From: Brevundimonas sp. LM2
GTDB taxonomy: Bacteria; Pseudomonadota; Alphaproteobacteria; Caulobacterales; Caulobacteraceae
Direction: 5' to 3'
DNA length: 64,000 nt
NCBI RefSeq assembly: GCF_002002865.1
Contig: NZ_CP019508.1
Span: forward strand, 682,001-746,000
Position numbers and translations under genes: made by a program. Position 1 is the stretch's first letter, and every line of letters begins with the position of its first letter. Below, in pieces: positions 1 through 64,000 of this stretch. The notes beneath the pieces were generated by a model that searched no databases, had not been told where the DNA came from, and saw nothing but the letters and a program-made list of their open reading frames with translations.

Positions 1-270
1 GAGCTGGTCCAGACCTGGCGGCCGCGCCTGACCCAGGCCATCCGTGGCTTCGGGTTCGAGGTCCTGCCTTCGGCCGGCAACTTCATCCTGGTGCTGTTCA
101 AGGACCCCAAACGCACCGCGGCCGCCGCCAATGACTATCTGAATTCCAAGGGAATCATCGTCCGCGCCGTGGGCGGCTACGGCATCCCCGACGGCCTGCG
201 CATCACCGTCGGCACCGAGGACCAGAACCGCGCCGTCATCGACGCCCTGAGCGAGTTCGCGGCGACGTAA
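1..270 (+). CDS. hisC: Histidinol-phosphate aminotransferase, C-terminal part
   Basis: Only the last 89 codons are in the window; the gene begins to the left and stops at TAA 268-270. The piece carries the family's C-terminal small-domain signature: a PSAGNFILV strand, a GIIVRAVGGYG segment and an LRITVGT motif holding the substrate-carboxylate-binding arginine. HisC is a PLP enzyme that converts imidazole-acetol phosphate and glutamate to histidinol phosphate in histidine synthesis. It could be another class II aromatic or histidinol-phosphate aminotransferase, because the PLP lysine lies outside the window. Confidence 0.85.
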   Translation, partial: ELVQTWRPRLTQAIRGFGFEVLPSAGNFILVLFKDPKRTAAAANDYLNSKGIIVRAVGGYGIPDGLRITVGTEDQNRAVIDALSEFAAT

Positions 271-324
271 ATCCGGGCGGGCATCGCTGAATACGGAGGG
301 CTGCACGAAACGCTCCCCTGTTGG

Positions 325-340
325 ACACAAGATGTTGAGG
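325..340. promoter_or_regulatory. Possible NrdR-type box upstream of nrdB
   Basis: The 16 bases starting ACACAAGATGTTGAGG, about 105 bp before the nrdB start, resemble one NrdR box (consensus close to ACACWATATWTTGTGT, written loosely). The right half is degenerate and only one box is seen, whereas functional sites are usually paired. Role inferred from position and partial match only. Confidence 0.3.
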
Positions 341-445
341 CTGGGGATCATTAATCATCTACCGGTAGCTTTCTCATCGGTTTTGGGGTTGGATGCCGGT
401 CGAACAGCCTGAGTCCTCCCCGTCGCCTCCAGTCCGGTCATCGCC

Positions 446-1504
446 ATGAACGCCCACGTCACGATCAAGCCCGCCCCCGGCCTGCAACGGCCCGGCCTGC
501 TGACCCCCTCGGCGGCCTACAAGCCGTTCCGCTATCCGTGGGCGTTCGACATGTGGAAGACCCAGCAGCAGGTCCACTGGATGCCGGAAGAGGTGCCGCT
601 GGGCGAGGACTGCAAGGACTGGGCGGCGAACCTGAACGACAAGGAGCGCAACCTGCTGACGCAGATCTTCCGTTTCTTCACCCAGTCGGACATCGAGGTC
701 GCCGACAACTACATGGAAAAATACGGCCGGGTGTTCAAACCGACCGAGGTGAAGATGATGCTCTCATCCTTCGCCAACATGGAGACCATCCACATCGCGG
801 CCTATGCCCTGCTGCTGGAAACCATCGGCATGCCCGAGAGCGAGTTCGGGGCCTTCATGGAATACGAGGCCATGCGGGACAAGCACAACTACATGGGCCA
901 GTTCGGGGTGGACACCGACGCCGACATCGCCCGGACCCTGGCCATGTTCGGTGGCTTCACCGAGGGGCTGCAGCTGTTCGCAAGTTTCGCGATGCTGATG
1001 AATTTCCCGCGCCAGAACAAGATGAAGGGTATGGGCCAGATCGTCAGCTGGTCGGTGCGCGACGAGAGCCTGCACTGCGACGGCATCATCAAACTGTACC
1101 ATGCCTTCAACAAGGAGACGGGCTGCGTCACGCCGTCGGTGGCTGATGACATCGTCGAATGCTGCCGCACCGTGGTGGGTCTGGAAGACAAGTTCATCGA
1201 CCTGGCCTTCGAGGCCGGCGAGGTGAACGGCATGACGCCCGAGGACATCAAGCAATACATCCGCTTCATCGCCGACTGGCGTCTGCGCCAGCTGAAGCTG
1301 CCCGAACTGTACGGCATCAGGGAAAACCCCCTGCCGTGGCTGCAGTCGCTGCTGTCGGGCGTCGAACACGCCAACTTCTTCGAGGCCCGCGCCACCGAAT
1401 ACTCCAAGGCCGCCACCACCGGCGCCTGGCAGGGCCCGGACGGCGTCTGGGGCGAGTTCGACAAGATGATGGCCCGCCGCGACATGAGCATGGTCGCGGG
1501 CTGA
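446..1504 (+). CDS. nrdB: Ribonucleoside-diphosphate reductase subunit beta (class Ia)
   Basis: 352 aa, normal length for an R2 protein. R2 houses the di-iron centre and tyrosyl radical that start reduction of ribonucleoside diphosphates by the alpha subunit in the cytosol. All metal ligands can be placed with E. coli R2 spacing: D82, E113, H116, E173, E207 and H210. The radical tyrosine is Y120, in the NMETIHIAAY segment. ATG 446 follows a 175-bp leader containing a possible NrdR box. The alpha subunit is not next to it in this window. A DUF559 gene with inverted repeats lies just downstream, and the left repeat can fold into a hairpin that may end the transcript. Confidence 0.96.
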   Translation: MNAHVTIKPAPGLQRPGLLTPSAAYKPFRYPWAFDMWKTQQQVHWMPEEVPLGEDCKDWAANLNDKERNLLTQIFRFFTQSDIEVADNYMEKYGRVFKPTEVKMMLSSFANMETIHIAAYALLLETIGMPESEFGAFMEYEAMRDKHNYMGQFGVDTDADIARTLAMFGGFTEGLQLFASFAMLMNFPRQNKMKGMGQIVSWSVRDESLHCDGIIKLYHAFNKETGCVTPSVADDIVECCRTVVGLEDKFIDLAFEAGEVNGMTPEDIKQYIRFIADWRLRQLKLPELYGIRENPLPWLQSLLSGVEHANFFEARATEYSKAATTGAWQGPDGVWGEFDKMMARRDMSMVAG

Positions 1505-1513
1505 GTTTGAGCC

Positions 1514-1590
1514 TCTCCTCCCCGTCGCGTAGCGATGGGGAGGTGGCGCGGCGCGCTTGCGCCGTGACGGAGGGGGCGACCGGGTGTCGG
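1514..1590. repeat. Left copy of 80-bp REP-like inverted repeat
   Basis: This 77-bp block is an inverted copy of 1958-2037. Shared blocks include CTCCTCCCCGT, ATGGGGAGGTGGCGCGG and GTGACGGAGGGGGCGACCGG. Each copy contains its own hairpin (CCTCCCC / GGGGAGG). The pair encloses the DUF559 gene like terminal inverted repeats. No short target duplication was recognised outside the arms. Confidence 0.85.
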
Positions 1591-1604
1591 AAGCAGGCCC
1601 CTCA

Positions 1605-1964
1605 TCACCCCCGCAACCTCGCCTCCGCCTCCCGCCATATGAACTCCAGCACCCCATCCAACTCGTCCTTCACCGCCCGGGCGGTAATTCGAATGACGCG
1701 GATCGCCCTGCCGCCCAGCCAGACCGTTCGTCTTTCGTCGTGGGCGGCCCGCTCGTCGGTCGCGTGCGACGCCCCGTCCACCTCCACGGCCAGCTTCGCC
1801 GCCGCGCAGTAGAAGTCGAGGATATAGGGTCCGATCGGATGCTGTTTGCGAAAGCCCAGGCCCCCCAGTCTGTTGCCCTTGAGGCGGATCCACAGCCTGG
1901 CCTCGGGCGGGGTGAGCCTGCGCCTGAAACTGCGCGCGCGTTCGTAGCTTTTCCCGTCCGCCAC
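1605..1964 (-). CDS. DUF559 domain (Vsr/PD-(D/E)XK-fold) protein
   Basis: 119 aa, all DUF559. The family belongs to the very-short-patch-repair endonuclease superfamily; its biological function is not established. Candidate catalytic residues are D50 in the ILDFYC strand, E61-x-D63 in AVEVDG, and H67. The start is GTG 1964, which lies inside the right repeat arm, so the first codons are repeat-encoded. The stop lies about 15 bp before the left arm. The reading frame therefore fills the space between the arms almost exactly, which suggests that gene and repeats move or amplify together. A related domain is fused to RecQ at 62.1-62.5 kb; by eye the two are about 45% identical. Confidence 0.85.
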   Translation of the reverse strand: MADGKSYERARSFRRRLTPPEARLWIRLKGNRLGGLGFRKQHPIGPYILDFYCAAAKLAVEVDGASHATDERAAHDERRTVWLGGRAIRVIRITARAVKDELDGVLEFIWREAEARLRG

Positions 1965-2037
1965 CCGGTCGCCCCCTCCGTCACGGCCCTGAAGGAGGGC
2001 CGCGCCACCTCCCCATTCCTTCGGAACGGGGAGGAGA
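1958..2037. repeat. Right copy of 80-bp REP-like inverted repeat
   Basis: Reverse complement of 1514-1590 with a few mismatches, concentrated in the loop of the CCTCCCC/GGGGAGG hairpin. It contains the GTG start codon of the DUF559 gene (1962-1964) and ends 44 bp before the start of the next gene, so it may also shape that gene's leader. Confidence 0.85.
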
Positions 2038-2080
2038 AGCTTAACATTTGTTCCGAGTTTGTTCCAGGGGACTCCCTGAC

Positions 2081-3097
2081 ATGACCAACGTCGCCCTCGT
2101 CGGCTTCGGCTTCGCCGGCCAGACCTTCCATGCGCCGCTGATCGCGGCCTGCGCCGATCTGAGGCTGCACACGGTGGTGACCTCGCAGCCTCAGCGGCTC
2201 GCCGACGCCTGGCCCGAGGCCCGGGCCGTGCCCGACCTCGAGACCGCGCTCGCCGATCCGGCGATTGATCTCGTCGTCCTCGCCACCCCCGATCCCCTCC
2301 ACGCCGCCCAGGCCGAACAGGCGCTGAACGCGGGCAAGGCGGTGGTGGTCGACAAGCCCTTCGCCCTGACCCTGGCCGACGCCCGTCGCGTCGTCGATCT
2401 GGCGACGGACAAGGGCCTGCTGCTGTCGGTGTTCCACAACCGCCGCTGGGACGCAGACTTCCTCGCCGTCCAGGCCGAGATCGCCTCGGGGCGGCTGGGT
2501 CGGGTCGTGACGTTCGAAAGCCGGTTCGACCGTTTCCGCCCCCAGGTCCGCGACCGCTGGCGCGAGGCCGAGGGGGCCGGGGTCTGGTTCGACCTGGGGC
2601 CGCATTTGATCGACCAGGCCCTGATCCTGTTCGGCCGGCCGCTGGGCGTCACCCTTGATCTGGCCATTCAGCGCGACGGCGGCCGCAGCCCCGACTGGGC
2701 CCATGCCGTGCTGCGCTATGAGGACGTCCGCGTGGTCCTCAACGCGGCCATGACGGTCGCGGCCTCCGACGTCCGGTTCGCGGTCCACGGGACCCGAGCC
2801 AGCCTGATGTCTTCGGGCCTCGACCCGCAGGAGGACCAGCTGAAGGCCGGGATGCCGGTCGGCGCGCCCGGCTGGGGCGTCGATCCCTCGCCCTTGATCC
2901 GGGTCGAGGGCGACACCGGAGCCCGCATCGCCCTCGACGGCCCGGCCGGCGACTATCCAGCCTTCTATGCCGGCATCGCGGCGGCCCTGCGCGGCGAGGG
3001 GCCCAATCCGGTCCCGCCCGAACAGGCCCTGACCGTGATGGAGGTGATCGAGGCGGGTTTGGCCAGCGCGGCCCAGCGCCGCGAATTCCTGCTCTGA
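2081..3097 (+). CDS. Gfo/Idh/MocA-family oxidoreductase
   Basis: 338 aa from ATG 2081, preceded by the purine-rich CAGGGGA; an upstream in-frame ATG at 2048 lies before the conserved Rossmann start and is less likely. The N-terminus is a dinucleotide-binding fold (VALVGFGFAGQTFHAPL). The family's DKPFALT motif, with its catalytic lysine, sits near residue 95, followed by the alpha/beta substrate domain with an HNRRWD motif. It resembles YdgJ/YhhX-type NAD(P)-dependent sugar or inositol-like dehydrogenases; the substrate cannot be told from sequence. The DUF559/repeat unit is just upstream, and a SnoaL-type gene converges from downstream. Confidence 0.9.
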   Translation: MTNVALVGFGFAGQTFHAPLIAACADLRLHTVVTSQPQRLADAWPEARAVPDLETALADPAIDLVVLATPDPLHAAQAEQALNAGKAVVVDKPFALTLADARRVVDLATDKGLLLSVFHNRRWDADFLAVQAEIASGRLGRVVTFESRFDRFRPQVRDRWREAEGAGVWFDLGPHLIDQALILFGRPLGVTLDLAIQRDGGRSPDWAHAVLRYEDVRVVLNAAMTVAASDVRFAVHGTRASLMSSGLDPQEDQLKAGMPVGAPGWGVDPSPLIRVEGDTGARIALDGPAGDYPAFYAGIAAALRGEGPNPVPPEQALTVMEVIEAGLASAAQRREFLL

Positions 3098-3104
3098 CGA
3101 GGGG

Positions 3105-3518
3105 TCAGGCCGGGGCGACACCCAGCTGTTTCAGGATACCGAGCTCGTCGGAGCTGCCCCAGCGTTCGACCATCTTGCCGTCCTCGAACCGGCCGATCTG
3201 CATGCCGCGCACCTTGATCGGCTTGCCGGTCGCGGCCAGCCCGTTGAAATCGCCGTCGTGGGTCCCGGTGATCTCATAGGCGAAGGCGACTTGATCGCCG
3301 TCGGCCACCAGGGTCTGGGGCTCGACCTTCAGATCGGGGAAGGCCGTACGCATCCCGGTGAAGAAGGTCTTGAACCCCTCCGGGCCCCGCCCCTGATCGG
3401 GTGCCGGGTCGTTGTCGACACAACCCTCGGCCACGACCTCGGGGAAGGCGTCGAGATCACCGGTGTTGACGATCTCGCCAAAGCGCTTGGTCGCCGCGAT
3501 GTTGGGGCTGTCGGTCAT
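3105..3518 (-). CDS. Ester cyclase / SnoaL-like polyketide cyclase family protein
   Basis: 137 aa, a single NTF2/SnoaL-like fold. The pattern NIAATKRFGEIVNTGD near the start, then FKTFFTGMRTAFPDL and GTHDGDFNGLAATGK, is typical of ester cyclases. Members bind small hydrophobic substrates or act as steroid-isomerase-like enzymes; this one's substrate is unknown. ATG 3518 was chosen because GGAGA lies 9 nt upstream; longer in-frame starts add non-conserved sequence. It converges on the oxidoreductase with an 8-bp gap. Confidence 0.85.
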   Translation of the reverse strand: MTDSPNIAATKRFGEIVNTGDLDAFPEVVAEGCVDNDPAPDQGRGPEGFKTFFTGMRTAFPDLKVEPQTLVADGDQVAFAYEITGTHDGDFNGLAATGKPIKVRGMQIGRFEDGKMVERWGSSDELGILKQLGVAPA

Positions 3519-3583
3519 CGGCTGTCTCCGGTCGTCATGAGTGACGTCAACCCCCCGGGTGTCGGATCGTTCACCGATCGGCA

Positions 3584-4354
3584 TCAGATCCCTGCGTACC
3601 ATTCATAGCCGCGGTCTTCCCAGTAGCCGCCCTTGCCGCCCTGGATGGCGTCGAAGCTTTCCACCGCCTCGATCCGGCGGATGTATTTGGCGTGTTTGTA
3701 GCCCAACTGCCGCTCGACCCTGAGCCGCAGCGGGGCCCCGTGCGGCACCGGCAGGGTCTCGCCGTTCATGGCGTAGGCCAGGATGGTCTGGGGGTGGCGG
3801 GCATCGATCAGGTCGATGCTCTCGTAATAGCGTGGCCCGTCCTCGGTCTGGGTCAGGGCGTCGAAACAGTGGAAGACGATGTATCTGGCCTCGGGCTTGA
3901 GGCCGGCCTCGTCCAACAGGCTCTCCAGCCGCACCCCGGTCCACTGGCCGATGGCGGTCCAGCCCTCGACGCAGTCGTGCTTGGTGATCTGGGTCCGACT
4001 GGGGCGTTCCCGCAGCTCGGCCAGCGACAGGCTCAGCGGCCGCTCGACCAGGCCACCGATCTCCAGCCGATAGTCGGCGAAGCCGCCGTCGCGCAGAGCG
4101 ACATAGGCGGCCGCCGCCGGGGAGATGGAGCCGTTGGGCTTGAAGTCGGGGCTGATCTCGCTGACCGAATATTCCGGGGCCAGGGCCTCGCGGGGGATCA
4201 GCAGCCGCTGGGTGCGCCGCGTCAGGGCCTCGGCCGAGACCTTCAGCCGCTCGCTGAACGAGACGCCGCGCTCGCAGGCGGCCAGGGCCAGCACGCCGAC
4301 GCCGGCCAGGGCCCGCCCCAGCCAGGTCCGCCGGTTCAGTCCAGAGACGCTCAT
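3584..4354 (-). CDS. Molybdopterin-dependent oxidoreductase (sulfite oxidase / MsrP-like)
   Basis: 256 aa. The N-terminus has a Tat-type signal (NRRTWLGRALAG followed by a hydrophobic stretch) with an AAC junction near C27 that could be a lipobox, so the protein is exported folded. The rest is a sulfite-oxidase-type molybdopterin domain, with the Mo-ligand cysteine at C128 in the KHDCVEGW motif. MsrP (YedY) repairs oxidised methionine in periplasmic proteins, but this protein is shorter than E. coli MsrP and its partner is a cytochrome b561-type protein rather than MsrQ, so the substrate is open. It shares an ATGA overlap with the upstream cytochrome gene, implying coupled translation. Confidence 0.87.
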   Translation of the reverse strand: MSVSGLNRRTWLGRALAGVGVLALAACERGVSFSERLKVSAEALTRRTQRLLIPREALAPEYSVSEISPDFKPNGSISPAAAAYVALRDGGFADYRLEIGGLVERPLSLSLAELRERPSRTQITKHDCVEGWTAIGQWTGVRLESLLDEAGLKPEARYIVFHCFDALTQTEDGPRYYESIDLIDARHPQTILAYAMNGETLPVPHGAPLRLRVERQLGYKHAKYIRRIEAVESFDAIQGGKGGYWEDRGYEWYAGI

Positions 4355-5136
4355 TTCGGCTCTCCCTCATGCGGGGTGGACGGCTCCAGGACGAACCAGC
4401 CGGTGATCATCGCTCGCATGTTGTTGAACAGCCCCGTCCAGACCACCAGGAAGACGTGGATGAGGATGAAGCCCACGATCAGACCGGCCGAGATGAAATG
4501 CAGCGTCCGCGCCGACTGCCGTCCACCCATCAGTTCCAGCAGGACTCCGCCCACCGCGTTGAAGCCCGGCGACATCGACAGGCCGGTGATCAGCATCATC
4601 GGCAGGACGAACAGGATGATCGCCACATAGGTCAGCTTCTGGATGACGTTGTAGGTCCGGGCCTTCTCGTCCTTGGGGAAGTGGAAACGGGCGTGTTCCT
4701 TCACCGAGTCCCAGGTGCCGCGGAGCTCGGCGCCCGTCGGCCACAGCCGTCGCCCGAAACGCCGGCTGGCGAACCCGTAGGCCAGATAGATCAGGCCGTT
4801 GATGACGAAGACCCAGGCGAAGAAGAAATGCCAGTGCCGCGCCTCGGCCAGATTGCGTCCCTGGGGGATCAGCAGCCAGTTCGGGATCGTTCCGATGCTC
4901 AACCACGGATCGGCGAAGGTCGACCGCACGCCCCAGTACAGATGCGGATGCGCCAGCAGGATGTTGGCCCCGCTCATCAGCAGGATCACGATAGCGGCGA
5001 CATTGACCCAGTGGGTGAGCCGGACCACCGCGGGGTGACGCCAGGTGTCGAGGCGCCCTCCGGGCAGGGGGCGGTCGGCAGGGTCCGGCGCAGAGCGGCG
5101 CTCGGCGGGATGTCCGTCCAGCGTTCCTTCGGTCAT
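4351..5136 (-). CDS. Cytochrome b561/b-type membrane subunit (cytochrome b/b6 domain)
   Basis: 261 aa from ATG 5136, with GGGAGGGG just upstream. It has four to five predicted membrane helices with histidines suited to bis-haem b binding: H57 in VRLTHWVNV, the HWHFFFAWV segment and HFISAGLIVGFILIH. This is the Ni/Fe-hydrogenase-type cytochrome b561 fold. It probably feeds electrons from quinol to the Tat-exported molybdoenzyme encoded immediately downstream, with which it overlaps by 4 nt. The long hydrophilic N-terminus (about 45 aa) is unusual but in frame and preceded by a good ribosome-binding site. Confidence 0.88.
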   Translation of the reverse strand: MTEGTLDGHPAERRSAPDPADRPLPGGRLDTWRHPAVVRLTHWVNVAAIVILLMSGANILLAHPHLYWGVRSTFADPWLSIGTIPNWLLIPQGRNLAEARHWHFFFAWVFVINGLIYLAYGFASRRFGRRLWPTGAELRGTWDSVKEHARFHFPKDEKARTYNVIQKLTYVAIILFVLPMMLITGLSMSPGFNAVGGVLLELMGGRQSARTLHFISAGLIVGFILIHVFLVVWTGLFNNMRAMITGWFVLEPSTPHEGEPK

Positions 5137-5246
5137 CGACCCCTCCCTCGGCGCGCGCGACGGTCTCACAGGACCGGCCATTCGGCAAACCGCTTGCGTC
5201 CGCTTACGCGGTCGGCGGCCGCGGCGTTACATCCTCAGGACCGACT

Positions 5247-5696
5247 TCAGCGCGGACAGCGACTGCGATCGCCCGCCCGACAGGCCAGAAGGTCGGCGGC
5301 ATAGCGGCCGCGGGCCTCCTCGGCGCGATCTTTCGCGACCTCCCACTCCCGCGCGGCCTCTTCATAGGCCAGCCGGTCCCGTGTGGCCTGGTCGACGACG
5401 ACCTGGTAGCGGGCGCGTTCCTGTTCATAGGCCTCGAGGTCCGCACGATCCTGGTTTTCGGCCAGCTGGTTGCGCGCGACGATCTCATCGTTCAGGGCGC
5501 GGGTGACGCGCGCCTCGGCCGCATCCGGCGCGGCGCTCGCGACCCGGGGCTCAACGCCTTCGTCGCCGACCGTGGCCGCCGGGGGCAACAGCCGGGCGAC
5601 CGGGTCCGGGGTCTGGAGATCGGTCGTCTGCGCCAGGCTGGCCATGGGCCACAGCAGAGCCAGCGCCAGGATCGTCGCCTTGAAGGGATGCGTCAT
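5247..5696 (-). CDS. Secreted protein with charged coiled-coil region, unknown function
   Basis: 149 aa from ATG 5696, with GGGAGA upstream. It starts with a clear Sec signal peptide (KATILALALLWPMASLAQ, cleavage after about residue 23). The mature part is alanine-, glutamate- and arginine-rich and likely forms one long helix or coiled coil. Two cysteines near the C-terminus (LLACRAGDRSRC) could form a disulfide in the periplasm. No domain recognised. Stands alone. Confidence 0.75.
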   Translation of the reverse strand: MTHPFKATILALALLWPMASLAQTTDLQTPDPVARLLPPAATVGDEGVEPRVASAAPDAAEARVTRALNDEIVARNQLAENQDRADLEAYEQERARYQVVVDQATRDRLAYEEAAREWEVAKDRAEEARGRYAADLLACRAGDRSRCPR

Positions 5697-5841
5697 CCTC
5701 GTCTCCCGCTGAACCCGCCTGATCGAACACTCCGACCTCCGGACCCTATCAAGCCCCGGGGTCCTCGACCATCGCCGTTCTGACCGCGCCGGCGTCGCCG
5801 GTGGCTTGTGCCGCCGGCATCTTGCCGTAAGGATAGGAGCC

Positions 5842-6105
5842 ATGATGCTGTCCACGACATCGGGATCCTTTCCCATCCCCGCCTCTGTGGCGAGCAAGCT
5901 GCCGCAGGTGCCGCCGATTCCGAGCCCGGGCTCGCCCGATTATGCGGCCCAGGCCAAAAGCTTTAACGAATGGCTGGACGAGTCTCCGGCCCACACCATC
6001 GACTTCGAGCGCTTGCGGCGCTGGCATCTGGTCCAAGACGAACTGGCGGCCAAGGCCGTGGCGGACGGCCAGGACTATCTCGTCACCGACGACGGCCTGG
6101 AGTGA
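5842..6105 (+). CDS. Hypothetical protein, 87 aa
   Basis: The start at ATG 5842 follows GGATAGGAG. The first 35 residues are rich in proline and serine (VPPIPSPGSPDYA); the rest is helical and charged, ending in a DYLVTDDGLE tail. No signal peptide or known motif. It is the last chromosomal gene before the tRNA-Arg attachment repeat 143 bp downstream. Confidence 0.65.
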   Translation: MMLSTTSGSFPIPASVASKLPQVPPIPSPGSPDYAAQAKSFNEWLDESPAHTIDFERLRRWHLVQDELAAKAVADGQDYLVTDDGLE

Positions 6106-6247
6106 CTGACGCCCACCCGTGACGCTGCGTCGATCCTGGGCCGCCCGTGGCCGGGGAGGGGACACGGCCTCCATGGGAACCGAGGCGCAGACGCAGCCCG
6201 GATCCGATGGGCCTGAGGGTCCGCGCCGGCTGAGTCTGGAAGGGACG

Positions 6248-6295
6248 TGGCGCACCCGAGAGGATTCGAACCTCTGACCCCTGCCTTCGGAGGGC
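6248..6295 (-). repeat. attL: 48-bp direct repeat of the tRNA-Arg 3' half
   Basis: Identical for 48 bases to 25874-25921, running from the CCA end through the T arm and variable region to the 3' side of the anticodon stem. The match stops at the anticodon-loop side (AGGGC then GTTTA versus AGTAC). This is the classic footprint of tyrosine-integrase recombination into a tRNA gene. Confidence 0.93.
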
Positions 6296-6413
6296 GTTTA
6301 GGCCGGGCCCGCCGTCACAGGCTTTCCGGGCTGTAACCCAGTCGTGGCGGCGTTTTGGCCTTCCGTCTCGTGCGCCAGTGTTCTACTCTTGTTCATGGGT
6401 GTCACCTTCGCGG

Positions 6414-6433
6414 TGATGACCATGTGATGACCA
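6414..6433. repeat. Candidate integrase arm site, left copy
   Basis: The 20-base sequence TGATGACCATGTGATGACCA contains the motif TGATGACCA twice. It recurs with one mismatch at 25808-25827, the other end of the element in the same orientation. Integrase arm-type sites are short repeats inside attL and attR, so this is a reasonable guess; it could also be an operator for the flanking genes. Confidence 0.5.
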
Positions 6434-6467
6434 CGGGCTCTCCGGACGGTCGGCATAGGAGGGCGGA

Positions 6468-7754
6468 ATGGCAGACGAGATCGGACGGTCGGCGCGGATT
6501 ACCAAGCGGGTCGTGGATGCTGCGAAGCCCCAGGCCGACCGCTTCACCGTCTGGGATAGTGAGATGAAAGGGTTCGGGCTCCGCGTCTCGCCGCAGGGCA
6601 CGAAGACCTATGTCGCCCGGTACCGCGTCGGCGGCGGCCGGACCGGGACGCTTCGCCAGCTGGTCATCGGCCGGCATGGGGTGATCACCGCCGACGAGGC
6701 CCGCGACGAAGCCCGGAAAGCTTTGGCTTCGGCGACGAAGGGGGCAGACCCCCAGGCCGACCGCGCCAAGGTGCGGGCCGATATCACTGTGTCTGATCTC
6801 TGCGACCTGTACTTGAAGCAGGGGGTCGCGATGAAAAAGCCCTCGACCATTGCCACGGACAAGGGGCGCATAGAGCGCCACATCAAACCCATCCTGGGCA
6901 GCAAACGGGTCAATGCCGTCACTCTCGCCGACGTCGAGCGCTGGATGCAGGACGTCGCGACCGGCCGGACAGCGTCGAAGGTGAAACCCTCGCTGGCTCA
7001 GGTGAAGGCCGGCCAGGCCCCCAAGGACGCCGAGCGCCGCCGTCTGAAAGACCCCATGGCGAAGGGCGGCAAGGGCACGGCCACGCGGACGGCCGGGCTC
7101 CTGGGCGGCATCTTCGAGTTCGCGATCAAACAGAAGATCCGGCCCGACAACCCGGTGCGCGGCCTTCAACGATATCGCGACAGGAAGATGGAGCGCTTCC
7201 TTTCGCCGACCGAGCTTGCTGCGCTGGGCGAGGCCATGGCCGCGTCAGACGCTGCCGGCGGGAATCAGTCGGCCACCAGGATCCTGCGCCTCCTGGCCCT
7301 TACCGGCGCACGTCGCGGCGAGATCGAGCAGCTGAAATGGTCTGAGGTCGACGCCGATTTCGGCTGCCTTCGCCTGGAGGACAGCAAGACCGGCCAGAAA
7401 ATCGTCCCGATCGGCCGAGTGGCTTTGGAGGTGATCGAGGCCGCGAGGAAGGTGAAGGGCAGCCCCTATGTCTTCCCATCCGCCACAGACCTGCTGAAGC
7501 CGTTCGGCCAGCTTCAGAAGACCTGGCGCATCGTGCGGAAGACCGCGGATCTTGATGACTTGCGAATCCATGATCTGCGGCATTCTTTCGCCAGCAGCGG
7601 GGTCGCCTCCGGACAGGGGCTGGTCGTGCTGGGCAAGCTCCTAGGCCACGCCGACGTCAAGACGACCGCCCGCTATGCGCACCTTGCCGACGATCCGGTG
7701 CGAGCGGCAGCGGATAGCATTTCAGCGCACATTGCAAAGGCCCTGGAGCAATGA
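6468..7754 (+). CDS. int: Tyrosine-type site-specific integrase
   Basis: 428 aa, the usual size of P4-type integrases. Order: N-terminal arm-DNA-binding domain (about 1-95), core-binding SAM-like domain (about 100-200, with a lysine-rich insert near 170-205), C-terminal catalytic domain. Catalytic residues visible: R282 (TGARRGE), H368 and R371 (HDLRH), H394 (LLGHAD) and the nucleophile Y403 (TTARYAHL). The start follows AGGAGGGCGG. It lies 172 bp from attL and should integrate and excise the element at tRNA-Arg. Its stop overlaps the next start (ATGA), so the downstream gene is probably co-expressed. Confidence 0.96.
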   Translation: MADEIGRSARITKRVVDAAKPQADRFTVWDSEMKGFGLRVSPQGTKTYVARYRVGGGRTGTLRQLVIGRHGVITADEARDEARKALASATKGADPQADRAKVRADITVSDLCDLYLKQGVAMKKPSTIATDKGRIERHIKPILGSKRVNAVTLADVERWMQDVATGRTASKVKPSLAQVKAGQAPKDAERRRLKDPMAKGGKGTATRTAGLLGGIFEFAIKQKIRPDNPVRGLQRYRDRKMERFLSPTELAALGEAMAASDAAGGNQSATRILRLLALTGARRGEIEQLKWSEVDADFGCLRLEDSKTGQKIVPIGRVALEVIEAARKVKGSPYVFPSATDLLKPFGQLQKTWRIVRKTADLDDLRIHDLRHSFASSGVASGQGLVVLGKLLGHADVKTTARYAHLADDPVRAAADSISAHIAKALEQ

Positions 7755-8614
7755 CGAAGCCCACGCTTTCGGTCGTTTCCAACGAGGTCGAGGTCGTGTT
7801 GAACGAAACCCATGATCCTCGGCTCGCGGGGTGGCGGCAGAGCACCCGCCTTTGGTGCCGGGCCGATCATCAGATCGTTGTCGACGAAATCGTGGAAGGC
7901 CGCTCCGGCGGAGTGATCGATGAAACGCATTATCTCCGCGTCGGTATCTCGACCCACCTAGCAGGACGTGAGCCGGACCCTTTCCCGTATCCGCTCTATT
8001 TTCGTCGAGCGGACGATACGGGCCGGTCCTCGCTGGCGTGGTTTGATCAAGCAGCATTCGAGAAAGCCGGTGCAGCTGATCTTGTAGGGCTACTTGGGCA
8101 TATCGAGGCCTTGCAGCGTGCCTCTGGCCTTGGAGCCGTCGACACTCTGCTTCTAGCCCGGTTGGGCCTCGCGCGGATGCTGGCCGAGATACCAGACGGG
8201 CCGCATGGCGCACCGGAGCGAGACGTTAAGCAGGTGGCAGATTGGGCATACCAGCTGGGCTATCTGGCCGCTTTAGACGATGCCAAGGCGCGCGGCGTCG
8301 AACATCTTGCCCAGCGCGGCGTGGGCAATGAAAAGTCCCTCGCCAGTGCTACGGAGGCGAAGCGCGCGAAAGCGCGAGCGGACAACCTTCCGCTTACAAC
8401 TCTGGCACGCCAGATTGCGGCATTAGACAGGAACATGTCGCTCAGCGCCTGCGCCAGGGAAGTTGCCCGTCACATCCAGCTGGAGCCTACTCTGAAAGCT
8501 TTTAGTCGCCGCGATCTCCCAGACATTCGCCAGGCGATCCTGGCCGCCGAACCTCCCATCTTCATGAAGGCCCAAGGTCAGTATCGCCCCATAGCCGGGG
8601 GCGACCGACGTTAG
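7751..8614 (+). CDS. Hypothetical protein, 287 aa
   Basis: Starts within the integrase stop (ATGA overlap). No recognised domain. Residues 1-90 are mixed alpha/beta; the middle has regular leucine-rich helices (LVGLLGHIEALQRASGLG); residues 185-260 are basic and helical and could bind nucleic acid. The C-terminal codons (GGDRR) lie in a GGCGACCGACG repeat that recurs in the hairpin just downstream. Codon use is less GC3-biased than in the flanking chromosome, consistent with transfer. Confidence 0.75.
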   Translation: MTKPTLSVVSNEVEVVLNETHDPRLAGWRQSTRLWCRADHQIVVDEIVEGRSGGVIDETHYLRVGISTHLAGREPDPFPYPLYFRRADDTGRSSLAWFDQAAFEKAGAADLVGLLGHIEALQRASGLGAVDTLLLARLGLARMLAEIPDGPHGAPERDVKQVADWAYQLGYLAALDDAKARGVEHLAQRGVGNEKSLASATEAKRAKARADNLPLTTLARQIAALDRNMSLSACAREVARHIQLEPTLKAFSRRDLPDIRQAILAAEPPIFMKAQGQYRPIAGGDRR

Positions 8615-8618
8615 CCCC

Positions 8619-8660
8619 GTGGCGACCGACGGAAGGGGGGTAGTAGCCGTCGGTCGCCAC
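8619..8660. terminator. 14-bp perfect hairpin after the integrase cluster
   Basis: Arms 8619-8632 (GTGGCGACCGACGG) and 8647-8660 are perfect complements around a 14-nt G-rich loop. A further direct copy of GCGACCGACG lies at 8601-8610. There is no T-run, so it is either a factor-dependent terminator or a binding site for an element-encoded regulator between the integrase and replication blocks. Confidence 0.55.
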
Positions 8661-8738
8661 GTCCCCTGAGGATCGTCGTTCGCCATCGATGCACTCAGAG
8701 ACCCACCGGAATGAGCCGGTGCCTCTGGGAACAAGCAG

Positions 8739-8975
8739 ATGCAGACGCAGACGATCGCGACGGGCCGCGCGGCGATTCAGAGCCACGACCGTTACATCGA
8801 TGACCGCGAGGCAGCCGACATGCTCGGCCTCTCTCGCGCCTATCTGAGAAACCTCCGCGTTTCGGGCGGCGGCTGCCGCTTCTCGAAGTTCGGCAGGGCT
8901 GTCCGCTACCGGGTCGGGGATCTGGTGACCTGGGCCAATGACAACGCCGTCAGCTCGACCAGCGAGGCGGCATAA
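8739..8975 (+). CDS. AlpA/excisionase-type helix-turn-helix protein
   Basis: 78 aa. Residues 17-68 form a MerR-like/AlpA winged helix: YIDDREAADMLGLSRAYLRNLR followed by a wing and FGRAVRYRVGDLVTWA. Such small proteins in integrated elements act as excisionases or as activators of integrase and replication genes. It is the first gene of the replication cluster and its TAA overlaps the next ATG by one base. Confidence 0.85.
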   Translation: MQTQTIATGRAAIQSHDRYIDDREAADMLGLSRAYLRNLRVSGGGCRFSKFGRAVRYRVGDLVTWANDNAVSSTSEAA

Positions 8976-9169
8976 TGGGCCGCTTCAATCGGGCCCCACC
9001 CATGAAAAACCCCGGTGCGCGGGCAGGCGCAACCGGGGTCCATCACGGTTTAGACGGGCAATCAGAACGGGATGAAAGCTACTCGCGTCACGTGGGTCGC
9101 GCAAGACTTACGTTCCGCTCCATCTTCAACGACGACGGCCATTTCCAAGGGCTGGAGGTGGCGTCGTGA
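8975..9169 (+). CDS. Small coupled ORF, 64 aa, unknown function
   Basis: Joined to both neighbours: TAATG with the HTH gene and a GTGA overlap with the Spo11-like gene. That tight packing is the main reason to call it. The composition is polar, with no known motif. A DNA hairpin (9009-9039) lies inside it. Translation of this ORF could expose the next gene's ribosome-binding site GGAGG (leader-peptide-like), but that is speculation. Confidence 0.5.
   Translation: MGRFNRAPPMKNPGARAGATGVHHGLDGQSERDESYSRHVGRARLTFRSIFNDDGHFQGLEVAS
9009..9039. promoter_or_regulatory. ACCCCGGT hairpin before the replication gene
   Basis: Perfect 8-bp arms ACCCCGGT (9009-9016) and ACCGGGGT (9032-9039) around a 15-nt loop, after an A-run and without a T-run. 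Similar GC hairpins just before phage replication genes are familiar; here it may act as an attenuator or an RNA-level control for the Spo11-like gene. Confidence 0.45.
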
Positions 9170-10098
9170 CCGCCGCAGTCGAGATTACGTCTAGGCGTAA
9201 AAGTCCCGGGCGGGCCCGCGGCTACATCGCCGACTACAAGCCCCAGGCCGACACTCAGCGCCTGCTGGACGCCGTGGAGACCGTGCTCGACGAGTATCGG
9301 GAGCACTGGCCGCTGACGGTTCGTCAGATCTTTTATCGGCTGATCGGCGCGCACGACTACGAGAAGTCCGAAGGATTTTACCGGAAGCTCTGCCACCACC
9401 TGGTCAACGCTCGCCGAGGCGGCGTCGTCCCCTTCCACGCCATCCGCGACGACGGGGTGATGACGATCCGCATGGACCGCTATGCCGACGCCGACGCCTT
9501 CCTCGTCGATCAGCGCCGCCGCGCCGCTCGGTTCAAGCGCAACCTGATGGCCAGCCAGCCCTTCCACCTGGAAGTTTGGTGCGAAGCGAGCGGGATGATC
9601 CACCAGCTGGCCTCCGTTGCACATCAGTATTCAGTCGCCGTCTTCTCTTCGTCCGGCTTCGACTCGCTGACAGCGAAAAAGGCGATCGCCGATCGTATCT
9701 GCGACATCGGCAAGCCTGCCGTAATCCTGCACCTGGGGGACTATGACCCCTCCGGCGAAAGCATCTTTCGATCGGTTGCCGAGGACGTTGAAGCCTTCGT
9801 CCGAAAGGACCGGCCCAACTACCTGGTGAGGGCCGAGTTCCAGCGGGTGGCTCTCACTGAGGACCAAGTCATCCGCTATCGCCTGCCGACCGCGCTGGCC
9901 AAGGCCACGGACAGTCGGGCGAAGGCCTGGACCGGCGAAACGTGCCAGCTTGAAGCGCTGACCCCAGCCCAGATCGCGGACATTCTCGAGACCGCGATCA
10001 ACGACCATTTGGACGAGGAACAGCTGATCCGCGACCAAGTAGCTGAGGAGCTTGAGCGCGAGGATCTGACCCGCCTGCTGATCGGTGTCGCCCAATGA
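9166..10098 (+). CDS. Spo11/topoisomerase VI subunit A-like protein (Mini-A type) with TOPRIM fold
   Basis: 310 aa, GTG start after GGAGG. Residues about 45-100 look like the winged-helix (CAP-like) domain of Spo11/Top6A. The motif VRQIFYRLIG contains R53, F56 and Y57, with Y57 the candidate DNA-linking tyrosine. Residues about 135-240 look like TOPRIM: E140 in EVWCEASG and D192-x-D194 in LHLGDYDPSG, the metal-binding acidic triad. Short Top6A homologues without a B subunit (called Mini-A) are known from mobile elements. Here the gene is followed directly (ATGA) by a RepA-like ATPase, so a role in starting or processing element replication is inferred. Alternative: a primase-like TOPRIM protein. 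Confidence 0.72.
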   Translation: MTAAVEITSRRKSPGRARGYIADYKPQADTQRLLDAVETVLDEYREHWPLTVRQIFYRLIGAHDYEKSEGFYRKLCHHLVNARRGGVVPFHAIRDDGVMTIRMDRYADADAFLVDQRRRAARFKRNLMASQPFHLEVWCEASGMIHQLASVAHQYSVAVFSSSGFDSLTAKKAIADRICDIGKPAVILHLGDYDPSGESIFRSVAEDVEAFVRKDRPNYLVRAEFQRVALTEDQVIRYRLPTALAKATDSRAKAWTGETCQLEALTPAQIADILETAINDHLDEEQLIRDQVAEELEREDLTRLLIGVAQ

Positions 10099-11420
10099 GC
10101 CCCTACCCAGTGGCCAACGACCACCCGAAGGACCTGAACGACTGCGAGACAGACGCCGAGGTCGACGCATGGTGGGAGGCTCAGACCCGAGGGCTTCAGC
10201 CAGGAGTGCCGCCTAAGCCGCACGCCTCTGCGAACGAATGGGGCGTCAATCTGGACGGCACCATCCCCGACGCCCTCGACAGGCCCCTGAGCCACTTCGT
10301 CAGGCCCTTCGTCTGGCGAGACCCTGCCACCATGCCGCGCCGCCAGTGGGTCTACGGCAAGCAGCTGATCCGCAAGTTCGTGTCCGCCACTTTCGCCCCG
10401 GGCGGGGTGGGCAAATCTGCCTTGGTCCTGGCCGAGGCGATGGCGATGGCCAGCGGCAAGCCGGTCCTGGGCATCCGTCCGGTCCATCGTCTGAAGGTCG
10501 GCTACTGGAACGGCGAAGATCCTTTCGAGGAAACGGAACGCCGCGCCCTCGCCGCCTGTCTGCTGCATGACCTTGGCCCTGATGACCTCGACGGCTGGCT
10601 GCACCTGGGCAGTGGTCGAGAGGACGCGGTTGTCATCGCCGAACAGACCCGCGATGGCGCCACGATCTTGGCCCCGAACGTCGAGTCCATCCTAGACACC
10701 ATCCGCTCGCTCCAGCTGGACGTCGTGATCCTCGATCCCTTCGTCTCGACCCACCAGGTCACCGAGAACGACAACAACGCGATCGATCTGGTGGCCAAGC
10801 GCTGGGGCAAGATCGCTGACGAGACGAACACCGCGATCTCGCTGGTCCACCACACCCGCAAGACCAATGGGGCCGAGACCACGGTCGAGGACGGCCGGGG
10901 TGCTGTGTCGCTCTTGAACGCCGCCCGCTCCGCCCGCGTCCTGAACGCCATGTCTAAGGAGGAGCGTGAGCGAGCCGGCGTCAAGCCGGGCGAAGCGTAC
11001 TTCAGGGTCGAGAATGGAAAGACCAACCTGACCCCGCCGGCCGAGGGCGCGGACTGGTTTCAGGTGGCCAGCGTCGACCTGGACAACGGCGACACCTTCA
11101 ATCCGTCCGACAACGTCGGTGCGGTCCGCAGATGGAAGTGGCCCGACGCCTTCGACGGGATCAAGGCGACCGATCTCCTGGCCGTGCAGCGGGCCATTGA
11201 TGGCGGGCAGTGGCGCGAGAATGCCCAGGCTAACGAATGGGCGGGCAGGGCCGTGGCCGACACGCTGGGCCTCAACCTGGATGACCCTGCCGACAAGTCC
11301 AAGGTCAAGAGCCTCCTAGCAACATGGATCAAGACCGGAGCGCTGGTTCGGGTGACCATGAAGGACGAAGGGCGTCGAGATCGGCCGATGATTGAGGTCG
11401 GGAAATGGGCAGAGATCTGA
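10095..11420 (+). CDS. RepA-like AAA/RecA-fold ATPase, probable replicative helicase
   Basis: 441 aa. Walker A is FAPGGVGKSALV with K107; Walker B is LDVVILDPF with D214; a sensor-like SLVHHTRKTNG follows near residue 250. This is the AAA_25/RepA family of hexameric helicases related to RSF1010 RepA, common in phages and plasmids. The C-terminal third (about 330-441) resembles a winged-helix region with an NEWAGRAVADTLGL segment. It overlaps the Spo11-like gene by 4 nt, so the two probably form one replication unit. No separate primase was recognised nearby. Confidence 0.87.
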   Translation: MSPYPVANDHPKDLNDCETDAEVDAWWEAQTRGLQPGVPPKPHASANEWGVNLDGTIPDALDRPLSHFVRPFVWRDPATMPRRQWVYGKQLIRKFVSATFAPGGVGKSALVLAEAMAMASGKPVLGIRPVHRLKVGYWNGEDPFEETERRALAACLLHDLGPDDLDGWLHLGSGREDAVVIAEQTRDGATILAPNVESILDTIRSLQLDVVILDPFVSTHQVTENDNNAIDLVAKRWGKIADETNTAISLVHHTRKTNGAETTVEDGRGAVSLLNAARSARVLNAMSKEERERAGVKPGEAYFRVENGKTNLTPPAEGADWFQVASVDLDNGDTFNPSDNVGAVRRWKWPDAFDGIKATDLLAVQRAIDGGQWRENAQANEWAGRAVADTLGLNLDDPADKSKVKSLLATWIKTGALVRVTMKDEGRRDRPMIEVGKWAEI

Positions 11421-11637
11421 TGAAAGCGCCCCACCGCCCCACCTTGCCCCACCTCTCAAATAACCCGGTGGGGAAAGCCCAGTGCCCCACCGCCCCACCT
11501 GCCCCACCTCCTTTAGAGGGGGGCAGTGGTGGTGGTGGGGAATCACGCCGTCCGCTGCTGTTCCTCGAATGCCCCACCTCGTTCGTCGGCGGGGCCTGCT
11601 GCAGGTGCGCCAGCGTTGGCGCTCAAGGGGTGGAGCC

Positions 11638-12033
11638 ATGACGAAGCGCAGCGTTGCGCGGGCAAGCTCCTCTACCGAGGATGTGACAGCCCCCGCGGCA
11701 TTGAACGACAACGATCCCGACGCCGTGGTCTTGAGGTCTGAGATCCTGGACTTTGCCGGCCGGGCGGAAACGATGAGCCGAGCCGAGATGCTGGACGGCA
11801 TCGTGCGGATCGGTTGGAGCCACGACCTCAATCGCGAGGTGATTGGGGCGCGGGCCATAGCTCAGGCCGTCTATGGCCGTTGCAATCAACAGGCGGTCGA
11901 GCGGGTCAAGAAGTTCGAAGAGCGCGGGATCTGCACCTTCAGGCGCTGGGATGGAGGGAAGACGATCTCCCTGCTGCTGGGCGAAATCATGGTGGTACGG
12001 ATGGAGCTTCAGGCACGTGGTCGCCTGGATTGA
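11638..12033 (+). CDS. Hypothetical element protein, 131 aa
   Basis: ATG 11638 follows GGGTGGAG. An acidic N-terminus (residues 20-50) is followed by a helical domain with GARAIAQAVYGRCNQQAVERV, which could be a helix-turn-helix, and a basic strand region FRRWDGGKTISLL. No firm family. The 217 bp before it (11421-11637) holds CCCCACC repeats and no convincing gene. Confidence 0.65.
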   Translation: MTKRSVARASSSTEDVTAPAALNDNDPDAVVLRSEILDFAGRAETMSRAEMLDGIVRIGWSHDLNREVIGARAIAQAVYGRCNQQAVERVKKFEERGICTFRRWDGGKTISLLLGEIMVVRMELQARGRLD

Positions 12034-12118
12034 GGGCAATCTTGTCCCCAGAACGTCCCCACGGTTGAGGGGCTCGGTCAGCCTGCCATCCTCACCTCAG
12101 ATCAATCCTGAGGACTTC

Positions 12119-12949
12119 ATGGCCGTCACCGACATCCTGAAACGCAATCCGACCGGTCTGGCCCGCGTCGCGCACGAGTCCGCCGCTCGCGCTCTGTCGA
12201 ATGCCGAGGCGCGTCGATCCAAGGCTGCCGCGGATCTGGCCAATGCCGAGGCCGCTCAGGCCGACGCTGCGACCGGTGACGATGCCGCCGCAGCCGGAGC
12301 GCTTGAAGCCGCTACCCGCCGGGTGCGTGATGCCCGCGACCTGATCGCCGCCTTCGATGACCGGATCATCCCCGCGGCCCGCGCTGGTCTGGCCCTGGCA
12401 GAGAGCGGCTTGGACCAGGCCGAGAGGTTGGCCAACTGTGAAGCCGCCAAGGCCAAGCGGAAGGCCGCCGCTGCCCGCTTGACGCGGGACTATCCCGGCT
12501 TGGCCGCAAGCTATGCCGAGCTGGTTGCCATCGTCCAGGACGCCGACGATGCCATCGCCGCGGCAAACGCCAACCTGCCGGCCGGGCATGCCCCACTCGA
12601 AACGGTCGAGGCCATCGCCCGGGATATTCCTGCTGAGCCGGTGCGCGTCGTCTCCGACCGTGTCGAGCCGGTCTGGCACCACGCCAGCGGTGACCGGGTT
12701 AATGACCCCAGCCGGGTGCGTGACGGCATCTACCGCGGCCGAGAGGGCAGCCCGATCCAGTACGTCGACGCCGACCGCTGCCGGCAGATCCCCAAGCGTG
12801 TCGTCGTCAGCATCCCCGCCCGCCCGCCGGTGCATGCTGCCCGCCTGGCAGACACGCCGCTCCCGCCGCTCAAGCCCAGCGCCCCAGTCGATGCCGAGCC
12901 TGTCACTCAGCACCTCCCGGTCTCGGAAGCAGGGGAGGCCGCGGCATGA
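12119..12949 (+). CDS. Coiled-coil hypothetical protein, 276 aa
   Basis: ATG 12119 follows CTGAGGA. Residues 20-120 are alanine- and arginine-rich heptad-like helices (SNAEARRSKAAADLANAEAA), suggesting a long coiled coil. Residues 180-240 carry a different, proline- and aspartate-containing segment (WHHASGDRVNDPSRVRDG). The stop overlaps the next gene (ATGA). Function unknown; possibly a scaffold or DNA-associated phage protein. Confidence 0.7.
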   Translation: MAVTDILKRNPTGLARVAHESAARALSNAEARRSKAAADLANAEAAQADAATGDDAAAAGALEAATRRVRDARDLIAAFDDRIIPAARAGLALAESGLDQAERLANCEAAKAKRKAAAARLTRDYPGLAASYAELVAIVQDADDAIAAANANLPAGHAPLETVEAIARDIPAEPVRVVSDRVEPVWHHASGDRVNDPSRVRDGIYRGREGSPIQYVDADRCRQIPKRVVVSIPARPPVHAARLADTPLPPLKPSAPVDAEPVTQHLPVSEAGEAAA

Positions 12950-13236
12950 TCAGCCCAGACCGTCGCTCTGCCGAGATCGCCAACGAGCGGGATGCCGAGC
13001 GCCTTCCCATCGATCACGTCGCCATGCGCAGGTCCGGCATCGTCGAGTGTGATGACGCCCGCGACCGGTTCGCCCTGGCCCTGGCTCTGGCCATCCACAA
13101 GCCGCTGAGCATCGGCACCGCCCGCATGGTCCTGGCCTCCGCTCCTAAAGGGATGACGCCTGACCAGTCCTACGCATGGGCCGGCCGCATCGTCGAAGCC
13201 GACAGCGACAGCCTGGGGGCCGTCTATGGGCACTAA
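12946..13236 (+). CDS. Hypothetical element protein, 96 aa
   Basis: Overlaps the coiled-coil gene by ATGA. Entirely helical, with a conserved-looking patch ARDRFALALALAIHKPLSIG and a KGMTPDQSYAWAGRIVEAD tail. No known domain, cysteine motif or membrane segment. It ends the first block of the element's plus-strand cluster, 2 bp from a convergent small ORF. Confidence 0.65.
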   Translation: MISPDRRSAEIANERDAERLPIDHVAMRRSGIVECDDARDRFALALALAIHKPLSIGTARMVLASAPKGMTPDQSYAWAGRIVEADSDSLGAVYGH

Positions 13237-13237
13237 G

Positions 13238-13393
13238 TCAGGCAGCGCGACCCATCAGCTGTCGGTGTTCAGCGATCAGCCGACGAGCGATGTCAGGTGC
13301 TCCGAGCACAGGCAGCGGTTCACCGAAGAGCGCACGCCACTCGCGGTCGATCTCAATGTCGGGGTCAATCTGGTTGGGGGTCAGGACAGGCAT
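13238..13393 (-). CDS. Small hypothetical protein, 51 aa
   Basis: Only this minus-strand frame looks protein-like: PVLTPNQIDPDIEIDREWRA near the start, then GAPDIARRLIAEHRQLMG. ATG 13393 lacks a strong ribosome-binding site (GGAG lies 11 nt away), and longer in-frame starts exist up to 13606. It opposes all neighbouring genes, a position often taken by small phage regulators, but no DNA-binding motif is visible. Confidence 0.45.
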   Translation of the reverse strand: MPVLTPNQIDPDIEIDREWRALFGEPLPVLGAPDIARRLIAEHRQLMGRAA

Positions 13394-13583
13394 AGGGGAC
13401 TGTGCTCCCCACATTGCGGCACGGGTGAGATGGTAACCACGATGCGCAGTGGGCCTGGACCCACCGGTCGTCTGCAATCGGCCCCTGTGCAGCCTCGCCA
13501 GCCTTCCGGGTCCTGGAAACCCACCCACCCCGCTATACGGGCAGCAGAGGCATGTACGTTTCCCAGCTATGCCTCCGAAAGTC

Positions 13584-13736
13584 GGTTGCCGGTTGCCGGT
13601 TGCCACGCATCCCGGTGGCCAATCGGCCTTCTGGCCAAGCGGCGCGGGCTTTGCTCGGTTGCCGACCGATCCTTGCTCAGGTTGCCGGTTGCCGCAGATA
13701 GGTTGCCGCTGAGGTTGCCGGTTGCGGGAGGTTGCC
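13584..13736. repeat. Iteron-like GGTTGCC repeat cluster
   Basis: Nine exact copies of GGTTGCC start at 13584, 13591, 13598, 13657, 13680, 13687, 13701, 13713 and 13730, plus one near-copy at 13720. The first three abut at exact 7-bp spacing. All are in the same orientation and end 4 bp before the start of a gene with an HTH-like N-terminus. They could be iterons of a replication origin, an operator array, or a packaging site. Confidence 0.75.
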
Positions 13737-13740
13737 GCTC

Positions 13741-14301
13741 ATGAGCGTGACCCTCGTATCCCGGCCCGCGTTCGCCAAGCAGCATGGGGTCAGCAAAGCC
13801 GCCGTTCAGAAATGGGAGAGCCGCGGCGCGGTCGTCGTGGTGGACGGCAAGATCAGCGTCGAGGCGTCAGACCGTCTGCTGATGCATGCTGGCCTCGGCC
13901 GCTTCTCCAACCGGGCACGCCGTCAGGCCGCCGATCGTGAGACGCGAGCCGCTCCGACGCCGGTTGCCGTTGACGAGCCCGCTGCTTGGGATGGCGAAGT
14001 CAAATCGTTGCCTTACGAGGCCCGCGTCCTGATCGCCTACGTCAACCGCATCGCGGCGCATGGCGGGCTGACCGCCTGGGAATGCGGGGCCGAGCTGGAT
14101 GTCGCCCAGCGGATCGACGGCCTGTTCCGGTTCCTCGCGATGGATGCGACGGCCGAATTGCTGACCGACATGGGCACGGCCCCGCCCGACGGCTTCACCT
14201 GGGCTGATGCTCCGATCTGGGATGACGAACGCCTGGCCCAGATCGACTGGTCCGCCGTGGCCTCCAACGAACGGGAGGTGCCCCATGGCCTCGAAAGCTA
14301 A
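13741..14301 (+). CDS. HTH protein resembling a phage terminase small subunit (Nu1-like)
   Basis: 186 aa from ATG 13741, with GGGAGG upstream. Residues 6-50 form a helix-turn-helix (AFAKQHGVSKAAVQKWESRG) followed by a VVVVDGKISVEASDRLL wing, the arrangement of Nu1/DUF1441-type terminase small subunits that recognise packaging sites. The rest is helical, with a tryptophan-containing C-terminus. The gene starts directly after a GGTTGCC repeat array that could be its binding site. No large terminase follows, so packaging by a helper phage, or another DNA-binding role, is possible. Confidence 0.6.
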   Translation: MSVTLVSRPAFAKQHGVSKAAVQKWESRGAVVVVDGKISVEASDRLLMHAGLGRFSNRARRQAADRETRAAPTPVAVDEPAAWDGEVKSLPYEARVLIAYVNRIAAHGGLTAWECGAELDVAQRIDGLFRFLAMDATAELLTDMGTAPPDGFTWADAPIWDDERLAQIDWSAVASNEREVPHGLES

Positions 14302-14524
14302 GGGCATCGCGGCCATCGCCGCCCGGTTGGGTGTGAGCAAGCGCTCAGCCCGCACGATCTTGGCCAGCGACTCATTCCCTGTCGGCCGGCGCGGGGAGTC
14401 CAACCTCGTCTCCGACCGGCACCTGCAGGCCTATCGCCACCAGCTCCAAGCCATCCCAGCCTGGGAAGGCGAAGGCGGCGCCCTCTACTCTCATTCAAGG
14501 ATCCAGAACGATGACCACGCCTAA
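14285..14524 (+). CDS. Small HTH-like protein, 79 aa
   Basis: Starts inside the end of the upstream gene (17-nt overlap). Residues 5-45 have the HTH-like pattern GIAAIAARLGVSKRSARTILAS, then FPVGRRGESNLVSDRHLQAY. The tail is polar. Probably a DNA-binding regulator or packaging accessory; no named family. Confidence 0.6.
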   Translation: MASKAKGIAAIAARLGVSKRSARTILASDSFPVGRRGESNLVSDRHLQAYRHQLQAIPAWEGEGGALYSHSRIQNDDHA

Positions 14525-14660
14525 GCCCGCCCCCACCCCCGCCCTGCGCTATTCGCTCGTGGCTGCCATGGCTCGGCAGACCCAGGCGCCCGCGCCGGAG
14601 CGGAAAAGCTATAGCTTGGTCGACGCCATGCGCCGCCTGACTCAGGAGGGCGGCCAATGA
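14511..14660 (+). CDS. Small protein with duplicated YSLVxAM motif, 49 aa
   Basis: ATG 14511 overlaps the previous gene by 14 nt, and its TGA overlaps the next ATG (ATGA). The protein is two copies of one short motif, RYSLVAAMARQ (13-23) and SYSLVDAMRRL (33-43), joined by a proline-alanine linker. Function unknown; the doubled motif suggests two identical peptide-binding contacts. Confidence 0.55.
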   Translation: MTTPKPAPTPALRYSLVAAMARQTQAPAPERKSYSLVDAMRRLTQEGGQ

Positions 14661-14884
14661 TCCGGGCCATGAGGATCGTCCGGCAGGCGGCTTTCGCGGC
14701 TGCAGCCGCCATCGTCGCTATGCCTGCGCTGGCCCATGCCGACCCGGTCATCACGCCGATTGTTGGAGCGCTGGTAAGCGCGGGGGTCAGCTCGGCCGTG
14801 GCAACGTTCGTCGTCACCACGGCCGTGAACGTAGGCATCTCCGCCTCTCGCGCACGGCTCTTCGGCAAGGGGGGGCAGTCGTGA
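14657..14884 (+). CDS. Small exported or membrane protein, 75 aa
   Basis: Residues 1-28 form a Sec signal peptide (RQAAFAAAAAIVAMPALAHA). A second hydrophobic stretch (TPIVGALVSAGVSSAVATFV) could be a transmembrane helix. The short basic tail ends in GKGGQS. Overlaps the next gene (GTGA). Unknown role in the element. Confidence 0.6.
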   Translation: MIRAMRIVRQAAFAAAAAIVAMPALAHADPVITPIVGALVSAGVSSAVATFVVTTAVNVGISASRARLFGKGGQS

Positions 14885-15585
14885 CCTCTACAATCGCTTA
14901 TGTCACCGATGACGCGGCCTATCTGGCCACCGATGGCGGGATGTTCGCCGACGGCCAGACCCTCGCGCTTAAGCAGAAGGCAATCATCCTGGCGCATCAG
15001 GATGCCGTTGCAGCGGCCCGCGGGCCCGAAATGTTTGCCGGCTTGCTGGCTGTGGTCCTTGGTACGGTGCAGGGCGAGTTCGACGACCTTGCCGCAGCGT
15101 TCCCCAGGGCTGTCCAGCAGGCGCACACCGCCATGCTTGCGGCCATCGCAGCAGGGACCCCGGTGCCGGGCGACTCCACAATGGTGGATGCCCTCCTGAT
15201 TGGCCTTTCGGAGCGAGAAGGCTTCATCGCCTATGCCGTCGCGAGCTACGACGATGATGGCGTGCCGGCCTTCACGGCTAAGCCTCTGCGCTCCAACAGC
15301 GCCTTGGCCTACGCGTCCCCGATGGATCAGGCCACGATCGATCGACTGGAGCGCGCGGGCACCGACGTCTGGGCCCCGACTGTCAACGTCGAGAAACATG
15401 CTCTGGCACTGATGCGCGAGCAACGGGCCTCCACTGACATTGTGGGCGGCTTCTGCCAGCTGACGACGGTCATCCGCTCGGGCGTGTTTTCGTCGATTCT
15501 TGAGCGGTGGCCGGACCCGGTGCCCGTCGTGCCACGCCTGCCGGCACCGCGTGCCGCGATGCAGTTTGCCGGAGCGCAGGCATGA
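14881..15585 (+). CDS. Phage-type protein, possible Ntn-hydrolase fold, 234 aa
   Basis: GTG start 14881. The N-terminus TSTIAYVTDDAAYLATDGG and later acidic patches resemble proteasome/Ntn-hydrolase-like proteins in which the residue after the start acts as nucleophile; this is a resemblance only. It precedes the tape-measure gene (ATGA overlap), a place where tail-assembly proteins usually sit. No signal peptide. Confidence 0.55.
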   Translation: MTSTIAYVTDDAAYLATDGGMFADGQTLALKQKAIILAHQDAVAAARGPEMFAGLLAVVLGTVQGEFDDLAAAFPRAVQQAHTAMLAAIAAGTPVPGDSTMVDALLIGLSEREGFIAYAVASYDDDGVPAFTAKPLRSNSALAYASPMDQATIDRLERAGTDVWAPTVNVEKHALALMREQRASTDIVGGFCQLTTVIRSGVFSSILERWPDPVPVVPRLPAPRAAMQFAGAQA

Positions 15586-18017
15586 CCGACGCAACAGCAG
15601 GGCGCGGCGGCGTTGGCATTCGGCTTTTCGTTTCCGGTGGCGAAGTCGTCCGTCGCACTTTCGACCAGATCGGAGACTCCGGTCGCAAAATGTGGGCCGA
15701 GGTTGCGCTCGGCCAGAAGTCGGCCAACCCTGCGATCCGCGCTCTATCTCTTGGCGTTGGTGAAGCGAAGTCTGGCATTGAAGGTTTCGCTGGTCGGACC
15801 GGTTCCGCAGGCGTCGCCCTTGGCGCGTTTGGCGCGGCTGGGGTCGCGGCGACGGTTGTCCTGGCGGGGATAGTTGTCGGGCTCAACCAAGCCCGTGCAG
15901 CGATGTCGTTTGCCGACGAGATCGACGATGCGGCGAGCAAGCTGGCCATCGGCACGACCGCTCTTCAGCAGTACCGCTACGCCATGATTTCAGTGGGCGG
16001 GTCGGCCGAGGATGCCGACACCGCCATCCAGTCGTTTACGGAAAAACTGGGGGAGGCTCAGGCGGGCGGCCGGGCTCTCAGGTGGTTTGAGGCCCTCGGC
16101 TTCACCCGGGAACAGCTGCAAGGCTACGACACCGCAGAGGCCGCGCTGGGCGACGTCATCGACCGCCTCGCCGGGCTGAATAAGGAAACCGAGCGCCAGG
16201 CTGTGTCGAGCAAGATCGGCCTCGGATCGATGACGGCGCTCACCCGCGAAGGCCAGGCTGGGGTCGAGGCGCTGATGCAGGCGGCCCTGGATCTCGGCTA
16301 CGTCATGGATTCGGAATTGGTCAAAAACGGAGCCGAGGCGAACCAGAAGTTCGAACAAATGGCGACGATCATCGATGTCCAGATGAAGTCGGCGTTTGTC
16401 ACGTTAGCGCCCGTCATTCTGGAACTCGTCGGCTTGATGGCCGATCTCGCGACCGCGATAGCCGACGTCGCCGACTCGTGGAGAGGGCTGGAAAACCGGA
16501 CGACGCGGGGCCTCAAGGCTCAGCGCGATGCGTTGCTTGACGAGAACACGCGACTGTTCAACCAGTATGGGGGCAATCTGCCCGACCGGCCAAGTGAGGC
16601 ACCGCGAGTCGTCGGGTCCGCCGGAAGCGCTGCCGGTCCGGGCATGTCGCTGATGGCAGCGCAGAGCGCACCCAGCGTTCGAGACAGGTGGGACGCCAAT
16701 ATTCGGCAGCTAAACCGGATCAATGCACAGCTCGCGCAGAGAGAGGCCGAAGCAAGCGTTGAGCCGACAAACGGGGCTTTGCGAGACGCGCCTGACCGTG
16801 CCCGGACCGCTCGCCCACGGGCCGGCGGCCGATCCGCAGAACAGCGCCAGCGGGAACAGGAGCGTGCACTCGCGGACCTCCAACGCATGGAGGTAGACGC
16901 GCAGCGAGACGCTTTGCGCGAAAAATACGGGCCTGGCGGCTTCGAGGAAAACGCCACCGCGCTGGCGCTCGCGACCGTCCAGATTGAGCAGGAGGCGAAC
17001 TGGGCCGCTATTCTGGCGCTGGAAGAGCGTTTGAAGATCAACGGCACCTTGAGCGAAGAGGCTCAGCTTCGCGTCGACGCCCTGAAGGCCGGCCACGACG
17101 AACTTGGGAAGGTGAAGGACACTGCCATCCTCCTGGAGGAGCGCCGCAAGCTCGCAGCCGATCGGCTGGCGGATGAGGTCGGTGCTGACAAGGCCGCCAT
17201 CGATTTGCTATCGATCCAAGAGCAAATGGCCGGGACTGCTCGCGAGCGCTATGAGATCGGTCGCCGCATCCTCCTGGCCGAGCAGGAACTTGAGCGGAAG
17301 ATCCTCAGCGCCAAGGTCAAGGAGGACGGCAACGTCACCGACTACGAGCGCAACGAACTCGATCGCCTGAAGCAGAGACAAGCCGCAGAGGGCTCGCTCT
17401 TCGACGCCAATGAACAGAACCGGTTGAGGGAAAACTTCCGCAGCTACGGCCGCGATATCGTTGACGCCATCGAAAGCGGCCGGATCGGCGAGACGATCGG
17501 CGACGAGATCAAAAACCGTCTTCTGGATGGCGCCCTCGATCAGCTGTTCACCATGATGAGCGGCGGCGGCGGGGCCGGCGGAAAATCCGGCGACAGCGGG
17601 TTCTGGGGAACGGTGCTTAGCGTCGGGGCCAGCCTGCTAACCGGCGGTAAGTCCGGAGGCCCGAGCATCGCTCAGAAGAAAAGCTTCTCCCGGGCTTCTG
17701 GCGGCCCTGTCCAGGACGGCGTTCACTACCGCATGGCCGAGCATGGCCCCGAGCTTCTCTTGCTGGGCAGCCAGGGCCAGGTGACCAATGCAGCTGCGAC
17801 GGCACAGATGTTTCGCGACATCGGCCCTGGAACCGGCGGCAGCGGTTCCTCCAACGCCGCGCCGGTCGTAAACGCCACCTATTCGCCTAACATCGTCGTC
17901 AACGGGTCCGGGCCCGAGATCGACGCTCTGCGCCGAGAACTGGCCGCCGAGCGAGCAAACTTCAAAGCCAACGTGGTCGAGGCTGTCGCAGACGCCCAAA
18001 GCCGGAGGATCCTGTGA
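15582..18017 (+). CDS. Phage tail length tape-measure protein
   Basis: 811 aa from ATG 15582, coupled to the upstream gene. Domain order: N-terminal region (1-60); hydrophobic membrane-like helix (about 85-115); conserved tape-measure segment FADEIDDAASKLAIGTTALQ with a DLGYVMDSELVKNGAEANQKF block near 245; long charged coiled coil (about 430-640); glycine-rich segment; C-terminal SGGPVQDGVHYRMAEHGPELL motif typical of lambda/siphophage-type tape measures. It sets tail length and helps DNA entry. It is the only clear virion gene in this element, which is odd: tail tube, tape-measure chaperones and baseplate genes are missing. Confidence 0.9.
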   Translation: MTDATAGRGGVGIRLFVSGGEVVRRTFDQIGDSGRKMWAEVALGQKSANPAIRALSLGVGEAKSGIEGFAGRTGSAGVALGAFGAAGVAATVVLAGIVVGLNQARAAMSFADEIDDAASKLAIGTTALQQYRYAMISVGGSAEDADTAIQSFTEKLGEAQAGGRALRWFEALGFTREQLQGYDTAEAALGDVIDRLAGLNKETERQAVSSKIGLGSMTALTREGQAGVEALMQAALDLGYVMDSELVKNGAEANQKFEQMATIIDVQMKSAFVTLAPVILELVGLMADLATAIADVADSWRGLENRTTRGLKAQRDALLDENTRLFNQYGGNLPDRPSEAPRVVGSAGSAAGPGMSLMAAQSAPSVRDRWDANIRQLNRINAQLAQREAEASVEPTNGALRDAPDRARTARPRAGGRSAEQRQREQERALADLQRMEVDAQRDALREKYGPGGFEENATALALATVQIEQEANWAAILALEERLKINGTLSEEAQLRVDALKAGHDELGKVKDTAILLEERRKLAADRLADEVGADKAAIDLLSIQEQMAGTARERYEIGRRILLAEQELERKILSAKVKEDGNVTDYERNELDRLKQRQAAEGSLFDANEQNRLRENFRSYGRDIVDAIESGRIGETIGDEIKNRLLDGALDQLFTMMSGGGGAGGKSGDSGFWGTVLSVGASLLTGGKSGGPSIAQKKSFSRASGGPVQDGVHYRMAEHGPELLLLGSQGQVTNAAATAQMFRDIGPGTGGSGSSNAAPVVNATYSPNIVVNGSGPEIDALRRELAAERANFKANVVEAVADAQSRRIL

Positions 18018-18274
18018 TGCCCAGCCCGACACCCACAGCAGACTGGCAGGTGACCCCCAAGGTCCTGTCCACAACCGATGGCGTCGCGCTCGTCCGCATA
18101 GCGGTCCACAACTGCGGCGAGCGGCTCTTCCATTTCGGGCTCCAAATGGAATGGCCTGCGGGTGCAGAGGAGATCGACATGGAAGCCGGTGGCCTGGCCA
18201 TCTTCGGCACCTCCATGAAAGCCTTGGCCGAGGAATGCCGGCTGGAGATGCTCACCCGTGTCCGGCAGACCTAG
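18017..18274 (+). CDS. Hypothetical element protein, 85 aa
   Basis: ATG 18017 overlaps the tape-measure stop by one base and follows GGAGGA; a GTG three bases upstream is an alternative start. Beta-rich, with the segments VALVRIAVHNCGERLFHFGLQ and EWPAGAEEIDMEAGGLAIFG. Last gene of the plus-strand cluster. Possibly a tail accessory protein. Confidence 0.6.
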   Translation: MPSPTPTADWQVTPKVLSTTDGVALVRIAVHNCGERLFHFGLQMEWPAGAEEIDMEAGGLAIFGTSMKALAEECRLEMLTRVRQT

Positions 18275-18283
18275 CCGGCCATC

Positions 18284-18589
18284 CTAGTGCACACGCTCGC
18301 TCGCCTCAGCGTTGGCTCTCAGCTGCATCGCTATGTCGGCAAACGTCATCTGCACCAACTCGTCGACCTCTTCTGCGGGCAGTTCCGGATAGGCGCTCGG
18401 TGCGACCTGCATAAAGGCCGAATGGAAGAGGTCCATGACCTGGTCATCGCTGAGGTCTGACCACTCAACCTTCCGCTCTTCCATACGCTGAGCCATGACC
18501 GCGCCGGCCAAGCGGAGGAGCATCCCCATCCGCCCCTGCAGCAGGTCCCAAAACGCTTCTAGGTCTTCGACAGTCGCGGCCTTCGCCAT
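18284..18589 (-). CDS. Hypothetical helical protein, 101 aa
   Basis: Convergent with the tape-measure cluster. Acidic and helical, with LLQGRMGMLLRLAGAVMAQRM near residues 17-37 and an EEVDELVQMTFADIAMQL region. No known domain. A 5-bp gap separates it from the upstream secreted protein on the same strand, so they are probably one transcript. Confidence 0.6.
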   Translation of the reverse strand: MAKAATVEDLEAFWDLLQGRMGMLLRLAGAVMAQRMEERKVEWSDLSDDQVMDLFHSAFMQVAPSAYPELPAEEVDELVQMTFADIAMQLRANAEASERVH

Positions 18590-18594
18590 TTGGG

Positions 18595-18951
18595 TCAGCC
18601 CGGCGCTTTGCTTTCCGAAAGCGCGCGCATCACCTCATGGCAGAAGGCAGCGGACTGGCTTTGATCGGCGCGACCTCTTTGGTAGGCGGCTTCCAGATGG
18701 GCCTGCAGTGCGTTCGGGCTCTGACCTTGTTCTGGACCCAAGCCCTGGCGCACGCCGCGGATCTGCGCGGGAGACAGATGACGCTCACAGGAGCCGACGG
18801 TGGTGAAGATCCGAACCATGCCCTCGATCGCAGCTTGGGCATTGGCCTCATCTGCGGCGCGGGCGGCCGGGGCCTGGACGGGAGCTTGTGACGTTTCCAC
18901 CGGTGCAGCCTGGATGACAGCTGCAAACAGCAGGGCTGAGACGAGCATCAT
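18595..18951 (-). CDS. Secreted hypothetical protein, 118 aa
   Basis: Start ATG 18951, with GGAG 6 nt upstream. Sec signal peptide MMLVSALLFAAVIQAAP. The mature protein has two cysteines (GSCERHL and AAFCHEV) that could form a disulfide and a helical region LGPEQGQSPNALQAHLEAAY. Unknown function; periplasmic. The 280 bp upstream of it (18952-19231) hold no supported gene. Confidence 0.65.
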   Translation of the reverse strand: MMLVSALLFAAVIQAAPVETSQAPVQAPAARAADEANAQAAIEGMVRIFTTVGSCERHLSPAQIRGVRQGLGPEQGQSPNALQAHLEAAYQRGRADQSQSAAFCHEVMRALSESKAPG

Positions 18952-19231
18952 AAGCACTCCGGTTCAACTAACGCTTGAAGGTGAACCGGCGGGCTTGCGA
19001 GGGCAAGCGGAGCCACAGCGACGGCCTCGGCAGCCTGACCTCGCAGGAAGTTGCGGTTCCGTGCGAGCCCAGGCTGCCGACCGCCGCACGGGGGCGTACG
19101 CCGGTCCTTCAATCTGACTTGCCTGCCGACGTTCGCCAAGCCCCAAGTCGCGCGGAATACCGACGGAAGCTGTGTCGGTTTATCTGACGGGGTTGGCTTC
19201 GGCCCGCTGCCGTGGCGGGGCCATTGGCATT

Positions 19232-19954
19232 TCAGGAGGAGCGTTCGGGAACAAATGTCGTCAGTGCCCCGTCAGGCAGCGCGCGCTGAAGCCCCTTCGC
19301 CTCATCCCAAGGCGCGCGCATCCAGACGTCGCGCTCCTCTTCAGTCGTCAGGATCACCGGCATGGCCTTGGGGTGTACCGCCCCGACCTCGGCGTTCGGC
19401 TCTGTCGTCAGGAAGGCAAACAGGTCGCAGGTCTCGACGCCTGTCTTGATCTTGCGAACGCAGGTGTGCGCCAGAACGTGGACGCCGGCGAAGAAGGCTA
19501 CGGGCTCCGGATCCTCGCCGGCCAGCCGGAACCAGATCGGCTTGTAGCGTCCCTCCGCATCCCGGCCGGGCTCGCTGAAGGCGGTGAAGGGCACCAGGCA
19601 TCGGTTGGCCGGGGACAGCCACGGCTTCCAGTGCGACGACGCGGTGTTGCGGACGTTCGTCGTGCCGCTGTCGGGCTCCAGCTCCAAGATCTTCGGGAAG
19701 TCGACCTCTTTCCCCTTGGCCCGCAGTTTGTCGGCCCTCTTCGTCGCGGCGTCGAACATTGCCTTCTTCGACGACGGCAGGCCCCAGCGGGACAGGACCA
19801 GCTCGCGCTGACCGTCTGCACCGTTGCGGACGATCGGGGCGGGATAGTCGGGGTAGATGTCGCGCGGCTCCAGATTGCCGACACCGCCGTTCATCGCCCT
19901 TGCCAGATCGAGGATGGCGGCCGGGCCTCTGCGGTAGCTGTAGAGGTTGCACAT
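19232..19954 (-). CDS. SOS response-associated peptidase (SRAP, YedK/HMCES family)
   Basis: 240 aa. The invariant second residue C2 (MCNLYS) forms a thiazolidine cross-link with abasic sites in single-stranded DNA after removal of Met1. Other active-site residues: N100 and R102 (TTNVRNTAS), E128 (FTAFSEPG) and H194 ([11 protein letters not shown]). Known role: shields abasic sites in ssDNA. Carriage by an element that makes ssDNA during replication is plausible. Promoter not evident; divergent from a small zinc-ribbon ORF. Confidence 0.93.
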
Positions 19955-20060
19955 CGGGCAACTGCATCACGCCAGGCCTTTCATGTCGAGAAGCGGACGT
20001 GCCGAATGGCCGTTACGGGTGGTTTACGGACATTTCACCGACCGTCGCGATAGTCTCCCC

Positions 20061-20252
20061 ATGGGGTTCTCTGACGAAGAGGTGAAGGCTGACCGCGCTG
20101 CACGCGCAAAGGCTGAGGCCGACCGGGACGCCAGACGTCGAAGCTCGCCACACATTGGCCCGACTGAAACCTGTCTCCACTGCCACAGACCGTTTCCCGC
20201 TCATGAAGCGACGAGCATCGATTATCCAATCTGCCCGACATGTCTTGATTGA
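20061..20252 (+). CDS. Small zinc-ribbon-like protein, 63 aa
   Basis: An acidic/basic helical first half (DEEVKADRAARAKAEADRD) is followed by CLHC near residue 45 and CPTC at the C-terminus, spaced about 15 residues, a likely zinc ribbon. ATG 20061 has no strong ribosome-binding site. It lies just left of the IS. Confidence 0.5.
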   Translation: MGFSDEEVKADRAARAKAEADRDARRRSSPHIGPTETCLHCHRPFPAHEATSIDYPICPTCLD

Positions 20253-20292
20253 ACAGTCCAACAGCAGACCTTCTGGGCGTCTGCTACGGGTC

Positions 20293-21508
20293 GAGGCCGT
20301 GTGAAAACGTGCTGGGCTCCAGCGGGGCGGAAGTGGCGACGACGGGCGGAGCGCCTCCGTCAGGCCCTGATCGCTTCCATCAGGGGCTTGGTTCCGAGCA
20401 CCGCCATCACCCGCTTCATGTTGTAGGCCAGGATGTGGAGGCTGATCTCGGTCTTCACGTTGGGGAGGCGTCGGGTCAGGAAGTGGGTGTGGCCCATCCA
20501 GGCCTTGATCGTGCCGAAGGGGTGTTCGACCAGCCGTCGTCGGGTGCGCATGGCGCGCGGGGCCAGGTCCATCCGGACCTGCAGCGCATCGATCACCGCC
20601 TCATGCTCCCAGCGGGTGACCCGACGCTCGATGCTGGGGGTGCACTGGCGCTTGAGCGAGCAGCCGGTGCAACTGGCCCGGTCCCAGTATCGGTGCAGGG
20701 TCATGCCCTTCTCGACGGTCGTCATGTGGCGCGGCAGCAGCGCCCCGGCCGGGCAGCGGTAGACGTCCCGATCGGGCAGGTAGACGAAGTCCTGCTTGCC
20801 GAAGCGACCCGCGGCCTTGGCGCCTGACGTCAGCGGCTTGGGCACATAGGGCGTCACGCCCAGGGTCTCGCAGGCGAGGATCTCCTCGCCGGAGAAGTAG
20901 CCCCGGTCGGCCAGCACATCGAGCGCCTCGACGCCCATGGCGTTCCTGGCCTTGCCCGCCATGGAGGCCAGTTGCTCCCGATCGCTCCCCGTCATCACGA
21001 CCTCATGGGCCACGATCAGGTGATGCTCGCCTTCGACGGCGGACTGGACGTTGTAGCCGACGATGCCGCTGCCCCGGCCGGACGTGGCCATGGATCTGGC
21101 GTCGGGATCGGTCAGGGAGACCTGGCCGTCCGGCGAGGCCTCCACCTCGGCCTCCATGGCCTTGAGCATCGCCATCTGGGCGCGGAGCCGATCGATCTTC
21201 TCGACCAGCCGTCCGGACCGCGCCTCGGCGGCCTCGCCCTCGTGACGATCCGCCGTGTCCAGGTCCTGCAGATAGCCGGCGATGTGCTCGGCCACCTGTT
21301 CGATCCGCCGCTTGAGGTCCAACTCATCGACGAAGACGTCGACCACCCGGACCGGATTATCCTCGGCCACATAGTCGTCGAGACATTCGGGAAGCAGCGT
21401 CTGCTGCCGGCGATCGGCACCCTGAACGAAGCGGCTCATACCCACCTCCTGCTGACATCAGGACGATAGGCTAATTCGCTCGATCGGGAGGCGTTTTCAC
21501 ACGGCCTC
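20293..21508 (-). mobile_element. IS1182-type insertion, 1216 bp, internally deleted
   Basis: Terminal inverted repeats are perfect for 17 bp (GAGGCCGTGTGAAAACG at 20293-20309; complement at 21492-21508). A GGTC direct repeat flanks both ends (20289-20292 and 21509-21512), consistent with a 4-bp target duplication. The transposase lacks about 120 internal residues, so the copy is probably non-autonomous but still mobilisable by a complete relative. Confidence 0.9.
20360..21439 (-). pseudogene. IS1182-family transposase with in-frame internal deletion
   Basis: 359 codons from ATG 21439 (GGAGG upstream); intact relatives have about 450-500. The N-terminus (SRFVQGADRRQQTLLPECLD to VFVDELDL) jumps straight to LKRRIEQVAEHIAGYL, skipping most of the DUF772 region and the first catalytic Asp expected in an AIDGSKFKA-like motif. 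The later DDE_Tnp_1 part (SLTDPDARSMATSGRGSG, VVADRGYF-like VLADRGYFSGEE, EHPFGTIKAWMG) is complete and in frame. It may make a dominant-negative or inactive protein; catalysis is unlikely. Confidence 0.88.
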
Positions 21509-21721
21509 GGTCGTGAGCGGTCATTCGATCTGCCGCCGAAAGTGGACCTCGCGGCTTCGAACGCACAACGGACCCGGGGACGGTCACCGATATCAATGGT
21601 CGGCTTGGCCTGTCGCGGAGGTTTCCGCTTCCAGAACAACGTCCAACGCATCCTGAATGCGTGCACCGCCGCGCGACAGTCGTCTACGTCGGCGGCGCAT
21701 CGTTGCGGCTGCCTCTATGAC

Positions 21722-22189
21722 CTACGCCTCGGCTTGACCTAGCTTGACCGCCGGACTCAGCGCGCTCCTTGGCTTTTTCGCGCCCTTCCCAAATCCCGTC
21801 GCCTTCGCCACGGCAGACCGCAAAGCAGCGTGTTCGGGATGAACCATCGGGAAGTCTGACGGAAGGCCGAACTTTTCTCGATAGGCCTGGGGTGTGTAGC
21901 CGGCTTTCGACAGGTGACGCTTGAGCGACTTGAACTTCCGTCCGTCGATCAGAGAGGTGACGCCCTCTGGGGTGATGAGTTTGCGTACTGCAGCGGCAGT
22001 GAGACGTTTGGTCGGGGCAGACGCTATATCGGGCTCGGTATTCGAGGCGTCTCCTAAAGCGCTCAGCGATTTGCGAACAGCGGCGACCAGCCCAGGAAGT
22101 TCGTCGGGAGACACCCGATTGTTGGCGACGAAGTTGGCTATGATGCCCGTCGTCATCGCCAAGATTGCGGAAGCGTCGTGGTCGGGCAT
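21722..22189 (-). CDS. MucR/Ros-family transcriptional regulator
   Basis: 155 aa. The family core is at residues about 78-125: TPEGVTSLIDGRKFKSLKRH, then YTPQAYREKFGLPSDFPMVHPE. MucR proteins bind AT-rich DNA and silence foreign or developmental genes. The Cys pair of the Ros zinc finger is absent, as in several other MucR proteins, so zinc binding is doubtful. The N-terminal half may oligomerise. As an element-borne copy it might silence element genes or interfere with host MucR targets (inference). Confidence 0.88.
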   Translation of the reverse strand: MPDHDASAILAMTTGIIANFVANNRVSPDELPGLVAAVRKSLSALGDASNTEPDIASAPTKRLTAAAVRKLITPEGVTSLIDGRKFKSLKRHLSKAGYTPQAYREKFGLPSDFPMVHPEHAALRSAVAKATGFGKGAKKPRSALSPAVKLGQAEA

Positions 22190-22341
22190 GGAAGTCCTCG
22201 AAGGCGATTCGACAGGTTAAGCACCGATGATGCTTGGGCAAGAAGACTTTCACCGGCATTGCGCAGGACGTTCTGCCTTTGTGTGATCCATGCGGCATCT
22301 CGGTGCCGGGCAAGCCTGGCGATTTGATAGAGGCAGAAAAG

Positions 22342-22746
22342 ATGCGCGGACCGCGGGCCGAAACATTTCAGGACGAGCTTGATCGCCTGGTTACGCGGGA
22401 GATCGCAGCGGCAGGGACAGACTATGGTCGCCTGGCTGCAATGGTTGGCCCGCTGTCCGCTTCCCTGTCCAGGGCCCTGCAGGCGTCGACTGAGGCATCG
22501 GCTGCGGCGGTTAGCGAGATGATCGAAAGGGCGAAGGCAGCATCCGAAACAGCCCTGCCGTTGATGCCGCCGCTCTTGCAGAACAAGATCGCCTATTCGG
22601 TCGATGAGTTCGCCAAGGTGCTCAGCCTCGGGAAATCCACCGTCTGGCGACTGATCAAGGACGGGGATGTGCGAGCCAAGAAAATCGGCGGCCGCACGCT
22701 CATTCCGGCCGATCAGGTCGACCGCGTGCTGAGCCGTCGCGAATGA
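22342..22746 (+). CDS. Helix-turn-helix (excisionase-family) DNA-binding protein, 134 aa
   Basis: The start at ATG 22342 follows GAGGCAG; an upstream in-frame ATG at 22234 is possible but less conserved. The first 80 residues are helical, with alanine-rich repeats (SASLSRALQASTEASAAAV). Residues 85-130 are a MerR/excisionase winged helix: IAYSVDEFAKVLSLGKSTVW, then RLIKDGDVRAKKIGGRTLIP. Probably a regulator or recombination directionality factor; it diverges from the mucR-like gene. Confidence 0.82.
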   Translation: MRGPRAETFQDELDRLVTREIAAAGTDYGRLAAMVGPLSASLSRALQASTEASAAAVSEMIERAKAASETALPLMPPLLQNKIAYSVDEFAKVLSLGKSTVWRLIKDGDVRAKKIGGRTLIPADQVDRVLSRRE

Positions 22747-22812
22747 CTGGCTGTCCCATTCTGAATTGGTCTCGGTCGTGAAGCGGAGGCTGTTCTACGT
22801 CCAGGCGCGGCC

Positions 22813-23052
22813 TTATTGACACCGGTCCGCATTCGGAAAGGGTCGGCACGTTACGTCGTGCAGTGCGATCAGGCTCGGGAAAAACAGGGCGCAAAGAATA
22901 CAGCCCACTGCCAGACCGACCGCCCAGCCAAGCCAGTTGCGACTGCTTCGAGCGGCGACATATGAACCGACGCCGCCGCTACCGCCTAACACGCCGCCAC
23001 CAATCACCAAGTAGAGGATGTAAGCGCCGATCGCTGCCAGCCAGTCGTACAC
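22813..23052 (-). CDS. Small membrane protein, 79 aa
   Basis: GTG start 23052 after GGAGGAG. Two hydrophobic segments (about 5-30, glycine-rich, and 42-63, GWAVGLAVGCILCALFFPSL) suggest two transmembrane helices. Two C-terminal cysteines (DVTCRPFPNADRCQ) could form a disulfide. No family recognised. Confidence 0.6.
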   Translation of the reverse strand: MYDWLAAIGAYILYLVIGGGVLGGSGGVGSYVAARSSRNWLGWAVGLAVGCILCALFFPSLIALHDVTCRPFPNADRCQ

Positions 23053-23221
23053 TCACTCCTCCTAGCCTCCGCCCACCCAGTGGTAGCGCTCGCTTTACGA
23101 GAGTCCAGTCGGATGACCGGGAGCCGTAAGGTGTGGCCATCATGGCCATAGGTGTCTGCCAACGGTCCCTGTCGATGGGAGCGCTCAAACGGCTCCCGCC
23201 GATGGTGGCCGTTTTCGCGGT

Positions 23222-23446
23222 TTAGTCTGGGGTGTTCTTGTCCGCAAGGCTGTCGAACACCCGCGTCAGCGAATCCCATGACCGCTTAGCAGCCGTGGCC
23301 GGGTTCCGTTCGTTCTCAACCAGGATGGTGATGAGGAAGGGCTGGACGATCTCGATCGGCTCGATGCGATAGGTAACGGTGGCGTGGCCCTCGAACGAAA
23401 ACTCGATCGAGGCAATGCGGGCATCTACAGCCATTGGATTAGACAT
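23222..23446 (-). CDS. Hypothetical protein, 74 aa
   Basis: From ATG 23446 with a weak GAAAG upstream. Beta-rich: ARIASIEFSFEGHATVTYRI, then IVQPFLITILVENE, and a helical C-terminus. No motif. Probably a small structural or regulatory element protein. Confidence 0.5.
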   Translation of the reverse strand: MSNPMAVDARIASIEFSFEGHATVTYRIEPIEIVQPFLITILVENERNPATAAKRSWDSLTRVFDSLADKNTPD

Positions 23447-23596
23447 CGGTGTTTCTTTCGATCTATGGCTCAGGACGTTGGAAGCTGGAGTGGGTGGGCA
23501 TTGCATAGCTGTGGCTGCCGGCTTTCCCTCAGCTTTGAGGAAAAGCCGAGGAGCCCTCAAAACGGAGGGAGCCACTTGGAGCCCCGCGGCGGGGCG

Positions 23597-23797
23597 TCAG
23601 AAGCCGATCTTCGCCCTTTCGCGTGGTCGGTGATCAATGGCCCAGGTCAGGGCATCGATCCGCGCCTTTAACTGAACCAGGTGCGTGACCTGGTCGACGT
23701 GGTACTCGGCCGCCGCTTCAGTCGCGGCTGGCCAAACCTCGGCCTCCAGCTGCTCGCGGAAGTCTCGCAGGCGCTGGGCTATTTCATCGTCCGGCAT
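23597..23797 (-). CDS. Hypothetical protein, 66 aa
   Basis: ATG 23797 follows AGAGAAGC. Helical and acidic (AQRLRDFREQLEAEVWPAA), ending IDHRPRERAKIGF. It lies between two other minus-strand small ORFs at about 120-150 bp spacing. No domain recognised. Confidence 0.5.
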   Translation of the reverse strand: MPDDEIAQRLRDFREQLEAEVWPAATEAAAEYHVDQVTHLVQLKARIDALTWAIDHRPRERAKIGF

Positions 23798-23916
23798 TGA
23801 GCTTCTCTTTCAGAATAGCGTGGATGGCGACGACCGGGCCTAGGTGCCTCGGATAGTTCAACGGCAGGCCTGGTAGCTGGAATCCTCGGAGCCTCCTCCG
23901 CCGCCGGCGGGCTAGG

Positions 23917-24447
23917 CTAGGCTAGATCCTTACCCAAACGGCGAAATTGGGAATGGATTAGCGCAGTGTCGGCTCGGCTTTTCGCCTCAGCCTCGTCAGA
24001 GGCAGTCGTCTGACTGCCATCGAGCTTCGGTTCGCTGTAGTACTCGACGGGCGCAAACTTCTTGTCGCATCGCGGACATTGAGCGGCCCTCGCGTTGCCG
24101 TCTCGCTTCAGCTCTACCTGATGATTTTCGCGGTCGAGGCACGATGGACAGACCGGATATCCGATCTTCACTCCGTCGCCTTTGTCCTTCCAAAGGTAGC
24201 CGTGCCGGCCTTCGACTAGGGTCGCCTTCTCCTTCTGCGCCTCGACCAGACGCGCGATTTCCCGGTCCCGTTCGGCGAGCGCCGCTGCGGCTTCGTGAAG
24301 CTGTCCTTTGGCGTCGTAAAGAGCGCCCATGAGATCGATGACCTGACCCTTCAGCGCAACTTGGTCGTAGGCCTTCTCGACGTTCTTCAGGGAACCGGCG
24401 ATCTTGATCGCCATGTCCAGACTGGCAAGCCCAGCTGCGATGTCCAC
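23917..24447 (-). CDS. Coiled-coil/zinc-ribbon hypothetical protein, 176 aa
   Basis: The GTG start shares one base with the stop of the ribbon-helix-helix gene (TAGTG). Residues 10-80 are a coiled coil (YDQVALKGQVIDLMGALYDA and AAALAERDREIARLVEAQ). Residues 97-132 hold two CxxC pairs (YPVCPSCLD and QCPRCDKKF), a zinc ribbon. Similar proteins occur in prophages and plasmids; function unknown. Probably co-transcribed with the upstream regulator. Confidence 0.65.
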   Translation of the reverse strand: MDIAAGLASLDMAIKIAGSLKNVEKAYDQVALKGQVIDLMGALYDAKGQLHEAAAALAERDREIARLVEAQKEKATLVEGRHGYLWKDKGDGVKIGYPVCPSCLDRENHQVELKRDGNARAAQCPRCDKKFAPVEYYSEPKLDGSQTTASDEAEAKSRADTALIHSQFRRLGKDLA

Positions 24448-24650
24448 TAGCCGACCCCTTCAGCCGCCAGCGCCAGCGTCAGCAACTTTCTGATTGCCTC
24501 TGGGCGGCTCTCGTCTTTGCCGCGAGAGCCGATCCAACGATCTAACATGGCCAGTGCATCAGGCTGGAGCCGCACACCAATAAGCTGACCCTGACCGGTC
24601 GGCGCGGGCCCCCTTCGTTTCTTTGTTATCAGAGTATCTTTACCAGACAT
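24447..24650 (-). CDS. Ribbon-helix-helix-like regulator, 67 aa
   Basis: Start ATG 24650 was chosen because the ORF upstream of it is not conserved in type. The pattern QLIGVRLQPDALAMLDRWIG then ESRPEAIRKLLTLAL is a CopG/Arc-type strand-helix-helix. It probably autoregulates the pair it forms with the downstream zinc-ribbon gene. There is a short AT-containing stretch (TGTTATCAGAGTA) repeated at 24626-24638 and 24659-24671 around its start: a possible operator. Confidence 0.7.
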   Translation of the reverse strand: MSGKDTLITKKRRGPAPTGQGQLIGVRLQPDALAMLDRWIGSRGKDESRPEAIRKLLTLALAAEGVG

Positions 24651-24671
24651 GGTTACCCTGTTATCAGAGTA
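24626..24671. promoter_or_regulatory. Direct repeat around the ribbon-helix-helix gene start, possible operator
   Basis: TGTTATCAGAGTA occurs at 24624-24636 approximately and again near 24659-24671, about 35 bp apart, spanning the start of the CopG-like gene and the divergent promoter region. Ribbon-helix-helix proteins commonly bind short direct or inverted repeats at their own start, so autorepression is inferred. Confidence 0.45.
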
Positions 24672-24738
24672 GCGGACCGCCGGGAAGGTGAGATTTCCCG
24701 ACGGCCCTAACCGCAACCGATCCTTAGGAGATCAGGTC

Positions 24739-25056
24739 ATGGCTGAACACGCCTCTAGCATACCCACGCCCAAAATCCCGAGGCCTCACGCGACAGACGA
24801 ACGGTTCGCCAAATGGTGGGCCGCCGCTCAGGCTTGCGACGCCCGCGCCGACGCCGCTGAGGCCGATGCTGAGGTCGCGGCCATCATGGGTGAGAAGCAC
24901 CAGTATGAGGTCCACATCGCCGAACACGCCGCTGTCGGCCCCGGCGGCCTCTTGATCAAATCGCGGCTGCTGCTGCGGCTTCTGGAAACCGACCGAGACG
25001 TCTTCGCCGGCGGCCTGGCCGCTGAGATCGTCGGGCATCTGGAGGGCATGGCATGA
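24739..25056 (+). CDS. Hypothetical protein, 105 aa
   Basis: ATG 24739 follows TTAGGAG. Helical: FAKWWAAAQACDARADAAEA then AIMGEKHQYEVHIAEH and LLIKSRLLLRLLETD. First of three plus-strand genes joined by ATGA overlaps. No known domain. Confidence 0.6.
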   Translation: MAEHASSIPTPKIPRPHATDERFAKWWAAAQACDARADAAEADAEVAAIMGEKHQYEVHIAEHAAVGPGGLLIKSRLLLRLLETDRDVFAGGLAAEIVGHLEGMA

Positions 25057-25388
25057 CCCTCTATTACGTCAACGCCCCGGTCACCGAGCATCCCAGCGTC
25101 GGCCGGGCCCGCCTCCGTCACAAGCTCGTGGCTGCCATTGATCGCATGATCATGGCGCTGGACTGGCTAGACGGCGACAGCGACCTCGAACCTTCCTTGT
25201 CGTTCGCCATGGCCGCCAATCAGGACATGGCCATCCGGACGGAGCCCCTCGGCCTGGAATGGGTCGACCTTGAAGACGAGTGCGAAGGGGAGGGCGAGGC
25301 CTGCGAGGACGAGGGTGCCGAGCATGACGGCCGGGAGCCCGATCAGGACGACGTCAGCAGCCCAGAGACCGGGGAGGGGCCGCAATGA
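25053..25388 (+). CDS. Hypothetical protein with acidic tail, 111 aa
   Basis: Overlaps the previous gene by ATGA. Residues 14-60 are helical (GRARLRHKLVAAIDRMIMAL); the C-terminal 45 residues are almost wholly Glu/Asp/Gly. A strongly acidic tail is a feature of DNA mimics and anti-restriction or Ocr-like proteins, but nothing else supports that. Confidence 0.58.
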   Translation: MTLYYVNAPVTEHPSVGRARLRHKLVAAIDRMIMALDWLDGDSDLEPSLSFAMAANQDMAIRTEPLGLEWVDLEDECEGEGEACEDEGAEHDGREPDQDDVSSPETGEGPQ

Positions 25389-25513
25389 TCCCCGACAACC
25401 TGACTCCGGCTCAGGCAGAGGCGATCGATGATCTTCTGCACAACCTCGACCTCATCGGGGCCCGGCCCCTTCAGTGCGAGATCGACTGGACCCTGGCTCA
25501 GTGTCGAGGCTGA
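25385..25513 (+). CDS. Very small protein, 42 aa
   Basis: ATGA overlap with the previous gene gives coupled translation. Sequence starts MIPDNLTPAQAEAIDDLL and has two cysteines near the end. Called because of the tight coupling; homologues are unknown to me. Confidence 0.45.
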   Translation: MIPDNLTPAQAEAIDDLLHNLDLIGARPLQCEIDWTLAQCRG

Positions 25514-25514
25514 A

Positions 25515-25817
25515 CTACCTCTTGCGGGTGGGCTGCTGGGCTTTCCTGGCAGCCCGTCGCGCTCTGGCCTGCTCCAGTTCCTCTCTGGCCGCATACTTCT
25601 CTTCGTGGATCCGTAGCTCGGTGTTCAGCACCTCATCCCATTCGTTCAGGGATGACGGCGCCAGAGCGGCTGGGTCACCGATCACAAGGCGAAACCCGCC
25701 CTCTCGCGGGAAGTCCACGGCGGCAATCGTCTTCCCCGCAGCCTCGACGGCTTCGATTGCCCGCCTCACTGACGCTTTGGTGAAGTTCGCAGCACGGCCT
25801 GCGGGCGTGGTGACCAT
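25515..25817 (-). CDS. Hypothetical protein, 100 aa
   Basis: Minus strand, convergent with the three plus-strand genes. Residues 1-50 look like a small alpha/beta unit (SVRRAIEAVEAAGKTIAAVD, then GGFRLVIGD); the C-terminal 35 residues are a strongly basic helix (EQARARRAARKAQQPTRKR) that may bind nucleic acid. Its start codon lies inside the right copy of the TGATGACCA repeat, so expression may be tied to the element end. Confidence 0.58.
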   Translation of the reverse strand: MVTTPAGRAANFTKASVRRAIEAVEAAGKTIAAVDFPREGGFRLVIGDPAALAPSSLNEWDEVLNTELRIHEEKYAAREELEQARARRAARKAQQPTRKR

Positions 25818-25827
25818 GTGATGACCA
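25808..25827. repeat. Candidate integrase arm site, right copy
   Basis: TGGTGACCATGTGATGACCA, one mismatch from 6414-6433, same orientation. It is 47 bp inside attR; the left copy is 119 bp inside attL. Also overlaps the start of a 100-aa gene. Confidence 0.5.
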
Positions 25828-25873
25828 GGGGTGCGGCCGAAGGCCGAAGCAGTGCGTAAGGTGTTGAAAAGGC

Positions 25874-25921
25874 TGGCGCACCCGAGAGGATTCGAACCTC
25901 TGACCCCTGCCTTCGGAGGGC
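25874..25921 (-). repeat. attR: 48-bp direct repeat within intact tRNA-Arg
   Basis: Identical to 6248-6295. On this side the repeat continues into the 5' half of the tRNA, so the tRNA gene survives integration. Confidence 0.93.
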
Positions 25922-25950
25922 AGTACTCTATCCAGCTGAGCTACGGGTGC
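25874..25950 (-). tRNA. tRNA-Arg (anticodon CCG)
   Basis: 77 nt including an encoded CCA. The acceptor stem pairs GCACCCG with CGGGTGC, discriminator G. The D arm is GCTCAGCTGGATAGAGT. The anticodon arm is CTGCC-CTCCGAA-GGCAG with anticodon CCG (codon CGG). T arm AGAGG-TTCGAAT-CCTCT. The 3' half is the attachment site of the 19.7 kb element, which replaced the original 3' end with an identical copy. Confidence 0.97.
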
Positions 25951-26119
25951 ATCGCCCTGGCCTTGCGGCCGGACGAAGGGCCTTACAGCAGGTCCGCGCG
26001 CGCCTCAATCCCGAAAGGTGGGCGAGATCGCCTCGCTCGACCGCGTCGCGAGCGATGGTGCCCTTGCGCCCCTGCGCTCAAGCAGCGCGCGACCGTGTCG
26101 CGTGCGCTAGCGCCCTTGG

Positions 26120-26908
26120 CTACTGCGCCAGCATGCCGCCGTCGATCTTGAACTCGGAGCCGGTGACGAACTTGCTCTCGTCCGACGCCAGGTAGAGCAC
26201 GCACCAGGCCACGTCGTCGGGCTCGCCGATTCGCTTCAGGGGGATGCCCCGCGTCAGCCGTTCGTGGGCCTTGGCCTCGTCGCCGCCGGCCATGGCGATG
26301 AAGGGGTCCAGGATCGGCGTCTTAATGAAGACCGGGTGGACCGAGTTGCAGCGCACGTTCCAGTCCATCTTGGCGGCCTCCAGCGCGACGGTCTTGGTGT
26401 ACATCCACACCGCCGCCTTGGTGGCGTTGTAAGCCCCCATGCCGGGGGCGGCGGCCAGGCCCGCCACCGAGGAGATGTTGACGATCGAGGCCGGGGCGGC
26501 GTCGCGCAGATGCGTCATCGCGTGCTTGCAGCCCAGCATGATCGACTCAACATTGATCGCCTGGACCCGGCGCCAGTTCTCCAGCGTGTCGGTCTCGACG
26601 AACTTCAGATCGCCGCCGATGCCGGCGTTGTTCACCAGGATGGACAGGGACCCCATGTCGGCGACGCCGGCGGCGATCACGTCGATCCAGACCGCTTCGT
26701 CGGTGACGTCGTGGGCATAGGCGAAGGCCGCGCCCGGCACCTCGGCGTTGATGGCGTCGGCCAGGGCCCGGACGCCGGCCAGATTGACGTCCGTCAGGGC
26801 GACCTTCGCGCCCTCGCGGGCCAGCATCCAGCCCATGGCCTGGCCCAGGCCCCCGGCCGCGCCGGTGATCAGGGCGGCCTTGCCGGCGACGCGTCCAGGT
26901 CTCGTCAT
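26120..26908 (-). CDS. SDR-family NAD(P)-dependent oxidoreductase
   Basis: 262 aa from ATG 26908, with GGGAGGG upstream. Classical short-chain dehydrogenase: cofactor motif TGAAGGLG (15-22), NNAG (93-96), catalytic S147, Y160 and K164 (YNATK), and the usual C-terminal [13 protein letters not shown]40 at the end of the second strand suggests NAD(H). The substrate is not predictable; close in type to cyclohexanol/hydroxysteroid-like dehydrogenases. It is 1 bp downstream of the pterin dehydratase gene and is likely co-transcribed with it. Confidence 0.93.
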
Positions 26909-26909
26909 C

Positions 26910-27212
26910 TCATTTCCCTCCCAGGGACAGGGCGGCCGCATCGATGAAGCCGGCCAGGGTCTGGTCGAGCTCGGTGACCCCGCCGGCGTCGTGGGTGGTC
27001 AGCACGACCTCGACGCGGTTGTAGACGTTCGACCACTCGGGATGGTGATCCATCGTCTCGGCCTTCAGCGCCACGCGGGTCATGAAGGCGAAGGCGGTGT
27101 TGAAGTCGGCGAACGTCAGCGATCGCGCGATGGCGGGACGGTCGCCGGGGGCAATGCTCCATCCGGACAGCGACCGGATGGCGTCGGCGGGGGAAACGGT
27201 GGGGCGGCTCAT
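26910..27212 (-). CDS. phhB: 4a-hydroxytetrahydrobiopterin dehydratase (PCD/DCoH)
   Basis: 100 aa, full family length. The active-site motif [20 protein letters not shown] contains the paired histidines of pterin-4a-carbinolamine dehydratase. It dehydrates 4a-hydroxytetrahydropterin, recycling the cofactor of aromatic amino acid hydroxylases, but no hydroxylase gene is adjacent; some bacterial PCDs instead serve molybdopterin metabolism. The gene sits head to tail with the SDR gene with a 1-bp gap. ATG 27212 begins the conserved [10 protein letters not shown] start. Confidence 0.9.
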
Positions 27213-27347
27213 GGCCAAGGCCTAGCCCCGCTGTCGGACGCGGGCAAGATGACGCGAGGGAAGCGGATCCGTTCCCTGAACGACATAGGAACTCACGGTA
27301 ACGCTTGGCGTTTCAAAGCGTCACGGTTCCGCGGGAAGGGTGTTTCG

Positions 27348-28055
27348 ATGGACAATCTGTGGATCGCAGCGCTGAAGCCGGTCGACCGTAAACGCCTGGA
27401 ACCCCATCTGCACGAAACCCAGTTCCGTCAGGGCGACCTGATCTATGACGTCGGCCAGGCGGTGGACGAGGTCTGGTTTCCCGTCGCCGGCGTCGTCAGC
27501 CTGATGACCGTGCTGCCCGAGGACCGGCTGGTGGAGACCGCCGCCATCGGCCGCGAAGGCCTGGTGGGGGTCACCTGCGGCCCGCTGAACGCCCGGGCCG
27601 CCAGCCGGGCCATCGCCCAGATCGCAGGGTCCGCCTTCTGCTGCCCGGCCGAGGTCTTTTCCGACGCCCTGGCGGAAAGCGAGTCGATGCGTGTCGCCTT
27701 GGCCAAATTCACCGAAGGCCTGTTCGCCCAGGTGCAGCAGACCGCCGCCTGCAACGCCCAGCACCGGCTGGATGAACGTCTGGCGCGCTGGCTGCTGACC
27801 CTGCACGACCGCGCCGATGCCGCCCGGTTCGACCTGACCCAGGCCGACATCGCCGGCATGCTGGGGGTGCGGCGGGCGACGGTGTCGGAGGTCGGCAGCG
27901 CGTTGGAGAACCGGAAACTGATCAAGCGCGGACGCGGCTGGGTCGAGGTGCTGGATCGGCCTGCGCTCGAGTCCGCCGCCTGCGGCTGCTATCATTCCAT
28001 CCGTGGGGTCATGAAGGATCTGCGCCTGCCCCTGCCCAAGCCTCCCAAAGATTGA
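27348..28055 (+). CDS. Crp/Fnr-family transcriptional regulator
   Basis: 235 aa from ATG 27348 with GGGAAGGG upstream. N-terminal cyclic-nucleotide-binding-like beta-roll (about 10-125, QGDLIYDVGQAVDEVWFP) and C-terminal winged helix (about 150-215, TQADIAGMLGVRRATVSEVG). The Fe-S cysteines of Fnr are absent from the N-terminus, and the ligand-binding arginine pattern of CRP is not clear, so the signal is unknown. Stands alone, divergent from phhB. Confidence 0.9.
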   Translation: MDNLWIAALKPVDRKRLEPHLHETQFRQGDLIYDVGQAVDEVWFPVAGVVSLMTVLPEDRLVETAAIGREGLVGVTCGPLNARAASRAIAQIAGSAFCCPAEVFSDALAESESMRVALAKFTEGLFAQVQQTAACNAQHRLDERLARWLLTLHDRADAARFDLTQADIAGMLGVRRATVSEVGSALENRKLIKRGRGWVEVLDRPALESAACGCYHSIRGVMKDLRLPLPKPPKD

Positions 28056-28110
28056 AGCCGCGACGCCGCAGCCCGGTGACGGGGCCCCTGCGTCGCGCTA
28101 GACCCCGAGC

Positions 28111-28887
28111 ATGAGCGACACCGAAGCCCCCTCCGCCCAGACCTCGCCGTTCGGATTCCGCGACGTCGATGCGCGCGAAAAGGTGCGGATGGTGCGGGGC
28201 GTGTTCGACAGCGTGGCCTCCAGCTACGACCTGATGAACGACCTGATGAGCGGCGGCGTGCATCGGCTGTGGAAGGACGCGGCCGCCGCCAAGCTGAATC
28301 CCCGGCCCGGCGAGACCATCCTGGACGTCGCGGGCGGCACCGGCGACATGGCCCGGCGCTATTCCAAGATGGCGCGGGCGGCCCAGGAGCGGCGCGGCGG
28401 CGACGACGCCTCGGTGATCGTGCTGGACTACAATGCCGAGATGATCCTGGCGGGGGTCGAGAAGGGCGGGGAGCCGGAGATGGTCTGGACCGTCGGCGAC
28501 GCCATGGCCCTGCCGATCCCGGACGCCTCGGTCGACGCCTATTCGATCAGTTTCGGCATCCGCAACGTGTCGGACATCGCCGGGGCGCTGAAAGAGGCGC
28601 GGCGGGTGGTGAAGCCGGGCGGGCGTTTTCTCTGCCTGGAGTTCTCGCGGCCGACGGCCGAGGCGGTGCGCAAGGCCTATGACGCCTGGTCCTTCCACGC
28701 CATTCCCCGCATCGGCGGCTGGGTGACCAAGGATCGCGACAGCTATCAGTATCTGGTCGAAAGCATCCGCCGCTTTCCAGACCAGGCGACGTTCAAGGCC
28801 ATGATCGAGGACGCCGGCTTCAGCCGCGTCGCCGTGACCAACCTGTCCGGCGGAGTCGCCGCGATCCATTTCGGGTGGGCGGTCTGA
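28111..28887 (+). CDS. ubiE: Bifunctional demethylmenaquinone/2-methoxy-6-polyprenyl-benzoquinol methyltransferase
   Basis: 258 aa. SAM-binding motif [14 protein letters not shown] (about 73-86), UbiE signature [18 protein letters not shown] and the early [20 protein letters not shown] box. Methylates the C-2 position in ubiquinone synthesis (and menaquinone where present). It overlaps ubiB by 13 nt, so the two quinone genes are one transcript; a single UbiE is consistent with ubiquinone as the main quinone. Confidence 0.95.
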
Positions 28888-30473
28888 GCCTGTCCGCCGC
28901 ATACCGGGTCGCGCCCGCCCCCCCGCCCACGGTGCCCGTGCGCGATCCCCTGGGGGCGACCTGGCGTCTGCTGCGCTGGGGCGGGGCCCTGGCCAAACAC
29001 GACGCCCTGCTGCCGCGCGAGCTGACGCCCCTGCTGCCCGGCTGGGCCCGGCCGATCGCCGGCTTCATCCACCTGTTCGCCGGTCAGGAGAGCCGCGACG
29101 GGCGTCCGGGCCAGAGGCTGGGCCGGGCGTTCGAGACCCTGGGGCCCGTGGCCATCAAGCTGGGCCAGGTCATGGCCACCCGCGCCGACATCTTCGGCAT
29201 CGAGTTCGCCCGGGATCTGGGTCGGCTGAAGGACAAGCTGCCGCCGTTCCCGACCGAACAGGCACGGCGCGAGGTCGAGCGCTCGATCGGCCGCCCGGTC
29301 GAGAGCCTGTTCACCGATTTCGGCGATCCGATCGGGGCGGCGTCCCTGGCCCAGGCCCACCCGGCCTGGCTCGCCGACGGGCGCAAGGTCGCGGTCAAGG
29401 TGCTGCGGCCCGGCGTCGAGCGCCGCGTCACCACCGGGCTGGACGCCATGCGCCTGGCCGCGCGGATGGTGCACCGCCTCGTCCCCGCCTCGCGCCGGCT
29501 GGAGCCCGAGGCCTTCGTCGAGACAGTGGCCCGGTCGATGTATCTGGAACTGGACATGCGGCTGGAGGCCGCCGCGGCGTCCGAGCTGCACGACATCATG
29601 GACAAGGCCCGCGCCGACGGGGCCCATATGTCGGCGCCCAAGGTGATCTGGGACGGGGTGGGCAAGCGGGTCCTGACGCTGGAATGGGCCGTCGGCATGC
29701 CCATGACCGATCCGGAGACGATCCTTCAGCCGGGCCTGGACATCGACGCCCTGGCCGACAATGTCGTGCGCGCCTTCCTGGTCCAGGCGCTGGACTACGG
29801 CACCTTTCACGCCGACCTGCACGAGGGCAATCTGTTCGCCTATGCCCCGGCCGAGCTGACCGCGGTCGATTTCGGCATCATCGGCCGGCTGGGGGAAGGC
29901 GAGCGGCGCTACCTGGCCGAGATCCTGTGGGGCTTCCTAACGCGCGACTACGCCCGGATCGCCCGGGTGCATTTCGAGGCCGGCTATGTGCCGCCGCACC
30001 ATTCGGTCGAGGCCTTCGCCCAGGCCCTGCGGGCGGTGGGCGAGCCGGTGATCGGCCGGGCCGCGTCCCAGGTGTCGATGGGCCGGCTGCTGGGCCAGCT
30101 GTTCGAGATCACCGCCCTGTTCGACATGCACCTGCGGCCCGAGCTGATCCTGCTGCAGAAGACCATGGTCTCGGTCGAGGGCGTGGCGCGGCGGCTGAAC
30201 CCGGACCACGACCTGTGGTCGGCGGCCCAGCCGGTGGTCGAGCGCTGGATCACGCGCGAGCTGGGGCCCAAGGCCCAGGTGCGCGACGGGTTGCGGGAGG
30301 TCTGGGCCGGGGCCCGGGCCCTGTCGCGGCTGGTGCAGGACCCCCCCGCGGCCCAGACGGTGGTCGTGGAGCGTGCCCATACGCCGATCTGGATGGTCGT
30401 CGGCGTCACCGCCGCGACCGTCATGGCCGGGGCCGCCCTTGTTCTGTCGCTTTGGACCCGGATCATGGGCTGA
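28875..30473 (+). CDS. ubiB: UbiB-family ubiquinone biosynthesis ATPase/kinase-like protein
   Basis: 532 aa, GTG start 28875 within the end of ubiE. Motifs of the UbiB/ADCK family: KLGQ ([15 protein letters not shown]), the A-rich loop replacing a kinase P-loop ([11 protein letters not shown]), HADLHEGN near residue 315, DFGIIGRL. Two hydrophobic helices at the C-terminus ([18 protein letters not shown]) anchor it to the membrane. Supports ubiquinone assembly, probably by extracting intermediates. Confidence 0.95.
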
Positions 30474-30490
30474 TGTCCCGGAGCCCTCGC

Positions 30491-31027
30491 ATGACCCTGT
30501 CCCCCCGCGCCGTCCTGATGTTCACCGCCGCCCTCTCGGCGCTGGCAGCCCCGGCGATGGCCCAGACCCTGCCGTCGGCCCAGAGCCGATCGCTGGCCCC
30601 TTCCAGCGGCGCGGCCGCGACCTTGCCCAATAGTTTCGATGCGCCCGTTGCCGCGCCGGTCGCTCCGGCGGCACCCGCCGCGCCTGCGGCGGCCCCGACC
30701 GAGGTGGCGGTGGCGGAGGCCACGCTGCGGGCCGTGATCGAACAGCTGCGCGCCGGTGAGGTCGACACCACCCTGTACACGGCCGACCTGGCGGGTCGGC
30801 TGAAGGGTCAGATCGCGACCCTTCAGCCGATCCTGGTCGGATTCGGGGCCGTCCAGAGCGTCGAGGCCCTGGGCTCCGAGGACGGCACGGGTCAGTTTCT
30901 GGTCGTCTTCGACGAGGCCGCGACCCAGTGGATGATCGGTCTCAACGAAGACGGCTTGATCGCGGCGCTGCTGTTCCGTCCGGCCCCGCCTGAATCCTCG
31001 ACGCCGAACGCGCCGCCGGCCACGTAG
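30491..31027 (+). CDS. Secreted hypothetical protein, 178 aa
   Basis: ATG 30491 has GGAG 7 nt upstream; ATG 30473, overlapping the ubiB stop (TGATG), is an alternative. Signal peptide to about residue 25 (FTAALSALAAPAMAQ), then a low-complexity Ala/Pro linker, then a compact domain (about 65-160, VAEATLRAVIEQLRAGEVDT then LLFRPAPP) resembling an NTF2/DUF3887-like fold. Periplasmic; function unknown. Confidence 0.72.
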   Translation: MTLSPRAVLMFTAALSALAAPAMAQTLPSAQSRSLAPSSGAAATLPNSFDAPVAAPVAPAAPAAPAAAPTEVAVAEATLRAVIEQLRAGEVDTTLYTADLAGRLKGQIATLQPILVGFGAVQSVEALGSEDGTGQFLVVFDEAATQWMIGLNEDGLIAALLFRPAPPESSTPNAPPAT

Positions 31028-31300
31028 CTAGCGGTCGTCCGAGGTGTCGCGGCCGGGATCCAGGGTGTTGTCCACCCGGTCGTCCCAGCCCTCGCGGTGT
31101 GATTTGAAGGCCAGGGCCATCAGGCCATAGGTCAGGCCCACGGTGCCGAGGATGCCCAGCCCCATGGCGATCCATCCGTGCAAGGGCAGGGCCCCGCCAC
31201 CGATCGCGATCCAGAACAGGCTCAGACCCCAGGTGGCCCCGGCCGAGATGGCCAGGCCGAGCACGGTGATCAGGGATAGACGGGCAAGGCGGGCGACCAT
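31028..31300 (-). CDS. Inner-membrane protein with two helices, 90 aa
   Basis: Predicted transmembrane helices at about 8-34 and 42-66, with a charged hydrophilic C-terminal tail (SHREGWDDRVDNTLDPGRD). No known family. Its stop abuts the stop of the preceding plus-strand gene, so the two converge with no gap. Confidence 0.7.
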   Translation of the reverse strand: MVARLARLSLITVLGLAISAGATWGLSLFWIAIGGGALPLHGWIAMGLGILGTVGLTYGLMALAFKSHREGWDDRVDNTLDPGRDTSDDR

Positions 31301-31345
31301 GCGCTTGTCCTTAGCACATCCGCGGCCGCCCGGCCTGCGTCACAA

Positions 31346-31708
31346 TCAGCGCTGGACCCACTGTCCGGCGCTGTTGCGATACCACTGGCCGGTGGCGATG
31401 CGGGGCATCAACTGGCTTTCGAACATCCGCGCTCCGGCGACGTCAGGGGTCGTGCCGGCCTGCCGGGCGCTGGCGGCATAGGCTTCGCGCCGGGCGGCGT
31501 TGGTGGTGGTCACCGCGGCCTGCAGGGCGGGATCGGCGCCCGAGGTGCGGATCCCCAGGAAGCCGTCAGCCTGCTCGCCGACGACGCCCTGGGCCTTGGC
31601 GGCATCGATCGTGGCCTTCTGCGCCGAAGTCTGGGCCATGGCGGCGCCCGCGGCGACGCCCAGGGCGACGACGGCGGCACCGACGACGAACATCTTGCGA
31701 AGAGACAT
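31346..31708 (-). CDS. ydbL: YdbL family (DUF1318) protein
   Basis: 120 aa. Signal peptide MSLRKMFVVGAAVVALGVAA to about residue 25; DUF1318 core with KAQGVVGEQADGFLGI near residue 40. Third gene after ydbH-ynbE, the order found in E. coli, where YdbH is an AsmA-like protein for phospholipid transport between membranes. YdbL likely helps this system in the periplasm. Confidence 0.88.
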   Translation of the reverse strand: MSLRKMFVVGAAVVALGVAAGAAMAQTSAQKATIDAAKAQGVVGEQADGFLGIRTSGADPALQAAVTTTNAARREAYAASARQAGTTPDVAGARMFESQLMPRIATGQWYRNSAGQWVQR

Positions 31709-31725
31709 GGGGTGGGTCTTTTCCA

Positions 31726-31920
31726 TTAGAACAGATTGGGGTTTTCGGTCAGCAGGTCGCGCAGTTCCTGATCCAGCCGCACGCGCACGTCGGCGTCCAA
31801 CTTGGCATAGATCTGGATCGGATCCACCTGAAGCCGGATCGTCGGGGTGCAGCCGCCGAGCAGGACGGCCGTGCCCATCGCCAGCAGCAGGGGCCGGGTC
31901 AGGCGGGAAGGAAGGGTCAT
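31726..31920 (-). CDS. ynbE: YnbE family lipoprotein
   Basis: 64 aa from ATG 31920. Lipobox LLGGC at about residues 20-24 gives an N-terminal lipidated cysteine, so it is probably in the outer membrane. Core DPIQIYAKLDADVRVRLDQE matches YnbE. It lies 74 bp downstream of ydbH and 17 bp before ydbL. YnbE is known to cap the C-terminal end of YdbH in the intermembrane bridge. Confidence 0.88.
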   Translation of the reverse strand: MTLPSRLTRPLLLAMGTAVLLGGCTPTIRLQVDPIQIYAKLDADVRVRLDQELRDLLTENPNLF

Positions 31921-31994
31921 CCGGGAATCTCCGTCGGCGTCTTCGATAAGCTGACACCGGTGTGCGCCGCAGGCGGTGAACGGGGTCTGAACGG

Positions 31995-34900
31995 TCAAGG
32001 CTGGGTTTCGTTCGGTGCGTCCGAGGGGGTGTCCCCGCCCGATCGCGCCCGATTGATCGCCAGCAGGTCGGAAACAAGCTGGTTCAGGTTCAGCGTCGTG
32101 TCCAGCGTCAGGTCGATGCCGGTGTTGGACGGCAGGGGCAGGGGCCGGTTCAGGAACTCCCGGCTGATCAGCTCGGCCAGGGTCAGGCGCAGCTCCTGCC
32201 GCTGGGGCGGATCGTGGCGACCCCGGATGCGGAACAGGACCCCGACCCGGCCCTCGTCCAGGCTGTTCACGTCGGCGGTCAGCACGTCAAAGGCCAGGTT
32301 CTCCATCGCCTGATAGGCCAGGTCCTCGACCGTATTGGGCGGCACCGCGCCGCCGCCGCCCGCCTCCAGGTCGCTCAGGGCGGTGCGCTGGATCGACAGC
32401 CGGCCGGGCTGGGCGGCGAACAGACTGCCGGCGACGATCCGCACGCCCGTCTGGGGATCGCGGGTGAAGGGCAGGCGGCCGGAGACCACGGCGTCCAGCT
32501 TGACCTTGTCGCCGAAGCCTGAGCCGGCGATCAGGTCGCCCAGCTGCACCCGGTCAAGCACGATGACGCCCGAGAAGGGGCGTCCGTCCAACGGCAGCGA
32601 GAACGGCTCGATGCTGACGGTGCCGCCCGCCGCATTGATGCGCCCGCCGGAGATCGCGACGGCCGCCTCGTCCAGCTGGAAGGCCAGAGTCATGTCGGTC
32701 AGGGGGGCGATCGACTCCAGGGTCGCGATCTTCAGGGACTGACCGGGCGCGGTGGTCAGCGGGTCCAGCCGGGTGAAGTCGATGGTGCCGCTCAGCCCCT
32801 TCACCGGCCCGGCCGGGCTGACGAAATCCAGGCCTGGGACGACCAGGCGGCCCGAACTCGAGCCCTCGGGCAGGTCCTCGCGCCAGTCGATCCGGCCGGT
32901 GAAGGCGGCCGATCCGGTGGCGGGCGGGCGGATGATGTCCTGGACCAGCGGGCTGAGGTCGGCGGGCTGCAGGCCGCCCTCGGCGAAGACCAGCGACGGC
33001 GCGTCGATGACGACACCGCCCGTGCCGCTCAGGCCGTCGTGGGCCAGGGTCATCCGTCCCAGGATGTTGCCGCTGCGCGCCAGGTCGAAACTCCCGGCCC
33101 ACTGCTCGTCGGCCAGTCGCGCCGATCCGGATCCGGTCAGGGTGTTGAAGCGGCGCGGACGGGTCGTGTCGTCGATGCTCACCGAGGCGATCGTGGCCTC
33201 CAGCCCCAGCCCCGAGGCGGCGCCGGTGGCGACGACGCTGCCGGTTGCCTCGGCGAACGCGAGGGCGAGGAAGGGCGCCGAGGCGGCGATCCCCTCGATC
33301 CGGCCCGTCGCGCGCCAGCGGCCGTCCTGCGACACCACCAGCGGTCCTGCGGTGGGGCACAGGCGGCCGGAGACATCGATGACGTCGTTTTCCTCCAGGT
33401 CCAGCCGCGCCAGGGTCAGGGGCAGGCAGCCCTGGGCGGTGTAGGTCAGTCGGCCGGCGTTCGTGGCCAGGACGCCGCGGGTGCGGACCGTCAGGCCGCG
33501 CGCCAGGCCGAAGTCGAGCGCGGCCCGCCCGTCCAGCGTGGCCTGGAAGCCCCCGGCCGTCAGCCGCCAGTCCGGGACCGCGAAGGTCGCGTCCGGCAGG
33601 CCCTGGCCGCGCGTGGCCGTCAGGGTCAGGGCTCCGCCGCCCCTCTGGCCCGGGGCGGCCGCGAAGACCGGCCGAGCGACGGGATTAAGCGTTAAAACGC
33701 CTCCATTGGCCGGGAGAAGGCGGGCGGGCGCGGTCAGGGCGATGGCCAGACCGGCCGCGCCCGACCCGACGCGGACCGACGTCGCCTGCAAAGTGAAGGC
33801 CCCCAGGGCGCGCTTCATCCCGGCCAGTTCCGGCACATCCTCGGGGCCGACCGGGCCGAACAGGGGCCAGCGGCCGTCGCGCGCCGAGACCCCGCCGGTC
33901 AGCACCAGGGCCTCGGTCCGATCCGAGACATAGTCCAACGCCATCCGCCCCGACACGGCGTCGAGCGACAGGGTGTCGAAGGCGAAGCGCCCCAGCGATG
34001 CCTGAACGCTGCCGCCGGCGGTCGTGCGACCGTTTCGCGTCGCCACGGTCAGTTTGGGCGCGGAGAGCGCCACGCGGGTCAGGTCGAAATCGGCGGCGCG
34101 GCCTGCGGCGGCGGTCAGGGTCGCCGGACCTTCGAACCGCGCGTCCAGGCCTTGACCGCTCCGCGCCAGGTTCAGCCGGGCCGCGGTCGTGACGACGGTG
34201 GCGTTTTGCGCCGACAGGGCGGGGCTGGCGAAGTGACCGGCGGTCAGGCGCGCATCCGACGATCCCGTGAAGCCGAAGGTCTCGATCCAGCCGGTGACGG
34301 CACCGTTCAGCCTGAGCGTGAGGTCGGCGTTGGTGGTGCTGACGTCGCCGACCGTCATGCGCCGGCCCTTGAGCGCCAGATCGAGGACGGCCCGACCGTC
34401 GCCGCGGCGCGTTTTCAGGTCGGGGTAGGGCAGGTTTCCGGTCGCCTTCAGCGACAGACCCTGGCCCTCCGCCCCGGCCAGGGTCAGACCCTCGGCCGCG
34501 AGGTCGGTGCTCACGGCCATACGATCGCCGGTCGTGGTCAGCTCCAGCCGGCCGCCCAGACCCCTCGCCTCGGTCGCTCCGCTCTTCAGGGCGGCGGCGG
34601 GCATGCGGGCCGACAGCCGCATCAGCTGGCCGTCGTCGATCCGGGCGTCGCCCAGCAGCGACAGGGGACCGTATTCCGTGTCGAGCCGAAGCCTCCCGCC
34701 CTCGACCAGCATCAGGGGGCCGCGGCTGTCGGGGCGGGCGGGGCGCCCGGTGAATTCCTCGACCAGCGGGTCCAGCGAACCCAGCGACAGTTTGCCGGCC
34801 TTCCAGCTGGCGCGGACGACCGGCCGCACCAGGCGGATGCGGGACGGCGTGACCCCCAGCCCCTGTCGCGACCAGGGCAGGCCCAGCGCATAGTCCACCT

Positions 34901-35180
34901 CGACCCTCTCCACAGTGACGTCCGGATTGGAGGCGTCACCGATTCGGACCCTGCCGACGAACCCCGTCAGCTCCAGCCGCTGGATGGTGACGTCGGCCTC
35001 GATCCCGCGGCGGTCCAGCCAGCCGACCAGCACCTCCCGCGCGGCGGCACGTCGGTTCAGCCAGGCGACGCCGGCGACGAGCATCAGCAGGATCAGTAAC
35101 CCGGCGGCGACCCTCGCCGCCAGGCGACGACGCGGTCCCCGGGGCGTTTCGCGCGGGGGCTGGGCGGGCGTGTCCGTCAC
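31995..35180 (-). CDS. ydbH: YdbH family AsmA-like intermembrane transport protein
   Basis: About 1061 aa from GTG 35180; upstream in-frame starts to 35273 are possible. Single N-terminal membrane anchor (AARVAAGLLILLMLVAGVAW), then a very long, beta-rich repetitive region typical of AsmA/TamB-like bridges (hydrophobic groove), with the DUF-type DRVQLGDLIAGSGFGDKVKL module near residue 880 and a C-terminal NTGIDLTLDTTLNLNQLV segment that should pair with YnbE. Together with YhdP- and TamB-like paralogues such proteins move phospholipids to the outer membrane. Confidence 0.87.
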   Translation of the reverse strand: MTDTPAQPPRETPRGPRRRLAARVAAGLLILLMLVAGVAWLNRRAAAREVLVGWLDRRGIEADVTIQRLELTGFVGRVRIGDASNPDVTVERVEVDYALGLPWSRQGLGVTPSRIRLVRPVVRASWKAGKLSLGSLDPLVEEFTGRPARPDSRGPLMLVEGGRLRLDTEYGPLSLLGDARIDDGQLMRLSARMPAAALKSGATEARGLGGRLELTTTGDRMAVSTDLAAEGLTLAGAEGQGLSLKATGNLPYPDLKTRRGDGRAVLDLALKGRRMTVGDVSTTNADLTLRLNGAVTGWIETFGFTGSSDARLTAGHFASPALSAQNATVVTTAARLNLARSGQGLDARFEGPATLTAAAGRAADFDLTRVALSAPKLTVATRNGRTTAGGSVQASLGRFAFDTLSLDAVSGRMALDYVSDRTEALVLTGGVSARDGRWPLFGPVGPEDVPELAGMKRALGAFTLQATSVRVGSGAAGLAIALTAPARLLPANGGVLTLNPVARPVFAAAPGQRGGGALTLTATRGQGLPDATFAVPDWRLTAGGFQATLDGRAALDFGLARGLTVRTRGVLATNAGRLTYTAQGCLPLTLARLDLEENDVIDVSGRLCPTAGPLVVSQDGRWRATGRIEGIAASAPFLALAFAEATGSVVATGAASGLGLEATIASVSIDDTTRPRRFNTLTGSGSARLADEQWAGSFDLARSGNILGRMTLAHDGLSGTGGVVIDAPSLVFAEGGLQPADLSPLVQDIIRPPATGSAAFTGRIDWREDLPEGSSSGRLVVPGLDFVSPAGPVKGLSGTIDFTRLDPLTTAPGQSLKIATLESIAPLTDMTLAFQLDEAAVAISGGRINAAGGTVSIEPFSLPLDGRPFSGVIVLDRVQLGDLIAGSGFGDKVKLDAVVSGRLPFTRDPQTGVRIVAGSLFAAQPGRLSIQRTALSDLEAGGGGAVPPNTVEDLAYQAMENLAFDVLTADVNSLDEGRVGVLFRIRGRHDPPQRQELRLTLAELISREFLNRPLPLPSNTGIDLTLDTTLNLNQLVSDLLAINRARSGGDTPSDAPNETQP

Positions 35181-35570
35181 GCCCGCGACCGCGACACGGC
35201 GGGAAGCGCAAGGCTCAGCTTCAGCACGAACCGAGACCAGATGACCGCAATGCGCGTTGCGCGAACGCCACATGAAGTGGCGCCAGTGTCACGTAGAATG
35301 CAGGGGCGACGGAAGGGGGGCTCACACGGGTTCATCGTTGAAGCAAAGCGATCCATAGCTTGGCGATAGACTGTCAGGACCTACGTCGGAATACCTACCG
35401 CCAAGGTTTTTACCCAAAGGCATCACCGGGCTTAACCGTTTGTAACGAACCTGCTTCCCAATGTGGGATCGGCAAGTTATAGAGCTTGCTTCGTGCCGGG
35501 GGGCTCTTCGGCGCGATCCTTGCTTATCCAGGACCTGGCGCCGTTGGGCGTCGTCGTATGTCGGGGACCG
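35181..35570. other. 390-bp divergent intergenic region (ydbH / M23 peptidase)
   Basis: Contains no supported gene. A CtrA-like half-site pattern TTAA-N7-TAAC is at 35432-35446, about 125 bp before the M23 start; the second half is imperfect. ORFs reaching into this region from either side are start-codon extensions without homologous character. Confidence 0.4.
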
Positions 35571-36938
35571 ATGGCCCAGTTCGATCCACGCCGCCAGCCG
35601 ATGCGATTTGCACCGCACATGCTCACAGCCGTCGCCGCCGTCTCGGTCGCGATGCTCGCCGGCAAGGTCTATCAACCCGCCGCGGCCGAAGTGGTTCCCG
35701 AACTGACTCCCCAGCAGATGGCTTCGCTGGAGGCGCGCGCCTTCGAGACGGCCAGCACGCCTGCCGGCCTGACGGCGCCCGAGGCCATCCCGGTCCAGAT
35801 CCGGCGCGGCGAGACCTTCGAAGACGCCGTGCGTCGCACCGGCATCGGCGAGGCCGAGGCGTCCGCCGTGGCCGCGACCCTGTCCAATGCCTTCGACCTG
35901 AGCCAGCTCCGCGCCGGCCTGAAGTTCGAGACCGCCATTTCCCGTCCCCGCGCCGGTCGCGGCGACGCCCGCCTGATCGGCCTGACCATGCGGACCGGTC
36001 CCGCCAGCCAGCTGACCGTCTCGCGCAGCTTCGACGGCGCGCTGCGGCTGCGCGCGCTCGAGGAACGCGTCACGCAGGAGACCATGGTCGTCAACGCCAA
36101 GGTCGAGGGTTCGCTGACCGCCACGGCCCAGCGCATGGGGGCGGACGCCGCCATCCGCCGCACCGCCAACAAACTGTTCGGCCACCGCTTCGACCTGGAT
36201 CGCGACATCCGCGCCGCCGACTCCTTCACCCTGGTGTTCGATCGTTCGGTGACCGAGAACGGCCGGACCATTGACACCGGTGACCTGTTGTACGCCGAGC
36301 TGAAGGGCGCGGTCTTCTATCGCTTCCAGCGCCCGGGTGCCCGCGAGGTCGAATATTTCGACGCGGCCGGCAAGAGCATGCGCTCGTCGATGATGCGCAC
36401 CCCGCTGGATCGCGCCGCGCGCGTCAGCTCCAGCTTCGGCTTCCGCGTCCATCCGATCTCCGGCTACCGCAAGATGCACCAGGGCATCGATTTCGCCGCC
36501 GGCACCGGCACGCCGATCGTGGCCCCCGCCGACGGCGTGGTGATCGAGGCCCGGCGCTGGGGCGGCTACGGCAACTGGCTGCGCGTGCGCCACGCCAGCG
36601 GGCTGGAAAGCGGCTACGGCCACCTGTCGCGCTACGGCTCGGGCATCCGTCCCGGCCAGCGCGTCCGCCAGGGCCAGGTCATCGCCTATGTCGGCTCGAC
36701 CGGGGCCTCGACCGGCCCCCACCTGCACTATGAGCTGTGGCGCAACGGCCAGCGCATCAACCCGGGCAGCATCAAGGTCGAGGACAATGTCCAGTTGGCC
36801 GGCAACGACCTGGCCGCCTTCCGGGCCGAGAAGTCCCGGATCGACCGGATCATCGCCTCGGGCGGCGAGCGTCGCCCCGCGGTGATGCAGGCGAGCGTCA
36901 ACGGCCTGCGGCCGGCCGCTGCGGCGACCCGCTCCTAA
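35571..36938 (+). CDS. M23-family cell-wall endopeptidase (LytM type)
   Basis: 455 aa from ATG 35571 (CGGGGA upstream); longer in-frame starts add unlikely sequence. Signal-anchor at about 13-33 (AVAAVSVAMLAGKVYQ), opacity-associated/LysM-like N-terminal half, then LytM peptidase at about 295-400. Zinc ligands: H303 and D307 (HQGIDF) and H386 of the PHLHYEL motif (H384-x-H386). All ligands present, so likely active on peptidoglycan cross-bridges rather than an EnvC-like activator. The upstream region shows a CtrA-like half-site. Confidence 0.93.
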   Translation: MAQFDPRRQPMRFAPHMLTAVAAVSVAMLAGKVYQPAAAEVVPELTPQQMASLEARAFETASTPAGLTAPEAIPVQIRRGETFEDAVRRTGIGEAEASAVAATLSNAFDLSQLRAGLKFETAISRPRAGRGDARLIGLTMRTGPASQLTVSRSFDGALRLRALEERVTQETMVVNAKVEGSLTATAQRMGADAAIRRTANKLFGHRFDLDRDIRAADSFTLVFDRSVTENGRTIDTGDLLYAELKGAVFYRFQRPGAREVEYFDAAGKSMRSSMMRTPLDRAARVSSSFGFRVHPISGYRKMHQGIDFAAGTGTPIVAPADGVVIEARRWGGYGNWLRVRHASGLESGYGHLSRYGSGIRPGQRVRQGQVIAYVGSTGASTGPHLHYELWRNGQRINPGSIKVEDNVQLAGNDLAAFRAEKSRIDRIIASGGERRPAVMQASVNGLRPAAAATRS

Positions 36939-36953
36939 ACTCCGTCCGGAAAT

Positions 36954-37712
36954 TCAGGACGCGGGGCCGGACCGGGTCCGCATCCCGTCCACCGCCGCGA
37001 CCAGCCGGGCGAGATCAGCCGGCGTGGACAGGCGGTGATCGCCGCCCTCGATCAGGTCCAGTCGCGCATCGCCGCCGATCAGCCGCTCGATCAGGGTGAT
37101 GGCGTGCGACCACGGCACGGTCTCGTCGGCCCGCCCCTGCAGCACGTGCACAGGGGCGGACATCGCGATGGGGCCGTCCATCAAAAGCCAGTCCCGCGCC
37201 TCCTCGAACATGCGCGCCGTCAGGACGTATTCGCCCAGACCGGCTTCGGTGATCGTCGCCTCGCCGTCGCGCAGGATGGCCTGTCGGACGTGATCGTCCA
37301 GCGAGGGCCACATCAGCCGCTCGGTGAAATCGGCCGCCGGATTGACCAGCACCAGCCCGGCCATTCGTTCCGTCCGGGCCAGGGCCGCGAGCAGGGCGAC
37401 CCATCCCCCCATCGAGGACCCCACTGGGATCACGGGTTCGGCCAGGTAATCGATCAGGCCGATCGCATCTTCGCGCCACCGGCCGATGGTGGCCTGACGC
37501 CAGTCGCCGGAGGACTGGCCATGGGCGAAATGGTCGTAGCGGACGAACGACCAGCCGCGCTCGCGGGCTGCGGCGTCCAGCGCCAGGGCCTTGGTCCCCT
37601 CCATGTCCGAGCGGAAGCCGCCGATCCAGAGCACGGTCGGGCCGGTGCCGGCGACGCGCTTGAAGGCCAAGGTTTCGCCGTCGGGGCGAGCGAGGTGATG
37701 GATCTCGGACAT
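36954..37712 (-). CDS. Alpha/beta hydrolase (ABHD10-like)
   Basis: 252 aa. Nucleophile elbow GSSMGG with S100; oxyanion region LWIGGFRSDMEGT; catalytic acid in LQGRADETVPW and H of EGGDHRL near the C-terminus. Related to thioesterase/depalmitoylase-type hydrolases such as ABHD10. Substrate unknown. It converges with the M23 gene (15 bp) and diverges from the glycosyltransferase, separated by a REP-like doublet. Confidence 0.88.
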   Translation of the reverse strand: MSEIHHLARPDGETLAFKRVAGTGPTVLWIGGFRSDMEGTKALALDAAARERGWSFVRYDHFAHGQSSGDWRQATIGRWREDAIGLIDYLAEPVIPVGSSMGGWVALLAALARTERMAGLVLVNPAADFTERLMWPSLDDHVRQAILRDGEATITEAGLGEYVLTARMFEEARDWLLMDGPIAMSAPVHVLQGRADETVPWSHAITLIERLIGGDARLDLIEGGDHRLSTPADLARLVAAVDGMRTRSGPAS

Positions 37713-37734
37713 GGTCGGAACCTCAGGCCGTCAC

Positions 37735-37851
37735 CCTCGGGCTTGACCCGAGGATCGGACGTTGTGCACACGAGGCAGGCGGTCAGATCCACCGAGCGCC
37801 TGCCCTCGCGACTGTCGTGGGGCGCATCCGATCCTCGGGTCAAGCCCGAGG
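37735..37851. repeat. REPIN-like doublet of CCTCGGGCTTGACCCGAGG palindromes
   Basis: Two perfect inverted 25-bp copies: 37735-37759 and 37827-37851, 67 bp apart. Each copy is itself a hairpin (CCTCGGG / CCCGAGG, loop CTTGA). This is the layout of a REP doublet (REPIN). The repeat fills most of the gap before the glycosyltransferase gene; no REP-associated transposase is in this window. Confidence 0.9.
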
Positions 37852-37862
37852 ATGACGAGGGA

Positions 37863-38828
37863 ATGAGCGTGCCGTCCAACAAGGTCCTGTTCGTCACCTC
37901 CAACCGCATCGGCGACTGCGTGATCTCGTCCGGGATCCTGCGGGAGATCGCCCGCCAGGTGCCGGGGGCGGAGATCACCGTCGCCTGCGGCCGTCCGCCC
38001 GCCCCCTTCTTCCGCTCCGCCCCCGGCGTCGAGCGGGTCATCGTGCTGGACAAGAAGAAGGCGGCCGGACACTGGCTGGAGTTGTGGCGACAGGTCGTCG
38101 GTACGCGCTGGGCCCTGGTCGTCGACATCCGGGGCTCGGCCCTGGCCTGGCTGCTGCGGGCCGACCGGCGGGTGGTCTACAACCGCCGCTGGGAGACCGG
38201 CCTGCCCAAGGTCGAGATGGTGTCGCGGCTGATGGGCGCCGAGCGGGCACTGGAACCCGAACTGTTCATCGACGCCCGCGCCCGCGCCGAGGCGGCGGCC
38301 GTGATCGACCCGCAGCTGGCGTCCGCGCCGGGGCCGATCATCGCCCTGGCCCCCATCGCCCACCAGCCCGGCAAGAGCTGGCCGGCCGATCGCTGGGGCG
38401 AACTGGTCGAGCGGCTGAAGGCCGAGCCGCGCTTCGAGGGCTGGCGGTTCATGCCGGTCGGCGGACCCGGCGACCGGCCGCCCGCCACCCCGGCGCTGAC
38501 GGCGGCCGGGGCGCGCGGGATCGACTGCGTGGGCAAGGGCGACATCCTGTGTTCGGCCGCGGCCATCGATCGGGCGGCGCTGTTCGTCGGCAATGACTCC
38601 GGCCTGATGCATGTCGCGGCGGCGGCGGGAAAGCCGACCCTCGGCCTGTTCGGACCGACGGAGTGGTGGCTCTATGGTCCGCGCGGCCCCCGGACGGCGA
38701 TCGCGGCCTCCAATCCGACCCGCGGCCAGTTCGCCCCGATCGAGGCCCTGACCGTGGAGCGTGTCTTCGAGGCCGTTCTGGCGCTTCACGACGCCTGGAT
38801 CGGCGCGCCCGACCCCACCACGCCTTGA
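37863..38828 (+). CDS. Glycosyltransferase family 9 (heptosyltransferase-like)
   Basis: 321 aa from ATG 37863, 12 bp after the REP doublet. GT-B fold: N-terminal NKVLFVTSNRIGDCVISSG, C-terminal donor-site motif NDSGLMHVAAAAGKPTLGLF. GT9 enzymes transfer heptose to lipid A core (WaaC/WaaF/WaaQ). Acceptor specificity is unclear here. A gmhB-like heptose phosphatase gene is 17 kb away (55.6 kb), consistent with heptose use. Confidence 0.9.
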   Translation: MSVPSNKVLFVTSNRIGDCVISSGILREIARQVPGAEITVACGRPPAPFFRSAPGVERVIVLDKKKAAGHWLELWRQVVGTRWALVVDIRGSALAWLLRADRRVVYNRRWETGLPKVEMVSRLMGAERALEPELFIDARARAEAAAVIDPQLASAPGPIIALAPIAHQPGKSWPADRWGELVERLKAEPRFEGWRFMPVGGPGDRPPATPALTAAGARGIDCVGKGDILCSAAAIDRAALFVGNDSGLMHVAAAAGKPTLGLFGPTEWWLYGPRGPRTAIAASNPTRGQFAPIEALTVERVFEAVLALHDAWIGAPDPTTP

Positions 38829-38937
38829 AGCAAAGGCGTTTCGGCGTCATATAGAAGGTTGTGAGGGAACGCGCCGGAGGGCCGTGCGCTGACCCCTGCG
38901 ACCACAATGCTTTCAGAAACACAAGGAAACGACGCTC

Positions 38938-39471
38938 ATTCGCCGTCCGATGCAATCGCCGCCCGTCAAGGACGGGCCGCCCATGAACCAAGACATCCGC
39001 GCCCCGCGCGTTCTGCTGATCGATCAGAACGGCGAGAAACAGGGGGTCATGCCGACCTCCGCCGCGCTGGAGGCCGCCGAAGAGGCGGGCATGGATCTGG
39101 TTCAGATCGTCTCGACGTCGGAGCCGCCCGTCGCCAAGATTCTCGACTACGGCAAGTTCCGCTTCCAGGAGCAAAAGAAGAAGGCCGAGGCGCGCAAGCG
39201 TCAGAAGGTCGTCGAGCTGAAAGAGATCAAGCTTCGCCCCAACATCGACGTCCACGACTATGAGGTGAAGGCCAAGGCCATGCACCGCTTCTTCGACGAG
39301 GGCGACAAGGTCAAGGTGACGCTGCGCTTCCGCGGCCGCGAGATGGCCCACCCCGAACTGGGCATGAAGCTGCTGAACAAGGTCCAGGCCGATTTCGACG
39401 AGATCGCCAAGGTCGAATATGCGCCCCGCATGGAAGGCCGCCAGATGATCATGATCCTGGCACCGAAGTAG
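38938..39471 (+). CDS. infC: Translation initiation factor IF-3, probable AUU start
   Basis: 177 aa if started at ATT 38938; the first ATG in frame is 38950. The ATT codon is followed by Arg-Arg-Pro-Met-Gln, a usual alphaproteobacterial IF-3 beginning, and preceded by AAGGAA 11 nt away. N-domain [19 protein letters not shown], linker, C-domain [19 protein letters not shown] and [17 protein letters not shown] are complete. IF-3 discriminates initiator tRNA and non-standard start codons, and a rare start permits self-repression, as in E. coli. A terminator lies 20 bp downstream; unlike in E. coli it is 7 kb from rpmI-rplT. Confidence 0.93.
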
Positions 39472-39494
39472 GTCACCGACCGGTCAACGATCAG

Positions 39495-39520
39495 ACGCCC
39501 TGGTTCGCCGGGGCGTTTTC
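39495..39520 (+). terminator. Rho-independent terminator after infC
   Basis: Arms ACGCCC (39495-39500) and GGGCGT (39511-39516), with the loop TGGTTCGCCG, followed by TTTTC. 23 bp after the infC stop. Confidence 0.8.
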
Positions 39521-39577
39521 GTATTGCGCCCAGCCGATCGCCCAGTAGGGTCGCGATCGCGTAAGGGGGCTTATGGC

Positions 39578-41569
39578 ATGATGGGTTCGATCCGGTGCCG
39601 GGCATCCGCATCGATATTGGCGGCGAGCCTGGCGCTCGCCGCTTTCGTCTTCTCTGGGGCGGCGCGGGCGCAGGATGCGGCTCCACCACCGCTGTCGGCC
39701 TACGGGGCTTTGCCGTCGCTGGAACTGGTGGCGCTTTCGCCCTCGGGTCAGCGCCTGGCCTTCATCACCGTGATCGGGGAGCAGAGGGCGCTGGTCGTCA
39801 CCGATCTGGCGGCGGATGCCACCCTGGGCCGCATCGGCATCGGCGAGGCGAAGGTCCGAGATCTGGACTGGATCGGCGAAGACCGCATCCTGATCACCAG
39901 CTCGATCATGACGTCCCTGCCGGCGATCGGCATCATCCGGCGCGAGCTCACGGGCGGACAGATCTACGACGTGACGCGGCAGCGCGTGGTTCAGATGCTC
40001 AGACCGACGCAGGAGCTGTTGCCGGTGCTTCTGGGCCCCGTCGACATCATCACGGCGGACGACGCCCCCACGGCATTCGTTAGGGCGCATTCGTTCAGCA
40101 GGCCCGCAGCCCGGGATCTCTACAGGGTCGATCCCGAAACAGGGCGCGCGCGCCGGGCCGAGGCCATGAATATTGACGTGGACGGCTATGTCCTCGACCC
40201 ATCCGGCCAGTCGGTCGCGCGCAGCGCGTATGACGAACGATCCAAGGTCTGGAGCCTTCACCTGCGTCGGGGCAGGACGTTTGAGGAGACCTGGCGCACG
40301 ACGGCCCCGCTCGATCTGCCGGCCCTATTCGGGTTGGGTCTGAGTGGCGACAGCGTGATCGTGGGCGCAGATCGCCCCGACTTCCATCGCGAGGACCGCG
40401 AGGACGCGGCCTTCTTCGACGTGAACCTGGCGACCGGAACCTGGCGACCCGTCCGGTTCGAGTTCGATCCGACCAGCCTGTTCTTCCATCCGGTTTCGGG
40501 ACGCCTGATCGGGGCTTGGCGCATGGAAGAGGCGGGGCGTCGATATTCGTTCGCCGATGCCGACGCCGGGGATCTGTGGCACACGATCCTGGCGGCCCTG
40601 CCCAACACATCGCCGTCCCTGGTCAGCCTGGGCCACGATTTGAAGTCGGCTGTCGTGTTCACCAGCGGCTCGAACGACCCCGGCACATACCGCCTCGTGG
40701 ATCTGGCCGACCGCACGCTGGAAACGGTAGGCTCCGCCTACGGCGCGATCCCGGCCTCGGCGGTCGCGCCGATCACGCCGATCTCGTACGAGGCCGCCGA
40801 CGGGCTGGAGATTCATGGCTATCTGACGACGCCCCCCGGTCGAGAGGCAAGGTCTCTTCCGCTCGTGGTGCTGGCCCACGGCGGGCCTGCCTCTCGAGAC
40901 GTGAATGAGTTCGACTGGTGGGCCCAGGCTTTGGCTTCGCGCGGCTACGCCGTGCTCCAGGCGAATTTCAGAGGGTCTTCGGGCTATGGCCAAGCGTTTC
41001 TCGAGGCCGGCTATGGCGAATGGGGCCGAAAGATGCAGACCGACCTTTCGGACGGCGTGCGTCACCTGACGGATCAGGGGATCGTCGATCCGGCTCGGGT
41101 CTGCATCGTGGGTGCCAGCTACGGCGGCTATGCGGCGCTGGCCGGGCCGACCCTGGACCGGGGTGTCTATCGCTGCGCCGTCGCCGTCGCCGGGGTTTCG
41201 GAACTCCGTCGGATGGTCGCGTACGAGGCCGAGCGGGGCGAGGGTCGGGACAACGAGGCCGTGCGTTACTGGAACCGCTTCATGGGCGGCGATGGCCCGA
41301 GGGATCGGTCACTGGATGCCCGCTCTCCGGCTCGCCTGGCCGCCGAGGCCGATGCGCCCATCCTGCTGATCCACGGCCGGGACGATACGGTGGTGCCGAT
41401 CGAGCAGAGCCGCCTGATGGACTCGGCCCTGCGACGGGCCGGCAAGCCGGTGGAGCTGGTCGAACTGGGCGGCGAGGATCACTGGTTGTCGCGGACCGAA
41501 ACCCGAATGCGGATGCTGACGGAAACCGTACGGTTTCTCGAGACCCACAATCCGGCTCAGGACCCTTAA
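39578..41569 (+). CDS. S9-family (prolyl oligopeptidase-like) peptidase, periplasmic
   Basis: 663 aa from ATG 39578 (AGGGGG upstream; ATG 39581 is equivalent). Sec signal peptide (ASILAASLALAAFVFSGAARA), a beta-propeller region (about 50-390), then the alpha/beta-hydrolase domain. Catalytic triad: S514 in GASYGGYAAL, D602/D603 in HGRDDTVVP, H635 in GEDHWLS. Acts on short peptides. A paralogue of the same design is at 44681; the two share the motif order and the NEFDWW/NYDWLSQGIASRGYAV-type block. The hybrid kinase converges on its end (6 bp). Confidence 0.92.
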   Translation: MMGSIRCRASASILAASLALAAFVFSGAARAQDAAPPPLSAYGALPSLELVALSPSGQRLAFITVIGEQRALVVTDLAADATLGRIGIGEAKVRDLDWIGEDRILITSSIMTSLPAIGIIRRELTGGQIYDVTRQRVVQMLRPTQELLPVLLGPVDIITADDAPTAFVRAHSFSRPAARDLYRVDPETGRARRAEAMNIDVDGYVLDPSGQSVARSAYDERSKVWSLHLRRGRTFEETWRTTAPLDLPALFGLGLSGDSVIVGADRPDFHREDREDAAFFDVNLATGTWRPVRFEFDPTSLFFHPVSGRLIGAWRMEEAGRRYSFADADAGDLWHTILAALPNTSPSLVSLGHDLKSAVVFTSGSNDPGTYRLVDLADRTLETVGSAYGAIPASAVAPITPISYEAADGLEIHGYLTTPPGREARSLPLVVLAHGGPASRDVNEFDWWAQALASRGYAVLQANFRGSSGYGQAFLEAGYGEWGRKMQTDLSDGVRHLTDQGIVDPARVCIVGASYGGYAALAGPTLDRGVYRCAVAVAGVSELRRMVAYEAERGEGRDNEAVRYWNRFMGGDGPRDRSLDARSPARLAAEADAPILLIHGRDDTVVPIEQSRLMDSALRRAGKPVELVELGGEDHWLSRTETRMRMLTETVRFLETHNPAQDP

Positions 41570-41575
41570 GTCGCG

Positions 41576-43195
41576 TCAGGCCGCAACGGCGGCCATCGCC
41601 TCCGACGGCGCGGACACCTGCGTCATGGCCAGCCGGATCGCGTTCAGCAGGGCGTCGGGCTGGATCGGCTTCTGGGCCACGCCGTTCATGCCGGCGGCGC
41701 AGTATTCGGCCGCGTCGCGATCGTCCGCATTGGCGGTCAGGGCCAGGATCGGCACCCGCCCGGCCGGTCCGGGCAGGGCGCGAATGGCGCGGGTGGCGGC
41801 GACCCCATCCATCACCGGCATCTTGATGTCCATCAGGATCAGGTCGAACCGGCGGTCCCGGGCGGCCGCCAGGGCCTCGGCTCCGTCCTCGACCTGTTCG
41901 TGGCTGCAGCCGAACATCTCCATCAGGCGCGCGGCGACGAAGCGGTTGGTGGCGTTGTCGTCGGCGATCAGGACGTGGAGCGTCTCGTGCGGGGTCGGTT
42001 CGGCCATGACGGCGGCGGCGGCCCGCATCTCGGGGTCGCAACAGGGCAGCGCCAGGCTGAAATGGAACCGCGCCCCGCCCTGGGGAGAGCGGGCGACCCC
42101 GATCGTCCCGCCCATCCGGTCCACGATCTGGCGACAGATGGCCAGGCCCAGCCCGGCCCCGGCCCCTTCGCGGCCCGCCTGGCCGGTGTTGAACGGTTCG
42201 AAGATGGAGGCCGCGGTGGCCTCGGGGATGCCCGGCCCGGAGTCGTCCACGACGGCGTCGATCCGGACCGCGCCGTCCTGCCAACGACTGGCCAGGGAGA
42301 CGACGACCTCGCCCTCGGTGGTGAATTTCAGCGCATTGCCGATCAGGTTGTTGAGCAGTTGCTTCACCCGCATGGCGTCGCCCACGACCCAGTCGCCCCC
42401 TGCGGTGTCGCACGCCACGGTGAGCACCAGACCCTTCTCCTCGGCGCGCGGGCGCCACAGGGCCTGGAGGTCGGCGCCGAGGGCATCCAGGTGCAGCGGC
42501 GCCGGTTCGAGACTGAGGATACCCGCCGAGGCGCGCGACATGTCCAGAGCGTCGGTCAGCAGCCGCAACAGGGTCTGGCCGGAGTCCAGGATCGTCTGGA
42601 CATAGGGTCGGAGTTCCTCCTGCTCGAGCTTTCGTTCCAGCAGGCCGGCGACACCCAGAACGCCGTTCAGGGGGGTGCGGATCTCGTGGCTCATGACGGC
42701 CAGGAACTCCGACTTCGCGCGGCTGGAGGCCTGGGCTTCGGCCTCCGCCGCCGCCAGGTCTCGCGCCAGGGCGCTCATGTCCTCGGCCTTCTGGCGATAC
42801 AGGGCCGAGCCGGCCTGCAGGATCTGGACGCCGGCGCCGACGCCCAGGTAGCGCCCGTCGCGCACGACGATGAAGCCGCGCAGCAGGGTCCCCAACTCGG
42901 CCGCGTCGACGGTGTCGAAGAAGGTCTCGGCCGAGGCGTCGGCCTCCGCCAGGGGCGGGTTCGGGTCCATCAGGGAGGATACGGGTCGACGGGCGTACAG
43001 GGCGCGACCGAACTCGGCGGCCATCTTCAGACAGAAGGCGTTGCGCTCCAGCAGGCCGAGGGGGCGGCCCTCTTCATCGATGACGGCGATGGCCAGGGTA
43101 TTGGGCTCGTTCTGGAACCGGTCGAATACGACGGCCCCGAAGGTCTCTGGCGAGACCGCGTCGACCGCGTCCACAAAATCGCCGATCCTGGCCAT
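41576..43195 (-). CDS. Hybrid sensor histidine kinase with receiver domain
   Basis: 539 aa from ATG 43195 (GGAGG upstream). N-terminal 1-125 resembles a degenerate CBS-type pair (EEGRPLGLLERNAFCL and RDGRYLGVG). A helix follows, then HisKA with H170 in MSHEIRTPLNGV, the HATPase domain (about 280-385, NLIGNALKF and GAGAGLGLAI), and a C-terminal receiver domain (about 405-535) with phospho-acceptor D456 in LILMDIKMP. Soluble, so it senses a cytoplasmic signal. Its partner regulator or phosphotransfer protein is not adjacent. Confidence 0.92.
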   Translation of the reverse strand: MARIGDFVDAVDAVSPETFGAVVFDRFQNEPNTLAIAVIDEEGRPLGLLERNAFCLKMAAEFGRALYARRPVSSLMDPNPPLAEADASAETFFDTVDAAELGTLLRGFIVVRDGRYLGVGAGVQILQAGSALYRQKAEDMSALARDLAAAEAEAQASSRAKSEFLAVMSHEIRTPLNGVLGVAGLLERKLEQEELRPYVQTILDSGQTLLRLLTDALDMSRASAGILSLEPAPLHLDALGADLQALWRPRAEEKGLVLTVACDTAGGDWVVGDAMRVKQLLNNLIGNALKFTTEGEVVVSLASRWQDGAVRIDAVVDDSGPGIPEATAASIFEPFNTGQAGREGAGAGLGLAICRQIVDRMGGTIGVARSPQGGARFHFSLALPCCDPEMRAAAAVMAEPTPHETLHVLIADDNATNRFVAARLMEMFGCSHEQVEDGAEALAAARDRRFDLILMDIKMPVMDGVAATRAIRALPGPAGRVPILALTANADDRDAAEYCAAGMNGVAQKPIQPDALLNAIRLAMTQVSAPSEAMAAVAA

Positions 43196-43288
43196 TGACC
43201 CTCCTACTGACGGACGAAGCCATAGGGGCGCGGGCTTAACGGCAGCTTTGCCGTTGTTGAAAGTTTTGCTTCGATTGCAAGGCATTAT

Positions 43289-43319
43289 ATCCGCGTACGG
43301 ATGACATCCGCGCGGATGT
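43289..43319. promoter_or_regulatory. Paired palindromes between hybrid kinase and MFS gene
   Basis: ATCCG-CGTA-CGGAT (43289-43302) is followed by the perfect 16-bp palindrome ACATCCGCGCGGATGT (43304-43319). They lie 51-82 bp before the MFS start and 94-124 bp before the kinase start. The shared ATCCG half-site suggests a dimeric repressor binding twice, such as a TetR- or MarR-type protein; no such regulator is encoded beside them. Confidence 0.6.
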
Positions 43320-43370
43320 GGCCTCCTATATGCCCCTCGCCGTCGGTGCGCCGCTCCGCTAGAAAGCGGC

Positions 43371-44627
43371 ATGACCCAGACGCCTCCGCCCCCGCCCGCC
43401 GTTGGTTCCAGCGACCGGCGCGCCCTGGCCGTCCTGTTCGCCATCGTCTTCATCAACCTGGTCGGGTTCGGCCTGGTCGTGCCCCTGCTGCCCTTCTTCG
43501 GGCGGAGCCTGAACGCGGAGGCCTGGCAGGTGGCGCTGATGTTCTCGGCCTATTCCCTGGGCCAGTTCTTCGCCGAGCCCTTCTGGGGCCGGCTGTCGGA
43601 CCGGATCGGCCGCAAGCCCGTGCTGCTGATCACGGTCATCGCCAATGCCCTGGGCTATCTGATGCTGGCCTACGCGCCCAACATCTGGGTCGCCATCGGC
43701 ATCCGGCTGTTCACCGGCCTGGGCGCCGGCAATGTCTCGACGGTCCAGGGCTATGTCGCCGACGTCACCCCGCCGGAAAAGCGGGCCGGGCGGATGGGGC
43801 TGATCGGGGCCGCCTTCGGGGCCGGGTTCGTGGCCGGACCTGCGCTCAGCGGCCTGCTGGTGCGCGAGGACCTGGGGGCCCTGGGCTATCAGCTGCCGAT
43901 CTTCGCCGCCTGCGGTCTGGCGACCCTGGCCGCCCTCGGCGTGGTGTTCCTGCTGAAGGAAAGCCTGGTGCGACAGGCCGGGCCGCCGACCGCGCGGCCG
44001 GCCTTCCTCAGCGGCGTACGCGATGCGGCCACCAATCCCGTCGTCTCGCGCGTCATCCTGGTGACCCTGATCTACATGGCCGGGTTCTCCGGCATGGAGT
44101 CCACCTTCGGCCTGTGGGCCGGGGCCCGCTACGACTGGGGCGCCCGCGAGGTCGCCTTCGCCTTCATGACCGTCGGCATCGTCTCGGTCATCTGCCAGTC
44201 GGCGGTGACCGGCCGGCTGTCGCGCCGGTTCGGCGAAAGCCGGATGCTGTCGGTCGGCTGTCTGATGTTCGGCTGCGGCCTGATCGGCCAGGTCCTGGCT
44301 CCGGCCGCCTGGTTCCTGCCGGTGGCCATGTCGGTCGGAGCCTTCGGCATGGCGATGACCATGCCCAACATCTCGGCCATGATCTCGCGCGCCACCCCGC
44401 CGGACCGGCAGGGGGCCATGCTGGGCCTGAACATGGCGGCGAGCTCATCGGGGCGGATCTTCGGGCCGGTGGTGGCGGGGGCGATGTTCTCGAGCCTCGG
44501 CCACGACTGGCCGCTGGCGGTGGGGGCCCTGCTGATGATCCCGGCGGCCCTGATGGCCGCGAACGCCGGCCGCGCCGTCAAGCGCGGCAACAGCGTGTCG
44601 GTGATGGATCCACACACGGCGGCTTGA
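43371..44627 (+). CDS. MFS transporter, tetracycline-resistance (TCR/Tet) type
   Basis: 418 aa with 12 predicted membrane helices. TetA-type motif A: GRLSDRIGRKPVLLI at about residue 75; motif B/C: GYVADVTPPEKRAGRMG and GAGFVAGPALSGLL. The drug/H+ antiporter-1 family exports hydrophobic drugs; whether this copy gives resistance is unknown, since chromosomal copies in environmental alphaproteobacteria often do not. A paired palindrome upstream may bind a repressor. Confidence 0.92.
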   Translation: MTQTPPPPPAVGSSDRRALAVLFAIVFINLVGFGLVVPLLPFFGRSLNAEAWQVALMFSAYSLGQFFAEPFWGRLSDRIGRKPVLLITVIANALGYLMLAYAPNIWVAIGIRLFTGLGAGNVSTVQGYVADVTPPEKRAGRMGLIGAAFGAGFVAGPALSGLLVREDLGALGYQLPIFAACGLATLAALGVVFLLKESLVRQAGPPTARPAFLSGVRDAATNPVVSRVILVTLIYMAGFSGMESTFGLWAGARYDWGAREVAFAFMTVGIVSVICQSAVTGRLSRRFGESRMLSVGCLMFGCGLIGQVLAPAAWFLPVAMSVGAFGMAMTMPNISAMISRATPPDRQGAMLGLNMAASSSGRIFGPVVAGAMFSSLGHDWPLAVGALLMIPAALMAANAGRAVKRGNSVSVMDPHTAA

Positions 44628-44680
44628 TCCATCCGGCACGACGACGTTAGGTTGAAGGCCATGCGGCGGGGGGCCTCAAG

Positions 44681-46627
44681 ATGAACGTGACCAGACTCCT
44701 GGGCTTGGCCGGCTGGCTGCTGGCCGCGGCCTTCACGATCGGGCTTCCGGGCGCGGCGGCGGCCCAGTCGCCGCCGATCGAAGCCTATGCCGCCCTCGCG
44801 ACGATCCGGAGCGTGGCCGTATCGCCTGACGGGACGAACCTCGCCTACATTCGGCGCGAGGGGACGTCGGTGAAGGTCATCGTGCAGACGAGGCGCGGCG
44901 AGGTCCTGGCCGCCGTCGAAACGGGCGAAATGAAGCTGAGAGCCCTGGACTGGGTGTCGCCCGATCACGTGGCGGTGTCCTGGATCAGTCCGCAGCGGTT
45001 TCCCTTCGGCGGCGTCCGACAGAATTTCCAGCTCGTCGACATCCTGAACGTCAGAACACGCAGCTTTGTCCGTGTCCTCGACAAGGCCGATTACAATGCC
45101 TACTCGTCCGTCTTCGACTGGCGCGGCGGCACCTACCGAGGCCGGCCCGTCCTTTATGCCGAAGCCCTGACCTATGAGCAGGGCGATCTGAGGCTCGACG
45201 TGTACCGCGTCGATCTCGATACGGGACGCGGCTTCCGTCAGACGCGCGGCGACAGCGACACCCAGGGTTACGTGCTCAACGCCGAGGGTGAACCCACGGC
45301 CCGCATCGCCTATCAGCCCGGCAACGGTCTGTGGAGGCTGGCCGCCCGGACGGGGTCGGGGTGGCGAGAGATCCACACCGAACGGGCCCTGCTGGATCAG
45401 CCCTCCGTCCCCGGCATGGGCCGGACGTCGGACAGCCTGATGCTGAGCCGGGCGCTTGCCGAAGGCGGGCGCTCGATCACAGAAATCGCCGTCGCCGACG
45501 GATCGGTTCGCGAGACGTTCGAAATGGACCGCGAGATCGACCGGATCTTCCACGACAACCGGGGCCTGATGGTGGGTTTCGGGTACACCGACGTCTATCG
45601 CGAGCACCGCTTGTTCGAGCCCAGGCTGCAAGCGGCATTGGACGTCTTCAAGACCGCCTTATCCGGTGTGCAGATCAGCATTGAATCCTTCAGCGACGAC
45701 TACAGCGTCGTCTGCGTCTATGTTGAGGGGACAGGGGAGACCGGCGGTTATTATCTTTACGATGCCACCGAACAACGCGTCTCCATCGTCGGTCGGGCCT
45801 ATCCGCTGGTCCCCGCGGGTGCGCAATCCGAGGTTCGGATCATCCGGTACGAAGCGGCGGACGGACTGCCGCTGTTCGGCTATCTGACCCTCCCCGCCGG
45901 CCGGGAGCCGCGGGGCCTGCCGGTGGTGATGCTGCCACACGGCGGCCCTCAGGCGCGTGACGAGGCGGGCTACGACTGGTTGTCGCAAGGCATCGCCTCG
46001 CGCGGCTATGCGGTGTTCCGACCTCAGTTCCGCGGGTCCGACGGTCTGGGTCGGGACCTGCTCCAGGCCGGATATGGCGAGTGGGGCAAGAAGATGCAGA
46101 GCGATGTGTCGGACGGTCTGCGCCATCTGACCCGCCTGGGGATCGTCGATCCGGCGCGGGCGTGCATCGTCGGGTGGAGTTACGGCGGATACGTCGCGCT
46201 CGCCGGCATGGCGATGGAGCCCGGGACCTATCGCTGCGCGGTCTCGGTCGCCGGGGTGTCGGACCTGAACGCCATGTTGCGGCGGGCCGAGTTCGAGGGC
46301 GGTCGCGGCGACGACAATCCCACCATTCGATACTGGAAGCGGTTCATGGGCGCCGAAAGCTCATCGGACCCCAGCCTGGCCACGCGCTCGCCCGCGTCGC
46401 ATGCCTCCGCCGTCCAGGGGCCGGTGCTGTTGATCCATGGCCGGTCTGATCTCGTGGTCCCGTTCGAGCAGAGCCAGATCATGCTCCGCGCGCTGGGCGG
46501 CGAGGGCCCCATCGCGCGCCTGATCGCGTTCGACGGCGAGGACCACAGCCTGTCGGGCCAGCAGGCGCGCACGCGGATGCTGACCGAAACCGCCGCCTTC
46601 CTGGCCACGCACAACCCGGCGGACTGA
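44681..46627 (+). CDS. S9-family (prolyl oligopeptidase-like) peptidase, second copy
   Basis: 648 aa; ATG 44681 with GGGGGG upstream. Signal peptide to about residue 30 (GWLLAAAFTIGLPGAAAAQ), propeller region, hydrolase domain with S500 (GWSYGGYVAL), D590 (HGRSDLVVP) and H622 (GEDHSLS). Paralogous to 39578; both are likely periplasmic peptidases. Its gene end is followed by a leader hairpin for rpmI. Confidence 0.92.
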   Translation: MNVTRLLGLAGWLLAAAFTIGLPGAAAAQSPPIEAYAALATIRSVAVSPDGTNLAYIRREGTSVKVIVQTRRGEVLAAVETGEMKLRALDWVSPDHVAVSWISPQRFPFGGVRQNFQLVDILNVRTRSFVRVLDKADYNAYSSVFDWRGGTYRGRPVLYAEALTYEQGDLRLDVYRVDLDTGRGFRQTRGDSDTQGYVLNAEGEPTARIAYQPGNGLWRLAARTGSGWREIHTERALLDQPSVPGMGRTSDSLMLSRALAEGGRSITEIAVADGSVRETFEMDREIDRIFHDNRGLMVGFGYTDVYREHRLFEPRLQAALDVFKTALSGVQISIESFSDDYSVVCVYVEGTGETGGYYLYDATEQRVSIVGRAYPLVPAGAQSEVRIIRYEAADGLPLFGYLTLPAGREPRGLPVVMLPHGGPQARDEAGYDWLSQGIASRGYAVFRPQFRGSDGLGRDLLQAGYGEWGKKMQSDVSDGLRHLTRLGIVDPARACIVGWSYGGYVALAGMAMEPGTYRCAVSVAGVSDLNAMLRRAEFEGGRGDDNPTIRYWKRFMGAESSSDPSLATRSPASHASAVQGPVLLIHGRSDLVVPFEQSQIMLRALGGEGPIARLIAFDGEDHSLSGQQARTRMLTETAAFLATHNPAD

Positions 46628-46679
46628 CTCCGCTTGCCCTGCGGCGTCGCTTCCGCTACTAGCCGCGCCTTCGCGTAAC

Positions 46680-46714
46680 GAACCGCCGGGCTTACAGGCA
46701 TGCCTGGGCGGTTC
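46680..46714 (+). promoter_or_regulatory. Hairpin in the rpmI-rplT leader (L20 autoregulation or terminator)
   Basis: Outer arms GAACCGCC (46680-46687) and GGCGGTTC (46707-46714) enclose the palindromic AGGCATGCCT. It is 72 bp before rpmI and 53 bp after the peptidase stop. L20 represses its own operon through structures in this leader in other bacteria; the element may alternatively be a terminator, though only two T's follow. Confidence 0.45.
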
Positions 46715-46785
46715 TTAAATCCAGGGGATCCAAACGTCGGGCTCAAGCAGTCCGAAGGACGGTAGCCCCGAGAAAAGGAACTGAA

Positions 46786-46983
46786 ATGCCCAAACTGAAG
46801 ACGAAGTCGGGCGCCAAGAAGCGCTTCAAATTCACCGCGACAGGCAAGGTCAAGGCCGGCGTTGCGGGCAAGCGTCACCGCTTGATCAGCCACAACTCCA
46901 AATACATCCGCCAGAACCGCGGCACCTCGGTCATGGCCGACGCCGACGCCAAGAAGATCAAGTCCTACATGCCCTACGCTTAA
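46786..46983 (+). CDS. rpmI: 50S ribosomal protein L35
   Basis: 65 aa, full length. Typical basic start [28 protein letters not shown] upstream of ATG 46786 is a good ribosome-binding site. Binds 23S rRNA; operon with rplT 113 bp downstream. Confidence 0.97.
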
Positions 46984-47096
46984 GCGTAGCAGCCACACGG
47001 ACCCACACTTCGTCGCACGAATTTGAAATCAGGAGTCCCTCAAGCAGTGAGCCGCCGCGCGGCGAACGATAGGGACCCTTCCGAAGGAAGAAAATA

Positions 47097-47456
47097 ATGG
47101 CTCGCGTCAAACGGGGCGTAGTATCCCACGCCCGGCACAAGAAGGTTCTCGAACAGGCCAAGGGCTTTTCGGGTCGCCGCAAGAACACCATCCGCACGGC
47201 CAAGGCCGCCGTGGACCGCGCCGGGCAATACGCCTATCGCGACCGCCGCATCAACAAGCGCAACTTCCGCGCCCTGTGGATCCAGCGCATCAACGCCGCC
47301 GCCCGTCAGGAAGGCTTCACCTACTCGCAGTTCATGCACGGCCTGTCCAAGGCCGGAATCGAACTAGACCGCAAGGTCCTGGCCGCGATCGCCATGGAAG
47401 GCGTGGGCTTCGCCGACATCGCCGCCAAGGTCCGCGACGCGCTGAAGACCGCCTGA
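47097..47456 (+). CDS. rplT: 50S ribosomal protein L20
   Basis: 119 aa. [20 protein letters not shown], then a basic helical N-terminal extension and the conserved [20 protein letters not shown]. Early assembly protein that binds 23S rRNA and, in E. coli, its own mRNA leader. GAAGGAAG precedes the ATG. A strong terminator follows 20 bp after the stop. Confidence 0.97.
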
Positions 47457-47480
47457 TCCGACGGGATTGAAGATCAAAAG

Positions 47481-47513
47481 GCCCCCCGGTTCGCGCCGGG
47501 GGGCTTTTTCTTT
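47481..47513. terminator. Strong bidirectional rho-independent terminator after rplT
   Basis: Arms GCCCCCCGG (47481-47489) and CCGGGGGGC (47496-47504), loop TTCGCG, then TTTTTCTTT. CAAAAG on the left side gives a T-run on the minus strand, so it can end both rplT and the convergent phosphotransferase gene. Confidence 0.92.
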
Positions 47514-48609
47514 ATCCGCCGGCCTTCTGGGCGAAGCTCCAGGCGGCGGCGGCCAGGGGTTCGACCTGGGCCGCCATGGCGCGGGCCTGGGGCGAGGCGG
47601 CGGTGCCGTCGCGGACCCGGCCGCCGATCCCCTGACAGATGGCCGCCAGCCGGAACAGGTTGTAGGCGAACAGCCAGTCCAGATTGGTCGGCGCCGGCGT
47701 GCCGGACCGGGCGGCATAGCGGGCGACGGTCTCCTCGACCGAGGGGATGCCCAGGGCCTTCAGATCCGCCCCGGCCAGGCCGTTGCGCAAGGACGCCGGA
47801 ATGGCCCAGCCGATCAGCAGATAGGACAGGTCGGCCAGGGGATCGCCCAGGGTCGACAGCTCCCAGTCCAGCACGGCCCGCACTTCGGCCGTCTCTGGAG
47901 CCAGGATGAGGTTGTCGAGCCGGAAGTCGCCGTGGACGACCCGCGTCGGCCCCTGGGACGGCAGGTCCTGGGGCAGGAAGGCGATCAGCCGGTCCATGTC
48001 GGCGATCGGATGGGTTTCCGACGCCCGGTACTGTTTGGTCCAGCGCGCGGTCTGGCGCTCGAAATAGTTGCCCGGGCGGCCATAGTCGGCCAGGCCGATG
48101 GCCTCGGGCTCGAACCGGTGCAGGGCGGCCAGGGCGTCGACCTGGGCCTCATAGATGGCCCGCCGCTCGGACGGCTCCATCCCCGGCAGTTTCAGGTCCC
48201 ACAGCACGCGCCCCTCGACCCGGGCCATGACGTAGAACATCGAGCCGATGACGGCCTCGTCGCTGCACAGGGCGAACGGCCGGGCGACGGGATAGCCTTG
48301 CGCGTGAAGGGCCGAAATGACGGTGAACTCGCGGTCCACCGCGTGGGCGCTCTGCAGCAGCGCGCCCGGCGGCTTGCGGCGCAGGACATAGGCGGCCGTC
48401 GGGGTGACCAGCTCATAGGTCGGGTTGGACTGGCCGCCCTTGAACTGGCGGATCGTCAGCGGACCGGCGTAGCCGTCGACGTGGTCGGTCATCCAGCGGT
48501 CCAGGGTGGCCGTGTCGAGCCGGTAGCGAGGATCGACCTCGCGGGTGCCGGAGAAGGTGGCCTGGGCGTCTTCGGGCGTGGCCGGGGCGGTGGTGTCGGT
48601 CTGGGTCAT
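47512..48609 (-). CDS. Phosphotransferase family protein (APH/ACAD10-like)
   Basis: 365 aa. Kinase-like fold: N-lobe FKGGQSNPTYELVTPTAAYV, catalytic VVHGDFRLDNLI with D228 and N233, and DWE in VLDWELSTLGDP near 247. Relatives are fused to acyl-CoA dehydrogenases (ACAD10/11) and phosphorylate hydroxyacyl-CoA; antibiotic modification is not implied. It overlaps glpK by 4 nt downstream of it, so they share a transcript. Confidence 0.9.
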   Translation of the reverse strand: MTQTDTTAPATPEDAQATFSGTREVDPRYRLDTATLDRWMTDHVDGYAGPLTIRQFKGGQSNPTYELVTPTAAYVLRRKPPGALLQSAHAVDREFTVISALHAQGYPVARPFALCSDEAVIGSMFYVMARVEGRVLWDLKLPGMEPSERRAIYEAQVDALAALHRFEPEAIGLADYGRPGNYFERQTARWTKQYRASETHPIADMDRLIAFLPQDLPSQGPTRVVHGDFRLDNLILAPETAEVRAVLDWELSTLGDPLADLSYLLIGWAIPASLRNGLAGADLKALGIPSVEETVARYAARSGTPAPTNLDWLFAYNLFRLAAICQGIGGRVRDGTAASPQARAMAAQVEPLAAAAWSFAQKAGG

Positions 48610-50099
48610 GCGGCGGCGATGATGGCGGCCCGAACCGCGCGACGCCAGCCCTGCAGCAGCCGGTCGCGCTCCGTCTCGGCCATGCGGGGGTGCCAGACCG
48701 CGGCGGACTCGTCGTTGTGCGGCTCAAGACTGTCGATGAGACCCGCGCCCAGGGCCGCCAGCCGCGCGGCCCCGAGGGCGGTCATCTCCTGGAAGGCCGG
48801 GCGTTCGACCGGCACGCCGCAGACGTCGGCCACGAACTGCATGGCGAAGGCATTGGCCGTGACGCCGCCGTCGACTCTCAGAAGCTTCAGGGGCGGCGCG
48901 CCGTCGCGTTCCAGGGCGTCGAGCAGGTCGCGGGTCTGATAGGCCAGGGCCTCCAGGGCGGCGCGGACGAAATGGGCGGGGGTGGTGTCGCGGGTCAGGC
49001 CGAGGACCGCGCCGCGCGCCTCCGGCTCCCACCAGGGCGCCCCCAGGCCGGTGAAGCCCGGGACCAGATAGACGCCGCCGTTGTCCGGCAGGGTCTGGGC
49101 CAGGGCCTCGGACTGGCGGCTGTCGGTGATCATCCCGACCCCGTCCCTCAGCCACTGGATCGCCGAGCCCGCTGAGAAGATCGATCCCTCCAGCGCATAG
49201 GCCGCCGTCCCGCCGACCGCATAGCCGAGGGTGGCCAGCAGCCGGCTGGAGGAGGCCACCGGCGCGTCCCCGACATTGGCGACCAGGAAGGCCCCGGTGC
49301 CGTAGGTGATCTTGGCGTCGCCGGCCCGCAGCGCCCCGTGGCCGACCAGGGCCGCCTGCTGGTCGCCCGCCGAGCCGGTGAGCGGCAGGGCACACCCGAA
49401 CAGGGCGGGGTCGCTATCGCCCCGGGGCTCGGCACAGCCGGCGATGCGGGGCAGGGCGGCGCGCGGGACCTGAAACAGGGCGCACAGGTCGTCGCGCCAG
49501 GTCAGGGTCCGCAGGTCCATCAGCGACGTGCGGCTGGCGTTGGTCGCATCGGTGACGTGGCCCGCGCCGCCGGTCAGATTCCACACCAGCCAGGCGTCGA
49601 TCGTGCCCAGCAGGACCTCGCCCCGCTCGGCCCGATTTCTTGCGCCCGGCACCGAGTCCAGCAGCCAGGCGAACTTGGTGGCGGTGAAATAGGGGTCGAG
49701 GATCAGGCCGGTGGCCGCCTGGACCGTCGTCTCATGCCCCTCGGCCACCAGCCGGGCGGTGACGTCGGCGGTGCGGCGGTCCTGCCAGACGATGGCGCGG
49801 TGCAGGGGGTCGCCGGTGACGGCGTCCCAGATCACGGCCGTCTCGCGCTGGTTGGTGATGCCGATGGCAGAGAACCGCCCGATCCCGCCCGCCTTGCGGA
49901 TCACCTCGCGGCAGGTCTGCAGCGTCGCGGCCCAGATCTCGGCCGCGTCATGCTCGACCCAGCCCGACTGGGGAAAATGCTGGGCCAGTTCGATCTGGCT
50001 GACCGCCAGCGGGTGCAGCCCGCCGTCCTCGCGCAGCTCGAAGGCGATGGCGCGGGTCGAGGTCGTGCCCTGGTCGATGGCGAGGATACAGGTCGTCAT
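48606..50099 (-). CDS. glpK: Glycerol kinase
   Basis: 497 aa, full FGGY length. N-terminal ILAIDQGTTSTRAIAFELRE with the ATP-binding DQGTTS, substrate-site region SQIELAQHFPQSGWVEHD, GTGAFLVANVG and C-terminal RVDGGVTANAFAMQFVADV. Phosphorylates glycerol to glycerol 3-phosphate. No glpF, glpD or glpR is next to it; its partner is the phosphotransferase gene. Confidence 0.96.
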   Translation of the reverse strand: MTTCILAIDQGTTSTRAIAFELREDGGLHPLAVSQIELAQHFPQSGWVEHDAAEIWAATLQTCREVIRKAGGIGRFSAIGITNQRETAVIWDAVTGDPLHRAIVWQDRRTADVTARLVAEGHETTVQAATGLILDPYFTATKFAWLLDSVPGARNRAERGEVLLGTIDAWLVWNLTGGAGHVTDATNASRTSLMDLRTLTWRDDLCALFQVPRAALPRIAGCAEPRGDSDPALFGCALPLTGSAGDQQAALVGHGALRAGDAKITYGTGAFLVANVGDAPVASSSRLLATLGYAVGGTAAYALEGSIFSAGSAIQWLRDGVGMITDSRQSEALAQTLPDNGGVYLVPGFTGLGAPWWEPEARGAVLGLTRDTTPAHFVRAALEALAYQTRDLLDALERDGAPPLKLLRVDGGVTANAFAMQFVADVCGVPVERPAFQEMTALGAARLAALGAGLIDSLEPHNDESAAVWHPRMAETERDRLLQGWRRAVRAAIIAAA

Positions 50100-50159
50100 G
50101 GCGTTTCCGTTGTTTTCGCCACCTTACGCGGACGAGGCCGATGGGGTTAAGTGCCGGCC

Positions 50160-51167
50160 ATGTCCGACCGCACCGCGTCCTATGAAGGCGTCCTCGACGC
50201 CGCCCGCCAGATCGCCCCGGCGGCGGTCCGCACGCCCCTGATCGAGAGCCCGGCGCTGAACGCGCGCGTGGGCGGCCGCGTGCTGCTGAAGGCCGAGACA
50301 CTGCAGGTCTCGGGAGCCTTCAAGTTCCGTGGCGCCTACAACCGCATCAGCCGGCTGAGCGCGGCAGAACGGGCCTCGGGCGTCGTCGCCTACTCGTCCG
50401 GCAACCATGCCCAGGGCGTGGCGGCGGCGGCGCGGATGATGGGGGCCCGCGCGCTCATCGTCATGCCGTCCGACAGCCCGGCCATCAAGATCGAGGGGGT
50501 CAAGGCCCTCGGCGGCGAGGTGCGGCTGTACGATCGCTGGACCGAGAGCCGCGAAGAGATCGGGGCCGAGGTCGCCCGCGAGCGCGGTTCGGTGCTGGTG
50601 CCCCCGTTCGACGACCCCTACGTCATCGAGGGCCAGGGCACGACGGCGCTGGAACTGCTGGACCAGGCCGACGGCCCGATCGACCAGCTGATCTGCTGCT
50701 GCTCCGGCGGCGGTCTGATGGCGGGGATCAATCTGGTGCTGGAGGCGCGCAGCCCGCAGACGAAAAGCTGGGCCGTCGAGCCCGAGGCCTATGACGACAC
50801 CGCCCGCTCGCTGGCGGCGGGGGAACGGACCGGGCACCCGGCCGGCCCGCCCTCGATCTGCGACGCCCTGCAGACGCCGATGCCGGGGGTGCTGACCTTC
50901 CCGATCAACCGGCGCATTCTGTCCGGGGCTCTTTCGATCAGCGACAATGAGGCGGCCGGGGCGGTCGCCTATGCTTTCCGCGTCCTGAAACTGGTGGTCG
51001 AGCCGGGCGGGGCCGCGGCCCTGGCCGCCGTCCTGGCCGACAAGATCGAGACCCGGGATCGCACCACGGCGGTCATCCTGTCCGGGGGCAATATCGATCC
51101 GGGCCTGTTCGCCGAGATCATCGAGGGCCGCTTCGAGGCGGCGCCTCGGCAGGGCGCGGCCGCATGA
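50160..51167 (+). CDS. Threonine/serine dehydratase-like PLP enzyme
   Basis: 335 aa from ATG 50160; GTG 50151 is possible. Fold-type II PLP protein: K55 in SGAFKFRGAYN binds PLP, SGNHAQG is the substrate loop (about 80), and the glycine-rich CCSGGGLMAGINL binds the phosphate (about 180). No ACT regulatory domain, so it is a catabolic threonine dehydratase or serine racemase-type enzyme. Overlaps the MaoC gene by 4 nt; diverges from glpK. Confidence 0.9.
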   Translation: MSDRTASYEGVLDAARQIAPAAVRTPLIESPALNARVGGRVLLKAETLQVSGAFKFRGAYNRISRLSAAERASGVVAYSSGNHAQGVAAAARMMGARALIVMPSDSPAIKIEGVKALGGEVRLYDRWTESREEIGAEVARERGSVLVPPFDDPYVIEGQGTTALELLDQADGPIDQLICCCSGGGLMAGINLVLEARSPQTKSWAVEPEAYDDTARSLAAGERTGHPAGPPSICDALQTPMPGVLTFPINRRILSGALSISDNEAAGAVAYAFRVLKLVVEPGGAAALAAVLADKIETRDRTTAVILSGGNIDPGLFAEIIEGRFEAAPRQGAAA

Positions 51168-51619
51168 CCCGTCCCGCCGATCTGCGCGGCCTGATCGGCA
51201 CGGAGGTCGGGGTCTCGCGCTGGATCACCGTCGACCAGGCGCGGATCGACGCCTTCGCCGAGACGACCGAGGACCGCCAGTTCATCCACATCGATCCCGA
51301 AGCCGCCGCGTCGACCCCGTTCGGCGGCACTATCGCCCATGGATTCCTGACGCTCAGCCTGGCCTCGGCGATGAGCTACGACGCCGTCGCCCCGCTGGAG
51401 GGGGTGGTGATGGGCGTCAACTACGGCTTCGATCGGCTGCGTTTCCTCGCCCCCGTCCCGGCCGGATCGAACATCCGCGGACGGTTCAAACTGCTCGGCG
51501 TCGAAGACAAGGGCGGGGGGCGTTGGCTGCTGAAGCACGAGCTGACGGTCGAGATCGAGGGATCGGACAAGCCCGCCCTGATCGCCGAATGGCTGGGCAT
51601 GCAGTTCACGCGACCTTGA
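51164..51619 (+). CDS. MaoC-family (R)-enoyl-CoA hydratase/dehydratase
   Basis: 151 aa. Hotdog fold with the hydratase-2 motif: D44 in FIHIDPEAA and H59 in GGTIAHGFLTLSL. Acts on enoyl-CoA or similar thioesters, e.g. supplying (R)-3-hydroxyacyl-CoA. Translationally coupled to the threonine-dehydratase-like gene; the metabolic link is unclear. Confidence 0.9.
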   Translation: MTRPADLRGLIGTEVGVSRWITVDQARIDAFAETTEDRQFIHIDPEAAASTPFGGTIAHGFLTLSLASAMSYDAVAPLEGVVMGVNYGFDRLRFLAPVPAGSNIRGRFKLLGVEDKGGGRWLLKHELTVEIEGSDKPALIAEWLGMQFTRP

Positions 51620-51681
51620 CGACGGTGGACGGACGCCTGCGAACTGGCCAATAAGTCTGCGTCTCTGTTCGGTATTCAGCT

Positions 51682-53382
51682 TTGCAGCACCATCACGGCG
51701 CGTCCTTCCTGATCCTGGCCTATGTGGTCGCGGCGTTCGCGGCCTGGACCGCGCTTGATCTGTTCCAGCGGATCCGGGGTCGGGAGGGGCGGGACCGCGC
51801 CCCCTGGCTGGCCGCCGCCGCCGTGGCCATGGGGGGCGGCATCTGGTCGATGCATTTCATCGCCATGCTGGGCTTCGATCCCGGCGCCCCGGTCCACTAC
51901 GACCCCACGCTGACCCTTGCGTCCTTCCTGCTGGCGATCGCGGGCACCGCCGTCGCCTTCTCCGCCGCGTCGCGGCCGGAGCTGGGCGCGGGTCGTACCC
52001 CCCTGGCCGGGACGGTCATGGGGCTGTCGATCGCCGGGATGCACTACGTCGGCATGGTGGCGATGGAGACGACCGCGACGGTGGGATGGCACGGCGGCCT
52101 CGTGGCCCTGTCCGTGTTGATCGCCATCGGCGCTTCCATGGCCGCCCTGGGGGTCGCGCGGCGCGAGACCTCCATCGTCTGGCGGTCGGCCGCGGCCGCG
52201 ATCCTGGGGCTGGCGGTCGTCGGAATGCATTATGTCGGGATGGCGGCGCTGGAGCTGCAGCCCGTGGCCCACGCCATGACCGAGCAGGGGGCCTCGCCTC
52301 TGGTCATCGCCATCAGCGTCGCGGCCGTCACCGCCGTGATCCTGTGCCTCGCCCTGGCCGCCTCCATGGCCGATGAGCGGGCCAGTCTGGTCTCCGTGTT
52401 GGCGGCGGCGGGGGTCGGCTACTGGGAGGTCAATCTGAAGGATCGTTCCTTCGTGATCTCGCCCCGGGCGCGGGAGTTGATCGCCCATCCGACGGGGCGG
52501 CCCGACGGCGATGTGATGAAGCCGTCCTGGCTCGAGGACGAACGCCACATCGCGGCGCGGGCGGCCGCCCTGGAGGCCGCGATCGCGGGCGAGGCCGACT
52601 ATGATGTCGAATATCCGATCGTCGGCACGGGCCGCTGGGTCCAGTCGCGCGGCAGCCTGGTCCGGTCGCGCTCCGGTCGGCCGCTGAAACTGGCGGGCGT
52701 GGTCAGCGACGTCACCGATCGCCGGCGCGCCTTCGAGGCCCTGGAAACCAGCGAGCGGCGGCAGAAGCTGCTGATCAACGAGCTGAACCACCGGGTCAAG
52801 AACACCCTGGCCACGATCCAGTCGATCGCCGCTTTGACGGCCCGCCGCTCTGGTTCGGTCCAGGAGTTCTCGACCCTGTTCGAGGCGCGGCTGATGGCCC
52901 TGTCCGACACCCACAACCTGCTGACCGCCTCGGGCTGGGAACAGGCGACGCTGACCGATCTTCTGGCCAAGGAGTTCCGGCCCTATGCGCCCGAGCAGGT
53001 GCGGCTGACCGGGCCGGACATCCTGTTCGCGGCACCCCAGGCTCTGGCCATGGGGATGGTTGTGCACGAACTGGCCACCAATGCGGCCAAACACGGGGCC
53101 CTCAGCCAGCCGGAAGGCTGCGTGTCCGTGTCCTGGTCCGAGCCGGACCCCGACGGTCGGATCGCGCTGGACTGGGGCGAGACGGGCGGCCCGGCCGTGG
53201 CGCCGCCCAGCCGCAAGGGCTTCGGCTCGCGCCTGATCGCCACCAGCCTGAAGGGCGACCTGAACGGGACGGCCGATCTGGACTATGCCCCGGACGGTTT
53301 CCGCGCCCGCATGTTGCTGCAGCCGGCCACCGGCCGGCGGACCGACCGGGCCGTGGACGACGTCCAGGCCGCGGCGTCCTAG
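51682..53382 (+). CDS. MHYT-domain sensor histidine kinase (HWE/HisKA_2 type)
   Basis: 566 aa from TTG 51682; no ATG or GTG is in frame between the stop at 51650-51652 and there. Seven-helix MHYT sensor (1-235) with repeated SMHFIAM (57), GMHYVGM (119) and GMHYVGM (181); these may bind metal and sense gas or redox. A PAS-like segment follows (about 240-350), then the HWE/HisKA_2 kinase domain with H370 in NELNHRVKN and HELATNAAKHGAL. The cognate regulator is not adjacent; HWE kinases often signal in the general stress response. Confidence 0.9.
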   Translation: MQHHHGASFLILAYVVAAFAAWTALDLFQRIRGREGRDRAPWLAAAAVAMGGGIWSMHFIAMLGFDPGAPVHYDPTLTLASFLLAIAGTAVAFSAASRPELGAGRTPLAGTVMGLSIAGMHYVGMVAMETTATVGWHGGLVALSVLIAIGASMAALGVARRETSIVWRSAAAAILGLAVVGMHYVGMAALELQPVAHAMTEQGASPLVIAISVAAVTAVILCLALAASMADERASLVSVLAAAGVGYWEVNLKDRSFVISPRARELIAHPTGRPDGDVMKPSWLEDERHIAARAAALEAAIAGEADYDVEYPIVGTGRWVQSRGSLVRSRSGRPLKLAGVVSDVTDRRRAFEALETSERRQKLLINELNHRVKNTLATIQSIAALTARRSGSVQEFSTLFEARLMALSDTHNLLTASGWEQATLTDLLAKEFRPYAPEQVRLTGPDILFAAPQALAMGMVVHELATNAAKHGALSQPEGCVSVSWSEPDPDGRIALDWGETGGPAVAPPSRKGFGSRLIATSLKGDLNGTADLDYAPDGFRARMLLQPATGRRTDRAVDDVQAAAS

Positions 53383-53383
53383 G

Positions 53384-54319
53384 CTAGGCCTCGCCGAGAC
53401 ACCTGAGGGCGACCTCGAGGTTCCGCAGCCCGTCCTCGCCGGTGACGGCCGGGGCCTCGCCGGTGCGGATGGCGTGGGCGAAGCTTTCCAGCTCCTTCTT
53501 CAGCGGTTCGTTGGGCCAGGAGTTGACGGCGCGGGTCTGGTAGCTGCCGTCCGGCTGCTGGCCGAAATATTCGGTGACCTGGCGGGTGATCAGATCGGCG
53601 ACGACGAACTTGCCCTGGGTGGCGACCTGCAGGGTGCGGACCTTGTAGGGGGTGACCCAGTTGGTCGTGATATGGGCGATCACCCCGTTGTCCATGCGGA
53701 ACTGCAGCAGGGCCGTGTCCTCGCGCTCGGCGCGGGTCCGCGCCAGCTGGGGCTGGACCTCGGCGACTTCCGAGCCCGTCAGGTGACGGATGATGTCGAT
53801 GTCGTGCACGGCCAGATCGATCACCACACCGACCTCGCCCATGCGCGGCGGGAAGGGACCCACGCGGGTGATCTGGATGGAGATGACCTGTTCGTCCGCG
53901 ATGGCGCGCTTGACCGCCTCGACCGCCGGATTGAACCGCTCGACCTGGCCGACCATCAGCACCCGGTCGTTGGCCTTGGCCGCGTCGATCATGCGCCGGG
54001 CGTCGGCCACGGTCGCCGCGATCGGCTTCTCGACCAGGACGTGGACGCCCTTCTCAAGCAGGGCGACGGTCAGGTCCGCGTGGGTGCGGTTCGGCGTCGA
54101 GACCACGGCCGCGTCCAGCCCCGCATCGACGAAGGCCTGGGCCGTCGTCACCGCCGTGGCGTCATAGAGGCCAGCCACCCCCTCGGCCGTCAGCCCGTCC
54201 ATGTCGAAGATGGTGGTCAGGGCGAAGTCGCGGATATCGGACAGGACGCGGGCGTGGTTGCGGCCCATGACACCGACGCCGGCGACGCCGACCTTCAGGG
54301 GAGCGGGATGGTTCGGCAT
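53384..54319 (-). CDS. Gfo/Idh/MocA-family sugar-nucleotide dehydrogenase
   Basis: 311 aa. Rossmann start KVGVAGVGVMGRNHARVLSD; HVLVEKPIA with the catalytic-pair lysine (near residue 97); QVERFNPAVEAVKRA and VIDLAVHDIDIIRHL typical of WlbA-type UDP-N-acetyl sugar 3-dehydrogenases. It immediately follows a DegT aminotransferase (8 bp), as in 3-amino-sugar pathways. Product not determined; probable role in LPS or capsule sugar. Overlaps no other gene; its stop is 2 bp from the kinase gene's stop (convergent). Confidence 0.88.
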   Translation of the reverse strand: MPNHPAPLKVGVAGVGVMGRNHARVLSDIRDFALTTIFDMDGLTAEGVAGLYDATAVTTAQAFVDAGLDAAVVSTPNRTHADLTVALLEKGVHVLVEKPIAATVADARRMIDAAKANDRVLMVGQVERFNPAVEAVKRAIADEQVISIQITRVGPFPPRMGEVGVVIDLAVHDIDIIRHLTGSEVAEVQPQLARTRAEREDTALLQFRMDNGVIAHITTNWVTPYKVRTLQVATQGKFVVADLITRQVTEYFGQQPDGSYQTRAVNSWPNEPLKKELESFAHAIRTGEAPAVTGEDGLRNLEVALRCLGEA

Positions 54320-54327
54320 GGTCGGTC

Positions 54328-55488
54328 CTAGGCCTTGTAGCTGGCGACGGCGGCGACGATCCGGTCCTGGGTCGCCTCGTCCAGATCGGCGTGCATGGGC
54401 AGGCTGATGACGACCTCCTTCTTGGCCTCCGTTACCGGCAGGCCCTGCGGTCCGCGGGGGTGGTGGTCATAGGCCGGCTGCAGGTGCAGGGGGATCGGAT
54501 AGTAGACGGCCGAGGGCACGCCCTGGTCCTTCAGATGGGCCGCCAGACCGCCGCGGTCCGGATGCTCGATCGTGTACTGGGCCCAGTTGGAGACGTTGCC
54601 GGTAGGCAGATGGGGCACGCTGGTGACGTGCGAGGCCAGCATCTCATTGTAGCGGGCGGCGATGCGCATGCGCCATTCGATCTCCTGGGGGAAGACGTTC
54701 AGCTTCTCGATCAGGACCGCCGCCTGGACCGTGTCCAGCCGCGAGTTCATGCCGACCCGCATGTTCAGATATTTGGGGTCGTGGTCGAAGCTGCGCCCGA
54801 CCAGGTCCTTGGCCACCGCCTTGCCGTGCACGCGGTAGCTGTCGATCTCCTGGGCCAGGTCGTCGTCGTCGGTCAGCACCGCCCCGCCGTCGCCGTAGCA
54901 GCCCAGCGGCTTGGCCGGAAAGAAGCTGGTGGTGGTCACATCGGCCCATTTCAGCGGATGGTCGCCGTCGATGGTGCAGCCGAAGCCTTGCGCCGAGTCC
55001 GCGATCAGCTTCAGCCCGTGCCTGTCGCAGATCGCCTTGAGGGCCGGATAGTCGGCGGGCTGGCCGAACAGGTCCACGGCGATGACGACCCGGGGGCGAA
55101 GCCGGCCCTCGGCCAGCGTCGCTTCGATCGCCGCCTCCAGATGGGCCGGGTCCATGTTGTAGGTCCTGGGATCGATGTCGATGAAGACGGGCGTCGCGCC
55201 CAGCCACGGCACGACCTCGGCGGTGGCGCAGAAGGTGAAGCTGGGCACGAACACCGCGTCGCCGGGCCGGATGCCCCAGGCCATCAGGGGCAGGGCCAGG
55301 GCCTCGGTGCCGTTGGCGCAGCCCAGGGCGTGTTTCGCCTGACCGAAGGCGGCCAGGGCCGTCTCGAACGCGCGCACCGGCGGGCCCATGACATAGGCCC
55401 CGCTCTCGACGGCGGCCATCAGGGCGGCCTCGATCTTGCCGTCCAGACGGCGACGCTGGGCCTGCAGGTCGATGAAGGCGATGCTCAT
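54328..55488 (-). CDS. DegT/DnrJ/EryC1/StrS sugar aminotransferase
   Basis: 386 aa. PLP lysine K193 in FFPAKPLGCYGDGG, aspartate D164 in LIADSAQGFG pairing with the pyridine ring, and FCATAEVVPWLGATPVFIDI near 87. Transfers an amino group to a keto sugar nucleotide, likely UDP-linked, provided by the Gfo/Idh dehydrogenase downstream. Together they make an amino sugar for a surface polysaccharide. Confidence 0.92.
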   Translation of the reverse strand: MSIAFIDLQAQRRRLDGKIEAALMAAVESGAYVMGPPVRAFETALAAFGQAKHALGCANGTEALALPLMAWGIRPGDAVFVPSFTFCATAEVVPWLGATPVFIDIDPRTYNMDPAHLEAAIEATLAEGRLRPRVVIAVDLFGQPADYPALKAICDRHGLKLIADSAQGFGCTIDGDHPLKWADVTTTSFFPAKPLGCYGDGGAVLTDDDDLAQEIDSYRVHGKAVAKDLVGRSFDHDPKYLNMRVGMNSRLDTVQAAVLIEKLNVFPQEIEWRMRIAARYNEMLASHVTSVPHLPTGNVSNWAQYTIEHPDRGGLAAHLKDQGVPSAVYYPIPLHLQPAYDHHPRGPQGLPVTEAKKEVVISLPMHADLDEATQDRIVAAVASYKA

Positions 55489-55612
55489 GAGACGGCCTCT
55501 CTCAGGACGGTCGGACCGTCGAAGGGGACCGTCCCTCTACCCCGGGTGCGGCGGGAACGCCAAACCGGACGGGTCACTTCGCGTTGCGTCGTGCAACGGG
55601 GCCTTCTATCCA

Positions 55613-56164
55613 ATGCCTCGTCAGTCCCCGGAGCGCCTTGCCTTGACCGCCTTGCCGACCGCCGTTCCCGCCGTCTTCCTCGATCGCGACGGCGTCCTGA
55701 TCGAGGACAGCGGTTATCCGCATCGCGAGGCCGATCTGGTGCTGCTTCCCGGGGCCACCGAGGCGGTGCGGCGGCTGAACAGCCTGGGCTATACGGCCGT
55801 GATCGTGACCAACCAGTCGGGCGTGGCGCGCGGGCTGTTCACCGAAGACCAGATGCATGCCTTCAACGCCCTGCTGGTGCGTCGCTTCGCCGCCAGGGGC
55901 GCGCGCATCGCCGCGGTCTATGCCTGCCCGTTCCACGACGAGGCCGAGGATCCGCGCTGGTTCCATCCCGACCATCCGGACCGCAAGCCCAATCCGGGCA
56001 TGATCCTGCGCGCGATCGCCGAGCACCATATCGACCCCGCCCGGTCCTTCCTGATCGGCGACAAGGCCAGCGACCTGGAGGCGGCGAAACGGGCCGGGAT
56101 GCCGGGCTTCCTGTTCGAGGGCGGCAATCTGGATCATTTCGTGCGCGAACTGCTCGGCGGCTGA
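55613..56164 (+). CDS. gmhB: D-glycero-D-manno-heptose-1,7-bisphosphate 7-phosphatase-like (GmhB, HAD)
   Basis: 183 aa. HAD motif 1 FLDRDGVLIED with D24 and D26; motif 2 in VIVTNQSGVARG; motif 3/4 RKPNPGMI and LIGDKASDLEAA. The Cys-containing insert YACPFHDEAEDPRWF resembles GmhB's zinc-binding loop in part (one Cys seen clearly). Makes ADP-heptose precursor, or acts as histidinol-phosphatase-type. Upstream is the DegT gene on the other strand. Confidence 0.85.
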   Translation: MPRQSPERLALTALPTAVPAVFLDRDGVLIEDSGYPHREADLVLLPGATEAVRRLNSLGYTAVIVTNQSGVARGLFTEDQMHAFNALLVRRFAARGARIAAVYACPFHDEAEDPRWFHPDHPDRKPNPGMILRAIAEHHIDPARSFLIGDKASDLEAAKRAGMPGFLFEGGNLDHFVRELLGG

Positions 56165-56228
56165 TCGCAAATCCGACCGCGATGAATTAACCTGCTCCGA
56201 CGTCAGGCCGACGTTCGGAGGGATTGCC

Positions 56229-57110
56229 GTGGCCGAACCCCATCTGTTTTCGGAACGCCGCTGGACCGCCGCCGACGGGCTGACCCTGTTCGCACGGGAC
56301 TATCCCGGCGCGGACGGGGCGGCGCGATTGCCGGTCATCGCCCTGCATGGGCTGACCCGCAACAGCGCCGATTTCGACACCCTCGCCCCCCTGATCGCCC
56401 GGGGCGGTCGCCGGGTGCTGGCCCTGGACGTGCGCGGGCGGGGCCGATCCGACCGCGCCGCCGATCCGATGACCTATCAGCCCCCGGTCTATGCCCGGGA
56501 CGTGCTGGGCCTGATGGAGGTCGCCGGAATCGACCGGGCCGTCTTCCTGGGCACCTCGATGGGCGGCCTGATCACCATGGCGGTCGCGGCGATGAAGAGC
56601 CGGGTGGTCGCCGCCGCCATCCTGAACGACATCGGCCCCCAGGTGTCGCCGGAAGGCCTGGCCCGCATCGCCGCCTATTCCGGCCAGCCGGTGGAGACCC
56701 CGACCTGGGCCGCCGCCGCCGCCCATGTCCGGCGGATCAATGGCGTCGCCTTTCCCCACTATACGGACGCCGACTGGGACGCGTTCGCGCGCCGGACGTT
56801 CCGCGAGGGGGCGGAGGGGGCGCCGGTCCTGGACTACGATCCCGACATCGCCGTGCCGATCCGGGCGGCGGGCCCCAAGGCCCTGGTCCCCAATCTGTGG
56901 CCGCATTTCCGCAAGCTGGCGCGGCAGCGGCCGACCCTGCTGATCCGGGGCGCGACCTCCGACCTGCTGGGGGCGGACATCGCCGACCGGATGCGCAAGG
57001 CCGCGCCCGATATGCGCTATGCCGAGATCACCGGCGTCGGCCACGCCCCGATGCTGGATGAGGCCGAGGCCCGCGCGGCGATCTTCGAGTTCCTGCGGGA
57101 CGTGCCCTAG
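56229..57110 (+). CDS. Alpha/beta-fold hydrolase
   Basis: 293 aa, possibly GTG 56229 preceded by GGAGGGATT. Catalytic residues: S110 (LGTSMGG), acid in LIRGATSDLLG, H in GVGHAPML near 277. HG motif VIALHGLTRNSADFD. Epoxide-hydrolase/haloalkane-dehalogenase-like group; substrate unknown. It overlaps the convergent phnA-like gene by 4 bp. Confidence 0.88.
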   Translation: MAEPHLFSERRWTAADGLTLFARDYPGADGAARLPVIALHGLTRNSADFDTLAPLIARGGRRVLALDVRGRGRSDRAADPMTYQPPVYARDVLGLMEVAGIDRAVFLGTSMGGLITMAVAAMKSRVVAAAILNDIGPQVSPEGLARIAAYSGQPVETPTWAAAAAHVRRINGVAFPHYTDADWDAFARRTFREGAEGAPVLDYDPDIAVPIRAAGPKALVPNLWPHFRKLARQRPTLLIRGATSDLLGADIADRMRKAAPDMRYAEITGVGHAPMLDEAEARAAIFEFLRDVP

Positions 57111-57331
57111 GCTTTTCGAACGAACTCAGTGCGCAGGACCAGGCCGCGCACCTTGTCGACATTGGCCTCGATCTCGTCGGTGTCGTCGGTCAGGCGGATG
57201 CTCTTGACCAGAGTGCCGCGCTTCAGCGTCACGCCTCCGGAGCCCTTGACCTTCAGGTCCTTGATCAGGGTCACGCTGTCGCCGTCGGCCAGGATATTGC
57301 CGTTGGAGTCTTTGGTCGGTGCATCGGTCAT
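57107..57331 (-). CDS. PhnA-type (YjdM C-terminal domain) protein, zinc-ribbon lost
   Basis: 74 aa. Matches only the C-terminal PhnA domain: KDSNGNILADGDSVTLIKDL and KGSGGVTLKRGTLVKSI. E. coli YjdM has an N-terminal zinc ribbon missing here, as in many alphaproteobacteria. Historically called alkylphosphonate utilisation protein, but no phn genes are nearby and the true role is uncertain. Confidence 0.88.
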   Translation of the reverse strand: MTDAPTKDSNGNILADGDSVTLIKDLKVKGSGGVTLKRGTLVKSIRLTDDTDEIEANVDKVRGLVLRTEFVRKA

Positions 57332-57339
57332 GGTGAAGC

Positions 57340-58050
57340 TTAGCCGACCGGCAGCAGGGCCGTCGAGGCCGTCTCGATACGGCGTTCCAGCTCGGCCATG
57401 AAGTCCTGCCGTTTCAGGTTCGCCTCGATCGGCGGCAGGAACTCATAGACGATCGTGCCGGGATACCGACGGAGGCCGTGTGCCGGCCAGTGGGCCCCGG
57501 CATTGGTCGCGACCGGCGTGCACGGCAGCTCCAGGTCGCGGTACATGGCCATCACGCCGGGCTTGTAGTCGGGCACGGTGTTGATCGCCGCCCGCGTTCC
57601 CTCGGGGAAAATCCAGATCTGGCGGCCCTCGGCCGAGCGCGCCCGCGACTGTTTGACCATGTCGCGCAGGGCCGCGGAGCCGGCGGAGCGGTCCACCGAG
57701 ATCATCTTCGTCTTCGAGGCGAACCAGCCGAAGAAGGGCACCCCCATCAGCTCCTTCTTGGTGATGATGCAGGGGTCCTCCAGCACCACGAACGGGACGA
57801 TGGTGTCCAGCATCGCCTGATGCTTGCACGCCAGCAGGGCCCGGCCGCTCGGGCGATGCTCCAGGCCCCGGAACTCGACCTTGATGCCGGTGATCCAGCG
57901 CAGGCCGAACAGCACGCACCGGGCCCAGCTCCGGGCCACCCACAGGGCATGGCGATGGGGCAGCAGCAGCGCCGGCGACAGGACCACCGCGAACAGAACC
58001 AGCGACAGGTACAGCCAGGCGACGAAGACCAGGGAACGCAGGGTGATCAA
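57340..58050 (-). CDS. plsC: 1-acyl-sn-glycerol-3-phosphate acyltransferase
   Basis: 236 aa. N-terminal membrane helix (about 5-30), catalytic H77-x4-D82 in CKHQAMLDT, and the glycerol-phosphate-binding FPEGTR near 145. Makes phosphatidic acid from lysophosphatidate. It overlaps the YdcF-type gene by 4 nt and probably shares its transcript. Confidence 0.93.
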   Translation of the reverse strand: MITLRSLVFVAWLYLSLVLFAVVLSPALLLPHRHALWVARSWARCVLFGLRWITGIKVEFRGLEHRPSGRALLACKHQAMLDTIVPFVVLEDPCIITKKELMGVPFFGWFASKTKMISVDRSAGSAALRDMVKQSRARSAEGRQIWIFPEGTRAAINTVPDYKPGVMAMYRDLELPCTPVATNAGAHWPAHGLRRYPGTIVYEFLPPIEANLKRQDFMAELERRIETASTALLPVG

Positions 58051-58679
58051 GACGCGGGTGCCTCTTCGGGGCTGGGGGCGGGGACCGTTTCATCCTCGCC
58101 GATCACGCGGCGCAGGGTCTCGCGTCCCAGGACGGCGAGATATTTCATGTATTCCAGCGTCATGCGCCGCGCGGTGACGGCCGCCCGCCACCAGCGCGAA
58201 TTGTCCAGCGACGGGGTCGAAACGGCGTAGGGCGTCAGCGTCAGGTCGGGGGCCGCGCCGCGGATCTCCAGCAGGGACCGGGGCATGTGGTAGTCCGAGG
58301 TCACCACGATCAGGGACGTATAGTTCTTCGACGCGGCCCAGGCGGCGATTTCCTGGGCGTTGCCGCCGGTATCCTCGGCCTCGAAGCCGAGATCGACGCA
58401 GCAGTTGAACAGGCGGCTGGAGCCGGGCGTCAGGGCGTTCAGCTCCTGGCGCCGCACCTCGCGGTTGACGCCGGAGATCAGGACCCGCTCCCCCTTGTCC
58501 TGTTCCAGCAGGCGGACGGCGGCATTGATCCGCTCGGTGGACGGCCCGGTCAGGGCGACGATGCCGTCGGCCTGGGCGGGTTCTACCGCGGGCGTCAGGT
58601 TGCGAACCCGGTCGGCGAAGGCGAACAGCCCCACCAGCCAGATCAGGCCGACGATCCCCACGAGAGTCAGAAACTTCAT
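58047..58679 (-). CDS. YdcF/ElyC-family (DUF218) protein
   Basis: 210 aa. Membrane anchor at about 4-22 (LVGIVGLIWLVGLFAFADRV), then DUF218 core: ADGIVALTGPSTERINAAVRL, VLISGVNREVR and LIVVTSDYHMPRSL. Family members ElyC/SanA affect envelope and peptidoglycan, possibly through undecaprenyl phosphate. Positioned between ftsX and plsC in one minus-strand run. Confidence 0.87.
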   Translation of the reverse strand: MKFLTLVGIVGLIWLVGLFAFADRVRNLTPAVEPAQADGIVALTGPSTERINAAVRLLEQDKGERVLISGVNREVRRQELNALTPGSSRLFNCCVDLGFEAEDTGGNAQEIAAWAASKNYTSLIVVTSDYHMPRSLLEIRGAAPDLTLTPYAVSTPSLDNSRWWRAAVTARRMTLEYMKYLAVLGRETLRRVIGEDETVPAPSPEEAPAS

Positions 58680-58688
58680 CCCCTATCC

Positions 58689-59624
58689 CTAATCAGGCCG
58701 CGCCCGCCCGCCAAGGGTCGCGGCCGCCGAGAGCCGGGCCGCGACAAGCGCCACCGTAGCGGCAATCAGGGGGCAGGCCGAGAGCAGGGCCAGGTCGCTC
58801 CAGGCCAGGGGCAGGGCCGGGGTCAGGCCCCCGTCTCCGCCCAGGGCCCGCAACCCGCCGACCAGGACGATGGCGACTCCCGCGCCGATCGCGCCGGCCA
58901 CCCCCGCCAGAACGGCGAACCGGCGCTGGAACAGCCAGGCGATGCTGGCGTCGGTCGCGCCGGACAGGCTCAGGGTCTCGATCACGCCACGCCGCGCCTC
59001 CAGGCCCGCGCGGGTGGCATAGACGATCGCCGCTCCCGCCGCGAAGGCCGTGGCCAGGAAGGCGGCCAGGGCCAGCAGGGACAGGACGCCGGCGGATTGC
59101 TCGACCTCGCCGCGCCACAGGCTATGGTCGTCGACCGTGGCGTCGATGCCGGCCTCGGCCAAGGCCCGGCTCAGACTCAGCGCGCCGGCCGGGGCAGTCG
59201 GCTCCAGCCGGACGGTCACCAGGAAGGGGATCGGCAGGTCGGCCAGCACCGCCTCGCCCATCCAGGGGCGCAGCAGGGCCTCCGCGGTGTCGCGATCCAT
59301 GGCCTCGGCCTCCGCGACGCCGTCGACCCCGGCCAGGGTCTCGGCCGCCCGGGCCGCCGCGGCCGGGCCGGTCTCGCCGACGCGCGGCCGCACCTGCACC
59401 GTCGCCTCGCCGCGCAGCGCCCGCGCCCAGCCCTGCGAGGCCCGGTCCGCCGCCAGGGTCCCCACGGCGGCCAGACAGGCGAGAAAGCACAGCACCGCGA
59501 TCAGCGCCGCCAGCCATCGCTCGCCCGCCGGGTCGCGGGGCAGCAGGCCCTGCTCGGGCCGCAGGGGCCTGGACCGGATTCGGCCCGCGGGGCCCGGGCC
59601 GAACAGGGTGGACCAGCGGATCAC
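58689..59624 (-). CDS. ftsX: Cell division protein FtsX
   Basis: 311 aa. One N-terminal helix (about 40-65), a periplasmic domain (about 70-175), then three helices in the C-terminal FtsX permease fold (LALAAFLATAFAAGAAIVYA and following). Overlaps ftsE by 4 nt. FtsEX links ATP hydrolysis to activation of cell-wall hydrolases at the division site. The M23 peptidase at 35.6 kb is a possible but unproven partner. Confidence 0.9.
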   Translation of the reverse strand: MIRWSTLFGPGPAGRIRSRPLRPEQGLLPRDPAGERWLAALIAVLCFLACLAAVGTLAADRASQGWARALRGEATVQVRPRVGETGPAAAARAAETLAGVDGVAEAEAMDRDTAEALLRPWMGEAVLADLPIPFLVTVRLEPTAPAGALSLSRALAEAGIDATVDDHSLWRGEVEQSAGVLSLLALAAFLATAFAAGAAIVYATRAGLEARRGVIETLSLSGATDASIAWLFQRRFAVLAGVAGAIGAGVAIVLVGGLRALGGDGGLTPALPLAWSDLALLSACPLIAATVALVAARLSAAATLGGRARPD

Positions 59625-60331
59625 GCCGTCACCGCCGAGACGCGCCCGTCGGCCAGCCGCAGCAGCCGCGCGCCGGAGGCCCGGGCCAGGGCCTCGTCAT
59701 GACTGGCGATCAGGATGGTGGTGCCCATTCGGTTCATGGCCTGGAACAGTTTCAGCAGCCGCTCGGCCATGGCGGCGTCGACGCTGCCGGTCGGCTCGTC
59801 GGCCAGCAGCAGTTCCGGTCCCGCCATGACGGCGCGGGCGATCGCCAGCCTCTGCTTCTCGCCCCCCGACAGGGCGGTGGTCCGCCCCTCGGCCTGGTCG
59901 GACAGCCCGACCCAGCTCAGCATCTCGGCCACGTCCCCGGCGTAGTCCGCTGGTTTCCGACCGCGCAGGCGCAGGGGCAGGGCGACGTTGTCGAAGACGC
60001 TGAGGTGATCCAGCAGGCGGAAGTCCTGAAACACCACCCCCATGCGTCGGCGATAGGCGGGCCGGTCGTGGCGGGGGACCTGGCCCACGTCGTCGCCGAA
60101 CAGGGCCAGAGCGCCGGAAGACGGCGTCTCGGCCAGGGTCAGCAGCTTCAACAGCGAAGACTTGCCGGACCCGGAGGCCCCGGTAAGGAAGTGGAAAGAG
60201 CCGCGGGGCAAAATGAGGTTAATGTCCCGAAGCACGTCGGGCCGTCCGGCGTAGCCGAAGCTGACCGCCGAGAGGCGGACGGTCTCGGGTGAAGGCGCGG
60301 AAGCGGCGGCGCGACGGGGCGAAAGAGGCAT
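59621..60331 (-). CDS. ftsE: Cell division ATP-binding protein FtsE
   Basis: 236 aa. ABC ATPase: Walker A GASGSGKSSL, signature LSGGEKQRLAIARA, Walker B LLLADEPTGSVD, H-loop LIASHD. Starts MPLSPRRAAAS. The FtsE-type PSSGALALFGDDV and preference for cooperation with FtsX are consistent. Divergent from the zinc-ribbon gene, 122-bp gap. Confidence 0.92.
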   Translation of the reverse strand: MPLSPRRAAASAPSPETVRLSAVSFGYAGRPDVLRDINLILPRGSFHFLTGASGSGKSSLLKLLTLAETPSSGALALFGDDVGQVPRHDRPAYRRRMGVVFQDFRLLDHLSVFDNVALPLRLRGRKPADYAGDVAEMLSWVGLSDQAEGRTTALSGGEKQRLAIARAVMAGPELLLADEPTGSVDAAMAERLLKLFQAMNRMGTTILIASHDEALARASGARLLRLADGRVSAVTA

Positions 60332-60453
60332 CGATTGTTTTTCGCCAAGACTATCAGGGTCGGTGCCGGTGGGTCCGGGCCGAATTGTTCAGTGAATGGA
60401 GCGCGTCGCGCTTCGAGGAGGGGGCTGTGCCAACAGCCTCATAAGGCACGGCC

Positions 60454-61371
60454 ATGATACTGACCTGCCCGTCCTGTGCCACCAGCTATTTCACGCCCGA
60501 CGGAGCGATCCCCCCCGCCGGTCGCAAGGTCCGCTGTCAGTCCTGCGCCCATGTCTGGCTGGCCACGGCGGAAGAGCCGCTGGAACTGACTGCCGCCACC
60601 GCGCCGGGCCTCGCCGCGGCCGAGGGAAGGGCGTTCGACGATGCGCCGCCGGTCGCCGCCGAAACCCCGGCGCCCGAGCTTCCCAAGGCCTTTCGCGCGC
60701 GCGCCGAGCAGCAGCGCCGTCTGCGCCGGGCGGCGACGCACGGCGTGGTCTGGGCGGGACTGGCCAGTGTCTTCGTCGGCCTGATCGCGGCGGGCTGGCT
60801 ATTCCGGGTCGATGTGGTCCAGATGTACCCACGCGCCGCCGCCGCCTATGCGATGGTCGGCGCCCCGGTCAACGCCGTAGGGCTGGAGTTCGAGGCCGTG
60901 ACCGCCAAGGCCCTGCCGGACCGCCCGGATACGGTGGTGGTATCCGGGGCCCTTCGCAACGTCCGCGACCGCGAGATCGTGGCCCCGGCCGTCCGCGTCG
61001 CCCTGCTGGACGACCACGGCGCGGAGATCGGCCATGCGATCATTGCGCTGGACGCGGCTCCCGTTCTGCCCGGCGGAGTCCAGGGCTTCGCCGCCCTGAT
61101 CCGGGATCCGGGCGCCCACGGCGTGGATGTCGGGGTGGCCTTCGCCGGCCCCGGCGCCACGCCGGCGCCCGTTGAAGCGGCCCATCCGGCGAAGACGGCG
61201 GCCCATGCTCGGCCCCTGCCGACGCCCGACGACCACGGCCTGCGCCCGGCGATCCTGGAGACGGCGCCCGCCGCCCATGCCCAGCCGGTGGACGCCGTGT
61301 CGGTCGAGGCTCCGCAGCATGAGGCCGTGGACAGCCATGGGAAAGAGGCGGTATCCGCCTCGCATGGCTGA
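60454..61371 (+). CDS. MJ0042-type zinc-ribbon membrane protein (DUF3426-like)
   Basis: 305 aa. Zinc ribbon at 5-30 with CPSC and CQSC. A membrane helix follows at about 98-120 (GVVWAGLASVFVGLIAAGWLF). The outer part (about 125-230) is a beta-rich DUF3426-like domain: VVVSGALRNVRDREIVAPAV, LLDDHGAEIGHAI. The C-terminal tail is histidine- and alanine-rich. Alphaproteobacterial homologues sit by ftsE/ftsX and have an unproven envelope role. Promoter region 60332-60453. Confidence 0.85.
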   Translation: MILTCPSCATSYFTPDGAIPPAGRKVRCQSCAHVWLATAEEPLELTAATAPGLAAAEGRAFDDAPPVAAETPAPELPKAFRARAEQQRRLRRAATHGVVWAGLASVFVGLIAAGWLFRVDVVQMYPRAAAAYAMVGAPVNAVGLEFEAVTAKALPDRPDTVVVSGALRNVRDREIVAPAVRVALLDDHGAEIGHAIIALDAAPVLPGGVQGFAALIRDPGAHGVDVGVAFAGPGATPAPVEAAHPAKTAAHARPLPTPDDHGLRPAILETAPAAHAQPVDAVSVEAPQHEAVDSHGKEAVSASHG

Positions 61372-61894
61372 CCTCCCCCAGACGCCCACCGTCCTCCTGT
61401 CCGAGACCGAGATCGCGCGCGTCGTCGCCGATCTGGCTGCCCGCATTGCGCCCGTCATCGATGATGAGACGGTCGCGGCGGTGCTGCTGACCGGCGGGCT
61501 GTGGTTCGCCGCCGACCTGACGCGGGCCCTGTCGCGAGTCGGCCGGAACGTCCGCTTCGACGCCCTGTGGCTGGCGTCCTACGGCGACGACAAGGCCAGC
61601 CGCGGCCGGATCGACGTCTATGCGCCCTTCCAGCGCTCGCTACAGGGCCGCAAGGTTCTGATCCTGGATGACGTGTTCGACACCGGCCTGTCGCTGGCCG
61701 AGGCGGGCCGCATCGCGCGGGACGCCGGGGCGTCCGAGGTCCTGACCTGCGTCTTCGCCCGCAAGCCCTGGCCCGAACCCCGCACCGAACCCGACTTCGT
61801 CGGCTGGGAGGCCCCGGGCCGGTTCCTGGTCGGCTATGGGCTGGATCACGCGGGCACGCTGCGCGGCCTCCCCGACATCTGCGCCCTGGATTAG
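61364..61894 (+). CDS. Phosphoribosyltransferase (hypoxanthine/purine type)
   Basis: 176 aa from ATG 61364, overlapping the upstream gene by 8 bp. PRPP motif KVLILDDVFDTGLSLAEAG (about 102-120), N-terminal TVLLSETEIARVVADLAARI and WLASYGDDKASRGRI (flexible loop). Similar to Hpt: makes IMP/GMP from hypoxanthine/guanine and PRPP. Substrate not proven. Confidence 0.9.
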   Translation: MADLPQTPTVLLSETEIARVVADLAARIAPVIDDETVAAVLLTGGLWFAADLTRALSRVGRNVRFDALWLASYGDDKASRGRIDVYAPFQRSLQGRKVLILDDVFDTGLSLAEAGRIARDAGASEVLTCVFARKPWPEPRTEPDFVGWEAPGRFLVGYGLDHAGTLRGLPDICALD

Positions 61895-61898
61895 AATA

Positions 61899-62072
61899 GC
61901 CCTTCCCCCATTCTTCATGGGGGAAAGCCGTCCGTCGTCGAGCGGAGCGAGACCAGGACGGATGGGGGAACTTGATCTTCCTTTCGCCAAGCCAAGCAAG
62001 ACTTCCCCCATCGGTCCTGGATCGCTGCGCGATCGACGGACCGCTTTCCCCCGCGAAGGGCGGGGGAAGGGC
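61899..62072. repeat. REP-like inverted repeat pair abutting the recQ-DUF559 stop
   Basis: Arms of about 70 bp: 61899-61970 and 62003-62072, inverted. Shared blocks: GCCCTTCCCCC, GGGGGAAAGC, GTCCGTCG and GATGGGGGAA. Each arm has its own CCCCC/GGGGG hairpin. It occupies nearly all of the space between two convergent genes. The right edge ends at the base before the recQ-DUF559 TAA (62073-62075). Confidence 0.85.

Positions 62073-64000
<1,928 letters not shown>

Follow-up and report, generated by a model that had tools for sequence, protein, structure and literature searches.

A candidate one-gene mobile element with a DUF559 nuclease between inverted two-hairpin arms in Brevundimonas

The DUF559 locus described here, from Brevundimonas sp. 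LM2, is probably one copy of a widespread one-gene mobile element in which a DUF559 nuclease gene lies between inverted arms of two hairpins each (R-DUF559-R'), in the manner of RAYT/REPIN systems. Genome comparison makes it very probable that the unit is a mobile cassette, and DUF559 itself is likely to drive its mobility. The locus lies in the window, the whole stretch of 64,000 nucleotides analysed (C1:682001-746000 of the single 3,564,519-bp contig of this genome, G000). No link between DUF559 and hairpin repeats was found in the open-licence PMC literature, including the accessible portion of PMC3733652; subscription papers and most preprints fall outside this scope. The observations point to a kind of nuclease-based mobile element that has so far gone unnoticed.

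Anatomy of the DUF559 locus

Both arms consist of the same elements in the same order: P1 (CCTCCCC..GGGGAGG), a TGGC linker, P2 and, proximal to the gene, GACGGAGGGG. They pair in two blocks, 1507-1552 with 1999-2044 (46 nt, 85% complementary) and 1561-1591 with 1957-1987 (31 nt, 97%), and show 83% identity when aligned as one 86/88-bp inverted pair. Folded as single-stranded DNA, either arm beats 200 of 200 shuffles (z of -4.9 and -2.8). The inverted-repeat score of the locus is 101; among 1000 random 310-bp intervals drawn from the window, which overlap and are thus not independent, not one scores 50 or more. No Rfam family matches the arms at its gathering score, with two weak matches below it, and a known structured RNA was rejected as their identity on that ground.

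The sequence-only reading had placed a 119-aa DUF559 gene inside inverted repeats, with its GTG start in one arm, its stop about 15 bp from the other, and a hairpin of its own in each arm. This description holds: the start codon is inside the right arm, the stop codon is 12-13 bases from the left arm, and by DNA folding each arm carries two hairpins.

Table 1. Features of the DUF559 locus (window positions).
Feature	Position	Strand	Remarks
Left arm R	1507..1592	+	core 1515-1575; inverted partner of 1957-2044; single-stranded DNA fold z -4.9
Hairpin P1, left arm	1517..1543	+	DNA fold
Hairpin P2, left arm	1547..1566	+	DNA fold; covariation of the corresponding helix in the related CCTTCTCCC arm family
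DUF559 nuclease gene, 119 aa	1605..1964	-	PF04480, E 1.8e-27; GTG start within right arm
Right arm R'	1957..2044	-	core 1973-2036; inverted-pair alignment, DNA fold
nrdB, left neighbour (PF00268)	446..1504	+	cassette directly past nrdB stop; empty junctions elsewhere
GFO/IDH/MocA-type oxidoreductase, right neighbour	2081..3097	+	

A GTTC-N7-GTTC box, given as the LexA consensus in the available part of PMC12907096, is found at window positions 2050-2064, in the gap separating the right arm from the mocA-type gene, and boxes resembling it are readable at the equivalent place in two other genomes (G096 and G121). At another locus (L072 1450-1500, in G060) the same box lies immediately upstream of the DUF559 start; G000 has a gene-less repeat pair at that place. 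LexA boxes occur near 4 of 71 DUF559 genes and in 3 of 142 shifted windows, which is no enrichment, and SOS control of the cassette was rejected.

The window contains a second DUF559 sequence (62073..62402, minus strand), which forms the C-terminal end of a RecQ-type helicase and is joined to it in frame. The region 61898-63998 comprises this fusion, with Helicase_C, RQC and HRDC domains, and a pair of inverted hairpins from a different family (61898..62073) that abuts its stop. The arrangement resembles what in-frame capture of a cassette would produce.

Distribution, allelic states and turnover

A census of the genus gave 222 DUF559 matches in 61 genomes, an average of 3.6 per genome. The better-scoring 76 of these were taken, five incomplete loci (L073, L079, L080, L189 and L216) were left out, and 71 were tested. 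An inverted-repeat score of at least 50 was found at 53 of the 71, with 18 below it, compared to 0 of the 1000 overlapping random intervals and 0 of 27 mocA-type genes, bearing out the expectation that the repeats are enriched near DUF559. A script assigned the arms of the 53 loci an inward orientation in 44 cases and an outward one in 9; two of its labels (L205 and L209) are wrong, these loci being inward. G000 has six DUF559 genes, three of which score at least 50, while hairpin repeats are seen at the other three by eye only.

The same arrangement is found beyond the genus. Among 80 loci from named organisms, less five that were short or incomplete, a score of at least 50 is reached by 25 of 36 in Alphaproteobacteria, 8 of 27 in Firmicutes and 2 of 12 in others, phyla being grouped by hand from the organism names; none of 139 shifted intervals does so. 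Class-wide, DUF559 is present in 80 of 241 alphaproteobacterial genomes. From these, 30 loci were taken, less two that were short or incomplete; 7 of 28 reach a score of 50 (21 below) and 13 of 28 reach 40, whereas 0 of 56 controls reach 50 and the highest control scores 28.

The nrdB/mocA junction was compared across 131 genus genomes with both flanks joined as a query (cut-off E 1e-60), and gave a match in 128. Ten genomes align straight across the junction with no insert (G022, G053, G115, G102, G093, G072, G023, G055, G078 and G001), the flanks lie apart in nine, G000 among them, and a single flank is above the cut-off in the other 109. Fifteen junctions were inspected, namely the ten empty ones and those of G096, G121, G110, G069 and G038; the inserts of G090 and G061 were left out. 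G096 carries a full orthologous cassette with the ends GACTCTCCTCCCC..GGGGAGGAGAGTG, which with G000 makes two full alleles. In G121 there is one terminal hairpin alone, and the right flank matches that of G000. G110 and G069 have gene-less pairs from another repeat family, the arms of which enclose a run of N in G038. No such repeat is seen by eye in the insert of G058.

The second site, that of locus L082, was matched in 131 of 131 genus genomes, which gave 30 loci, 24 of them taken and 21 with both flanks. Eight genomes have no element and, by eye, a terminator-like hairpin in its place (G094, G048, G056, G066, G127, G068, G035 and G076). The full cassette is present in five (G039, G126, G028, G086 and G002, the last with an extra gene alongside), and two have a single terminal hairpin (G019 and G128, the latter also with an extra gene). 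In G074 the site is taken by a gene-less pair from a different family, and in G070, G020, G009, G088 and G011 by unrelated sequence. Among the loci of this site (L314-L340), all four of the full alleles seen whole lack the terminator-like hairpin of the no-element alleles, and the element may target or replace such hairpins here. The flanks at both sites are too diverged to define a target-site duplication, and at the second site the terminator-like hairpin is absent rather than split. The three solo hairpins over the two sites would be compatible with reduction of a full element to one terminus.

Comparison of these alleles shows that the unit is a discrete cassette, which some genomes carry and others lack at the orthologous site. 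The sequence-only reading had called for empty-site alleles, and these are the ten genomes at the first site and the eight at the second; with both enrichment and empty sites in evidence, its proposal of a mobile cassette is supported.

Comparison also shows that cassettes with different DUF559 genes, oppositely oriented, can occupy a single site: L185/L211 and L194 occupy a common site (flanks 91-95% identical), and their DUF559 proteins are only 49-50% identical. Cassettes with closely related proteins are shown by comparison to occupy unrelated surroundings in different species. In the pairs L087/L186, L085/L088 and L199/L093 the proteins are 83, 85 and 81% identical, respectively, and the cassette in common spans 390-455 bp at 74-81% DNA identity, with no further match of at least 180 bp within ~6 kb on either side.

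The cassettes most alike, at 95-96% DNA identity, are those of L069, L070, L074 and L075, which have a ~590-bp cassette in common (93-96% identity) and differing immediate neighbours. Their 6-kb flanks reveal conserved outer sequence around a single hypervariable segment that contains all four; these loci therefore represent local turnover rather than between-site transfer and were rejected as proof of the latter. L184/L091 are another such case and show no between-site transfer. A hypervariable segment of a few kb between conserved flanks (L351-L355, in G020, G033, G008, G011 and G035) contains DUF559 cassettes, together with several copies of the repeats, and the neighbours differ. A comparison of the gene-less pair at C1:83.5 kb in G000 with its positional counterpart in G060, the DUF559 locus L072, was set aside as unclean, several repeats being present at both. 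In G032 (C5:13988-14419), two inverted copies of the R pattern surround a DUF559 match split into two frames, apparently a decayed cassette.

Arm families and the nuclease

Gene and arm type co-diverge, as shown by comparison among 1301 pairs of the 53 loci that lack flank similarity: protein identity correlates with arm similarity with a Mantel r of 0.57 (maximum of 2000 permutations, 0.19), and among pairs below 60% protein identity r is 0.43. The P2 helix is supported by covariation in the CCTTCTCCC family. Its 15 arms contain 19 double-changed cells, compared to 6.0 +- 1.8 in shuffled alignments, with 0 of 500 shuffles as high and slid controls at or below 3; the cells are not independent events, because some of the arms come from orthologous sites.

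The association is specific to the gene family. Of the 71 DUF559 genes, 41 have the DUF559-type linker motif nearby and none has the palindrome TCATCCCSGC..GCSGGGAC; of the 24 GIY-YIG genes, none has the linker motif nearby and 18 have the palindrome, both expressions having been composed after inspection of the sequences. The GIY-YIG genes are from genus genomes (30 loci, L217-L246, less six that were short or incomplete), and 19 of the 24 are framed by inverted copies of a distinct, uniform palindrome, TCCGCTCATCCCCGCG..CGCGGGGACCCAG. This framing by a palindrome of their own hints at a general principle.

The arms are also dispersed. The pattern GGGGAGGTGGCN{3,30}TGACGGAGGGG is present in 51 of 61 genus genomes, with 0 for the reversed control. 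It is absent from 4 of 4 genomes without DUF559 and from 6 of 57 with it (Fisher p 4e-4, uncorrected for phylogeny and with two of the four DUF559-less genomes only 70 and 85% complete). DUF559 and R copy numbers are not significantly correlated (Spearman rho 0.22, p 0.09), and proportionality between them was rejected. A Clostridia version of the pattern, GGAAGGTGGCN{3,30}TGACGGATGAGG, has 12 copies in 4 of 8 genomes and none in the control. In G000, where 40 of 52 candidates were scored, family A comprises eight short gene-less inverted pairs against two DUF559 loci. Such dispersed gene-less R-R' pairs are presumably non-autonomous forms of the element.

One wide family-A pair in G000 (3558123/3558462) encloses part of a reading frame other than DUF559. 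Here (L014 ~1478-2040, C1:3558100-3558660) family-A repeats are located inside an open frame of 778 codons on the minus strand, between similar protein segments that resemble lipoyl domains; the repeats are tolerated within a protein.

Across 38 DUF559 sequences D50, D63, H67 and D76 are invariant, and E21 and E61 are at least 90% conserved; these are presumably the catalytic residues. The invariance of the DFYCAAAK block is partly a product of how the loci were selected, since this block formed part of the patterns used to retrieve them. At the sequence level, the gene is under purifying selection (dN/dS of 0.14 against L277). The predicted fold resembles those of 3hrl, I-Bth0305I (PDB 3r3p) and Vsr; it is the EDxHD/Vsr-like catalytic fold of an EDxHD homing endonuclease and equally the fold of a Vsr repair enzyme. 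NGO0050 of Neisseria gonorrhoeae (PDB 3hrl) was compared by structure alone.

Alternative explanations and a possible route of mobility

The arrangement has its closest parallels in RAYT (TnpA_REP) REPtrons and REPINs. From the excerpts of PMC3116915 and PMC8266576 available, these also combine one nuclease gene, which lies close to palindromes or is flanked by them, with scattered inverted doublets that lack the gene, like the G000 pairs, and they show co-divergence of enzyme and palindrome. The likeness to RAYTs drawn by the sequence-only reading stands for this arrangement, with palindromes bordering the gene at 53 of 71 loci, but not for the enzyme, which is a DUF559 protein of the Vsr/EDxHD fold and not an HUH Y1 transposase. 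In addition, RAYTs are single-copy in those excerpts whereas DUF559 is multicopy, the gene cassette itself comes and goes, and the arms carry two hairpins. Inverted palindrome doublets scattered between genes do resemble REPINs as outlined in part of PMC3116915, which would make the repeats ordinary REPIN/BIME sequences mobilised by RAYT and DUF559 incidental. However, a search for Y1_Tnp (PF01797) gave a match in one of the 61 genus genomes and none in G000, compared to 5 of 14 control genomes. This contradicts RAYT-driven REPINs in the genus, barring a very divergent HUH enzyme missed by the search, and the explanation was rejected as extremely improbable. MITE and IS elements similarly have terminal inverted repeats and short gene-less forms, but the sole gene here is not a known transposase. 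DUF559 could also be a passenger, with the repeats moved by host recombination, replication slippage or an unrecognised transposase, or with the gene surviving between them. The weak relation between gene and repeat copy numbers and the prevalence of gene-less pairs in family A favour this, and linked passengers could also yield gene-arm co-divergence. That co-divergence nevertheless counts on the other side, as do the purifying selection on the gene, the similar pairing in Firmicutes and the four DUF559-less genomes without any copy of the R pattern. Two further classes of gene were compared: those of mocA type are unframed, those of GIY-YIG type lack the DUF559-type motif, and a passenger role is considered unlikely.

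The arms might instead be terminators or stability hairpins of a stable, immobile, ancestral repair gene resembling VsrA, a Caulobacter DUF559 protein with a host phenotype (PMC12907096, in excerpt). The cassette does lie just past a stop codon at both studied sites, and the whole full alleles of the second site lack the terminator-like hairpin. The allelic series, with its empty alleles at two sites, contradicts this explanation, as do the cassettes in unrelated surroundings and the dispersed gene-less pairs, so that it is very improbable. It is only slightly less improbable that the unit is a selfish addiction or defence cassette, with DUF559 cleaving DNA devoid of the element or of a modification and the hairpins in a protective or regulatory role. 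The accessible text of PMC12907096 describes a DNA damage response that requires VsrA in Caulobacter cells without the methyltransferase ScmA; the gene here differs from Vsr and VsrA in being repeat-framed and mobile, with no methyltransferase gene, or any second gene, in the cassette. Matches in PADLOC are weak and partial (DpdF, E 0.0023; homing endonuclease, E 0.0084), and a defence-system identity was rejected on that basis.

The mobile R-DUF559-R' element is thus the preferred reading, and its movement may be pictured as follows. DUF559 would recognise the hairpin arms and cut DNA. Its substrate would be either the ends of the element, folded as single strands, or an acceptor site, for instance an R unit or the hairpin of a terminator; the host's repair machinery would then copy the element in. 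A hydrolytic nuclease of the Vsr/EDxHD fold is not known to join strands, and for this reason a homing-like cut-and-repair route is favoured over a transposase-like one, though with chances that are about even. GIY-YIG and EDxHD are both families of homing endonucleases (PMC3943268, in the part available), and the palindrome framing of both GIY-YIG and DUF559 genes fits such a mechanism. The EDxHD homing endonuclease I-Bth0305I (PDB 3r3p; same excerpt of PMC3943268) differs from the present case, in which the cassette is within no visible intron or intein and the gene is bordered by hairpin arms. The DUF559 protein, at only 119 aa, would also lack an extended DNA-binding region, and in place of one cognate insertion site there are many sites per genome, in unrelated surroundings.

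More broadly, it is an evenly balanced proposition that small hydrolytic nucleases of homing type, each with a structured palindrome family of its own (DUF559/EDxHD in Alphaproteobacteria and Firmicutes, GIY-YIG in one genus), make up a class of minimal mobile elements that generates and maintains many of the dispersed palindromic repeats in RAYT-less bacteria through hairpin recognition and copying by host repair. This touches the question of how palindromic repeats originate in genomes without RAYT transposases. DUF559, still a domain of unknown function, and GIY-YIG each track a distinct palindrome family, which makes each a testable candidate enzyme. If true, the proposal would provide a function for many DUF559 genes, help to account for the turnover of intergenic hairpins, and offer a minimal one-gene system in which to study the spread of DNA by a hydrolytic nuclease.
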